From the NCBI GenBank assembly GCA_913020145.1, contig CAJWAI010000008.1, positions 1 to 41,795 of the forward strand: 41,795 nucleotides of DNA. Direction: 5' to 3'. This document shows, piece after piece, positions 1 to 41,795 of the stretch. This stretch comes from an uncultured Gammaproteobacteria bacterium (GTDB taxonomy: Bacteria > Pseudomonadota > Gammaproteobacteria > Magnimaribacterales > TMED112). The notes under the pieces are model-generated. The model ran no database searches and was not told where the DNA came from. It was given only the letters and a program-made list of their open reading frames with translations. The position numbers and the translations under genes are program-made. Each line of letters opens with the position of its first letter. Position 1 is the stretch's first letter.

Positions 1-33
1 CTATCTGGATAGTTGATAAAACAGAATAAAAAT

Positions 34-540
34 ATGACTAAAGAAGTAGAAAAAAATAATTCGAAATCAAAATTTCAAAAATTCACTGAACATGCCTCCA
101 ATTTGTTTGAAATGTTTAAAATAATTTTAGGAGGCGCTATTCTTATTTGGGTTTTCTTCTTTTTTCAGCCTCAGAAGTATCTAATAGAAAGCCAAATTGA
201 TGATCAGTGCACCTTGGGTGCAAGGGGCCAAGTTACTTGCACTTTTATCAATGATGGAGCTTACGAGGGGTCAACATGTAAAACAGTCATAATAGAAAGA
301 CGGAGAGGAGTAGAACATGTAAATAAATTTGATAGTTCAGCTTACGAGTCACCACAAAGAGTATGTTCTGGGTTAATTAAGTCTGGTGATATTGCAGAAA
401 GGAACACATTCGTTCGTTTCTATGATAAATCTGGGAATGAAGTTGATATAAATAAATTCTGTGATTCCGAAGGATACCTCGACGACTGGGGCGATGGGTG
501 TGTATGGTATTTTAAAGAGCAAGCATATTCCAGAGAATAA
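34..540 (+). CDS. Membrane-anchored Cys-rich protein of unknown function
   Basis: I do not recognise this family. The frame is open from a TTG at 13, but the ATG at 34 is the more natural start and gives 168 residues. A charged cytoplasmic head rich in Lys, Asn and Ser is followed by one hydrophobic segment at about residues 28-44. The remaining ~120 residues should be extracytoplasmic. That domain has six cysteines in pairs (DQC, VTC, STC, RVC, FC, GC), which suggests disulfides in an exported domain. The next gene, a cupin, is 39 bases downstream on the same strand. Function unknown; topology is inferred from hydrophobicity alone. Confidence 0.7.
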   Translation: MTKEVEKNNSKSKFQKFTEHASNLFEMFKIILGGAILIWVFFFFQPQKYLIESQIDDQCTLGARGQVTCTFINDGAYEGSTCKTVIIERRRGVEHVNKFDSSAYESPQRVCSGLIKSGDIAERNTFVRFYDKSGNEVDINKFCDSEGYLDDWGDGCVWYFKEQAYSRE

Positions 541-579
541 GAATACGGGGATGGATTAAAGAGCGACGCAAAAAAGTTA

Positions 580-939
580 ATGAAAAAAATTAATTTAAAA
601 TCAAAATTTCAAGAATTCGCTGATCAATGGTCTCCAAAAGTTATCGAAGAAATGAATGACTATCAATTTAAGCTGGTAAAAATTGAAAACGATTTTACTT
701 GGCACAAACACGAAGATACTGATGAAACCTTTTTGGTAATCGAAGGCAAGATGGGAATTGAGTTTGAGGATCAGACAGTTGAATTAAGTGAAGGCGAAAT
801 GATTGTTATTCCAAAAGGAAAAAAACATAAACCTTATGCAGATAAGGAAGCTAAAATTATGATAATAGAGCCTAAAGGCGTGATAAATACTGGAGATGTT
901 ACAAATGACTTTACAGCTGAAAATGATCAATGGGTTTAA
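580..939 (+). CDS. Single-domain cupin protein
   Basis: Small cupin of 119 residues, of the type annotated as cupin or mannose-6-phosphate isomerase-like. The first cupin motif contains His42, His44 and Glu49 (WHKHEDTDETF), followed by the usual IEGKMGIEF strand. The second motif is PKGKKHKP with His83. These residues form the metal site in cupins. One domain with no fused partner does not fix a substrate; such proteins range from small-molecule enzymes to binding proteins. It follows a membrane-protein gene on the same strand. The family call is firm, the reaction unknown. Confidence 0.88.
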   Translation: MKKINLKSKFQEFADQWSPKVIEEMNDYQFKLVKIENDFTWHKHEDTDETFLVIEGKMGIEFEDQTVELSEGEMIVIPKGKKHKPYADKEAKIMIIEPKGVINTGDVTNDFTAENDQWV

Positions 940-949
940 ATAGATTGAG

Positions 950-1087
950 ATGTTTGTAGAGGGAGGTTGTTTTTGTGGCTCGATTCGCTACAAATTTGAA
1001 GCTAATGACTATCCTTCTGCTAATTGCCATTGTTCTATATGTAGACGCACTTCAGGAGCTGCATTTGTTTCTTGGACAAAACAATGA
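950..1087 (+). pseudogene. Truncated GFA/CENP-V family gene (N-terminal fragment)
   Basis: A 45-codon frame opens with ATG and encodes the start of a glutathione-dependent formaldehyde-activating-like (GFA/CENP-V) zinc protein. It shows EGGCFCGSIRY, then NCHCSICRRTSGAAFVSW, so both early zinc motifs (CxC, and CHCxxCRRxSGA) are intact. A stop follows at 1085-1087, whereas family members normally run to about 120-140 residues. I found no continuation of the family sequence in the other two frames downstream. This therefore looks like a gene that lost its C-terminal two thirds by deletion, not a simple frameshift. It lies just after the cupin gene. Confidence 0.75.
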
Positions 1088-1111
1088 AATATAAAATATA
1101 TGTAGAATTAA

Positions 1112-1225
1112 TATATAATCTGCTTATGTGTGATTGTTGCAAATGCTGCGAGTGCTCTTGCTGCTCAAAGTAAAACCTTAATTTTTAATTCAAACTATAT
1201 TGATGAAGGTCAATTTCTAAATTAA
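1112..1225 (+). other. Non-genic patch with an Ala-rich open frame, possible gene remnant
   Basis: Between the GFA fragment and the SMR gene there is no clear gene. One frame is open from 1112 to a stop at 1223-1225 and reads ...CVIVANAASALAAQSK..., with a coding-like Ala-rich composition but no convincing start. It may be the 3' end of a lost gene, perhaps from the same deletion that truncated the GFA gene. I cannot assign a family. The overlapping frame gives a Cys-rich micro-peptide, listed separately. The rest of 1226-1255 shows nothing. Confidence 0.35.
1126..1173 (+). CDS. Possible 15-residue Cys-rich micro-ORF
   Basis: ATG-to-TAA frame encoding MCDCCKCCECSCCSK: eight cysteines in 15 residues, with no run of plain sequence around them. 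A perfect TATAAT at 1114-1119 would place transcription start near the A of this ATG, so a leaderless message is possible. There is no Shine-Dalgarno and no good -35. The counter-argument is strong: the +1 frame is Ala-rich (GCN codons), and shifted Ala codons read as TGC and TGY. It could be a metal-binding micro-peptide or pure coincidence; I lean to coincidence. Confidence 0.2.
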   Translation: MCDCCKCCECSCCSK

Positions 1226-1255
1226 TGAGAGCAACTCTGCAAAGTTTTTAGGTTT

Positions 1256-1582
1256 ATGCATGCTTATGTAATTTTATTTCTTGCAATTGCATTTGAAGTT
1301 TTAGGCACAATGCTTTTACCAGCTTCACAAAACTTCACTAAAGTGCTTCCAACTTCGGTTTTACTCATCGCATATGGGGTTTCTTTCTATTTCCTCGCTC
1401 TTGTTTCCCAGAAACTGCCACTTTCAATTGTTTATGCATCCTGGGCAGGGCTTGGTGTTTTTTCTGTGGCTATTTTGAGTTATTTTTTTTATAAGCAGGT
1501 ATTGAATTGGCAAACTATTCTTGGGTTGTTCCTAATTGTCGTTGGAGTTACTATCGTCAATATATATAAAACACATTCCTAA
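1256..1582 (+). CDS. Small multidrug resistance (SMR) family transporter
   Basis: Four-helix inner-membrane protein of 108 residues, the standard length for EmrE/Gdx-type transporters, which exchange cationic compounds or guanidinium for protons as dimers. The essential membrane glutamate is present at Glu14. Tyr60 and Trp63 lie at the same positions as in EmrE, inside YASWAGLGV. The usual C-terminal helix LGLFLIVVGVTIVN is intact. There is no second SMR gene beside it, so a homodimer is expected. The stop codon overlaps the ribosome binding site of the MAPEG gene, suggesting co-transcription. Substrate not determinable from the sequence. Confidence 0.92.
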   Translation: MHAYVILFLAIAFEVLGTMLLPASQNFTKVLPTSVLLIAYGVSFYFLALVSQKLPLSIVYASWAGLGVFSVAILSYFFYKQVLNWQTILGLFLIVVGVTIVNIYKTHS

Positions 1583-1591
1583 GGAGAAAAA

Positions 1592-1957
1592 ATGGAAACT
1601 TACATTTTAATGGCAGCCCTATTAGCATTATTTCAAATTTGGCTTATACCTATGGTCATCAACATAAAGAATCTACCATGGATGATGTCAGCAAGGGATG
1701 ATGGAGTTGAAGAGTCAGTACTGCTACAAAGAGCTCATCGTGCTTCAAAAAATTTGCAAGAGAGCTTGCCCGTTTTCATGGCACTAGTGTTATTAGCTAT
1801 GGTCATGAAAGTTGATGTCTCGATCTATGCATGTTGGTGGCTAATATTAAGAGTTGCTCATGGCGCAACTTACTTAGTGGGGATTCCTTATATACGTACG
1901 ATTGCATTTATTGGATCGATTTATTGCCTGATTATGATGGGAGTCTGTTTACTCTGA
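1592..1957 (+). CDS. MAPEG family membrane protein
   Basis: Protein of 121 residues with about four transmembrane helices. The MAPEG signature region reads RAHRASKNLQESLPVF, between the first and second helices, close to the usual RAxRAxxNxxExxPxF pattern. The family includes membrane glutathione transferases and related proteins; bacterial members of this short type mostly lack assigned substrates. A clear AAGGAG Shine-Dalgarno at 1581-1586 sits five bases before the ATG and overlaps the SMR stop codon. Family assignment is confident; enzymatic activity is inferred only. Confidence 0.88.
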   Translation: METYILMAALLALFQIWLIPMVINIKNLPWMMSARDDGVEESVLLQRAHRASKNLQESLPVFMALVLLAMVMKVDVSIYACWWLILRVAHGATYLVGIPYIRTIAFIGSIYCLIMMGVCLL

Positions 1958-1967
1958 GAGATATTCG

Positions 1968-2357
1968 ATGAAGAGAGCACTTTTAATTACCGCATTATTT
2001 TCTATGGTTATTCATTCTGGCGAAGTTAATTCATGGGAATGTAATAAATTTGATGGCGCAAAGATTATTAGCCAAGATGGAGAATATTTAGGACAGCTTG
2101 GACCAAGTTGGAATAGAGATTCTATTTTCAATTCAAGCTCAGAATATTCTAGTACCTGGTCTTCTGACAGCATCTTTAATGATAATTCAAAGCATGGAAA
2201 TTCTTATTCCAGCACCTCTGTTTTCAATGAATCAGCATCAAGCCCCCCTCAAATTATTACAGATGATGGCGATGTAAAATATTTGTCTATAGGCCCATCA
2301 TGGGACTCTAATAGGCTAAATCCATATGACTTTAAATACACTTGCGATTGGGATTAG
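1968..2357 (+). CDS. Secreted Ser/Asn-rich repeat protein
   Basis: The N-terminal ~22 residues form a signal peptide. After DGEYLGQLGPSW the protein carries three to four short repeats of the type DSIFN-x-S-x-xYSSTWS, then DSIFND, TSVFNE, and a closing GPSWDSNRLNPY. This layout (DGxxLGxL followed by SPYSxDSIxN-type repeats) recalls small secreted proteins found in many bacteria, whose function is not established. Four cysteines or fewer are present, two of them near the C-terminus. The lipoprotein gene begins 9 bases downstream. No enzymatic motif is visible. Confidence 0.75.
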   Translation: MKRALLITALFSMVIHSGEVNSWECNKFDGAKIISQDGEYLGQLGPSWNRDSIFNSSSEYSSTWSSDSIFNDNSKHGNSYSSTSVFNESASSPPQIITDDGDVKYLSIGPSWDSNRLNPYDFKYTCDWD

Positions 2358-2366
2358 AATATATTT

Positions 2367-2705
2367 ATGAAAAGAATGATTTTTATAGTATTTCTGGCGA
2401 TTCTTATCTCTGGATGCCAAGCTACAAATTTAGTGAACTTCAATTCATCAAAGCTTACGCCTGAATATGCTTGCATACTAAATCAGACCTATTCAGAAAA
2501 TAATGAGGAAATACCTGCTGATATCGCAAAATTTTTACAAGATGAGAAGATAGAATGTGAAGGAAGTTCTGTTAAAGAGTCAGAAGAACCTGAATTTGAG
2601 GTCGTAAAAATAATCAAATCAACAGAAAAGAAAGAAAAAGAAACAGAAAAGAAAGAAAAAGAAGATGATGATTTTTTCATTGTCAAAAGACCTCGTATTA
2701 AATAG
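2367..2705 (+). CDS. Predicted lipoprotein with a charged KEKE tail
   Basis: Signal peptide with a clear lipobox, LISGC, so the mature protein should be lipidated at Cys17 and anchored in a membrane. The body is 112 residues, acidic, and ends in a Lys/Glu-rich stretch containing two exact copies of the heptad TEKKEKE. The tail is probably an extended or helical spacer. No Pfam-like domain is recognisable. It sits 9 bases after the Ser-rich secreted protein and 2 bases before alanine dehydrogenase, so it may be co-transcribed with both. Confidence 0.75.
   Translation: MKRMIFIVFLAILISGCQATNLVNFNSSKLTPEYACILNQTYSENNEEIPADIAKFLQDEKIECEGSSVKESEEPEFEVVKIIKSTEKKEKETEKKEKEDDDFFIVKRPRIK
2622..2663 (+). 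repeat. Exact 21-bp tandem duplication
   Basis: Two consecutive identical 21-base units (2622-2642 and 2643-2663), in frame, each encoding TEKKEKE in the tail of the lipoprotein. The unit is nearly all A and G. In-frame units of this kind can expand or shrink by slippage without breaking the protein. Confidence 0.9.
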
Positions 2706-2707
2706 CC

Positions 2708-3796
2708 ATGAAGATTGGCACCCCAAAAGAGATAAAGAATAATGAGAGCAGAGTTGGCTTAACTCCAGAGTCTGTAAAAAAATTATGCTCAAATAACAAT
2801 GAACTCTTTGTTGAAACTGGAGCAGGTGTTGAGATTGGTTTCACTGATGAAGATTACGAAGCAGCAGGCGCAATAGTTTTAGAATCAGCAAAAAAAGTCT
2901 ACGCTGAATCAGAACTTATAATTAAAGTAAAAGAACCATTGCCTGAAGAATTTCAATATTTAACAGATCGACATACTGTTTTTACCTACTTACATTTAGC
3001 AGCAAACAAAGAACAAGCTAAGGAGTTAGTAAAAACAGGAATTACCGGTATTGCGTATGAAACTGTAACTGCCGAGGATGGAAGACTGCCTTTGTTGGCA
3101 CCTATGAGTGCCATAGCAGGGCAAATTGGTTTTGTTGTTGGATCGTATTTTTTATTAAAACCAAATAAAGGTTTAGGGGTTCTATTAGACTCTGTTGGTG
3201 ATATAGCCCCTAGAGTTGTAACAGTTATAGGCGCAGGAGCAGCAGGCACAGAGGCAATTAAAAAGGCTATTGCTACTGGAGCTCATGTAAAAATTATTGA
3301 CTTATCAGAAGAAAAACTTGAACAATTAAAACAAACATTTGGCGAGGATAAAGTCGAGTATATTATTTCGACTCAGGAAACAATATCGGAAGCCCTAGCA
3401 ACTTCTGACCTAGTAATAGGCTCGGTATATGTAATAGGCAAACAAGCTCCCAAAGTGATTACTAAGGACATGATTACTGCAATGAAACCAGGGAGCGTAA
3501 TAGTAGATATTGCTATTGATCAAGGCGGATGTATTGAAACTAGTAGACCGACGACGCATGATGATCCTGTATTTATACATGATGGCGTTATTCATTATTG
3601 TGTGACTAATATGCCAGGAGCTGTGCCTCTTACAGCTACATTAGCTCTTAATAAAGCAACTATGCCTCATATTGAAGCGTTAGCAAGAGAGGGAATAATA
3701 CAAGCTTTAGATTCTGATAAACACCTAGCAAATGGTTTAAATATGAAAAATGGTGAGATAATACATCCAGCCATCAAAGAGGCTTTGGAGGAGTAA
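2708..3796 (+). CDS. ald: Alanine dehydrogenase
   Basis: NAD-dependent alanine dehydrogenase, interconverting L-alanine and pyruvate plus ammonium. Its 362 residues match the family length. The known catalytic residues are present at the expected places: Arg15 (ESRVGLTP), Lys75 (IKVKEPLPEE), His96 (FTYLHLAA) and Asp271 (DIAIDQGG). The nucleotide-binding loop is VIGAGAAGTEA at about 173-183, and the C-terminal NMPGAVPLTATLAL is typical. PntA also belongs to this superfamily, but no beta subunit or membrane domain follows and the IDQGG and NMPGAVP blocks favour Ald. Likely role is alanine catabolism or ammonium assimilation, in keeping with the aminotransferases and Amt in the window. Confidence 0.94.
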   Translation: MKIGTPKEIKNNESRVGLTPESVKKLCSNNNELFVETGAGVEIGFTDEDYEAAGAIVLESAKKVYAESELIIKVKEPLPEEFQYLTDRHTVFTYLHLAANKEQAKELVKTGITGIAYETVTAEDGRLPLLAPMSAIAGQIGFVVGSYFLLKPNKGLGVLLDSVGDIAPRVVTVIGAGAAGTEAIKKAIATGAHVKIIDLSEEKLEQLKQTFGEDKVEYIISTQETISEALATSDLVIGSVYVIGKQAPKVITKDMITAMKPGSVIVDIAIDQGGCIETSRPTTHDDPVFIHDGVIHYCVTNMPGAVPLTATLALNKATMPHIEALAREGIIQALDSDKHLANGLNMKNGEIIHPAIKEALEE

Positions 3797-3803
3797 GATA
3801 GTA

Positions 3804-4031
3804 ATGGAATATCTCGATTCATTATTAGAGTGGGGCATGTGGTCAGCCTTGATCACAATTATTGCCACAGCACTTGTATATCAAGTTTTAAAACATCGTC
3901 TGGAACAAGATGAGATCGGCAAGTATTTTGTGATTGGTTGTCTATATACTGCTATTTTCATCATTCTTATGATTTTTGGTTTGGTTATGGTCGTAGATGA
4001 AGTTGTTTCTACTTCGGGTGATTTTATTTAA
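3804..4031 (+). CDS. Small membrane protein, unknown
   Basis: 75 residues with two hydrophobic helices, at about 13-30 and 43-65, joined by the charged loop KHRLEQDEIGKY. Family not recognised. It starts 7 bases after ald and is first in a run of small membrane genes around the AIM24-family gene (3.8-5.8 kb), all on the plus strand. It may share a transcript with ald. No catalytic motif. Confidence 0.65.
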   Translation: MEYLDSLLEWGMWSALITIIATALVYQVLKHRLEQDEIGKYFVIGCLYTAIFIILMIFGLVMVVDEVVSTSGDFI

Positions 4032-4073
4032 CTTTTATGTCAATATTTAATACTTACTTAGGAGAATACAAAT

Positions 4074-4274
4074 ATGAAAACATTTATTAAATGGTTAATT
4101 AGACTAGCAGCATTAGGAATAATTGGATTCGGCTTATATGAAGCTTTTACCGGATATTCTACAGCAGAGGGTTTACTCGTTGCTGGAGTTGGAGCTGTAG
4201 GCTACTTTCTGGCTGGTCCAGTTGCAGCTGTTTCAGCATTTTTTTTAAACTTTATTGATCTAGGAGATAGCTAA
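4074..4274 (+). CDS. Small glycine-rich membrane protein, unknown
   Basis: 66 residues, nearly all hydrophobic, with two helices (about 7-25 and 33-60) rich in Gly, Ala and Val (LLVAGVGAVGYFLAGPVAAV). A good ribosome site (TTAGGAGAA) lies upstream of the ATG. The stop codon is a single base before the start of the AIM24-family gene, so the two are almost certainly translated from one message. Family not recognised. Confidence 0.65.
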   Translation: MKTFIKWLIRLAALGIIGFGLYEAFTGYSTAEGLLVAGVGAVGYFLAGPVAAVSAFFLNFIDLGDS

Positions 4275-4275
4275 A

Positions 4276-5154
4276 ATGTATAAAAACTATAAATTCGACG
4301 TCATTACTGAAGCATCAGTACCAGGGGCAAAAGTTCAAGTAGTAACTTTTCCATTACTTAGAGGATCTGATGATGTAAACACAGCAGAACACCTCTACTT
4401 TGCTAATGAAGCTGGCATGAAGCTAAAAATGGTCAAAATTGAATTAAAAGATTCATCCTTAAGAGTTGAGCCAGGAGCTTTATATCATATGTGTGGAGAT
4501 CTAGAAATGGTTACTTCTACAGGCGGCGGTGTCTTCAAAGGTCTTGCTAGAAAAATGACATCTGGTGAATCGTTTTTTGTGAACGAGATTAAAGGTACAG
4601 GAACTATATATTTAGAGCCTACCTTTGGGCATTTTTTATTACATGATATTAAAAAGGATGCAAAAGGAGTTATTTGCGATAAGGGCATGTTTTTTGCTGG
4701 AACAAGTGGACTAGATATTGGAGCTGCTATACAAAAAAATATCTCAGCAGGACTATTTGGTGGAGAAGGTCTATTCCAAACAAAAGTTACAGGAGAAGGT
4801 ATAGCTATACTATTTTCTCCAGTCCCAGTTGAAGAGATACAAGAAGTAGAGCTTAAGAATGAAAAACTTTCTGTAGATGGTAATTTTGCTTTGATGAGAA
4901 CAGATGGTGTGAGCTTTAAAGCTGAAAAAAGTAGTAAAAGCTGGTTAGCAACATCAGTATCTGGAGAAGGATTACTTCAAACTTTCCAAGGCGAAGGCAC
5001 AGTATGGATTGCTCCCACACAAGTAGTTTATGAAAGAATGGCATATGGTGATCTTAATGCTTTATCAGGAGCTCCTGGAAGTTCTAATAATAAGGCGACA
5101 GGCAAAAAAGGCAAAAAGAATATGAGGGCTTTAATGGATCTCATAGGCGACTAA
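4276..5154 (+). CDS. AIM24 family protein (TIGR00266/DUF124)
   Basis: 292 residues of the AIM24 beta-sandwich family, whose bacterial members have no settled function; the yeast namesake is a mitochondrial inner-membrane organiser. Typical blocks are visible: GDLEMVTSTGGGVFKGLARKM, then GTGTIYLEP, FFAGTSGLDIG, LFGGEGLFQTKVTGEGIA and a repeat-like SGEGLLQTFQGEGTVWIAPT near the C-terminus. The tail is basic (KKGKKNMRAL). No signal peptide or membrane helix is seen. The close packing with four small membrane-protein genes suggests the product acts at a membrane with them; that is inference. Confidence 0.88.
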   Translation: MYKNYKFDVITEASVPGAKVQVVTFPLLRGSDDVNTAEHLYFANEAGMKLKMVKIELKDSSLRVEPGALYHMCGDLEMVTSTGGGVFKGLARKMTSGESFFVNEIKGTGTIYLEPTFGHFLLHDIKKDAKGVICDKGMFFAGTSGLDIGAAIQKNISAGLFGGEGLFQTKVTGEGIAILFSPVPVEEIQEVELKNEKLSVDGNFALMRTDGVSFKAEKSSKSWLATSVSGEGLLQTFQGEGTVWIAPTQVVYERMAYGDLNALSGAPGSSNNKATGKKGKKNMRALMDLIGD

Positions 5155-5163
5155 CATTTAGAT

Positions 5164-5457
5164 ATGGAAAAACAAGATAAAATTGCATTGATAGCAATCT
5201 TTTGTTTGCTTTGCGCAGCCACATTCGCCTTAATGTATCTAGTAAAGATCGTAGGCGGTTGGTTTTTTGATATAGATGATCTTGGGTATGGGTTTAAAGA
5301 GGCTTTACCTATAGCTGTAATACTTAGTTTTGTAATAATAACTATCTTCGCTTTGTTTGGTGGTGATGGAATTATTTTTGGTGAGATACCATTTATGATT
5401 GCTGGATTTTTTATTTTTGTCCTGTTCTTTACTATCTCTTTAGCATGGCTTTACTGA
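5164..5457 (+). CDS. Membrane protein, unknown
   Basis: 97 residues with three predicted helices (about 6-29, 46-66 and 71-95). The loop WFFDIDDLGYGFKEALP lies between helices 1 and 2. Family not recognised. It begins 9 bases after the AIM24 gene and ends 4 bases before another small membrane gene, so it is probably in the same operon. Confidence 0.65.
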   Translation: MEKQDKIALIAIFCLLCAATFALMYLVKIVGGWFFDIDDLGYGFKEALPIAVILSFVIITIFALFGGDGIIFGEIPFMIAGFFIFVLFFTISLAWLY

Positions 5458-5461
5458 GTTA

Positions 5462-5761
5462 ATGATTTTACGCAAGGTTGGAATAGGCTTTGCCTATTTA
5501 TGCATCTATACAACACCCATACAGGTATTCTTTTTTGTATGGATGCTAATAATGATTTTTCAGACTGAGTATGGAGTTTTTACCTTAAGCACCAAAATAT
5601 TTTTAGTTGAAAAGCTTGAATTTTTGCATGACTGGATCTACTCATGGTTCTGGAATGATTTTCTAGATTTTTGGTACCAATTCCCAGCTTTAATAATGGT
5701 TACACTTAAAGCAATAGTTAATACTTGGCTAGGTTTTTGGCTTCTTAAAAAATTAAAGTAA
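5462..5761 (+). CDS. Small aromatic-rich membrane protein, unknown
   Basis: 99 residues with two or three hydrophobic helices and many aromatic residues (Trp-rich segment WIYSWFWNDFLDFWYQF in the middle). Family not recognised. It is the last of the small membrane genes around AIM24 and stops 6 bases before the aminotransferase start. Existence is supported by tight spacing and full-length membrane character; function unknown. Confidence 0.6.
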   Translation: MILRKVGIGFAYLCIYTTPIQVFFFVWMLIMIFQTEYGVFTLSTKIFLVEKLEFLHDWIYSWFWNDFLDFWYQFPALIMVTLKAIVNTWLGFWLLKKLK

Positions 5762-5767
5762 ACAAAA

Positions 5768-7123
5768 ATGAGCAATAATCTAGCAACTAAAGATATAAAA
5801 AATCTATTTCACCCAGCAACTAACTTAAAAGTTCATGAACATGGGCAGCCCCTAATTTTAGATCGAGGCGATGGTATTTATGTATATGACGTTGAAGGTA
5901 ATAAATACATAGAAGGCCTTGCTGGATTATGGTGCAATGCACTAGGTTTCGGTAATGAAGAATTAGTCGAAGCAGCAGCCAAGCAGATGCAAAAGTATGG
6001 ATATGGTTCTCTGTTTGCGTCTAAGAGCCATGAGCCGGCGATTATGTTATCTGAAAAACTCATGGAAATGTCACCTTTCGATGATGGTAAGGTATTTTTT
6101 GGAAGCTCAGGCGGAGATGCAAATGATACGCAGTATAAGCTTTTCACTTATTTAAATAATGCGTTAGGTAAACCACATAAGAAGAAATTTCTTGGTAGAA
6201 AAAAGGGCTATCATGGCATTACTGTTGCTAGTGGCAGCATGACTGGAATTCCTGCTAATCATAAGCTGTTTGACTTACCAATTTCAGGCTTCTTTCATAC
6301 AGATACACCACACTACTACCGTGAAGGATTAGACAATGAAACGGAAGCAGAATTTTTAGATCGAATCACAGAAAACTTAGAAAATTTGATCATCAAAGAG
6401 GGTGCTGATAATTTCTCAGCCATGATTGCTGAACCATTAATAGGAGCAGGAGGTGTTATCATTCCACCGGAAGGCTATTTCCCTAAAATCCAAAGTGTTT
6501 TGGAAAAATATGATATTCATTTAATAGATGATGAAGTTATATGTGGTTTTGGTAGAACGGGTAATTGTTGGGGGTATGAAACTTTCTCAATAAAACCATC
6601 TTCTATGACTATTGCTAAAGCACTTTCATCGGGCTATATGCCTATCAGCGCTGTAATTGTCTCAGAAGAAATTTTTGAACCTATAAAACATGCAAGTGGA
6701 GATGTAGGTGTTTTTGCACATGGGTATACTTACTCTGGACATCCTGTCTCATGTGCAGTAGCTCTTAAAACACTGGAAATTTATGAAAGAACTAAACTTT
6801 TCTCACATGTTAGTGAGGTGTCTATACACTTCCAAAATAGAGTCGCTAAACTCGCATCTTATGATCATGTAGGAGAAGCTAGAGGTGTAGGTTTGGTTGC
6901 AGGCATTGAGCTTGTAAAAGACAAAGAAACAAAAGAAAATTTCGAGCCTTATGGAAAGATAGGAATGCTTTTAGCAGATGCTTGTCAAAAAAATGGGCTA
7001 ATTGTTCGAGCAATTGGAGATGTTATCGCTATTTGCCCCCCTCTTATCATTACAGAATCACAAATTGATGAATTATTTGATATTCTTGAAACTTCTATAG
7101 AAGAAGTTTTTAAAAAAAATTAA
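5768..7123 (+). CDS. Class III (omega-type) PLP aminotransferase
   Basis: 451 residues of the class III aminotransferase fold, soluble and PLP-dependent. The N-terminus has HPATNLKVHEHGQP and IEGLAGLWCNALGFGNEEL. The cofactor loop is SSGGDANDTQYKL, the PLP ring aspartate lies in LIDDEVICGFGRTG, and the Schiff-base lysine is in TIAKALSSGYMPISAV. The length and the FHPATN/GLWC blocks place it among omega-amino acid or polyamine:pyruvate type enzymes, but the amino donor cannot be fixed. It sits 12 bases before the nitronate monooxygenase-like gene. A role in feeding amino nitrogen or carbonyls into central metabolism is inference. Confidence 0.93.
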   Translation: MSNNLATKDIKNLFHPATNLKVHEHGQPLILDRGDGIYVYDVEGNKYIEGLAGLWCNALGFGNEELVEAAAKQMQKYGYGSLFASKSHEPAIMLSEKLMEMSPFDDGKVFFGSSGGDANDTQYKLFTYLNNALGKPHKKKFLGRKKGYHGITVASGSMTGIPANHKLFDLPISGFFHTDTPHYYREGLDNETEAEFLDRITENLENLIIKEGADNFSAMIAEPLIGAGGVIIPPEGYFPKIQSVLEKYDIHLIDDEVICGFGRTGNCWGYETFSIKPSSMTIAKALSSGYMPISAVIVSEEIFEPIKHASGDVGVFAHGYTYSGHPVSCAVALKTLEIYERTKLFSHVSEVSIHFQNRVAKLASYDHVGEARGVGLVAGIELVKDKETKENFEPYGKIGMLLADACQKNGLIVRAIGDVIAICPPLIITESQIDELFDILETSIEEVFKKN

Positions 7124-7135
7124 GGATAAAGCAAA

Positions 7136-8110
7136 ATGTTGCCAGACATATTAAAAAATAATCTATCTGTGCCTGTAGTTGGGGCTCCTCTTTTTATTAT
7201 CTCAAGACCAGAACTAGTAATTGCACAATGTAAGGCTGGAGTTGTTGGATCATTCCCTGCTTTAAATGCAAGGCCCCAAGAATTGCTATCTGATTGGATA
7301 AAAGAAATTAAAGATGAGCTAGGCCAATATAAGGAAGACAATCCTGAAGCAAAGGTTGCGCCATTTGCAGTCAATCAAATTTGCCATTTATCAAATGACA
7401 GGCTTTTTAAAGATGTTGAGACCTGTGTTAAGCATGAAGCTCCAATTATTATTACTTCACTCAGACCACCGGAAGACTTAGTGAAAGCAGCTCATTCATA
7501 TGGAGGTCTCGTTTTTCATGATGTTATTAGTACAAGACATGCACAAAAAGCAGTTGAACAAGGTGTAGATGGTTTAATACTAGTTTGTGCTGGAGCTGGC
7601 GGGCATGCGGGGGCTTTATCACCCTTTGCTTTATTAAGAGAAACGAGAGAATGGTATGACGGTACTATACTTTTGTCTGGGTCGATATCTGATGGTTATT
7701 CTGTAGCTAGCGCATTAGCATTGGGAGCTGATCTTGCTTATATTGGAACAAGTTTTATAGCAACTAATGAATCTGAAGCGGACGATAATTACAAAAAGAT
7801 GTTAGTAGAGTCGGCAGCTAAAGATATTGTGTATACAAATTACTTTAGTGGAGTTCATGGCAACTATCTAAGCCCCTCAGTTGAGCGAGCTGGAATGGAT
7901 CCCGCTAATTTACCTGAAGCTGATAAAACAAAAATGGATTTCAATTCCGGAGGTAATGCATCAGCAAAAGTATGGAAAGATATTTATGGGTCTGGCCAAG
8001 GAATAAATGCCATTAAGGAAACAGTAAGCGTCAGCACTTTAGTCAACCAACTGTCAAAAGAATTTAAACAAGCACAAGAAGAATTCGCGAAAAAATCAGG
8101 TAGCTACTAA
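7136..8110 (+). CDS. Nitronate monooxygenase-like FMN protein
   Basis: 324-residue TIM-barrel of the 2-nitropropane dioxygenase/nitronate monooxygenase family. The N-terminal strand APLFIISRPELVIAQCKAG leads to VVGSFPALNARP. The FMN and substrate region shows CAGAGGHAGALSPFAL with the conserved His, and SGSISDGYSVASALALGADLAYIGTSFIAT forms the phosphate-binding segment. The family oxidises alkyl nitronates with oxygen; some members are instead enoyl reductases or of unknown role. It follows the class III aminotransferase closely, so the two may be co-transcribed. Confidence 0.9.
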   Translation: MLPDILKNNLSVPVVGAPLFIISRPELVIAQCKAGVVGSFPALNARPQELLSDWIKEIKDELGQYKEDNPEAKVAPFAVNQICHLSNDRLFKDVETCVKHEAPIIITSLRPPEDLVKAAHSYGGLVFHDVISTRHAQKAVEQGVDGLILVCAGAGGHAGALSPFALLRETREWYDGTILLSGSISDGYSVASALALGADLAYIGTSFIATNESEADDNYKKMLVESAAKDIVYTNYFSGVHGNYLSPSVERAGMDPANLPEADKTKMDFNSGGNASAKVWKDIYGSGQGINAIKETVSVSTLVNQLSKEFKQAQEEFAKKSGSY

Positions 8111-8131
8111 AGATTTTGTGAATCTATAAAG

Positions 8132-8137
8132 TATAAT
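8132..8137 (+). promoter_or_regulatory. Possible -10 element for a leaderless GTG start
   Basis: A perfect TATAAT ends six bases before the GTG start of the prolyl hydroxylase-like gene, which would put transcription start at or next to the start codon. No good -35 is visible at the right distance. Low confidence, sequence pattern only. Confidence 0.35.
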
Positions 8138-8143
8138 GATTCT

Positions 8144-8926
8144 GTGGAAGTAGCAGCATTTATATTATCAATTTTTGCACTAATCTTTGCTTTGATTGGT
8201 GTCGGCTTATCTATGCGAGCACTTTATATAATCGGTGTAAACGCTGGACTTGATAAAAAATTTGATGCTAACCCAGTAACTAGAAAAACAGAAGTTAGCC
8301 AAGCATTCAAAAAGCCAATTAGAACAGAAGGAAATAAAATTATTTATAGCGAAGACCCATTAGTTTATGTAATTGAAGATTTTATTTCAGATGAGGAGTG
8401 CACACATTTTGTGAATGCTTCAAATACAAAATTGCAAAGAGCAAAGACAATTGGAGGCAAGGATGGTATCTATCATGAAAATAGAACAGGAAGTAATTGC
8501 TGGATTGATCATAATCATTCAAATGCTACAACAGATCTAGGACAAAGGATTGCTGACCTTATTGGATTCCCGCTCAAAAATGCAGAGTCATATCAGGTAG
8601 TTTATTACACTGGAGGAACACAATATAACGATCATCATGATGCCTTTGACTATGAAACAGAAGAAGGCAAAAAGCATCTTCAAAGGGGCGGCCAGAGAAT
8701 CTATACAGCACTAGGTTATCTGAATGATGTAGAAGAAGGCGGCGCAACTGAATTTAAAGATTTAAATATTTCGATTGCACCAAAAAAAGGATCTTTATTA
8801 GTCTGGAAAAATGTTCTTTCTGGCACAACTAAAATTCATCCAGAATCATTACATGCTGGTAGGCCAGTGACTAAAGGCGAAAAGTACGCTTTTAACCTTT
8901 GGTTTAGGGAAAATAAGTTTGTCTAA
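8144..8926 (+). CDS. Membrane-anchored prolyl 4-hydroxylase-like 2OG-Fe(II) dioxygenase
   Basis: 260 residues. A single N-terminal hydrophobic helix (about 4-22) should anchor it to a membrane. The C-terminal ~190 residues are a P4H-type dioxygenase: ENRTGSNCW, then the iron motif HxD in YNDHHDAFD, RIYTALGYLNDVEEGGATEF, and the distal His with the 2-oxoglutarate lysine in SLHAGRPVTKGEKYAFNLWF. All ligands are present, so it should be active on a prolyl or related peptide substrate. The GTG start is chosen because it keeps the whole membrane helix. The helicase gene starts 3 bases later. Confidence 0.92.
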   Translation: MEVAAFILSIFALIFALIGVGLSMRALYIIGVNAGLDKKFDANPVTRKTEVSQAFKKPIRTEGNKIIYSEDPLVYVIEDFISDEECTHFVNASNTKLQRAKTIGGKDGIYHENRTGSNCWIDHNHSNATTDLGQRIADLIGFPLKNAESYQVVYYTGGTQYNDHHDAFDYETEEGKKHLQRGGQRIYTALGYLNDVEEGGATEFKDLNISIAPKKGSLLVWKNVLSGTTKIHPESLHAGRPVTKGEKYAFNLWFRENKFV

Positions 8927-8929
8927 TAG

Positions 8930-11098
8930 ATGGATGTTTCTTTCATTCTTGACGATCTAAACGAGGCTCAGCGAGAAGCTGTAACTTCTGAATCTAGAAA
9001 ACTTTTAGTTCTTGCTGGCGCAGGCTCAGGCAAAACTAAAGTATTAGTACACCGGATTGCTTGGCTTATAAAAGCAGCTTCAAGTTCCACTCATAGCATC
9101 TTAGCTGTCACATTTACCAATAAAGCAGCTAATGAGATGACAGGCAGGATTGAACATATTCTCGATCAACCAATTCCTGAAATGTGGTGTGGGACCTTCC
9201 ATTCAATATCAAACAGAATTCTCAGGCGGCACAGCAAAGAAGCCGGACTGGAAAAAGAATTTGCCATATTGGATAGCGATGATCAATTGAGAATAATAAA
9301 ACGAATTCTAAAACAATTAGATATCGATGATGAACAATGGCCTCCTGAAAAAGTAAGATGGCAAATAAACACATGGAAAGATGAAGCTTTGCGGTCAAAG
9401 GACATAGATGACCAAGGTGATTTCAATATTGAGATGTTAAAACGTATATACACTCATTATGAAAACTATATGGCAAAAGAGAACTTATTAGATTTTGCAG
9501 AATTAATTTTAAAATCCTATGAATTGATAAAAACAAATAAAACAATTAAAGATTTATATAGGAAAAAATTTAAACATATATTAATTGATGAATTTCAAGA
9601 CACTAATTCATTACAGTTTAAATGGATTAAAAACTTAATTGATTCTGATACCACTATTTCAGCTGTTGGCGATGATGATCAATCGATATATGGATGGCGG
9701 GGAGCAAAAATTGAGAATATTAATAAGTTTGCTAAAGAGAAAGAGACAGAGATCGTTAGACTAGAACAAAATTATAGGTCTACAGCAAATATACTAAACG
9801 CAGCTAACGCTGTCATTGGACAAAACTCAAATAGGCTTGGCAAAAAGCTTTGGACCAAAGGTAATGACGGAGACAAAATAGAAGTCTTCGAAGCATACAA
9901 CGAACAGGAAGAAGCAAATTATATTTCTGAAAATGCCCATACCATTTTTGATGCAGGCGATCATTATAAGGATATGGCTGTTTTGTATAGGTCAAATGCT
10001 CAATCTAGAACAATTGAAGAGGCGCTACTTAGGCAAAATATACCTTATGTAATATATGGCGGCGTTAGATTCTATGAAAGGTTAGAAATTAAAAATGTTT
10101 TGAGCTATTTAAGGATAATTATTAACTCAAACGACAATAATGCTTTTGAAAGATCTATAGGAGTTCCAACAAGAGGTGTAGGAGAAAAGACTTTAGCAAA
10201 TATAAGAAATTTTGGAGAGCAAAACGATATCTCTTTATTTCAAGCTTCTAAACAAATGATTAAAACTGAAAGTATTAAGGGTAAAGCAGGCGCTTCTATA
10301 TCTTCATTTATTAATCTTATTGAAAACTCGGCAGAAAAAATTAATGAAACTCCTTCAGATGAATTTGTAGAAATGATAATCAATGAAAGTGGTTTAATTG
10401 ATCATCACATGAAAGAACCAGGAGAAAAAGGACGTATTAGAGTTGAAAATATAAATGAGCTTATATCTGCGGTGAAAACTTTTGAAACGATAAACAAGCA
10501 TGAAGATATGTCAGAGTATGGTTCTTTTATCTCTGCTTTTTTAAGTTCAGTGTCCTTAGATATGGGTGAGACACAAGCAGCTAAATCAGATGATGCTGTT
10601 CAACTAATGACCATACACTCAGCAAAAGGGCTGGAATTCAAATATGTTTTTATGGTTGGTATGGAAGAGTCATTATTCCCACACTCACGTTCGACAGAAA
10701 ATATTAATGAATTAGAAGAAGAAAGGAGACTTTGTTATGTTGGAATTACCAGAGCAAGACATAAGCTTTATCTCACATATACAGAGTTTAGAAGGCTATA
10801 TGGACAAGACTCTTATAACCCTCCTTCTAGGTTTATCAATGAAATTCCAAATGAGCATCTTGAATTTGTCCGACCAAAACAATCCTATAAATCAGCTTTT
10901 TTTGGAACATCATCGCTTGATAATACAGATACTGGAACCCCTTTTAATCTTGGCGAGATTGTTAGACATAAAGTTTTTGGAGAAGGGGTTGTGCTAAGCA
11001 TAGAAGGTCAAGGTGATGCTTCAAGAATGCAAATTAATTTTAATACAGTAGGAACTAAATGGTTAGTTACAGCTTATGCAGATCTAGAAAAAATATAA
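8930..11098 (+). CDS. uvrD: UvrD/Rep/PcrA-family DNA helicase
   Basis: SF1A 3'-5' DNA helicase, 722 residues, as usual for UvrD. Motifs in order: Q motif LNEAQREAV; Walker A GAGSGKT at about 30; TFTNKAANEM; Walker B LIDEFQDTN; motif III GDDDQSIYGWRG; motif IV QNYRST; motif V TIHSAKGLEF; motif VI VGITRAR. The C-terminal Tudor-like tail (EIVRHKVFGEGVVLSIEGQG) is present. It unwinds DNA in nucleotide excision repair, mismatch repair or removal of RecA filaments. Its TAA overlaps the lipB ATG by one base. Rep is an alternative name, but the tail and length favour UvrD. Confidence 0.93.
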   Translation: MDVSFILDDLNEAQREAVTSESRKLLVLAGAGSGKTKVLVHRIAWLIKAASSSTHSILAVTFTNKAANEMTGRIEHILDQPIPEMWCGTFHSISNRILRRHSKEAGLEKEFAILDSDDQLRIIKRILKQLDIDDEQWPPEKVRWQINTWKDEALRSKDIDDQGDFNIEMLKRIYTHYENYMAKENLLDFAELILKSYELIKTNKTIKDLYRKKFKHILIDEFQDTNSLQFKWIKNLIDSDTTISAVGDDDQSIYGWRGAKIENINKFAKEKETEIVRLEQNYRSTANILNAANAVIGQNSNRLGKKLWTKGNDGDKIEVFEAYNEQEEANYISENAHTIFDAGDHYKDMAVLYRSNAQSRTIEEALLRQNIPYVIYGGVRFYERLEIKNVLSYLRIIINSNDNNAFERSIGVPTRGVGEKTLANIRNFGEQNDISLFQASKQMIKTESIKGKAGASISSFINLIENSAEKINETPSDEFVEMIINESGLIDHHMKEPGEKGRIRVENINELISAVKTFETINKHEDMSEYGSFISAFLSSVSLDMGETQAAKSDDAVQLMTIHSAKGLEFKYVFMVGMEESLFPHSRSTENINELEEERRLCYVGITRARHKLYLTYTEFRRLYGQDSYNPPSRFINEIPNEHLEFVRPKQSYKSAFFGTSSLDNTDTGTPFNLGEIVRHKVFGEGVVLSIEGQGDASRMQINFNTVGTKWLVTAYADLEKI

Positions 11099-11697
11099 TG
11101 ACGCTAAAGATAGAACACAAAGGACTAATTGATTATGAATCTTGTATTGCAGACATGAAGCAATTAGTAGAATCCCAACCTAACTATCACTCGATATGGG
11201 TCCTAGAACATAATCCAGTATTTACCATTGGCATAAGTGAGAAGGACACTAAGGAAGACAAGAAAAAGGATCCGCCATTTATTAAGACAGATAGAGGAGG
11301 AAAGATTACTTATCATGGTCCTGGACAGAAGATTTTCTACTTTATTTTAAATCTAAAAGATGTTCCATTCCGACCAACAGATTTAACTAAGAATGTATTA
11401 CAGAAAACCTCCGATACTTTGAATGGATATGGTCTTGAAAATAAGATTAATCTAGAAGATCCCGGAATATATTTAGAAAATAAAAAACTAGCTTCAGTAG
11501 GTATGAGAATCAGAAGAAATTACTCTTATCATGGACTTAGCATTAACTTTGATACTAATTTATCAACATTTAATACGATTAAACCTTGCGGATTAGCGGT
11601 CCAAGCTTGTAATCTAAACCAATATATAGATATTAGTATTGATGAACTTACATCTGATCTTATAGATGCGTATAAGGAATTAGTAAAAGCAAAATGA
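11098..11697 (+). CDS. lipB: Octanoyl-[ACP]:protein N-octanoyltransferase
   Basis: LipB transfers octanoyl from acyl carrier protein to lipoyl domains, the first step of lipoate synthesis. The ATG at 11098 is chosen because it overlaps the helicase stop (TAATG) and gives 199 residues; the frame also opens upstream inside uvrD. Key blocks: LEHNPVFTIG, the RGGKITYHGPGQ substrate loop, the catalytic lysine in KKLASVGMRIRR, HGLSINF, and the catalytic cysteine in IKPCGLAVQ. The last four bases overlap the lipA start, so the two should be translationally coupled. Confidence 0.95.
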   Translation: MTLKIEHKGLIDYESCIADMKQLVESQPNYHSIWVLEHNPVFTIGISEKDTKEDKKKDPPFIKTDRGGKITYHGPGQKIFYFILNLKDVPFRPTDLTKNVLQKTSDTLNGYGLENKINLEDPGIYLENKKLASVGMRIRRNYSYHGLSINFDTNLSTFNTIKPCGLAVQACNLNQYIDISIDELTSDLIDAYKELVKAK

Positions 11698-12662
11698 TAG
11701 ATATTATTCCAACAGTTAAGATTACCAACCATGCAGGTGTTAAATCTATTAAAGATGGGATGAAGGGAAATTCATATTCACTTGTTGAAAGAGAAAAAAA
11801 ACCTAGTTGGATTAGAATGACAGCTAATCAGGCAAATAAAAATTACACTCTTATTAAAGATAAAGTAAAAGATTTACATCTAAGCACGGTATGCGAGGAA
11901 GCAAAATGTCCTAACCTGTCAGAGTGCTGGTCTAGAGGCACAGCTACATTCATGCTGATGGGCGATACTTGTACAAGAGCATGTCAGTTTTGTTCAGTAA
12001 ATACTGGAAATCCAAATGGTTGGCTTGACAAAGATGAGCCAGAAAAGATAGCAAATACTATTTCTGCAATGAACCTTAAATATATTGTTTTAACTTGTGT
12101 TAATAGAGACGATATTGCTGATGGAGGTGCTGAACATTTCGCTAATACAGTAAAGGCTATTAAAAGTAAGGATAGTAATATCGAAGTTGAGGTACTAACA
12201 TCAGATTTTAATGGCTCGAGAGATGCTATCCGTACAGTAGTCCAATCACCAATTAAAGTATTTGCTCAAAATATTGAAACAGTAAAGCGACTTACACACC
12301 CTATAAGAGATCCAAGAGCAGGATACGCTAAAACACTTAAAGTTTTAAAAGCCGCCAAAGAAATTAATCCAAATATTATTACTAAGACCAGTCTCATAGT
12401 AGGTTTAGGGGAAACAGATGCTGAGATTTATCAGACTTTTGAAGACTTGAGAAATCATGATGTAGATATTATTACTTTAGGCCAATATCTAAGACCAACA
12501 CTAAATCATCACCCCATAGATAGGTGGGTAAAACCAAAACAATTTGATCAATATAGAGAAAAAGGCCTAAAATATGGTTTTCTTGAAGTGATCTCTGGTC
12601 CTATGGTTAGGTCTAGTTATAGAGCTGAAAGAGCATTAGATTTTAATAACGCAGGATTATAA
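11694..12662 (+). CDS. lipA: Lipoyl synthase
   Basis: Radical-SAM enzyme that inserts two sulfurs into the octanoyl group made available by LipB. 322 residues. The auxiliary cluster cysteines are in CEEAKCPNLSECW, and the SAM cluster motif is CTRACQFC (CxxxCxxC). Later conserved blocks include VLTCVNRDDIADGG, VEVLTSDF, FAQNIETV, TKTSLIVGLGE and ISGPMVRSSYRAE, which carries the C-terminal serine ligand RSSY. It starts in the ATGA overlap with lipB. The yaaA gene follows after 2 bases. Confidence 0.96.
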   Translation: MIDIIPTVKITNHAGVKSIKDGMKGNSYSLVEREKKPSWIRMTANQANKNYTLIKDKVKDLHLSTVCEEAKCPNLSECWSRGTATFMLMGDTCTRACQFCSVNTGNPNGWLDKDEPEKIANTISAMNLKYIVLTCVNRDDIADGGAEHFANTVKAIKSKDSNIEVEVLTSDFNGSRDAIRTVVQSPIKVFAQNIETVKRLTHPIRDPRAGYAKTLKVLKAAKEINPNIITKTSLIVGLGETDAEIYQTFEDLRNHDVDIITLGQYLRPTLNHHPIDRWVKPKQFDQYREKGLKYGFLEVISGPMVRSSYRAERALDFNNAGL

Positions 12663-12664
12663 AA

Positions 12665-13408
12665 ATGATAGTAATTTCACCAGCAAAACGTTTAAGCAAC
12701 AAGGCTTGCGATATTATTTTGAATGCAACTACTCCTGCCTTCGATGAAGAAGCGAACCTTTTAGCTAAGCAGCTAGAAAAACTAAATGTATCGGATCTAG
12801 CAAACCTAATGGGCGTAAGCGATAGCATTGCAGAACTTAATGTTGAAAGATTTAAAAGTTGGGGCAATATAAAAAAAGAAGAAAAAAGGGCTATTTTTCA
12901 ATTTGAAGGCGATGTGTTTAAACACCTTGATGCTAGGAACTTAGATAATGATGATATCGCCTATATGAATCAAAGATTAAGAATACTTTCAGGAATATAT
13001 GGTCTTCTTAGACCTTCAGATGAGATGAATCCATATAGATTAGAGATGGGAACCAAACATAACTTTGGAAATTCAAAAAATTTATATGATTTTTGGGGAG
13101 ATAAGATTGCTAATCAAATTAAACTTGAGACAAAAGGCAGCATTCTTTTTAATCTAGCTTCAGAAGAGTACTTTTCATCAATAAAAAAATATACAGAACC
13201 GTTGAAAGTAATCGATTTTAAGTTTTTAACAGTCTCTGGCGGCAAAGAAAGAGTGATTGGAGTTATAGCAAAAAGAGCTAGAGGTGAAATGGCAAGGTTT
13301 TTAATTGAAAATAGAATAGAAAACACCAAGGGAATAGAGAATTTTTCCTCAATGGGTTTCAAATTTAAAGATTTTGAGAATAATACTTTTACTTTTATTA
13401 CTTCCTAG
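12665..13408 (+). CDS. yaaA: Peroxide stress protein YaaA (UPF0246)
   Basis: 247 residues of the UPF0246 family. The family start MIVISPAKRL is intact, followed by LANLMGVSDSIAELN, the FEGDVFKHLDA region, LRILSGIYGLLRPSDEMNPYRLEMGT and a C-terminal GGKERVIGVIAKRARGEMARFL. In E. coli YaaA lowers free iron and protects DNA from peroxide damage. It begins 2 bases after lipA, a linkage that may reflect the iron-sulfur load of LipA (inference). Its stop overlaps, tail to tail, a small minus-strand gene by 11 bases. Confidence 0.95.
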   Translation: MIVISPAKRLSNKACDIILNATTPAFDEEANLLAKQLEKLNVSDLANLMGVSDSIAELNVERFKSWGNIKKEEKRAIFQFEGDVFKHLDARNLDNDDIAYMNQRLRILSGIYGLLRPSDEMNPYRLEMGTKHNFGNSKNLYDFWGDKIANQIKLETKGSILFNLASEEYFSSIKKYTEPLKVIDFKFLTVSGGKERVIGVIAKRARGEMARFLIENRIENTKGIENFSSMGFKFKDFENNTFTFITS

Positions 13409-13553
13409 ACTCTTTAGCTAATAAATCATCAACTATTTCTAAAAGTTCGTCTACATGTTTAAAAGTTTCGTGAAAAGAAAAAACAACTTCACGATCACGA
13501 CTTAAAAGAAGTAAGCCTTCCTTCAGTTTTTTCAATTGGTCTATATTGCTCAT
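13398..13553 (-). CDS. 51-residue small protein, unknown
   Basis: An open frame from ATG to TAA encodes 51 residues: MSNIDQLKKLKEGLLLLSRD, then REVVFSFHETFKHVDELLEI and VDDLLAKESRK. The two amphipathic stretches have regular Leu/Val spacing, so a helical hairpin or coiled-coil dimer is plausible. Composition is coding-like and it fills an otherwise empty gap between yaaA and rpoH, divergent from rpoH. There is no evident Shine-Dalgarno. Too short for many gene callers. I do not recognise the family. Confidence 0.55.
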   Translation of the reverse strand: MSNIDQLKKLKEGLLLLSRDREVVFSFHETFKHVDELLEIVDDLLAKESRK

Positions 13554-13644
13554 ACTATGCTGTTATTCTAATGAACTTTTGGATTAATGTAACGTCAAAA
13601 TATCTTGAAAAAATGCGAAAAATAGTGGTAATATACTCACCCAT

Positions 13645-13672
13645 TTGTTTTACAATAAGCATTGGTTATAAT
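13645..13672 (+). promoter_or_regulatory. Predicted sigma-70 promoter of rpoH
   Basis: TTGTTT at 13645-13650 and a perfect TATAAT at 13667-13672 with a 16-base spacer, the best promoter I can see in the window. Start would fall near 13679, giving a leader of only about five bases before the rpoH ATG. That leaves little room for the 5'-leader thermosensor known from E. coli rpoH. Confidence 0.6.
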
Positions 13673-13683
13673 ACAATATAAAT

Positions 13684-14532
13684 ATGAGTTATGCATTAGC
13701 ATTAGCAAATCCTGGTTCAGACCTAAATAGGTACTTAGCTCAGGTTTATGCAACCCCAATACTCTCGCGCGAAGAGGAGCTCGAGCTTACGCAAGAATTC
13801 TATGCAACTGAGGATGTAGAGGTAGCACACGAGCTTGTAATTGCTCATTTGAGATTTGTTATTCATATAGCTAAATCTTATGCTGGGTATGGCCTTCCAC
13901 TTGCAGATATTATTCAAGAAGGAAATCTAGGCCTAATAAAGGCTGTAAAGAGATTTGATCCTAATAAAGGAGTGAGACTAGTATCCTTTGCTGTTCATTG
14001 GATTAAAGCTGAGATACATGAATTCATTCTTAAAAATTGGAGAATAGTAAAGATCGCGACTACAAAAGCTCAGAGGAAGTTATTCTTTAATCTTAGAAGT
14101 AAAAAGAAAGGTACAGGATGGCTAACCGATAAAGAAGCAAAAAAAATAGCCGCTGATTTAGACGTTTCATATAGAGAAGTCATGCATATGGAGAATAGAT
14201 TAAATTCAACAGACACACCTTTTGATTTGCCTACCGATGAAGAAGATGATGAAAGAGCTTTTTCACCAAACCAATATTTACAAGACAACTCTTTTAACCC
14301 TGAGTTAACTGCTGAACAAGATAACTGGGAAAAAGTTAATCATACAGCTCTCTTAGACAACATTTCTTGCTTGGATAGAAGATCTCAAGACATAATTCGC
14401 ACTAGGTGGTTGGAAGACAATAAGCTAACCTTAAATGAACTAGCTGATAGATATTCAGTATCGGCAGAAAGAATAAGACAAATAGAAGCAAAAGCTTTTA
14501 AAAAACTTAAAACAGCTTTAGTTAATGTCTAA
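13684..14532 (+). CDS. rpoH: RNA polymerase sigma-32 factor (heat shock)
   Basis: 282 residues, the standard sigma-32 size. Region 2 shows LVIAHLRFVIHIAKSYAGYGLPLADIIQEGN in the usual order, and the RpoH box that sets it apart from other group 3 sigmas is present as RIVKIATTKAQRKLFFNL. Region 4 ends with a helix-turn-helix, LNELADRYSVSAERIRQIE. It directs RNA polymerase to heat-shock promoters. The last eight bases overlap thiS, and thiS-thiG-trmB follow, an order known from other gammaproteobacteria such as Pseudomonas, where a few extra genes intervene. Confidence 0.96.
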   Translation: MSYALALANPGSDLNRYLAQVYATPILSREEELELTQEFYATEDVEVAHELVIAHLRFVIHIAKSYAGYGLPLADIIQEGNLGLIKAVKRFDPNKGVRLVSFAVHWIKAEIHEFILKNWRIVKIATTKAQRKLFFNLRSKKKGTGWLTDKEAKKIAADLDVSYREVMHMENRLNSTDTPFDLPTDEEDDERAFSPNQYLQDNSFNPELTAEQDNWEKVNHTALLDNISCLDRRSQDIIRTRWLEDNKLTLNELADRYSVSAERIRQIEAKAFKKLKTALVNV

Positions 14533-14731
14533 ACTTCAAATCAGCCTTAATGGTTCGGCTGTAAAATTAAACTCTGATAATCTTACGGATCTCTTAAATA
14601 ATAATGCTCCTAAGGATAGACCATTTGCAATCGAGATTAATGGCATAATAGTTCCTAGTTCAGACTTTGAAAATTTTAAACTAACAAATAATGATACAGT
14701 CGAAATCATCACAGCAGTTGGGGGCGGATAG
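14525..14731 (+). CDS. thiS: Thiazole sulfur carrier ThiS
   Basis: 68-residue ubiquitin-like sulfur carrier of thiamine biosynthesis. The C-terminus ends in AVGGG, giving the terminal Gly-Gly that is adenylated by ThiF and converted to a thiocarboxylate. The beta-grasp core IEINGIIVPSSDFENFKLTNNDTVEI is typical. It begins inside the end of rpoH (8-base overlap) and its own end overlaps thiG. No TPP riboswitch can precede it because the upstream DNA codes for RpoH. Confidence 0.93.
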   Translation: MSKLQISLNGSAVKLNSDNLTDLLNNNAPKDRPFAIEINGIIVPSSDFENFKLTNNDTVEIITAVGGG

Positions 14732-15482
14732 CCTTACAATAGGCACGCATACATACTCATCAAGACTTATTGTTGGAACTGGCAAATACCCTTCCGAAGA
14801 TATTGCAAAAAAAGCTATAGACTTATCAGGCTCTGAGCTTGTCACTCTTGCACTAAAAAGATTTAATGAGGAAGAAAGTTCAGAAAACATTCTAAGACCA
14901 ATTGGCAATAGGAAATTATTACCTAATACAGCAGGTGTATTAACGGCAAACGAAGCTGTCAGATCAGCACATATTTCAAAAGAACTCTTCAAAAGCAATT
15001 TACTTAAACTTGAAATTATAAGTTCACCGGAAAACCTTGATCCAAATATGGAAGAAACACTTAAGGCTGCAAAATCTTTGAGCAATGAAGATTTTGAGAT
15101 TTATGTTTACTGCGACAGAGATATAGATAATTGTAAAAAATTGGAAGATATGGGCTGTGTGGCAATAATGCCTCTTGGCTCATCAATTGGATCTGGCAGA
15201 GGATTCGATAATCTTTCTGATTTAGAAAATTTGCGCTCGAAAATTTCTCAAATTTTAATAGTTGATGCAGGGCTAGGGGTGCCATCTGAGGCATCGAAAG
15301 TCATGGAGATGGGATATGATGCAGTACTAGTTAATAGCGCTATTGCCAAAGCCAAGGACCCAACCAAAATGGCAAAATCATTTAAAAAGGGAGTTGAAGC
15401 AGGAAGATTGTCATATCTTGCAGGGAGAATTCCCATATCAGACCAAGCAAAAGCAAGCTCACCTGTATCATTTCTAAAATGA
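14691..15482 (+). CDS. thiG: Thiazole synthase ThiG
   Basis: Condenses deoxyxylulose phosphate, dehydroglycine or glycine imine and ThiS thiocarboxylate into the thiamine thiazole. TIM-barrel blocks: SRLIVGTGKYP, LPNTAGVLTANEAVRSAH, the Schiff-base lysine in LLKLEIIS, CVAIMPLGSSIGSGRG, LIVDAGLGVPSEA and the end DAVLVNSAIAKAKDP. The ATG at 14691 overlaps thiS by 41 bases; a TTG at 14718 (14-base overlap) would remove nine unconserved residues and may be the real start. The TrmB start overlaps its stop by four bases. Confidence 0.93.
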   Translation: MIQSKSSQQLGADSLTIGTHTYSSRLIVGTGKYPSEDIAKKAIDLSGSELVTLALKRFNEEESSENILRPIGNRKLLPNTAGVLTANEAVRSAHISKELFKSNLLKLEIISSPENLDPNMEETLKAAKSLSNEDFEIYVYCDRDIDNCKKLEDMGCVAIMPLGSSIGSGRGFDNLSDLENLRSKISQILIVDAGLGVPSEASKVMEMGYDAVLVNSAIAKAKDPTKMAKSFKKGVEAGRLSYLAGRIPISDQAKASSPVSFLK

Positions 15483-16096
15483 TTAAAACTTTTAGTTCAA
15501 GAGCAGGAAGATTATCAGATACTAATAAAAGATTCTTAAAAATAGATTCAAAATCAATACTAAAGCTTGGGGAAAAACCTAAATCCACTAAACCAATTGT
15601 TATGGATGTTGGTTTTGGGGATGCACAATCTTTTATCTATGATGTAACGGAAAATAAGGATTATGTTTTTATTGGAATTGAGCCATATAAAAAAGGTTTT
15701 GCTAGAGCCGTACAATTCTATGAAGAAAATTTTCCTAAAAATATGTTTCTATTTAATGGTGATGCACGTGAATTCTTTAAGGAGATTAAATACAAAGCGA
15801 ATTTTATAAGAATTCATTTTCCTGACCCCTGGCCAAAGAAAAAACATATTAAAAGAAGACTAATAACGAAAAACTTTCTTTTAACTTCATGGAATATCTT
15901 AAAAAAAAATGGGAGCTTAGAGATAATCACGGATTCCTTTATATATCAAAGACATATAGAGGAGCTTATAAGTTGTCAAAACTATTTTAAACAAATCAAA
16001 GACTTTCCTATCTCTTATCAAATTTCAACATTTAATAAAAAGGCGTTAACAAAGGGCCATACTATAAAAGAATATGTTCTAGAGAAAATTAGCTGA
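15479..16096 (+). CDS. trmB: tRNA (guanine-46-N7)-methyltransferase
   Basis: SAM-dependent enzyme that makes m7G46 in the tRNA variable loop. 205 residues. The SAM loop is VMDVGFGDAQSFI, followed by IGIEPYKKGFARAV, LFNGDAREFF, and the family hallmark IRIHFPDPWPKKKHIKRRLI. It begins in an ATGA overlap with thiG. The 3' end overlaps the tail of the minus-strand yggT-family gene by eight bases, so the operon ends here. The N-terminal ~45 residues are shorter and less conserved than in E. coli. Confidence 0.94.
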   Translation: MIKTFSSRAGRLSDTNKRFLKIDSKSILKLGEKPKSTKPIVMDVGFGDAQSFIYDVTENKDYVFIGIEPYKKGFARAVQFYEENFPKNMFLFNGDAREFFKEIKYKANFIRIHFPDPWPKKKHIKRRLITKNFLLTSWNILKKNGSLEIITDSFIYQRHIEELISCQNYFKQIKDFPISYQISTFNKKALTKGHTIKEYVLEKIS

Positions 16097-16628
16097 AGTA
16101 TTGACCCATAAGCACATACAGCATTCTTTCAGCTAATTGAAAAACGAAGAAAGCAACAAGAGGGCTAAGATCAAATCCACCTGCTGGCGGGATTACATTT
16201 CTAAAAATTGAGACAGTATTTTCATATAGTTCTTGGATTAAGGATGTTAATGAGTTAAAAAAATTAGCTCCAAAAGCATAAATCCAACTTAAAACCACGC
16301 CAGCAATAACTATAAACTTTAATATCCCTATAAGAATCATAGCTGTTTCAAATATGGCTAAATTTACGATTGTTGCTATATCAAATGGCGTAATTAGGTA
16401 GAAAATTGCCCCATTAATTAAAAGTGCAGCAAAAAGAAGGCCAATATTTATTTTTTTGTAATGAATATTGAAAATAACCAACAAAGGAAATAATAATATT
16501 TTTAATACTCTTGCAATCTTGTTATAACTATCAGCTTTCGCTAGATCAATTAAAAATAAAATTAAGATTAAATATATAACAATAGTTTTTAGGTTTAGTA
16601 ACAAATTTATACCAATCTCGTTATCCAT
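16089..16628 (-). CDS. yggT: YggT family integral membrane protein
   Basis: About 179 residues from the ATG at 16628; the frame extends upstream to 16685 but that would run into yggS. Hydrophobic helices make up two YGGT-type halves. The second half holds the family hallmark IPPAGGFDLSPLVAFFVF. In other bacteria YggT-family proteins are linked to osmotic tolerance or cell division, and they lie beside yggS, as here. It is the last gene of the efp-argS-SPOR-yggS-yggT run. Confidence 0.88.
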   Translation of the reverse strand: MDNEIGINLLLNLKTIVIYLILILFLIDLAKADSYNKIARVLKILLFPLLVIFNIHYKKINIGLLFAALLINGAIFYLITPFDIATIVNLAIFETAMILIGILKFIVIAGVVLSWIYAFGANFFNSLTSLIQELYENTVSIFRNVIPPAGGFDLSPLVAFFVFQLAERMLYVLMGQYFS

Positions 16629-16630
16629 TA

Positions 16631-17272
16631 TTATTTTCTCTTTCCAAATATGACAGTACCCAGTCTGACCATATTTGAATCGCAAGATATGGCAACTTGA
16701 TAGTCATTAGACATTCCCATTGAGAGAATTTCAATTTCATTATTTATTTTCTTTATTTTTTCAAATAATTTTTTTGCTTGGCTGAACTGCTGCTTTCTGG
16801 TTACGTTATCAATATTATTTTCTGATATTACCATGATGCCTTTTATGCTCACATTGGAATTTCGATCATGATTTTTAACAATATTAATAATTTCATTTTC
16901 TGAAAATCCACCTTTTGTTTTTTCAGACCCTAATTTAAGTTGTAGAAGTATTTTGGTTGATATGTTTGTCTCTGCATTAATCAAAATTTCATATATTTTC
17001 TGGCGAGATATTGAATGAATAATATACGAAGACTCGATAATCTTGGGAAGTTTGTTTGATTGTATATTGCCAAGAAAATGCCATCTAATGTCGTCGGGAA
17101 GTTGATTCTTCTTTTCGACTAACTCTTGAAGAAAGTTTTCCCCAAAATCTCTATGGCCTTGATTATAAAGGCTTAGGATCTTCTCTCCTGTCTGGCCCTT
17201 TGAAACCGCAATTAGACCTACTTCAGAGCCCAACTCTTTTTTTATTCTATTGTATGTCTCTAGGTTCATCAT
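16631..17272 (-). CDS. yggS: YggS/PLPBP pyridoxal phosphate homeostasis protein
   Basis: 213-residue alanine-racemase-like TIM barrel that binds PLP and balances vitamin B6 and amino acid pools. The PLP lysine is in LIAVSKGQT, followed by HRDFGENFLQEL, WHFLGNIQSNKL, SISRQK, the phosphate region LSMGMSNDYQVAI and MVRLGTVIFG. Two tandem ATGs leave the start uncertain by one residue. It overlaps the upstream SPOR gene by 26 bases. Its two-base gap to yggT suggests coupled translation. Confidence 0.94.
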   Translation of the reverse strand: MMNLETYNRIKKELGSEVGLIAVSKGQTGEKILSLYNQGHRDFGENFLQELVEKKNQLPDDIRWHFLGNIQSNKLPKIIESSYIIHSISRQKIYEILINAETNISTKILLQLKLGSEKTKGGFSENEIINIVKNHDRNSNVSIKGIMVISENNIDNVTRKQQFSQAKKLFEKIKKINNEIEILSMGMSNDYQVAISCDSNMVRLGTVIFGKRK

Positions 17273-17747
17273 TAATCTCTCTACATTTAGGCGGCAGAGA
17301 ATCCATATTTAGTCTTCTAAAATCTTCTCTAGCATTATTTGTTTGCGATCTATTTTTAAAAGGGCCAACAACGACTATATAATTGAAATTATTAGCACTC
17401 TCAACATTTTCAACTTTTGCTACATAGTTAATTCTTTCTAATTGCTTAACTTGGCTTTCAGCAGCTTGTTGAGATTTGAAACTACCAGATTGAACAAAAT
17501 ATTCACAATCTATAAGTGAAATTTCTTCCAATTCATCGATAGTTGCAAAAAGATCTTCTTCTAAAATACTTTGGAACTCAAATTCTATATCTGAAGAATT
17601 AAATCTGTCTAAGTCTAAAAATTCCCTTTCATCTTTAAGTAAAAAGAAGGCCATTACTAAAACTATAAATATTATTTCTGTTATGACGATTATTACTGTT
17701 TTAATTTTTAATGGAAATTTCTTATTTTGGTAAGAGATGTTGGCCAT
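17247..17747 (-). CDS. SPOR-domain membrane protein (FtsN-like architecture)
   Basis: 166 residues. A short cytoplasmic head (NISYQNKKFPLKIK) precedes one transmembrane helix at about 17-36, then an acidic linker and a C-terminal SPOR domain: YFVQSGSFKSQQAAESQVKQL ends its first half and YIVVVGPFKNRSQTNNARED its second. SPOR domains bind denuded glycan at the septum. In many gammaproteobacteria a SPOR protein follows argS, as here (one base after its stop). It could be FtsN itself or one of several SPOR proteins; the linker is short for FtsN. Confidence 0.88.
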   Translation of the reverse strand: MANISYQNKKFPLKIKTVIIVITEIIFIVLVMAFFLLKDEREFLDLDRFNSSDIEFEFQSILEEDLFATIDELEEISLIDCEYFVQSGSFKSQQAAESQVKQLERINYVAKVENVESANNFNYIVVVGPFKNRSQTNNAREDFRRLNMDSLPPKCREINDEPRDIQ

Positions 17748-17748
17748 C

Positions 17749-19458
17749 TTACATCTTCTCTAGTGGCTTAACATTTAGAATCCTAAAACTATTTGCAAGC
17801 ACAACCCTAGTTGCTAAGGTCAAAAGTAGTCTTGAATTTTCTATTTTTTCCTCATCATTTATGACTGGATTTTGCTCATAAAAAGTATGAAAAGCCGCTG
17901 ATAGATCTTTGACATAGTGAACTAACGAATGAGGAGATCTTTCATCTGTGTATCTCTCTAAGAAATGTGGGAAGTTTAATAGTTTATTAACAATATCAAA
18001 ATTCTTTTCTATTTCTTTATCATCAACCTGAATATCAGGGTCAAAATTCTTTTTGGTTAATATAGAGCAACATCTCACATGCGCATATTGAGAATAAAAG
18101 TAAGGATTATTTTTACTCTCATCTTTAGCTAAATTAATATCAAAATCCATTGGGTGATCAGATTTTTTTTCAAGGAAGAAGAATTTAATTACATCAGGAC
18201 CAAGTTCCTTTCTTAACTCTTCTAAAGAATAGAACTCGCCTTTCCTTGTAGACATTGCCCTTTTATTGCCATCTTCATAAAGATTAACTAATTGATAAAG
18301 CATAAATTCAATTTCTTGTTCCTTGCTTTTCATCACATCAAATGCAGCAGTTAATCTTGTTATATATCCATGATGATCAGCTCCAAAAATATTTATACAT
18401 AAGTCATAGTCCCTATCTATTTTGTTTTTATGATATCCAACATCAGTTAAGTAATAAGTAGGTTCTCCATTTTCTCTTAATAACACTCTATCTTTATCAT
18501 CTTTGAATTCTGTAGTTCTAAACCAGATGGCATCATCCCTAGAGAATGTATGGCCAGCTTTTTCAATTGCTGATAGAGATTTTGATAGGTCAGAATCTGA
18601 ATCTTGTATAGACCCAAGAGAACTCTCATGAAACCAATTATCATGGACAATATCAAAGCTATGAAGTTCTTGTTTTATAGTGTCGAGAATATTCGCTACT
18701 GAGAAATTTTTTGCTGCTTCCCATTCATTAGCATGGTTTGTTTGAAAATATTCAGAGATTTGATCCAAAGCCTTTTCTTTATCGTCAGAGAGCTCCTCTG
18801 ATTTAAGAGCAATATCAACTTTTCCATGATCTTTTGAGAATTCTTGTGCAAGTTCATGTATGTAGCTACCTTCATACATGCCATCAATATTGAAGTTCTT
18901 TATATATGCTTTTACAAGTATGCTGCTTATAAGTATAGATATCTGTCTTCCAGCATCATTTACATAATATTCTTTTGTTACTTTGTAGCCTGAATTTTCT
19001 AGTAAGTTTGATAAGGCCATTCCAAGAATAGCTCCTCTTCCATGACCAACATGCAGCGGTCCAGTGGGGTTAGATGATACAAATTCAATTAATATTTTGC
19101 CTTTATTTTTTTCATTTTTGCCCCACTCTGAATCTAACTTCACTATTTCTTTCAATAAGAGGCTTTTCTCATTGCTAGTTAGGTAGACATTAATAAATCC
19201 AGCGCCCTCAACAGCTAATGACTTAATAGATGGCAAAGTTAAATGTTCAACCAAAGATTCTGCTACTTCTCTAGGATTCATGCTAAATGTTTTAGCTAGT
19301 TTTAAGGCACAACTTGTAGAATAATCTCCATGGCTCTCTTCATCATTAATTTCAAAATATATCTGATTTAAGATCTCTTCACTAATCTCCACACTTTTTT
19401 CGGCTGCTTTATTTTTAACAACTTCGACTAGTTTTTTATTTAATCTATCTAAAATCAT
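17749..19458 (-). CDS. argS: Arginyl-tRNA synthetase
   Basis: Class I synthetase, 569 residues, that charges tRNA-Arg. The N-terminal Add1 domain covers about residues 1-85. The HIGH motif is HVGHG in NPTGPLHVGHGRGAILG, and the KMSKS counterpart is the family-typical MSTRKG. The anticodon-binding DALR domain, about 450-569, ends in RVLANSFRILNVKPLEKM-like sequence. The start overlaps the efp stop by four bases. The order efp-argS-SPOR-yggS-yggT on the minus strand looks like one operon. Confidence 0.96.
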   Translation of the reverse strand: MILDRLNKKLVEVVKNKAAEKSVEISEEILNQIYFEINDEESHGDYSTSCALKLAKTFSMNPREVAESLVEHLTLPSIKSLAVEGAGFINVYLTSNEKSLLLKEIVKLDSEWGKNEKNKGKILIEFVSSNPTGPLHVGHGRGAILGMALSNLLENSGYKVTKEYYVNDAGRQISILISSILVKAYIKNFNIDGMYEGSYIHELAQEFSKDHGKVDIALKSEELSDDKEKALDQISEYFQTNHANEWEAAKNFSVANILDTIKQELHSFDIVHDNWFHESSLGSIQDSDSDLSKSLSAIEKAGHTFSRDDAIWFRTTEFKDDKDRVLLRENGEPTYYLTDVGYHKNKIDRDYDLCINIFGADHHGYITRLTAAFDVMKSKEQEIEFMLYQLVNLYEDGNKRAMSTRKGEFYSLEELRKELGPDVIKFFFLEKKSDHPMDFDINLAKDESKNNPYFYSQYAHVRCCSILTKKNFDPDIQVDDKEIEKNFDIVNKLLNFPHFLERYTDERSPHSLVHYVKDLSAAFHTFYEQNPVINDEEKIENSRLLLTLATRVVLANSFRILNVKPLEKM

Positions 19459-20021
19459 TCTTTACTTCTGCTTACATAAGACCCATCGCGTGTATCAATT
19501 TTTATAATATCTCCTTCATTAACAAATAAAGGCACTTGTATCTCTTTTCCAGACGAGATTAAAGCTGGTTTCAACGTATTTGACACTGTATCACCCTTAA
19601 GCCCTGGCTCAGTTTTAATTATTTCCTTATTCACAAAATTCGGTGGTTCAATATTGAGAACTTCTCCATTCCAAAAAAGTATTTTGCATTCTTCCTCACC
19701 ATCAAACCAATCCTTAACACTATTTAGCTTATCAAATGGCACTTCAATTTGTTCGAAGCTTGATTGATCCATAAATACGAAGTTTTTACCTTCTGAATAT
19801 AGGAATTGAAAGTCTTTTTCTAATATATCTGCTTGTTCGACATTCTCTCCTGATTTAAATGTTCGCTCCCAGACCTTTTGGGTACGGAGATTATAGAGTT
19901 TTGTTCGCATGACAGCTTGCCCCTTGCCAGGCTTATGAAATTCGTATGAAATTATCGAACAAGGCTCACCTTCTATAAGAATTTTTAGGCCCTGTTTGAA
20001 CTGATTAGTGGAATATTTCAT
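19455..20021 (-). CDS. efp: Translation elongation factor P
   Basis: 188 residues from the ATG at 20021; the preceding TTG adds one residue and is unlikely. EF-P relieves ribosome stalling at polyproline stretches. Three beta-barrel domains are present. The modification loop reads HKPGKGQA, with the lysine that EpmA beta-lysylates in E. coli (Lys34 there). Later blocks are RTFKSGENVEQADI, FLYSEG, NKEIIKTEPGLKGDTV and the GDIIKIDTRDGSYVSR tail. EpmA and EpmB are not in this window. The start is only 23 bases from the divergent DUF1295 gene. Confidence 0.95.
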   Translation of the reverse strand: MKYSTNQFKQGLKILIEGEPCSIISYEFHKPGKGQAVMRTKLYNLRTQKVWERTFKSGENVEQADILEKDFQFLYSEGKNFVFMDQSSFEQIEVPFDKLNSVKDWFDGEEECKILFWNGEVLNIEPPNFVNKEIIKTEPGLKGDTVSNTLKPALISSGKEIQVPLFVNEGDIIKIDTRDGSYVSRSKE

Positions 20022-20044
20022 CAATAACTATTAGATTCATTAAT

Positions 20045-20950
20045 ATGGCAAAGTCTATTTTACAACCTTTACTATTTCTTTGTATCTCAGTAGTGACATT
20101 TTTAGTCTCTTATCTCCTCGCATCAACAGTGCAAGTAGGGACTATTGCTGAGGGTGGCCTATCGTTAATTATGATTGTTATGTTCCTCTCTTTTTTTATT
20201 CATTGGGTGATGTTTATTCCTTCTTATATCTTCCAAACTGAAAAATTTTATGATTTAACAGGATCCTTAACGTATATAACACTCTTAAGCCTTGTAATCT
20301 ACATCAAGCAATTAGCGGTGCATTCAGTTTTGGACTTAAGGACAATATTGATATTTTCTTGCATCATAATTTGGACTGTAAGACTAGGAAGCTTCCTCTT
20401 TTGGCGAGTTTTAAAAGATGGTGAAGATAAAAGGTTTAGGACTATTTTGCCTAGTTTTTCACAGCTATTTATGACTTGGACATTGTCAGCTGCATGGGTA
20501 TTCATTCAGTCTCTTGCAGCATTAGTTGCTCTAACATCTCTTGAACAACAGCCATTTGGCATAATAGGCTCTATTGGTCTAGGTCTCTGGATTTTTGGTT
20601 TTGGCTTTCAAGTAATTGCAGATCATCAAAAAACTCAGTTTAGAGCTAATGCAGCAAATGAGGGCAACTTCATAAAAGAAGGTTTATGGAGTATTTCAAG
20701 GCATCCAAACTATTTTGGTGAAATAGCTCTCTGGACCGGAATAGCTTTAATGGCTTTGCCCGTAATGTCAGGTTTGCAGTATGTTTCACTGATATCTCCT
20801 TTATTTGGATTCTTATTAATATATTTTGTAAGTGGCGTAAGACTTTTAGAAAATAAAGCAAATAAGAAATGGGGCAATGATCCTGACTATCAAGAATATA
20901 AAAAAAATACACCCGTATTTTTTCCTAAATTCTCTAGAAAAAGGACATAA
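20045..20950 (+). CDS. DUF1295 family integral membrane protein
   Basis: 301 residues with about seven membrane helices, in the steroid 5-alpha-reductase-like/ICMT-like superfamily. The C-terminal hallmark is GLWSISRHPNYFGEIALWTGIAL, followed by LLENKANKKWGNDPDYQEYKKNTPVFFP, as expected for DUF1295. These proteins are predicted NADPH-linked reductases or methyltransferase relatives; the substrate of bacterial members is not established. It diverges from efp with 23 bases between starts and precedes the TonB2 operon by 119 bases. Confidence 0.88.
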   Translation: MAKSILQPLLFLCISVVTFLVSYLLASTVQVGTIAEGGLSLIMIVMFLSFFIHWVMFIPSYIFQTEKFYDLTGSLTYITLLSLVIYIKQLAVHSVLDLRTILIFSCIIIWTVRLGSFLFWRVLKDGEDKRFRTILPSFSQLFMTWTLSAAWVFIQSLAALVALTSLEQQPFGIIGSIGLGLWIFGFGFQVIADHQKTQFRANAANEGNFIKEGLWSISRHPNYFGEIALWTGIALMALPVMSGLQYVSLISPLFGFLLIYFVSGVRLLENKANKKWGNDPDYQEYKKNTPVFFPKFSRKRT

Positions 20951-21009
20951 AACCGAAAATTAGGTATATATTTATTACTTAATTTTAGATACTTTTAACC
21001 GCTAAGTAG

Positions 21010-21023
21010 GTGTAAAATTACAC
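21010..21023. promoter_or_regulatory. Small palindrome upstream of the TonB2 operon
   Basis: GTGTAA-AA-TTACAC, six-base arms around two bases, in the 119-base AT-rich gap before the DUF3450 gene. It could be an operator or part of the promoter, since TAAAAT (21013-21018) inside it resembles a -10. It does not match a full Fur box as far as I can tell. A strong AAAGGGG ribosome site lies at 21055-21061. Confidence 0.3.
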
Positions 21024-21069
21024 TAATTTGATATATTTAACCGATCAAGTTTAGAAAGGGGTAATACAT

Positions 21070-21819
21070 ATGAGAACATATTTTTATTTGTTATCTTTAT
21101 TGGCATTTTTTGCATTTTCAGAAAATACCGATATTGAAGAAATCTTAACTGAGAATGAAAGTAATTTTTCACTCTCAGAAAAATCACAGAGCCAAGTAAA
21201 TGAGCTGTCGACTGAGAAAGATTCATTGCTTGCAGAATGGAAGGTAGTAGTTAAACAAGTCGAAGGTTTAAAAATCTACAATGAACAAAAAAGACGTCAA
21301 ATTAAAGCTCAAGAAGAAAGGCTCGTTACATTAGCAGAGCAAACTAGACAAGTAGTTGTTATTCAAAGGCAGATCCCACCTTTAATGGAAAGAATGGCAG
21401 ACAGTCTTGAGCAGTTTGTTAATTTAGATGCACCATTTTCATTAGATGAAAGAACTAAAAGAATAAACCAAGTAAGGGCTACACTTTCAGATCCAAAAGT
21501 TACAGCATCAGAGCAAGTTAGACAGGTATTAGAAGCTTACAACATTGAAAGAGAATATGGCAGAACGATTGAAACATATGAAGATGCCATAGTAATAGAT
21601 GGTGAAGAAAAGGTAGTTAATATTCTAAGAATTGGCCGACTTGCACTTCTTTATCAACTTAAAGATCAAAGCCAAGCTGGTATCTGGGATCCAGAACAAA
21701 ACGATTGGGTCGAAGTTAGCGGCTATAGAATACCAATTCGAGATGGTATTAGAATGGCAAATAAAACAGCCCCACTTGATCTACTTGCAGTCCCGGTGAA
21801 ATTTCAAGGAGGTGAGTAA
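21070..21819 (+). CDS. DUF3450 periplasmic coiled-coil protein of the TonB2 system
   Basis: 249 residues. A signal peptide (about 1-17) is followed by a long coiled coil, about 35-115 (QVNELSTEKDSLLAEWKVVV, then EQKRRQIKAQEERLV), and a globular part with VNILRIGRLALLYQLKDQSQAGIWD. DUF3450 genes stand first in TonB2 clusters of marine gammaproteobacteria, as here, and the product is thought to act in the periplasm with TtpC. Start supported by AAAGGGG eight bases upstream. Its stop overlaps the ATG of the TtpC-like gene by one base. Confidence 0.9.
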   Translation: MRTYFYLLSLLAFFAFSENTDIEEILTENESNFSLSEKSQSQVNELSTEKDSLLAEWKVVVKQVEGLKIYNEQKRRQIKAQEERLVTLAEQTRQVVVIQRQIPPLMERMADSLEQFVNLDAPFSLDERTKRINQVRATLSDPKVTASEQVRQVLEAYNIEREYGRTIETYEDAIVIDGEEKVVNILRIGRLALLYQLKDQSQAGIWDPEQNDWVEVSGYRIPIRDGIRMANKTAPLDLLAVPVKFQGGE

Positions 21820-23198
21820 TGAAATACATAAAGATAATCTTACTTACTTCTTTAATCGCTTCTTCATATGTATTTGCACAAGAAGAAGTTGAAACACCTC
21901 CTCCAACAAATTTGGATAAACTATTAGAGCTCGTAAAAGAAGGTAAAACTAAAGAGCAATCTGCAAATAGAAAAAGAGAAGCAGAATTTAAAGCTTCACG
22001 TGATAAACAGGATCAAATTCTTAAAGCTGAGCAAAGAGAATTAGCAAGGCAAGAAAGAATTGCTGACCAATTAGAAGAGGAGTTTAAGAAAAACCAAGAG
22101 AAATTGAGAATAGCTGAGGAAGCTTATCTTAAACAGCTTGGATCTTTAAATGAGCTATTTGGTCATATGCAAAGTATCAGTACGGATTCGAGAGTTACTT
22201 TTGAATCTTCTTTAACTGCTGCAGAGTTTGGTAAAGACAGAGAAGAATTTCTAAAAGATTTAACTAGAAAAATGGGCGAATCAACTCAATTACCGACAAT
22301 TTCTGAAATTGAAAGGGTTTGGTATGAAATTATGCGTGAGATGAAAGCAACTGGGGAAGTTAGCCGTTTTTCAGCTACAGTTATAAATGTTGATGGTACT
22401 CAAACTGAATGTGATGTCGTTAGAGTTGGTGTTTACAATGCAGTTTGTGGTAATAAATATTTAGAATATGTTCCTTCAAAAGGACAATATCAATTCTTAG
22501 CTAGGCAGCCTGCTGGAAGATATACAAGCTCAGCAAGCAGACTATCTGGAGCAGACTCTTCAAATGGTTATGTAAGTTTCTCTGTAGACCCAAGTGGTCC
22601 TTCAGGGGGAGCTTTATTAGCTAACCTTGTACAAAACCCATCTCTTTGGGAAAGGATTCAACAAGGTGGAATTATTGGTTATATCATTTTAGCGATTGGT
22701 GGTATTACGCTTATTTATGCAATATATAAATATACAATGCTATGGGTCATGAGCAGACAAGTGCATGCCCAGTTAGGCAGTGATACTCCTAGCGATTCAA
22801 ATCCACTCGGAAGAGTTCTAAAAGTTGGAAAATCTCATATGAAAGATGAGATTGATAGACTTGAATTAAAGTTAGCTGAATCGATTATGGGCGAACGTCC
22901 TGCAATTGAGAGAGGTATAAGTTTCGTTAAGATTGTTTCAGTGGTAGCACCATTAGCAGGTCTTCTCGGTACGGTTACAGGTATGATTATCACTTTCCAA
23001 CAGATTACACTGTTTGGAACAGGTGATCCAAAAATCATGGCTGGAGGTATTTCTCAAGCTCTAGTTACAACAGTGCTAGGTCTTGTTGTCGCCATACCAA
23101 CGACATTAGCTCACTCTTTCTTACAGTCTTCAGCTAGATCAGTTGTTGATGTGCTTGAAGAACAAGCAACAGGAATTGTTGCAGAAAAAGCTAAATAA
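21819..23198 (+). CDS. TtpC-like MotA/TolQ/ExbB proton channel protein
   Basis: 459 residues, much longer than plain ExbB. After a signal peptide there is a periplasmic coiled-coil region (about 30-130) and a domain resembling the C-terminal part of DUF3450 (CDVVRVGVYNAVCGNKYLEYV). From about residue 280 follow three membrane helices with the MotA/TolQ/ExbB core: FVKIVSVVAPLAGLLGTVTGM and GGISQALVTTVLGLVVAIPTT. TtpC is the extra component that Vibrio TonB2 needs to work. AAGGAGG precedes the start. Confidence 0.92.
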   Translation: MKYIKIILLTSLIASSYVFAQEEVETPPPTNLDKLLELVKEGKTKEQSANRKREAEFKASRDKQDQILKAEQRELARQERIADQLEEEFKKNQEKLRIAEEAYLKQLGSLNELFGHMQSISTDSRVTFESSLTAAEFGKDREEFLKDLTRKMGESTQLPTISEIERVWYEIMREMKATGEVSRFSATVINVDGTQTECDVVRVGVYNAVCGNKYLEYVPSKGQYQFLARQPAGRYTSSASRLSGADSSNGYVSFSVDPSGPSGGALLANLVQNPSLWERIQQGGIIGYIILAIGGITLIYAIYKYTMLWVMSRQVHAQLGSDTPSDSNPLGRVLKVGKSHMKDEIDRLELKLAESIMGERPAIERGISFVKIVSVVAPLAGLLGTVTGMIITFQQITLFGTGDPKIMAGGISQALVTTVLGLVVAIPTTLAHSFLQSSARSVVDVLEEQATGIVAEKAK

Positions 23199-23200
23199 TT

Positions 23201-23749
23201 ATGTACTGGCTAACTGAGCTCTATATATCTCTTAGAGACTTTATGGAATCTGGTGGGCCAGTATTATGGTATATCGCTATTTTAGTCACATTTATGTGGG
23301 CTCTAATTTTTGAAAGAGTGTATTATTTTCTGTTTGTTCATGATGATTTTGCAGCAAGCATTAAAGAAAGATATCTTTCAATGAGATTTAAGACCCCATG
23401 GCATAAAAATCAAACGAAAACTAGATTTATCTCAGAAGGTAAACTTTCTATCAACAAGAATATTCAGCTTATTCAAGTCTGTATAGCTTTATGCCCTTTA
23501 TTTGGATTAATGGGAACTGTAACTGGGATGATAGAAGTGTTTCAAGTGATGGCTTTTACAGGAGGCGGTGATGCTAGATCAATGGCAGGAGGCGTTTCAA
23601 AAGCAACGCTTCCAACAATGGCAGGTATGGTTTCTTCACTATCAGGAGTGCTAGCTATGATTTGGGTAAAAAACCAAGTTGAATCAAATGAACTTTTAAT
23701 GGTCGATTATGTAACAGGCTCAAATAAACAAGCCCAAGGAGGGAAATAA
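23201..23749 (+). CDS. exbB: ExbB2 proton channel subunit
   Basis: 182 residues, the short ExbB form typical of TonB2 systems. Three membrane helices: about 18-40, and the conserved pair LIQVCIALCPLFGLMGTVTGM and GGVSKATLPTMAGMVSSLSGVLA. With ExbD it forms the inner-membrane channel that powers TonB by proton flow. It starts two bases after the TtpC-like gene and its TAA touches the exbD start. Distinguished from the TtpC-like protein by the absence of a signal peptide and coiled coil. Confidence 0.94.
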   Translation: MYWLTELYISLRDFMESGGPVLWYIAILVTFMWALIFERVYYFLFVHDDFAASIKERYLSMRFKTPWHKNQTKTRFISEGKLSINKNIQLIQVCIALCPLFGLMGTVTGMIEVFQVMAFTGGGDARSMAGGVSKATLPTMAGMVSSLSGVLAMIWVKNQVESNELLMVDYVTGSNKQAQGGK

Positions 23750-24160
23750 ATGAGAAGAAATGCTATAAGTGCAGCAGCAAGAGATGAAGAAAGCGAAATT
23801 AATTTAACGCCCATGCTTGATGTGGTGTTTATAATGCTCATCTTCTTTATTGTTACTGCAAATTTTATTAAAGAACCAGGCTTAGAGGTAAATAGGCCAG
23901 ATTCTGATACTTCAGAAATTCAAGAGAATGCAGCAATACTAATAGCTATTGGTAGTAATGATGAGATCTATATGGATGGAAGAAGAATAGATGTCAGGCA
24001 GGTAAAGGCAAATGTCTTAAAGCTACTTGCAGATAATCCTCAAGGAACAGTCGTTGTGCAAGCTGATGAAACAGCTAGTGCAGATGCCATAATTCAAGTT
24101 ATGGATGGAGCTAGAGATGCAGGAGTTTATGATATCTCTCTTGCAGCTGAACCAAATTAA
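23750..24160 (+). CDS. exbD: ExbD2 energy-transducing subunit
   Basis: 136 residues. One N-terminal membrane helix, INLTPMLDVVFIMLIFFIV, contains Asp24, the essential proton-carrying residue of ExbD/TolR. The periplasmic domain ends in VVVQADETASADAIIQVMDGARDAG, typical of the family. A GGAGGG ribosome site lies in the last codons of exbB. It is followed after six bases by tonB. Confidence 0.95.
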   Translation: MRRNAISAAARDEESEINLTPMLDVVFIMLIFFIVTANFIKEPGLEVNRPDSDTSEIQENAAILIAIGSNDEIYMDGRRIDVRQVKANVLKLLADNPQGTVVVQADETASADAIIQVMDGARDAGVYDISLAAEPN

Positions 24161-24166
24161 TAATTT

Positions 24167-24859
24167 ATGGCAAAAAATAAAGAGTCAGATTTCAGTTTTG
24201 AAGATCTAAAAAGTCTTTTACCTTCAGGTGCTGGAGAAGGGAAACGCTGGGGCTTTATTGCAATGGCACCGGCTGTTGGATTTTTGCTTTTTATTTTTAT
24301 GGTTTTATTAGTTAGCACCGGTGATGCAGGTGACATTGTCAAAGGTAGAAAAATTGGTGATGTCATAATGCCAGATAGAGAGATCGAGACTCTCTTTGAT
24401 GATGATGTAGAACCACCAGAAGAACCAGAGATAGCACCACCAGATATAGCACCTCCTCAATTAGATGTAAAACCTATAGCTGTTTCAGCATCTAAGGCAG
24501 CACCAGATATTAATTTTAATCAAGGGAGTGGATCTTTATTCAGGGATGGAGAATACATACCTTTGTTCAAAGTACAGCCAGTATATCCACGAAGAGCTCA
24601 AGAAAGAGGCATGGAAGGCTATGTAATAGTTGCTTTTACAATCACTGAATCAGGTACGATTGATGAACCTTATGTTATTGAAGGTAAATGTAGAAACGCA
24701 AAAAATAGAGATGGAGCTTATAATGATTGTTCTATGTTTAATTCAGCAACCCTTAGAGCAGCAAAGAAGCTAAAATATAAACCTACTGTTAGAGATGGTA
24801 GAGCAGTAGCCGTTGAAGATGTGCCACATAAATATACTTTTGAGATAGAGGAAGACTAA
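24167..24859 (+). CDS. tonB: TonB2-type energy transducer
   Basis: 230 residues. A cytoplasmic N-terminal head (~28 residues) precedes a membrane helix at about 29-52, then an acidic Pro-rich spacer (PPEEPEIAPPDIAPPQLDVKP). The C-terminal TonB domain begins with PVYPRRAQERGMEGYVIVAF and ends TLRAAKKLKYKPTV and YTFEIEED. It couples the proton gradient to outer-membrane receptors, which are not in this window. A Cys pair in the C-terminal domain (GKCRNAKNRD and NDCSMF) is present. The TPR gene starts directly after its stop. Confidence 0.94.
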   Translation: MAKNKESDFSFEDLKSLLPSGAGEGKRWGFIAMAPAVGFLLFIFMVLLVSTGDAGDIVKGRKIGDVIMPDREIETLFDDDVEPPEEPEIAPPDIAPPQLDVKPIAVSASKAAPDINFNQGSGSLFRDGEYIPLFKVQPVYPRRAQERGMEGYVIVAFTITESGTIDEPYVIEGKCRNAKNRDGAYNDCSMFNSATLRAAKKLKYKPTVRDGRAVAVEDVPHKYTFEIEED

Positions 24860-26488
24860 ATGTTGAGAATAGTTTTAACTTTAATAATTGTTTTATCATT
24901 TCCTTCATTGTCGGGACTTCATGCAAATGTTAAAAGTACAAATGATCTAGACCTTGAATATGGGCTCCCAGCATTAATATCTGAAGCAGAAAAAAAGAAA
25001 GCTTTACAAAAGAAAAGATCGAAAGTGTTGACTCAATCTGTAGCGAGAAAGGTTCAAAGAATAGTGGAAGCTTTTGATGAAGCTGGAACAGCAGAGGACG
25101 AAAAGGCGCTTATCTTAAAAAGTGAGTCCTATAGCAAAGCAGAAAAAGAAAAAGAATCTAAAGTAAAAGATAGAGAAATAAAAAATGCTGTTGCAAAAGC
25201 TCAGAAAGAGATAGATGAACTAAAGGAAAAGATAGATTCATTGAAAAGCTATGACAGGTCCATGGTTTGGTATTATCAAGGCTACATTAATCTTGTTTAT
25301 GCAGATGATTTGGCTGGAGCAAGACAAAACTATCTTGATTTAATAAACGAAGAAGATGCAAATCCACAGATAAAATTAGGGTCTTACTATACAGTTGCAC
25401 AGCTTTTTTTAGCAGATGACGATTTTGATAATGGCATTAAATATCTACTAGAATGGTTTGAAAAGTCGCCAGAAGTTACTGCTCAAGCATATGTTTTATT
25501 AGGCCAAGCATATTTTCTTTTAGATGAGCATAAAAAAGCTTTCAGCAATCTAAAAAGAGCTAAAGCTATTACTGAAGAAGACGGCGCACTTTTCCGAGAA
25601 AATTGGTACTCACTTTTAATAGGAACTATGGCTGAGTTAGGTCTTAAAGAAGATCAAGTTCCATTATATGAAGAAGTCTTAGAGCTTTTTCCTAAGAAAA
25701 AATATTTTGTTAACCTTGCGGGACTATATAATGAGCTTGAACGACCATTAGATTATACTGCTCTACTAAAAACTGCGTACACAAAACAACTATTAGATAA
25801 GAAAAGTGAATTTCAATCTTTATCACAGAGCTTATTAGCTGCGGGAAACCCCTATTGGGCAGCTGAAGTAATGATCACAGGTATGACTTCTGTACCAGGC
25901 TTACAAGTAGTCGATCAGCAATGTGAATTAAGTAAAGTTTTAGATGATAGAGGCAATATAAAAACTAATAGACAAGGAGAAGCTATAGAAGAAGAAGTTT
26001 GTTTAGATGTTTATGGTCCAGCATTTGTAAAGCCTGGCTCTGAAGCTGCATTAGATAAAGATACAAAACCAGTATTAGAAGAAGATAAGCAGAATTTAAC
26101 TATTTTGGCAGAAGCTTTAAGATCTGCAAGAGAGAGAAAAGCAGCAATAGATATTTTTAAGAAATTAGTAAAAATTACAGATAATGGCGAAGCATATATT
26201 GCGATGGGTAATCTATATTACCAAGAAGATGAAATAGATAATGCTGTAGAAGCTATTGATAAGGGTTTAAAGAAAGGTGACCTCAAGAATCCAGGTTATG
26301 CTCAGTTAACTTTAGGGCAAGCCTATTTTGAATTAGGTAGATTTGATGATGCTAGAGAAGTCTTTACAAAAGCAAGTCAAAGTAAAAGGGACTCTGTTAA
26401 AAAATCAGCTAGAGCTTGGCTTAAATATACTGATGCTGAGCAAGAAAGAGTTAGAAACCTTAATTTAAGAAAAGAATCTATTTCTTAA
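24860..26488 (+). CDS. Periplasmic TPR-repeat protein of the TonB2 operon
   Basis: 542 residues. A signal peptide (about 1-24) is followed by a charged coiled-coil region (about 40-135) and TPR-like repeats, for example AYVLLGQAYFLLDEHKKAF, then EAYIAMGNLYYQEDEIDNAV and YAQLTLGQAYFELGRFDDAR. TPR proteins close TonB2 clusters in other gammaproteobacteria, where they are thought to assist assembly or transport. The gene starts immediately after the tonB stop. Exact partner unknown. Confidence 0.88.
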   Translation: MLRIVLTLIIVLSFPSLSGLHANVKSTNDLDLEYGLPALISEAEKKKALQKKRSKVLTQSVARKVQRIVEAFDEAGTAEDEKALILKSESYSKAEKEKESKVKDREIKNAVAKAQKEIDELKEKIDSLKSYDRSMVWYYQGYINLVYADDLAGARQNYLDLINEEDANPQIKLGSYYTVAQLFLADDDFDNGIKYLLEWFEKSPEVTAQAYVLLGQAYFLLDEHKKAFSNLKRAKAITEEDGALFRENWYSLLIGTMAELGLKEDQVPLYEEVLELFPKKKYFVNLAGLYNELERPLDYTALLKTAYTKQLLDKKSEFQSLSQSLLAAGNPYWAAEVMITGMTSVPGLQVVDQQCELSKVLDDRGNIKTNRQGEAIEEEVCLDVYGPAFVKPGSEAALDKDTKPVLEEDKQNLTILAEALRSARERKAAIDIFKKLVKITDNGEAYIAMGNLYYQEDEIDNAVEAIDKGLKKGDLKNPGYAQLTLGQAYFELGRFDDAREVFTKASQSKRDSVKKSARAWLKYTDAEQERVRNLNLRKESIS

Positions 26489-26500
26489 TCACTTTACTAT

Positions 26501-27289
26501 TTATATTGCTACTTTCGCTGGAATATGTGGATGAAATTGATAGTTTACTATTTCAAAATCTTCAAATTCATAATCATCTATTGATTCTCTATCTTTGATT
26601 ATAATTTTAGGTGGCTCTAGAGGCTTTCTTGAGAGCTGTTCTTCTGCTTGTTCAAGGTGATTGGTATAAAGATGGGCATCTCCTAAAGTATGAACAAACT
26701 CCCCTACTTTCAAATCACATATATTAGCAATCATATGTGTAAGTAATGCATATGAAGCAATATTGAAAGGCACACCAAGAAATATATCAGCACTTCTTTG
26801 ATAAAGTTGGCATGAAAGTCTTCCATCCTGTACATAAAATTGAAATAGTATATGGCAGGGCGCTAAAGCCATGCTTGGTATGTCAGCCACATTCCATGCA
26901 CTTACAATATGTCGTCTACTATTAGGATTCTCCTTAATCTGTTTAATAACTTCTGCTACTTGGTCATGAATACCATTCTTACCTTCCCACTTACGCCACT
27001 GTTTTCCATAGACAGGACCAAGATCTCCATTATCATCAGCCCACTCATCCCAAATTGATACTCCATTCTCTTTTAGATAGCTAATATTGGTTTCTCCTTT
27101 TAGAAACCAAAGTAATTCGTAGGCAACAGACTTAAAATGTATCTTTTTAGTAGTTAATAATGGAAATGAATCTTCAAGGTTAAACCTCATCTGATGGCCA
27201 AAAATTGAGACTGTACCTGTTCCAGTTCTGTCTCCTTTTGGTTTGCCAGAATTTTTAACTTTTTCTAATAAATCGAGGTATTCTTGCAT
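26501..27289 (-). CDS. thyA: Thymidylate synthase
   Basis: 262 residues, close to E. coli ThyA. It methylates dUMP to dTMP using methylene-tetrahydrofolate. The N-terminus has [18 protein letters not shown], then [25 protein letters not shown], and the catalytic cysteine in [12 protein letters not shown]. The dUMP arginines are in [11 protein letters not shown] and [14 protein letters not shown]. The C-terminus is [10 protein letters not shown]. It follows lgt with no gap, an order also seen in E. coli. Confidence 0.96.
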
Positions 27290-28093
27290 CTATTTTCGTA
27301 AAAGAATTATTAGTCCTAATATTATCATAGGAACAGACAATAACTGCCCTTGCGTAATAAAACTAAAGAGTAAAAAATCATTTCCCCAGACTAAATCTGG
27401 TGTTCTGAATATTTCAGCAATTGATCTTGCGACTCCATAACCTATTAGGAAATAAGCAGAGTGTCTGCCTACCTTTTCAGATTTTTTAATAATGAAATTT
27501 AAGAAGATAAATAATAACAGTCCTTCTAATAGAGCCTCATAGATTTGCGAAGGATGCCTAATTAAGCCTTCTGCGTCTGTAGGAAATATCATTCCCCAAG
27601 CGACATCTGTTTCACGACCATAAAGCTCAGCATTAATAAAATTAGCAATTCTTCCTAAGAACAATGCAATTGGAATTTGTGGCGCTACCCAATCGGTGAC
27701 TCTAAAAAATTCATAATTCTTATTTTTTGCATAAACAAACATTGCCACCATCACACCAATTAAACCACCATGAAAAGACATGCCGCCTTCCCATATTTTT
27801 AAGAAATAGAGGGGGTCTTGAAACTGCAGGTGTAGATCATAGAACAATACACTTCCAAGTCGACCACCAATAATTGCTCCAAAGAACAAGCCGTAAGTAA
27901 ATACGACGTCACTAACTTCTTCTTTTGATGCCTTAATCTCGAAATTATCTCGTGTTGCAACCATTCTTAAATAAATTAAGTAAGCTCCAATTACATATGC
28001 GAGACCATACCAGTGAATATTAAGCGCATCTCCCCAGAATCCTGGAATAGGAATTGAAATAGCAACTGGATCAATATTTGGGTAGTTGATCAT
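27290..28093 (-). CDS. lgt: Phosphatidylglycerol:prolipoprotein diacylglyceryl transferase
   Basis: 267 residues from the ATG at 28093, which overlaps the stop of the TSUP gene (ATGA); the frame also opens four codons upstream. Seven-helix membrane enzyme that adds diacylglycerol to the lipobox cysteine of prolipoproteins. The signature GRIANFINAELYGR and the GGMSFHGGLIG loop with the essential His are present. It would act on the predicted lipoprotein at 2367-2705. Next gene thyA. Confidence 0.95.
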   Translation of the reverse strand: MINYPNIDPVAISIPIPGFWGDALNIHWYGLAYVIGAYLIYLRMVATRDNFEIKASKEEVSDVVFTYGLFFGAIIGGRLGSVLFYDLHLQFQDPLYFLKIWEGGMSFHGGLIGVMVAMFVYAKNKNYEFFRVTDWVAPQIPIALFLGRIANFINAELYGRETDVAWGMIFPTDAEGLIRHPSQIYEALLEGLLLFIFLNFIIKKSEKVGRHSAYFLIGYGVARSIAEIFRTPDLVWGNDFLLFSFITQGQLLSVPMIILGLIILLRK

Positions 28094-28878
28094 CTTAAAA
28101 ACCAATAGATAGCAACTGGAACTAGATGAGCTGCAAATATAAACTGCAGGAATTTATCATTTAATTTGTGCGCCAATTGAGTTCCTATTTTTGCAAAAAA
28201 ATAACTAAAAATTGTTATACCAATTAGTCCTGGTAGATACACATAACCTATAGCATATTCAGGCAAATCAGAATTTGACCAGCCCAGAAATAAATAAGAA
28301 GCTGTTGATAGTAAAGCTATTGGAAATGCACATGCTGCACCTGTACCTACAGCCTTCTTCATTTCCATGCCAGACATCTTAAGTAAGGGCACACTAAATA
28401 TTCCTCCTCCAATACCAAATATTGAGGAGAGATAACCTATTACAGCACCTGATACATTGAAATATAGAAAATGAGGTTCAGATTGTGCTCTTGGCATTTT
28501 TATATTTATAAAAAGTCTTAAAGACATTATGGTGACGAAGACAGCAAGCATAGTTTTTAATATTTCCCCATCGACACTTATAACAAATGAAGAACCAAAA
28601 CCAGCGCCTATTAGTATGCCTGCACTAAGTTGTAAGAATCTTTTTACTGAGAGAGAGCTTTTCTTATAGTGTGAATATGCAGCAGAAGATGATGTAACTA
28701 TTATACAAGCAAGAGCGGTACCAATAGACAAAGGAATGGCAACATCTTCACTAACTCCATTTGAAGTTAAAATAAAGTGCATAACAGGGACAATGATTAA
28801 GCCTCCTCCTACACCAAATAGGCCAGCCATTGTTCCAGTTACAATGCCGACAAGAGCAAAAATTAGAAATTCAATCAT
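28090..28878 (-). CDS. TSUP (TauE/SafE) family transporter
   Basis: 262 residues with about eight helices in two homologous halves. Each half opens with the family glycine motif: GLFGVGGGLIIVPV near the N-terminus and SIFGIGGGIFSVPLL in the middle. Family members export or import sulfur compounds or organic anions; substrate undetermined. The start overlaps the rmuC stop by eight bases and the stop overlaps the lgt start, so it is in an operon with both. Confidence 0.92.
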   Translation of the reverse strand: MIEFLIFALVGIVTGTMAGLFGVGGGLIIVPVMHFILTSNGVSEDVAIPLSIGTALACIIVTSSSAAYSHYKKSSLSVKRFLQLSAGILIGAGFGSSFVISVDGEILKTMLAVFVTIMSLRLFINIKMPRAQSEPHFLYFNVSGAVIGYLSSIFGIGGGIFSVPLLKMSGMEMKKAVGTGAACAFPIALLSTASYLFLGWSNSDLPEYAIGYVYLPGLIGITIFSYFFAKIGTQLAHKLNDKFLQFIFAAHLVPVAIYWFLR

Positions 28879-29989
28879 CGGTTTCTAATTTTTCAACTTC
28901 TTTACTTCCAAGTTTAACCATTTTTTCAACTCGTGATTTTATTGATCCAGTACCATCTATCAACTTACTTTTAGCATCCCCAAACTTTTTTTGCGATTGT
29001 GCTATAGAATTCTCTAGCCCATCCATTGTATCTGCAAAACCATCAAATTTATGTGCTAATTTTTGAGCCTCTTCATAAATTATGGATATTTGTTTTGATT
29101 GGGTATCTAACCTCCATAGTTCTTCGACCATTTTTATCGAAATATGGAGAGAGGTAGGACTTAAAAGTGCTATTTTCTTTTTATTAGCAAATATTGTCAG
29201 CTCGCGATCATACTTTAAAGCTACACTCAACGTATCATCAATTCCTACAAACATAAAAGTCATGTCAGGAGTATTTAGTTCATCAATATCAGAATATTTA
29301 GTTTCACTTAATTCTGTTATTCGAGCTTTTAGATTTTTTACAACTTCTTTACCAAAAAGATCTCTATCTTCATTTGTATCAGCAGAACAGTAATCATTGT
29401 ACGAACCAAACGAGAATTTTGAGTCAATAACTATCTGTCTACCCTGAGGAAGCTCTACGATTGCATCTGGTCTTTGTCTCTTTGTTTTTGAGCCATCATC
29501 ATCTTTCACCATAAAGTTTTTTTGTAGCTTATAGTGGACATCCTTTTCTAAGCCAGAATTTTCAAGCAGCATCTCAAGTTTCATTTCTCCATAATCACCT
29601 TGGGTCTTACTATCTCCTTTAAGTGCTTTTGTTAATTCATTTGCATCATTTGTAATCTGATTTGTTTGTTCTATTAATCCCTCAATAGACTGTTTTGTTG
29701 TGGCATGGAATATATTCTGTTGTTCTGTATTCTTTCTTACTTCTTCTTCAAATTCCTTAATTCTTTTCTTAAATGGCTCAATAACATTTTCCACACTTTC
29801 TTTAGAAGATGTTTTGAAATCTTCTTCTCTTTGTTTGTATATTTTTTCAATTGTCTCTCTTATTTCTTGATTTATTTCATGGCTATAATTATTTTCTGCT
29901 TGAGGCTTTTTAGACTGTAAAAATAAAAAGATTGAAAACCCCAAAGAAATGACAAGAAATATTGATAGAATTATGACTAACGAATCCAT
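28871..29989 (-). CDS. rmuC: DNA recombination protein RmuC
   Basis: 372 residues. An N-terminal membrane helix (about 4-24) anchors a coiled-coil region (about 35-115), then the RmuC nuclease-like core: SKTQGDYGEMKLEMLLENSGL, RQRPDAIVELPQGRQIVIDSKFSF, MTFMFVGIDDTLSVAL and LLSPTSLHISIKMVEELWRL. E. coli RmuC limits short-repeat inversion. The start is fixed by the helix. The start codon is 3 bases from that of the divergent aminotransferase. First gene of the rmuC-TSUP-lgt-thyA run. Confidence 0.93.
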   Translation of the reverse strand: MDSLVIILSIFLVISLGFSIFLFLQSKKPQAENNYSHEINQEIRETIEKIYKQREEDFKTSSKESVENVIEPFKKRIKEFEEEVRKNTEQQNIFHATTKQSIEGLIEQTNQITNDANELTKALKGDSKTQGDYGEMKLEMLLENSGLEKDVHYKLQKNFMVKDDDGSKTKRQRPDAIVELPQGRQIVIDSKFSFGSYNDYCSADTNEDRDLFGKEVVKNLKARITELSETKYSDIDELNTPDMTFMFVGIDDTLSVALKYDRELTIFANKKKIALLSPTSLHISIKMVEELWRLDTQSKQISIIYEEAQKLAHKFDGFADTMDGLENSIAQSQKKFGDAKSKLIDGTGSIKSRVEKMVKLGSKEVEKLETDD

Positions 29990-29992
29990 TAA

Positions 29993-31189
29993 ATGAATAT
30001 TTTAGAACAAATTAGAAAAGAACACCCTTGGTTAGAGGCCAATAGAGCCTTTGATTTACGAAGAGGGAAACCTTCTAACCTACAGTTAGATACGACACAG
30101 AGCATTTTAGAAACAATAGAGACTCAATTTCATATGGATGGTATAGATTTAAGAAATTATGGAGAGCCGCAAGGCATCCCATCTGCTAGGGCTTTAGGTG
30201 CTGAGATTTTAGGCACAAATGCAAATGAAACAATAGCATTAGATAATGCCTCTTTGACTCTGATGCATCAAACACTAGCTTGTGCTTACTTTCTTGGCTT
30301 TAAGGCATCAAAAATCGATAATGTGAGCAAAATATTATGTCCTGCACCAGGATATGATAGGCATTTTAAGCTTATTGAAAACTTTGGAATTGAAATGATA
30401 ACAATACCATTTCAAGATGACGGACCAGATTTAAATGCTATAGAAGAAATATTAAAAAAAGAAAAAAATGTACATGGCATTGCTTGTGTGCCAAGACATT
30501 CAAACCCAACGGGACATACTTACTCAGATGAGAATGTAAAATCGATGTTTAAAATGTTCTCGGCACTTAATAATAATTTTATGATTCTTTGGGATAATGC
30601 TTATGCATGCCATGATCTAAAAAATACTATAGAACAAACAAATGCCAATTCTTTAGCTAAAGAATTTAATCTAGAAGATAACCTTTTCCAGTTTGGATCA
30701 ACTTCAAAAATTACTTTAGCAGGATCAGGAATATCATTTCTTTCTAGCTCCACAAAGAATTTAGAAGCATTTATAGAATATAGGAATGGTTTAGCAGTTG
30801 GTCCCAACAAAATGAATCAGGGTCTACATGTTGAGTATTTCAAAAAAATTCCAATAAAAAAACAAATGCAGAAGATGAAAGAAATTTTATTGCCAAAGTT
30901 CGAAATAACTAAAAATTATTTGAATATTCTTAAAGAAAATAATCATGGCGATTTCAGTGATCCAACAGGAGGTTATTTCTTTTCATATGACTCAAATAAG
31001 CCTAATTGCCATGAAATTATTGATAATTGCAAACAGTTAAATTTAAAACTTCTGCCAGCAGGTTCATCTTTTCCTTATAACAATGACCCCGAGAATAAAA
31101 ATATAAGAATAGCTCCATCATTTCCTGAAAATGATGAATTAGAAAAAAGCATGAAAATTCTTACAAGTGTTGTAAAACATTTGAACTAA
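29993..31189 (+). CDS. MocR-type PLP aminotransferase (PF12897-like)
   Basis: 398 residues, class I-like fold. The N-terminus has FDLRRGKPSNLQLD, followed by NYGEPQGIPSARALGAEILG. The PLP region shows PRHSNPTGHTYSD, the aspartate and tyrosine in ILWDNAYACHDL and the Schiff-base lysine in FGSTSKITLAGSGISFL, ending in RIAPSFPENDELEKSM. This pattern fits the standalone MocR-type aminotransferase family; no DNA-binding domain is present, so it is an enzyme, not a regulator. Substrate unknown, possibly aspartate or alanine. There is no Shine-Dalgarno before the ATG. Confidence 0.9.
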   Translation: MNILEQIRKEHPWLEANRAFDLRRGKPSNLQLDTTQSILETIETQFHMDGIDLRNYGEPQGIPSARALGAEILGTNANETIALDNASLTLMHQTLACAYFLGFKASKIDNVSKILCPAPGYDRHFKLIENFGIEMITIPFQDDGPDLNAIEEILKKEKNVHGIACVPRHSNPTGHTYSDENVKSMFKMFSALNNNFMILWDNAYACHDLKNTIEQTNANSLAKEFNLEDNLFQFGSTSKITLAGSGISFLSSSTKNLEAFIEYRNGLAVGPNKMNQGLHVEYFKKIPIKKQMQKMKEILLPKFEITKNYLNILKENNHGDFSDPTGGYFFSYDSNKPNCHEIIDNCKQLNLKLLPAGSSFPYNNDPENKNIRIAPSFPENDELEKSMKILTSVVKHLN

Positions 31190-31226
31190 TTCTTTAATAA
31201 GTAGTCAAACTAAATAAGGGAATACT

Positions 31227-31679
31227 ATGAAAAAGTTAATACTACTGCTCTCTTTGTTGATTCTCATTCCATTTGTATCAGCAGATCATCATAAAGATGA
31301 TAGAGGGGATATGCGCATGAAAATGTGGCAAGCGAAACTTAAAGTAGATCTTGCAGAGCTAAAAGGGCCTCCTGCTTTATCAGACCTTGAGAAGAAGAAA
31401 GCTAATAGACTAGCGGACTTAGATCTTCTTATAAATTCAGGAAAATATAAAGAAGGCGAACTTAAGCGTATTAAAGCTATGAGAGAAAAGCTTATGAAGA
31501 GAGAGCTTCCATCTCAAGAGATGCTGAATGAGCGCCATGATCGTAGATTAAAAATGTCTAAATCAAAAATGCGTAATCACGATGAAATGATGCATAGAAA
31601 ACATAGAAATGAGGCACGTAAAAGAGATATGCGTGATCGGAACCAATGGGAGAGAAGAAACAGACCTAGAAGAAAATAG
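31227..31679 (+). CDS. Secreted His/Met/Arg-rich protein, unknown
   Basis: 150 residues. A signal peptide (MKKLILLLSLLILIPFVSA) is followed by HHKDDRGDMRMKM. The C-terminal half is extremely basic and rich in His, Met and Arg (NERHDRRLKMSKSKMRNHDE, then RKHRNEARKRDMRDRNQWER). A middle helix, LSDLEKKKANRLADLDLLIN, could form a coiled coil. Reminiscent of periplasmic metal- or stress-related helical proteins such as Spy/CpxP, but I see no clear family match. Good ribosome site (AAGGGAA) upstream. Confidence 0.65.
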   Translation: MKKLILLLSLLILIPFVSADHHKDDRGDMRMKMWQAKLKVDLAELKGPPALSDLEKKKANRLADLDLLINSGKYKEGELKRIKAMREKLMKRELPSQEMLNERHDRRLKMSKSKMRNHDEMMHRKHRNEARKRDMRDRNQWERRNRPRRK

Positions 31680-31680
31680 T

Positions 31681-31764
31681 TAATTGCCTGGAAGAATGAT
31701 ATCTCTTGCTATCGAAGTCATATCCTCAACATTTGAACGTTCTTCCAGGCTCTTATTCATCATA
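31681..31764 (-). CDS. Possible 27-residue ORF coupled to the AlkA-like gene
   Basis: Frame MMNKSLEERSNVEDMTSIAR continuing DIILPGN to a TAA. The ATG lies inside the last codons of the AlkA-like gene (ATGATGAATAA), with GGAGAG four bases upstream, so translational coupling is possible. The frame covers the whole gap and ends two bases before the convergent gene. Within it lies an 11-base inverted repeat, so the DNA may also serve as RNA structure. Coordinates could be off by one base. Confidence 0.35.
31687..31751. repeat. Long-loop inverted repeat between convergent genes
   Basis: GCCTGGAAGAA at 31687-31697 and its complement TTCTTCCAGGC at about 31741-31751, perfect over 11 bases, extendable by a G-T and a G-C pair. 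The loop is about 43 bases, with a possible inner GATAT/ATATC stem. It lies between the tail-to-tail ends of the His-rich gene and the AlkA-like gene. There is no T-run on either strand as expected of a simple terminator. Confidence 0.6.
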
Positions 31765-32352
31765 GTCTCTCCATAATAAATTTGCAGCTACTGATCTATA
31801 AGGCCGCCAATCATCAGCTATAGTTATCATTTCATTTATATTTGGACGTACCGTTAGATTTTTTAGTTTTCGCACACCTTCCTGTAGTCCAATGTCTCCA
31901 ATAGGCCAAATGTCTTGTCTGCCAAGACATGCCATTAAGTAGCAATCAGCAGTCCAATTACCAATTCCTTTAAGGCGACATAAATATTCACGAGCTTCAT
32001 CATCATCCATTGCATTAATTTTGTTGAATTCAAGCTTCCCAGAGATTTCATGTTTAGCAATTCCTTTTAGGTAATTTATTTTTGGTCTGCTTAACCCAGC
32101 ACTTCTTAATAAACTTTCCTCCAGATCGATAAATTTACTAGAACAAACATTATCCAAAAGATGAAAAACTTTATTTTTTATAGATTCAGCAGCAACAACT
32201 GAGATTTGTTGTTCAATTACTAGTGAACAAATACCTTCAAAGCCCGATGGCCTCAAAAAAAATTTTATTTTTTCTTTAGGGACTAATTTTTTAAATTTTC
32301 TCTCAACTGACAAAAGGTATTCAATGCCTTCTTGAAAAATATCTTGATTCAT
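31753..32352 (-). CDS. AlkA-like DNA-3-methyladenine glycosylase (HhH-GPD)
   Basis: 199 residues, a helix-hairpin-helix base-excision glycosylase without the extra N-terminal domain of E. coli AlkA. The substrate region FEGICSLVIEQQISVVAAESI is followed by the hairpin CRLKGIGNWTADCYLM and the catalytic aspartate in IWPIGDIGLQEGVRKL. It should remove alkylated purines. It overlaps the upstream HCCA isomerase-like gene by four bases, suggesting co-transcription. Confidence 0.92.
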   Translation of the reverse strand: MNQDIFQEGIEYLLSVERKFKKLVPKEKIKFFLRPSGFEGICSLVIEQQISVVAAESIKNKVFHLLDNVCSSKFIDLEESLLRSAGLSRPKINYLKGIAKHEISGKLEFNKINAMDDDEAREYLCRLKGIGNWTADCYLMACLGRQDIWPIGDIGLQEGVRKLKNLTVRPNINEMITIADDWRPYRSVAANLLWRDYDE

Positions 32353-32993
32353 TCAGATAGTAGACCATCTTCAACGAGAACTTTCTTAAAGTCGTTAAAT
32401 CTATCCTGCCCAAAAAATATCTGATTCTTGTATACAAGCAAAGGAACACCATGGTGGCCTGCTAATTTCTGATCATTTTGATTTTGTTCTATTTGCTTTA
32501 TTAATTGATGTTCATTTTCTTTGGCTTTTGATTTCAACAAAGAATAATCAAGACCTAACTTACTGCATGCTTTACTCATATTTTTTTCTTCGTTCCAACC
32601 CTTTTTAGTGCCAAAAATCATGCTAGATAATTCATAAGCCAGCTCTATTCCAACTCCTTCATTATGGCCTTGCTGCCCTAAGTGACATAAATCATAAATA
32701 TAAGGCTGATTCGCATTTATTTTGCCTGTTAGGTAACTTTGCGTAATTGGATCTGGCTTTGGCGTGAAAAATGGCATATCAAGATTTTTAGCTACTGACC
32801 TCATATCCATCATTTTATGAAAGAAGTAAGTTATAAAATTTTTTCCCTTGAAGAAACTGGGTTCTCTAATAGCTAGAGGATAAACGAGCTTAAATTCAAT
32901 ATCGATATTATGATTGTGTTTTAGATCAAGTATACGAGGCAATATCAAGTATGAATATGGGCTTCGATAGGAAAAATAAAAATCTACTTTCAC
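32349..32993 (-). CDS. DsbA-fold protein, 2-hydroxychromene-2-carboxylate isomerase family
   Basis: 214 residues of the kappa-GST/HCCA isomerase thioredoxin fold. The N-terminal motif FYFSYRSPYSYL carries the serine that replaces cysteine at the glutathione site in these enzymes. The C-terminal GVPLLVYKNQIFFGQDRFNDF is the typical cis-Pro and tail block. No CxxC, so it is not a disulfide oxidase. The known founder acts in naphthalene degradation, but most genomic members are uncharacterised. Stop overlaps the AlkA-like gene start. Confidence 0.88.
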   Translation of the reverse strand: MKVDFYFSYRSPYSYLILPRILDLKHNHNIDIEFKLVYPLAIREPSFFKGKNFITYFFHKMMDMRSVAKNLDMPFFTPKPDPITQSYLTGKINANQPYIYDLCHLGQQGHNEGVGIELAYELSSMIFGTKKGWNEEKNMSKACSKLGLDYSLLKSKAKENEHQLIKQIEQNQNDQKLAGHHGVPLLVYKNQIFFGQDRFNDFKKVLVEDGLLSE

Positions 32994-33036
32994 ATTAAAA
33001 TTCTATCATGTACTATGAATAATTCCGGAGAATTTA

Positions 33037-33351
33037 ATGACTAGAAAAGTTTTTATTGTTGCAAATTTACCAGCTATAAAGGATAGGGAGAAGTTTAAAG
33101 ATTATGAAAGGGGTTTGCTCCGATCCCTTGGCAGACATGAAGGTGTTCTTGACTCATTTAGTGATGATGTGTTTTGTCTCGAGGGCGATAATCCTCCTAA
33201 AGGAAGAATAGTAATTTTTCATTTTCCTTCAATGCAGCATGCTGAAGAGTGGTGGGCTGACGAAGAATATCAAAAAGCTTCAGACATAAGACGTGAGCAT
33301 TCTGTTACAGATTTTATAGTTAGATTAGAAGAGCTCCCGCCAAGAGCTTAA
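33037..33351 (+). CDS. DUF1330 family protein
   Basis: 104 residues with the ferredoxin-like dimeric alpha+beta barrel of DUF1330. The conserved pieces are FKDYERGLLRSLGRHEG, GRIVIFHFPSMQHAEEWW and EEYQKASDIRREHSVTDFIV. Function unknown; the fold is shared with small oxygenases and EthD-like proteins. CCGGAGAA precedes the start. One base separates its stop from the epoxide hydrolase gene, so the pair may act together. Confidence 0.9.
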   Translation: MTRKVFIVANLPAIKDREKFKDYERGLLRSLGRHEGVLDSFSDDVFCLEGDNPPKGRIVIFHFPSMQHAEEWWADEEYQKASDIRREHSVTDFIVRLEELPPRA

Positions 33352-33352
33352 T

Positions 33353-34378
33353 ATGAAAATAACTGAGCACTCTTTTTCAACTGACAGACATACATCTTTT
33401 TACCTTTCTTGTGGGCCAGAGAATGGCCAGTTAGTAATTATGACTCATGGCTGGCCGGAACTATCATTAAGTTGGCGTCATCAGTTATCTTTTCTTGGAA
33501 ATTTAGGATTCCATGCTGTAGCTCCTGATATGAGAGGTTATGGTAATTCATCGATTTATGATGAGCATACTGCTTACACTCAAGAAGAAGTCATGCAAGA
33601 TATGTTGGAGCTCTTTAATCATTTCAAAAAAGATAAAGCTATTTGGATTGGCCATGATTGGGGATCTGTAGTCGCATGGAATGTAGCAATACATCATCCT
33701 GAGATCGTAAAAGGAGTTGCTAGTCTTTGTGTGCCATTTGGCTGGGGAGGACATCCTGAACGTTACCTTCCTTATGTAGACAGAGATTTATATCCGGAAG
33801 ATGAATTTCCCTATGGACAGTGGGATTACCAATTCTTTCATATGGAAAATTTTGATATAGCTAAGAACGATATGGAAACAGATCCATATAAAATGCTAAA
33901 ACTGATGTTTAGGAAAGCAGATCCTGCATCAAGAGGCCAGATGTCTCCGACGGCCTTGATATCGAAGATGGGGGGCTGGTTCAAAATACTAGGACCAGAT
34001 GGACTTAATTCAATTGGTAATGTCGAACCAGATACAGATGTAGTTACAGAAGAAGAAATCAAAGTTTTTGGTGATCATTTAGTGCAGAATGGTTTCTTTG
34101 GGCCTAACTCTTGGTATGTAAATGGGCATGCAAATGATAAATTTGCGAAAGTCATTGATAGATTTGAAATTCCATTCCCTGCTCTCTTGATTCATGCAGA
34201 ATTAGATGCAGTTTTAGACACAAAAACTTCAAAAATGACAAATTTAACAAGGGCAGTTTGCACCGACTTAACAGAAAAGAGTATTGTGTCTGGACATTGG
34301 ATGGCACAAGAAAAGCCTGATGAAGTAAATCAGGTTATATCTAACTGGATTGATGATAAGATTCTAGTAGGGTCATGA
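33353..34378 (+). CDS. Alpha/beta hydrolase, soluble epoxide hydrolase type
   Basis: 341 residues. The oxyanion motif HGWPELSLSWRHQL is the HGxP form seen in epoxide hydrolases. The nucleophile aspartate is in WIGHDWGSVVAWN, replacing the serine of ordinary esterases. A cap region with tyrosines lies at about 140-260. The acid is probably in LLIHAELDAVLD, and the catalytic His in IVSGHWMAQEKPDEV. It should hydrolyse epoxides to diols; natural substrate unknown. It overlaps the ion channel gene by four bases. Confidence 0.92.
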   Translation: MKITEHSFSTDRHTSFYLSCGPENGQLVIMTHGWPELSLSWRHQLSFLGNLGFHAVAPDMRGYGNSSIYDEHTAYTQEEVMQDMLELFNHFKKDKAIWIGHDWGSVVAWNVAIHHPEIVKGVASLCVPFGWGGHPERYLPYVDRDLYPEDEFPYGQWDYQFFHMENFDIAKNDMETDPYKMLKLMFRKADPASRGQMSPTALISKMGGWFKILGPDGLNSIGNVEPDTDVVTEEEIKVFGDHLVQNGFFGPNSWYVNGHANDKFAKVIDRFEIPFPALLIHAELDAVLDTKTSKMTNLTRAVCTDLTEKSIVSGHWMAQEKPDEVNQVISNWIDDKILVGS

Positions 34379-35100
34379 CAATAACCGAACGATTAGCATT
34401 AATTAAAGATTCATCTATTTTTCAAATAGTTGTAACAATAGTAATTTTACTTTCATCTGTAATTGTAGGAATTGGTACTTATGATTTTACCAATAGCCTT
34501 TTTTTAAAATCATTGGCTGCAATGGATCTGTCTATAACGGTCTTTTTTGTAATTGAGATCCTTATTAGATTTTTTGCAGAAAAAAGAAAAGTAGATTTTT
34601 TTAAAGACGGCTGGAATATATTTGATACCGTAATAGTTGTCTCCTCACTTATTCCAACTGCTGGCACATCCGTAATGGTCTTACGTCTACTCAGATTGGC
34701 AAGATTATTGAGAGTTATCTCTTTTATACCTGAACTTAGATTTGTGATAGAAGCGCTTATAGAATCACTTAAGAAGAGTGTATATGTTCTCATACTGATC
34801 TTTATATTGCTTTATATATATGCAGTAGCAGGGGTTATTCTTTTTGAATCAGTCGAAGGTGGAAGATTTGAAGAGCTAGGAGAGGCCTTACTCGCACTAG
34901 TTCAAATTATGACTCTTTCTTCATGGGAAACTCTTATGCTTCCTATCACTGAAATATATCCTTATGGATGGATATATTTTGTTAGCTTTGTAGTTTTTTC
35001 TTCAATAATAGTTCTCAATCTTTTCGTGGCTATTCTTGTAGATGTTGTTGCTGAGAGAAGAAAGCGACTCCAAGGAGATCCAGCTGGAAAATCGACTTAA
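34375..35100 (+). CDS. Voltage-gated-like ion channel with unusual selectivity filter
   Basis: 241 residues, one six-helix subunit of the BacNav-like ion transport family, presumably tetrameric. S1 lies at about 15-35. The S4 voltage sensor has Arg104, Arg107, Arg110 and Arg113 at every third place (LRLLRLARLLRV). S5 is about 134-158. The filter after the pore helix reads TLSSWET (180-186), where sodium channels of this family have TLESWS: the glutamate is replaced by Ser182 and an acidic residue appears at Glu185. S6 ends in LNLFVAILVDVV. Starts four bases inside the epoxide hydrolase gene. Confidence 0.88.
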   Translation: MTITERLALIKDSSIFQIVVTIVILLSSVIVGIGTYDFTNSLFLKSLAAMDLSITVFFVIEILIRFFAEKRKVDFFKDGWNIFDTVIVVSSLIPTAGTSVMVLRLLRLARLLRVISFIPELRFVIEALIESLKKSVYVLILIFILLYIYAVAGVILFESVEGGRFEELGEALLALVQIMTLSSWETLMLPITEIYPYGWIYFVSFVVFSSIIVLNLFVAILVDVVAERRKRLQGDPAGKST

Positions 35101-35157
35101 TCTTTATGTCTAGAAAAACTACATGCATTGAAATAAACTATTAATTAGGAGCATTAA

Positions 35158-35376
35158 ATGAAAATATTAGGATATATATTAATTGTGGTTGGTATTGTAG
35201 ATTTTGGTGGCAGCTATGTTGGGTTTGATTTTTGGCTCGAAGTTTTTGGCATCAATTTAACCGGAATTTTATACTCTATTTCACCAATAATTGTTGGTGG
35301 TATAGGTTATGCGCTTGTAGCTGCTGGGTCAGGCATGAATGCAGAAGATGTAGTAGAAGATCTATCTGACGAATAG
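35158..35376 (+). CDS. Small membrane protein, unknown
   Basis: 72 residues with two hydrophobic helices (about 3-22 and 34-57) and an acidic tail (NAEDVVEDLSDE). Family not recognised. ATTAGGAGC is a good ribosome site seven bases before the ATG. It lies 57 bases after the ion channel on the same strand and faces the YHYH-type gene. Function unknown. Confidence 0.65.
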   Translation: MKILGYILIVVGIVDFGGSYVGFDFWLEVFGINLTGILYSISPIIVGGIGYALVAAGSGMNAEDVVEDLSDE

Positions 35377-35379
35377 CAA

Positions 35380-35640
35380 TTAAACGTTGATAATATGTGA
35401 GTGAGCGTGGGCTTTACAGGCCAGTTCAGTCAATTCTTTATCTGAATCTTTCGTATCGTCTTTTTGTTCATTACCAGGGACACAATTACCGTAATGGTAA
35501 TGATAGCCATAGCAAAGACCTTTCCTTTTCGATTTCTCACTACAATTATGTCCACATTGGCTATCTAAGCCACCGCTATGAGCATATATATCGCCTGGTG
35601 AAAGAAATAAAATAATTAAAAATGAAAATAATAATCTCAT
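35380..35640 (-). CDS. Secreted YHYH-type protein
   Basis: 86 residues from the ATG at 35640; the longer frame to 35700 runs through the tRNA-Phe gene and is not credible. Signal peptide about 1-19 (MRLLFSFLIILFLSPGDIYA), then AHSGGLDSQCGHNCSEKS and KGLCYGYHYHYGNC. The HSGG...YHYH arrangement belongs to small secreted domains of unknown role, possibly metal-binding. A Lys/Asp-rich segment and AHAHSH follow. Four cysteines may pair outside the cytoplasm. Confidence 0.75.
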   Translation of the reverse strand: MRLLFSFLIILFLSPGDIYAHSGGLDSQCGHNCSEKSKRKGLCYGYHYHYGNCVPGNEQKDDTKDSDKELTELACKAHAHSHIINV

Positions 35641-35667
35641 ATAATTTAGAATAACATTAGTTAAAGT

Positions 35668-35743
35668 TGGTGCCCAGAGGTGGAATCGAACCACCGACAC
35701 AAGGATTTTCAGTCCTTTGCTCTACCAACTGAGCTATCTGGGC
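35668..35743 (-). tRNA. tRNA-Phe (anticodon GAA)
   Basis: 76 bases including an encoded CCA. The acceptor stem pairs GCCCAGA with TCTGGGC. The D arm is GCTC-AGTTGGTA-GAGC. The anticodon arm is AAGGA-CTGAAAA-TCCTT with GAA at positions 34-36, and the T arm is GGTGG-TTCGATT-CCACC. No intron or mismatch. No duplicated 3' end or integrase was seen nearby, so it is not visibly used as an integration site. Confidence 0.98.
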
Positions 35744-35758
35744 TAAATTGACTTTGTA

Positions 35759-35764
35759 ATTATA
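35759..35764 (-). promoter_or_regulatory. Possible -10 of the tRNA-Phe promoter
   Basis: On the minus strand TATAAT lies 15 bases upstream of the tRNA 5' end. The -35 region (about 35782-35787) is weak. Pattern only. Confidence 0.4.
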
Positions 35765-35777
35765 AAGTAAGAAGGTA

Positions 35778-36965
35778 TAAAAAAAAGATGTTAGAGATAA
35801 AACGTTCAATATTAAGTGCAGTAGGCATAGCACTAATTGCTGGTATATTTCTAGCTGGGTATATATTTGATTTTTTTTTCACAGATGATTTTTCGATGAT
35901 AGGTGAATTTAATGAGGAGCTCGGCCCACTATTTGGACCTTTACTTTATTGGGCATTTTTTTTGGCAATATTAGGGTCTTTATTTGTTTTTGTAAAATTA
36001 TTAATTTCTAATGACCCAGTTATTACTATGGATACTAATGAAATCAAATTTCATGCGCCTATTAAAATGAATGACTTAACAATGCAGTGGAAAGAAATTG
36101 AAAGTATTCAATTAGGACATCAAAGAGTGGCATTACAAAAATTTGTCTTTTTGGTAATAACTCCCACCGATCAAGACAAAGCAAAAAAATATAATGAAGT
36201 TAATCTCAAAGCAGCTAAATTTATGCCGCTTGGATTGCCATATGATTTGAAAAAAAGAATTGGTATCCCTATTAACGGTTTAAAATTGAAGCCCAAAGAA
36301 ATTCTTGTGCAAGCAAAAAAATTTCTAGCTGAAAATAGTTAGGAAAAAACAGTAAATAAAACAATGTCAGCGGGTACTAAAAAAAAGATGTTAGAGATAA
36401 AACGATCAAAATTCAGCGAAATATGGTTGATACCTTTTGCTGGTGTATTTGTAGCTGCGTATATATTTGATTTTTTGAACGCTGATCTTTCGCTAGCAAC
36501 AAGTATGAATAACGATTGGGGCGCACCATGGGGAACTTTAGGTTATTGGGGGCTTTTTTTAGTAATGTTAAGTGCTCTCTCTTTAAGTGTAAAAAGATTA
36601 TTTTCTAATGACCCAGTTATTACTATGGATACTAATGAAATCAAATTTTATGTACCTACCAAAGATAGTATTTTTAGATCTTATAAATTGAAAGTTGATT
36701 TAACACTGCAATGGAAAGAAATTGAAAAAATTCAACTAGGCTACGCATCAGATCATTTCGAAGGGGGGAAAACTGAACATCTAGTAATAACGCCTTTTAA
36801 TGAAGAGGTAGCAAAAAAATATAATGAAATAGAAGACCATAAAGATGTATGGCCTGGAGTTTCTTGGAAAATCACAAAAAGAATTGGCATTGAAATTAAA
36901 GGGCTAGAATTGAAGCCCAAAGAAATTCTTGTGCAAGCAAAAAAATTTCTAGCTGAAAATAGTTA
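35778..36965 (+). repeat. Direct repeat blocks inside the tandem paralogues
   Basis: Three pairs of identical DNA blocks: 27 bases at 35778-35804 and 36378-36404; 47 bases at 36005-36051 and 36602-36648; 58 bases at 36284-36341 and 36908-36965. DNA between them has diverged much more, including at replacement sites. Patchy identity of this sort suggests gene conversion or strong local constraint after tandem duplication of about 600 bases. Confidence 0.85.
35788..36342 (+). CDS. Two-helix membrane protein, paralogue 1 of a tandem pair
   Basis: 184 residues. A short head (MLEIKRSIL) precedes a hydrophobic helix (about 10-30); a second helix lies at about 46-70. A C-terminal cytoplasmic-type domain follows: SNDPVITMDTNEIKFHAP, then MQWKEIESIQLG, LVITPTDQDKAKKY and KRIGIPINGLKLKPKEIL. 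The WKEI and VITP layout recalls PH-like domains of STM3941-type membrane proteins, a weak resemblance. The next gene is a clear paralogue. Confidence 0.75.
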   Translation: MLEIKRSILSAVGIALIAGIFLAGYIFDFFFTDDFSMIGEFNEELGPLFGPLLYWAFFLAILGSLFVFVKLLISNDPVITMDTNEIKFHAPIKMNDLTMQWKEIESIQLGHQRVALQKFVFLVITPTDQDKAKKYNEVNLKAAKFMPLGLPYDLKKRIGIPINGLKLKPKEILVQAKKFLAENS

Positions 36966-36966
36966 A
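36388..36966 (+). CDS. Two-helix membrane protein, paralogue 2 of a tandem pair
   Basis: Same layout as the previous gene: two helices, then SNDPVITMDTNEIKFYVP, LQWKEIEKIQLG, VITPFNEEVAKKY and KRIGIEIKGLELKPKEILVQ. The frame opens at an ATG at 36364, but the start at 36388 is chosen because it and the ~10 bases before it are identical to those of paralogue 1; this gives 192 residues. It carries an insertion (KDSIFRSYKLKVD) before LTLQW. The 3' ends of the two genes are identical for 58 bases. Function unknown. Confidence 0.75.
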   Translation: MLEIKRSKFSEIWLIPFAGVFVAAYIFDFLNADLSLATSMNNDWGAPWGTLGYWGLFLVMLSALSLSVKRLFSNDPVITMDTNEIKFYVPTKDSIFRSYKLKVDLTLQWKEIEKIQLGYASDHFEGGKTEHLVITPFNEEVAKKYNEIEDHKDVWPGVSWKITKRIGIEIKGLELKPKEILVQAKKFLAENS

Positions 36967-36974
36967 GTAAAAAA

Positions 36975-37550
36975 TTGGAAGCATTAAATAAACAAAATTT
37001 TGAAGATTTAATTAAGGATAAAGAAAGTTTCTTATCTTCATCAGACAGTTTGCCTAAAGCGATACTTTCTGGTTCTTTTAATCCTTTACATAAAGGCCAT
37101 AAAGCTATGCATGACCATGCTAGCAAAGTTTTAGATTCAGATATTTTCTTTGAAGTTTGTATTCAGAATGCTGATAAACCCACACTTAATTATGAAGAAG
37201 TCACTAATGTGATCGATCAATTTAGTAGCTCTGATAACTGGCTTCTTACGAAAGTGGGTAAATTTACAGAAAAAGCTATGCTCTTTCCAAATTCTACCTT
37301 TATTTTAGGGACAGATACTCTTGCTAGAGTTGTAAATGAAAAATTTTATCTAAATAAAAAGCAGATGTTAGCAGAGCTAGAAATCTTTAATGCAAATAAT
37401 AATAATTTTTTAGTTTTTGGTAGAGAAGTTGATGGTAGTTTTGTGTCTTTGCAAGATATAAATATCCCAGTACATATAAATTCTAGATTTACGGAAGTAA
37501 CAGAAAAAGATTTTAGATTAGATATTTCTTCTACTGAACTTCGCTCTTAG
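36975..37550 (+). CDS. NadD-like nucleotidyltransferase
   Basis: 191 residues of the HIGH-superfamily cytidylyltransferase-like fold. The nucleotide-binding motif is GSFNPLHKGHKAM at about 32-44, and the closing ISSTELR (C-terminus) matches the ISSTxIR block of these enzymes. Central FILGTDTLARV fits NadD/NMNAT relatives. The only usable start is TTG at 36975, since the next ATG falls after the motif. The long N-terminal tail and poor match to canonical NadD leave the substrate open; it may be a second, non-NadD adenylyltransferase. Overlaps yggX tail to tail by four bases. Confidence 0.8.
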   Translation: MEALNKQNFEDLIKDKESFLSSSDSLPKAILSGSFNPLHKGHKAMHDHASKVLDSDIFFEVCIQNADKPTLNYEEVTNVIDQFSSSDNWLLTKVGKFTEKAMLFPNSTFILGTDTLARVVNEKFYLNKKQMLAELEIFNANNNNFLVFGREVDGSFVSLQDINIPVHINSRFTEVTEKDFRLDISSTELRS

Positions 37551-37816
37551 TCTTCTGGAGGAATAAAACCAGCTGGTTTTTCATAGTCCTTATTCTCTAA
37601 AAATAAAGCCATCTGCTCACTTAGCCATTTACGATTTTCTTTCTCTGACAGATCCAAATGGCGTTCATTGATTAGCATAGTTTGTAGCTTTATCCACTCA
37701 TTCCAGGCAGCTTGGGAATAATTTTGCATTAATTCTTCCCCTTTTTCTCCTGGTAGAGGAGGAAATGTCATTGCATCTAGCTCTTGTTGAAATTTTTTAC
37801 AGAAAACTTTAGCCAT
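37547..37816 (-). CDS. yggX: Probable Fe(2+)-trafficking protein YggX
   Basis: 89 residues, standard length. The N-terminal Cys (VFCKKFQQE), then FPPLPGEKGEELMQNYSQAAWNEW and QTMLINERHLDLSEKENRKWL are characteristic. In enteric bacteria YggX protects iron-sulfur clusters from oxidation and supports MutY, itself a 4Fe-4S enzyme. The start overlaps the mutY stop by eight bases, the same mutY-yggX linkage as in E. coli. Confidence 0.96.
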   Translation of the reverse strand: MAKVFCKKFQQELDAMTFPPLPGEKGEELMQNYSQAAWNEWIKLQTMLINERHLDLSEKENRKWLSEQMALFLENKDYEKPAGFIPPED

Positions 37817-38768
37817 TAAGTAATAATCTATCAGAAATCGGTTTTGGAATCCCGATAGTTTTTAGTTCTTCTCTAGAAAACCACTTACCTTCAATGCATG
37901 GCTTTATATTTGCCTGCTCATTAAACGCAATTTTTAAGGATCTATGCGAAAGTTGATGGACTATATCAAAATTACATTTCTCGACGACACTTACGGGAGG
38001 AATCCAAAGGTTTTTCCAAAAACCAAGATCATCACTTTTGCTCAGAAAATATTTTTCTCCTTGAGAGAACAAGTTGAACTGCAGGAAGACTTCTTTTTTG
38101 TTTGGCTTTCTCTTCTCGAGATTGACATAGGAATTCAATTTATTAGATATACAATCATTTTGTATTGGGCACAAAGCGCAGTGCGGTTTTTTTGGCATAC
38201 ATAATTGAGCACCTATATCCATGATGCCTTGTTGATATGAGAATATATCTTTTTTGTCTAATAGGTTCTCAGATAAATGCCAAAATTCTTTTTCGTTGAA
38301 TTTTTTCTTATGAAATATACGAGCTATTACCTTTTTAACATTGGCATCTAGTATTGGGTATGGTTTTTTGAAAGCAATTGATAATATCGCTCCAGCAGTT
38401 GATCTACCAATACCAGGGAGACTCAGCAAAGATTCAAAATCATCTGGCATCTGACCATTAAAATCCTTATGTATTAGTTCTTTAGCTCTAAAAATATAAC
38501 TCGCTCTTCTGTAGTAACCTAAACCACTCCAAAGGGCATAAATATCATCTTCTTTAGCACTTTTTATGCTTTTTAAATTAGGATATCGTTTCATAAATTT
38601 ATTGAAATAATCGATAGCAGTATTAACTTGTGTTTGCTGCAACATTATTTCTGAAATCCAGATTCGATATGGAGTGATATTTTTACGCCATGGTAAATTA
38701 TGCCGTCCATGGCCTCGATACCAACTTGAAACCTTATTACCTATGTGACTTTTTAATGAATTTTCCAT
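37809..38768 (-). CDS. mutY: Adenine DNA glycosylase MutY
   Basis: 319 residues, about 30 fewer than E. coli MutY. It removes adenine mispaired with 8-oxoguanine. The catalytic Glu is in [12 protein letters not shown]; the HhH is [14 protein letters not shown]; the catalytic Asp is in [10 protein letters not shown]; the 4Fe-4S ligands are [17 protein letters not shown] (C-x6-C-x2-C-x5-C). The C-terminal NUDIX-like 8-oxoG domain is present but short ([18 protein letters not shown]). The N-terminus overlaps gpmA by 32 bases. Confidence 0.95.
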
Positions 38769-39348
38769 CAGTGAATTTATAAACTATAGGCTCTCCAGTT
38801 CCTATCTCGAGTTTTATGATATCTGCTTCAGAAATATCGTCTAAATACTTAACTAATGCTCTTAGCGAATTCCCATGAGCTGAGATAAGAACATTTTTAT
38901 CTTTCATTAGAGGTTGAATTTTATTTTCAAAATAGGGAATAACCCTATTGAATGTATCTTTAAGACTTTCGCCCCCTGGCGGAGGTATATCATAGGATCT
39001 TCTCCATACTTGAACTTGTTCTATACCAAAGTTCTCTCTTGCTTCATCCTTATTTAAGCCTGTAAGCTCGCCATAATCTCTTTCATTAAGTGCCTTATCT
39101 TCGATAGTTTCTAAATCGCTTTGTCCGAGTTCATCTAGCATTATTTTTCCTGTTAATTGAGCTCTTACTAACGCAGAGGTATACATGACATCAAAACTTA
39201 GGCCTAAACTTTTAAGATGTTTACCTGCTCTAATTGCTTCTGCAGTGCCCTTTTCTGTTAATGCTGGGTCTTTCCATCCCGTGAATAAATTTTTCGCATT
39301 CCATTCACTTTGGCCATGCCTAACTAGTACAAGATAATTTGAATTCAT
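38737..39348 (-). CDS. gpmA: 2,3-bisphosphoglycerate-dependent phosphoglycerate mutase
   Basis: 203 residues. It interconverts 3- and 2-phosphoglycerate in glycolysis. The phospho-histidine is in [18 protein letters not shown]; other blocks are [41 protein letters not shown] and the second histidine in [13 protein letters not shown]. Shorter than the 250-residue enteric form, as usual for this subgroup. It leads the gpmA-mutY-yggX run. Confidence 0.94.
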
Positions 39349-39400
39349 TTGTTCTTTAAAATAATCTTTATATTGTATAAGCTTAGAGCAGTTTTTTTAT

Positions 39401-39805
39401 ATGGATTTCTTCGATTTTTTAGTTTCAAGGTGGTATTTATCACTTCCATTGGTTGTAACACTGATTCTTTGGTGGATGTATGAGACCAATAAAGGGGGTA
39501 AAAAAATAGGTCCAAGCGAAGCTGTCGACTTAATTAATGCGGATAAAGCAATATTTGTTGATATAAGAGAAAGAGATGCATTTGAAACAGGCTACATACA
39601 TGGTTCCATCAATATTCAAAAAGATAGCTTTGAAAAACAAGAACATCTACTAAAGAAAGGTAAAGCTGTTGTGGTAATTTCAGAAAATGGTCTTGATGCT
39701 GGTTCCGCTGGTGTGGAGCTACAAAAAATTGGAATTGAAGAAGTCTATCTGCTAAGAAATGGTCTTATTTCTTGGCAAGAAGAAAGTCTCCCACTGGTTA
39801 AGTAG
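39401..39805 (+). CDS. Membrane-anchored rhodanese-domain protein lacking the catalytic Cys
   Basis: 134 residues. A helix at about 12-27 precedes a rhodanese fold: IGPSEAVDLINADKAIFVDI, RERDAFETGYIHGSINIQ, and VYLLRNGLISWQEESLPLV. The active-site loop reads VVVISENGLDAG, with Ser94 where the persulfide cysteine should be, and there is no cysteine in the whole protein. It therefore cannot carry sulfur. E. coli YibN, also membrane-anchored with a rhodanese domain, likewise lies next to a phosphoglycerate mutase gene. Role probably binding or scaffolding. Confidence 0.88.
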   Translation: MDFFDFLVSRWYLSLPLVVTLILWWMYETNKGGKKIGPSEAVDLINADKAIFVDIRERDAFETGYIHGSINIQKDSFEKQEHLLKKGKAVVVISENGLDAGSAGVELQKIGIEEVYLLRNGLISWQEESLPLVK

Positions 39806-39811
39806 GAGACT
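39785..39811 (-). terminator. Possible intrinsic terminator of the amt operon
   Basis: A seven-base stem AGTCTCC/GGAGACT with a 13-base loop. On the minus strand it is followed by TTCTTCTT, so it could end the porin-amt transcript. It overlaps the 3' end of the convergent rhodanese gene. No T-run on the plus strand. Confidence 0.45.
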
Positions 39812-39819
39812 ATCAAGTA

Positions 39820-41091
39820 TTAGAATTCAGGATATGCTTCTACACCTATTTCTTCGGCATCTAAACCTTTCTTCTGAATTGCATCAGAAGCTCTTACAGG
39901 GGCGAAGATATTTAGAAGAGTTAGAAATGCGTATGTAAGCACAAAACCAAATCCTAAAATGCAAAGCACACCCATGGCTTGACCGCCAAAAGTTGCTTCA
40001 TCATATGTAAGTGGAACCACCATAACGCCAAATATACCTGCAGTGCCATGTGCAGATATTGCGCCAACTGGATCATCAACTTTAAAGAATTGCTCCAAAC
40101 AAACTAGTGAGCCATAGCAGAGTAAACCACCACAAGCACCAATTAGTGTTGCCTCTAAGCCAGTAGGACTACCTGGAGAAGCCGTGATAGCCACGAGACC
40201 ACTAATAGCACCATTTAAAGCATAAATAATGTTAGTTTTCTTAAAAAATACTCTAGCAACTACTAAGCAAGCTATTACTCCACCTGCAGCAGCAGCATTG
40301 GTATTTAAGAAAATTTGAGCAACAGCATTAGCATTCTCTGCATTATGAATTGCTAATTGAGATCCTCCATTAAATCCAAACCAACCTAACCACAATATAA
40401 AAGTACCTAAAGCTGCAATTGGGATATTGGCACCATAAAGTTTGTTTGTTTTAGCTTTAGGAAACATACCAAAAGCTTTACCGGTAACTTTTCCATACTT
40501 ACCGACTCTAGGGCCAATAAATAAAGCAGCTGCTAATGCACATGCTGCCCCTGCTAGGTGAACGGTGCCAGAACCAGCAAAATCATAGTAGCCATAACCA
40601 CCATCTTCTACGCTAGTAGCTAAAAAACCACCACCCCAGTTCCAAAAACCTTGAACAGGATAAACAAAGAAAGCAATAAATGCAGCTAGAGCAAAAAATG
40701 GCCATTGGTTCATTCTTTCAGCTACTGCACCTGAAACAATTGATACCGCAGTAGCAACAAAAACCATTTGAAAAAAGAAATCAGACCCATTGGAATAATC
40801 TCCATCGACTGAAGCTTTTTCTGATGCAGGTGTAGCTCCAAAACTAAAATCATAGCCAGGCATAACTTGGCCAGCAAAATCGTCACCAGGATACATGGCC
40901 TTAAAACCCGCAACTAGAAACATAAAACCAGCTATTGAATATAAGCCAATATTTTTAGTTACTATTTCTGCCGTATTCCTTCTTCGAACAAGACCTGCTT
41001 CCAGCATGGTAAAACCAGCAGCCATCCACATGACTAGTGCACCAGTCATGAGCAGGTAGAATGTATTTAAAGCGTATTCTAATTCACTCAT
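39820..41091 (-). CDS. amt: Ammonium transporter, Amt/MEP/Rh family
   Basis: 423 residues with about eleven helices. The N-terminus shows FYLLMTGALVMWMAAGFTMLEAGLVRRRN; the pore blocks include FAGSGTVHLAGAACALAAAL with the first pore His, WLGWFGFNGGS, and the second His in GAISAHGTAGIFGVM. No signal peptide is predicted, unlike E. coli AmtB. AAGGAGG precedes the ATG. It follows the TorF-like porin gene by nine bases. No PII gene is adjacent within the window. Confidence 0.95.
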   Translation of the reverse strand: MSELEYALNTFYLLMTGALVMWMAAGFTMLEAGLVRRRNTAEIVTKNIGLYSIAGFMFLVAGFKAMYPGDDFAGQVMPGYDFSFGATPASEKASVDGDYSNGSDFFFQMVFVATAVSIVSGAVAERMNQWPFFALAAFIAFFVYPVQGFWNWGGGFLATSVEDGGYGYYDFAGSGTVHLAGAACALAAALFIGPRVGKYGKVTGKAFGMFPKAKTNKLYGANIPIAALGTFILWLGWFGFNGGSQLAIHNAENANAVAQIFLNTNAAAAGGVIACLVVARVFFKKTNIIYALNGAISGLVAITASPGSPTGLEATLIGACGGLLCYGSLVCLEQFFKVDDPVGAISAHGTAGIFGVMVVPLTYDEATFGGQAMGVLCILGFGFVLTYAFLTLLNIFAPVRASDAIQKKGLDAEEIGVEAYPEF

Positions 41092-41100
41092 TATTCCTCC

Positions 41101-41700
41101 TTAGAATGTTGACCCAAGAGTCAAAAATAATCCGTCTTCATCTTCTGTCATAGCACCACCGTCCTCATGGGAAAACGAGCTATAACCTACAGAGCCATCA
41201 AAATCAGCTAACGTAAAACTATAAGAAAGAAGGACATTAGATCCATATCCTTCATAGTCTCCATAAGATACACTAAAGTCTTCATAGCTATAAGATAGTT
41301 CCATATAATCAGCGTCGCCTTCTGATGGTTGGTAGTAAGAAAAACCTACACCTTCATATGATCCAGAGAAGTAATATTCTTCAAAATCACCACCAGCATC
41401 TGGATAGGCATAACTGATATAACCTACGTCATAACCAAATCCAGCTTCGGTTTCACCCGAATAGCCAGCATAAGTATCTAACTCTAGGCCAGCACCACCA
41501 AAAGAAACATTAGAGCCCCATGTTCCAACATAAAAGCCAGAAGCATGAGCGTAATCAAAACCACCACTATAAGCGAGATTATCCATTGTCTGGGTCATCC
41601 CTCTCCAGAAGTAGTTTGACGATATAGTAAAGTTTGAAGATATTGCTCCAAACATATTCAATGCCATTAACATGACAGAAGTCATAAGTATTTTTTTCAT
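41101..41700 (-). CDS. TorF-like putative outer-membrane porin (TIGR02001 family)
   Basis: 199 residues from the ATG at 41700, chosen because GGAGG lies seven bases upstream; the frame opens four codons earlier. Signal peptide about 1-20 (KKILMTSVMLMALNMFGAIS), then the family start TISSNYFWRGMTQTMDNLAYSGGFDY and HASGFYVGTWGSNVSF. The rest is alternating, aromatic-rich beta strands with many Gly, Tyr and Asp, ending FLTLGSTF with a terminal Phe as in outer-membrane barrels. Such genes often sit beside ammonium transporter and PII genes, as here beside amt; an ammonium or amine uptake role is inference. Confidence 0.88.
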   Translation of the reverse strand: MKKILMTSVMLMALNMFGAISSNFTISSNYFWRGMTQTMDNLAYSGGFDYAHASGFYVGTWGSNVSFGGAGLELDTYAGYSGETEAGFGYDVGYISYAYPDAGGDFEEYYFSGSYEGVGFSYYQPSEGDADYMELSYSYEDFSVSYGDYEGYGSNVLLSYSFTLADFDGSVGYSSFSHEDGGAMTEDEDGLFLTLGSTF

Positions 41701-41795
41701 AAACACCTCCATTTTTGTCTCTCCTCTAACCCCGAGTGACTGACGGAAAGGTTTAATTATTTAGTTAGCGTTCCTACAATATGCGCTAATATTTT

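Follow-up and report, generated by a model that had tools for sequence, protein, structure and literature searches.

The window analysed here is a stretch of 41,795 nucleotides from a draft genome of an uncultured Gammaproteobacteria bacterium (934 kb in 55 contigs). Within it, a gene of the AIM24 family lies in a run of same-strand genes coding for small hydrophobic proteins, which we call S1 to S4. The run and its two neighbours are listed below, with the term cassette used for the genes from S1 to S3.

2708 to 3796, plus strand: ald, alanine dehydrogenase (TIGR00518, 440.8 bits against a cut-off of 391.85), a resident gene 5' of the cassette
3804 to 4031, plus strand: S1, 75 aa, two hydrophobic segments (open reading frame and hydropathy), a cassette gene
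4074 to 4274, plus strand: S2, 66 aa, glycine-rich, two hydrophobic segments (open reading frame and hydropathy), a cassette gene
4276 to 5154, plus strand: AIM24-family protein, 292 aa (PF01987, E 8.3e-46), first half of a recurrent gene pair
5164 to 5457, plus strand: S3, 97 aa, three hydrophobic segments and the signature FA..G(D/E)GxxGE, with homologues 3' of AIM24 or bPH_2 genes, second half of the recurrent pair
5462 to 5761, plus strand: S4, 99 aa, two hydrophobic segments, with copies of 60-92% identity close to ald in five relatives, outside the cassette
5768 to 7123, plus strand: class-III aminotransferase (PF00202, 281.3 bits), the next gene 3' of S4

The 292-aa protein is certainly a member of the AIM24 family, as the sequence-only reading of this DNA had proposed. 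It scores 156.7 bits with PF01987 against a cut-off of 25.7, residues 49-247 being aligned to positions 7-204 of the 205 of the profile. Its predicted structure (mean pLDDT 81.1) was matched by Foldseek to 1pg6 and 1yox at E 1.2e-10, with TM-scores of 0.44-0.50 by query and 0.62-0.65 by target; all of the top seven PDB matches are one or the other of these two entries (E 1.3e-8 or better, rmsd 4.5-5.5), and both are matched by the sequence as well. The window protein thus shares domain and fold with the solved family members PA3696 (1yox) and SpyM3_0169 (1pg6), but differs from the family at large in scoring under the TIGR00266 equivalog cut-off of 96.6 (87.3 bits; the AIM24 protein of an Ectothiorhodospiraceae MAG described below also falls short, with 76.9) and in belonging to a group of four cases in which a small membrane protein adjoins. 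According to the excerpts available, the AIM24 domain is found in all three domains of life (PMC6162560), and the family is counted among uncharacterised archaeal proteins (PMC6393860). Within the portions of the literature consulted we found no demonstrated function for any bacterial AIM24, and no partner of the S3 kind appeared in the open literature, as judged from titles and abstract openings among the matches listed, a scope lying mostly outside subscription papers.

Small-protein reading frames are present at 3804, 4074, 5164 and 5462, as the same reading had stated, and hydropathy assigns two hydrophobic segments each to S1, S2 and S4, three to S3 and none to AIM24. From the ORF coordinates, the gaps between S1, S2, AIM24, S3 and S4 are 42, 1, 9 and 4 bp, which reproduces the spacing of 1-42 bp around AIM24 on which the idea of a membrane complex had been built. 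Such tight packing tells little by itself here, since neighbouring same-strand genes lie equally close (2-33 bp): the gaps, again from ORF coordinates, are 9, 10, 9 and 2 bp 5' of ald, 7 bp between ald and S1, and 6, 12, 33 and 3 bp 3' of S4. None of S1 to S4 reached a Pfam or NCBIfam cut-off in the profile scan, and the cassette matched no enzyme family in either collection. Between 2600 and 7300, sites resembling promoters or terminators were no commoner than in shuffled sequences, and the only RNA feature reaching gathering thresholds in the window was a tRNA at 35671-35743.

The composition of the run was then compared with that of related genomes, in a set of 61 consisting of the window's own genome and 60 relatives. 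Both AIM24 (E 0.001) and S3 (E 0.01) were matched in the window's own genome only. The sequence-only reading had named two outcomes that would speak against it, a neighbourhood that is not conserved among relatives and an AIM24 standing by itself in most genomes, and to a large extent both were found. Neither S1 nor S2 gave a convincing match in the 60 relatives, the best other hits (E 0.05 and 0.087, respectively) both lying inside longer reading frames, and a sequence search of 179 compared loci recovered only the window's own copies of the two. The ald gene was matched in 58 of the 61 genomes, a count that includes weak matches to related dehydrogenases, with identities of 89% in G010 and 83% in G019, the two best-matching genomes. 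Copies of S4 with 92, 75, 66, 61 and 60% identity lie near ald in five relatives; among the 179 loci, S4 was found in the window's own copies and in these five ald-locus relatives only. In G010 and G019, ald overlaps S4 by 4 bp and nothing lies between them, and in G010 the aminotransferase (91% identity) is located about 6 kb from S4. The adjacency of ald and S4 together with the copies of S4 in relatives marks S4 as a resident gene of this locus, and S1, S2, AIM24 and S3 as the filling of the junction. This filling (3804-5457) is present in the window genome alone among those searched. Consequently, the four small genes do not form a single set with AIM24: S1, S2 and S3 share its cassette, while S4 is native to the ald locus. 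With one of the four suspected partners an old resident and two lacking convincing relatives, we regard S4 as a bystander and S1 and S2 as local extras; even in a compact genome, true partners can be separated from neighbours.

The junction holds other genes in some of the relatives. In a survey of stretches around ald in six of them (G001, G008, G009, G010, G019 and G020), one gene matched by Ceramidase (PF05875) was found between ald and S4 in G001, a 95-aa hydrophobic protein in G020, and a 94-aa protein similar to that of G020 together with a gene matched by FA_hydroxylase (PF04116) in G008; no S4 match occurred within the stretch around ald of G009. Lipid-enzyme families thus occupy the junction in two relatives, a mild hint at a membrane function. 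The 94/95-aa gene was considered as a relative of S3, as was S3 as a relative of S4, and neither comparison gave a significant score. Judging from its patchy distribution, the cassette was probably acquired horizontally. Its GC content of 0.34-0.37 is like that of the flanks, without a step in base composition; around it only short imperfect repeats were found, and no mobile genes mark an insertion.

The arrangement of AIM24 and S3 recurs outside the relatives. In an Ectothiorhodospiraceae MAG (L006), a homologue of S3 follows AIM24 directly, separated by 9 bp just as in the window. This MAG is of the window's class, class searches for the two having matched the same contigs (for example G319:C10 and G600:C10) at almost identical coordinates. 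At locus L156 of genome G1130, a member of the order that was sampled around Defluviimonas, the homologue lies 25 bp 3' of AIM24. The third case is plasmid NZ_CP022543.1 of Antarctobacter heliothermus, whose AIM24 gene spans the record's origin; the S3 homologue there is annotated as a hypothetical protein (114 aa) and starts 11 bp after the AIM24 stop. A transposase of the IS6 family is annotated some 1.4 kb upstream of where this AIM24 gene starts. Sequence searches found no counterpart of S1 or S2 at these three loci; on the plasmid, whose gene table is incomplete, the search covered two stretches. The outer neighbours at the three loci comprise Proton_antipo_M genes, a trimethylamine methyltransferase gene and a toxin-antitoxin pair. 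A profile scan of the 179 loci added no S3 at any AIM24 gene beyond the four, where absence refers to the immediate neighbourhood, the loci from the genome search carrying about 1.5 kb of flank. Two further Pseudomonadota, L003 (with only about 570 bp of sequence 3' of AIM24) and Defluviimonas (L008), show no S3 beside AIM24. One candidate, near the TIGR00266-type AIM24 gene of L093, matched an S3 profile at E 0.18 and was rejected, as the match was gone at E 1 with an eight-row profile. In plasmids, no S3 was found with the window S3 or the L166 protein as query, and the single match obtained with the Antarctobacter S3 was its own source record and so not an independent find.

In order to place these cases, an AIM24 tree was built from 40 of 109 collected rows, leaving out most Paenibacillus, many cyanobacterial, most TIGR00266-type and most short archaeal rows as well as some duplicates; L062 (short) and L139 (cut and partly masked) are not among its rows. 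All four S3-linked AIM24 proteins fall into one clade of 13 rows (support 100/99 in this 40-row tree), in the company of Chloroflexota, a Clostridia MAG, Poseidoniales or related archaea, Defluviimonas and a MAG of the Rhizobiaceae group. S3 stands beside AIM24 in 4 of the 13 rows. Mapped on the tree, S3 as a label requires a minimum of three changes. As 41 of 500 shuffles reach a figure this low, the clustering of S3 is weak; repeated gain, loss or transfer of S3 is likely. As for AIM24 itself, 39 of the 274 genomes searched from the window's class have PF01987 proteins, and matches to the window AIM24 at E 1e-30 or better were obtained in 19 of the 193 archaeal genomes sampled around L009 and in 2 of the 244 sampled around Defluviimonas.

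All AIM24-linked cases of S3 had been located via AIM24, which biases their count of four. A profile of these four S3 proteins (A3) matched 1 of 327 genomes of the class around Defluviimonas and 4 of 248 genomes of the window's class, the window included. All four foreign matches (E 2e-15 to 9e-8) lie directly downstream of a bPH_2 gene, the domain scoring 58-65 bits against a cut-off of 22, and the spacing between the two genes ranges from -4 (a 4-bp overlap) to 8 bp with S3 starts chosen by us. The bPH_2 products have 125-126 aa in three loci; in L164 the reading frame has 167 aa from its first start, and its last 120 aa were used. In each of the four, a single long hydrophobic segment precedes the PH domain and may represent either one helix or a hairpin. 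None of the three genomes of the window's class with a bPH_2-linked S3 (G186, G281 and G305) belongs to the 39 that are AIM24-positive in the search of 274. As a single query against the compared loci, the window S3 recovers each of the other seven (E 3e-10 to 1e-6). All eight S3 genes identified thus lie directly 3' of an AIM24 gene (four) or of a bPH_2 gene (four), and the four found by profile, all of them bPH_2-linked, are the fairer sample. As for co-occurrence of the small genes with AIM24 across genomes, which the sequence-only reading had put forward as a check, S3 turned up in the 179 loci beside AIM24 in three further cases and beside bPH_2 in four, and none of S1, S2 and S4 accompanies AIM24 elsewhere in these loci.

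The pattern common to the eight S3 proteins can be summarised as GxG...A...FA..G(D/E)GxxGE, with A22, G41, G43, A63, G67, G69, G73, E74 and A94 (window numbering) invariant in all. Membrane topology can be read on the basis of the positive-inside rule. In every one of the eight, 2-6 Lys and Arg residues precede the first hydrophobic segment and none lies in the GDGxxGE loop; taken with that rule, this distribution suggests that both the N-terminus and the GDGxxGE loop of S3 are cytoplasmic. The assignment is uncertain, since the L156 and Antarctobacter proteins (two of the eight) have a fourth, marginal hydrophobic segment and the N-termini carry as many acidic as basic residues before the first segment. 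A structure model of S3 made from two sequences reached a pLDDT of 61.3, too poor for a fold search.

Three known systems offer points of comparison. In the parts of PMC3975624 available, yeast Aim24 is described as tightly bound to the membrane although it has no predicted helix, as required for MICOS integrity and respiratory growth, and as co-isolating with the small membrane protein Mic10 in Triton X-100 but not in digitonin. What it has in common with the cassette is the association of an AIM24 protein with a small protein of the membrane. S3 differs in having three hydrophobic segments. Mic10 has two helices, and none of the MICOS families, Mic10 included, was matched in S1 to S4 (Pfam and NCBIfam, E 1). 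The second system is the YdbS/YdbT type (YdbST of Bacillus subtilis, DdE/DdF of enterocin). The resemblance lies in the four S3 relatives whose directly adjoining 5' gene codes for a bPH_2 protein; this protein has about 120-126 aa, and a hydrophobic stretch precedes its PH domain. Excerpts of PMC8657885 describe YdbS (159 aa) as made up of two helices and a single PH domain, and report that both DdE and DdF are needed for bacteriocin transport. In contrast to YdbS, the four bPH_2 proteins show a single long hydrophobic segment by hydropathy, and the partner at their side is S3 in place of a long YdbT carrying three PH domains; the cassette itself has no bPH_2 gene, none of its proteins matching the domain in Pfam. 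Finally, Ter (tellurite) stress loci contain a TIGR00266/AIM24 gene, as far as the excerpt of PMC5822837 goes; what they share with the present locus is that a gene with an AIM24 domain forms part of a bacterial cluster. No TerD-family gene was found among the window proteins scanned, which include the cassette neighbours and not every ORF.

By analogy with yeast Aim24 at MICOS, we propose that AIM24 and S3 form a two-protein inner-membrane scaffold module, the recurrent core of the probably acquired cassette. AIM24, a beta-sandwich without a predicted membrane helix, would sit at the inner membrane on its cytoplasmic side, and S3, whose conserved acidic GDGxxGE loop probably faces the cytoplasm, would be its membrane subunit; together they would build an oligomeric scaffold with a stabilising effect on proteins or lipids nearby. 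Relatives of S3 in other bacteria may serve a small bPH_2 (YdbS-like) protein instead, which would make S3 a reusable membrane adapter. The alternative pairing with AIM24 or bPH_2 gives S3 the look of a small membrane subunit whose partners, beta-domain proteins facing the membrane, are interchangeable. Physical contact between AIM24 and S3, the topology and the oligomeric role are what we infer around the observed gene pair and the two observed kinds of pairing. We hold the scaffold reading at about one in two, mainly because the genes could be linked without any interaction of their products. More tentatively, and as a possibility that we would not favour at present, S3 may represent an undescribed family of small membrane adapters docking AIM24 or a YdbS-like PH protein, with AIM24-S3 as a bacterial counterpart of the mitochondrial Aim24 scaffold spread by gene transfer. 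In either form, the recurrent small membrane neighbour and its bPH_2 link provide a concrete two-gene unit and a testable partner for bacterial AIM24.

The strongest competing explanation is that AIM24 and S3 were merely transferred together, S3 acting independently and without contact. Most of the AIM24 loci compared have no S3, the four foreign profile matches have no AIM24 alongside, and the IS6-family transposase near the Antarctobacter gene illustrates how shared transfer could give linkage. Nevertheless, the same order with a spacing of 9-25 bp is kept in four backgrounds with different outer neighbours, and the position of all eight S3 genes 3' of AIM24 or bPH_2 favours a functional link, for which reasons we consider co-transfer alone rather doubtful. 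A membrane complex of all five proteins, S1, S2, AIM24, S3 and S4, agrees with their common strand, their narrow gaps and the hydrophobic segments in all four small proteins, but it is largely refuted for S4, which sits by ald in relatives devoid of AIM24; S1 and S2 lack counterparts at other loci, the three other AIM24-S3 pairs included, and equally tight gaps join unrelated genes in the window. What survives of the proposed complex is thus the pair of AIM24 and S3, recurring in three other genomes, and the five-protein version is unsupported and very unlikely.

An island for defence or stress resistance, for instance against membrane-active peptides or phage, at a variable locus would fit the patchy distribution, the occurrence of AIM24 relatives on two IMG/VR contigs and the action of YdbS/YdbT-like bPH_2 proteins in leaderless-bacteriocin transport (as given in the excerpts of PMC8657885). 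S1 also has a match to PycTM in PADLOC (E 0.001, 17.4 bits), but for a hydrophobic protein of 75 aa a score of 17 bits can easily arise by chance, S2, AIM24, S3 and S4 have none at E 0.5, and PADLOC and PHROGs scans of the cassette gave weak matches only. S1 had no strong match as a Pycsar PycTM effector, and no cyclase was seen among the neighbours scanned. Since the cassette has no matched enzyme family, and the junction holds genes of lipid-enzyme families in two relatives, we judge such an island unlikely. An assembly chimera or contamination might be suspected in a draft of 55 contigs whose cassette occurs in no relative searched; however, the flanks are orthologous to those of relatives up to the end of ald and from the first codons of S4, the GC content of cassette and flanks agrees, and a join falling exactly between two reading frames at both ends would be an odd coincidence, which leaves this explanation extremely improbable. 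The scaffold module of AIM24 and S3 is the reading that we retain.

Regarding viruses, a single-protein scan of viral contigs found no AIM24 and a scan with alignment A1 no S3, and the Antarctobacter S3 had no match in phage records, where AIM24 gave one distant match (E 6e-6). An AIM24 alignment scan of IMG/VR viral contigs returned two AIM24 genes, both without S3; by eye, one of the contigs carries a helicase-like ORF and the AIM24 gene of the other lies near an integrase-like ORF.

The gene content of the junction between the alanine dehydrogenase gene ald and the membrane-protein gene S4 (window 3797-5461; L172-L176 in the relatives) varies by genome. In some genomes it is empty; elsewhere it is occupied by a ceramidase-family gene, by one encoding a hydrophobic protein of 94/95 aa, by a member of the fatty-acid-hydroxylase family or by the AIM24 cassette (S1, S2, AIM24 and S3). 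Therefore, given these differing contents among relatives, the junction looks like an exchange site for membrane-related genes. Within the cassette, S1 (window 3804-4031) weakly matched PycTM, a Pycsar effector, in PADLOC (E 0.001, 17.4 bits); this is probably a chance likeness of short hydrophobic proteins.

In an Ectothiorhodospiraceae MAG (L006:4165-7896), the pair formed by AIM24 and the small membrane-protein gene S3 is preceded by two Proton_antipo_M genes, of the NADH:quinone oxidoreductase/Mrp antiporter family. AIM24 was also found on two IMG/VR contigs. The first carries a full gene (L178:3498-4328; PF01987, 152.3 bits), with a helicase-like ORF, named by eye, about 2 kb away; S3 was looked for alongside this gene on L178 and none was found. 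The second carries an AIM24 relative (L179:4986-5813) with an integrase-like ORF about 1.7 kb off and an SmpB-like ORF adjoining, both names being assigned by eye without a family search, and this region is perhaps a provirus edge.

Other genes in the window were:
34375-35100, ion-channel-type protein of 241 aa (Ion_trans, PF00520, 154.9 bits)
35788-36342, STM3941-family match (42.2 bits, above the cut-off of 40)
36364-36966, adjacent, similar ORF, STM3941-family match (22.7 bits, below the cut-off)

The two STM3941-type ORFs look like a tandem duplication. The genome encoding the Ion_trans protein is small.
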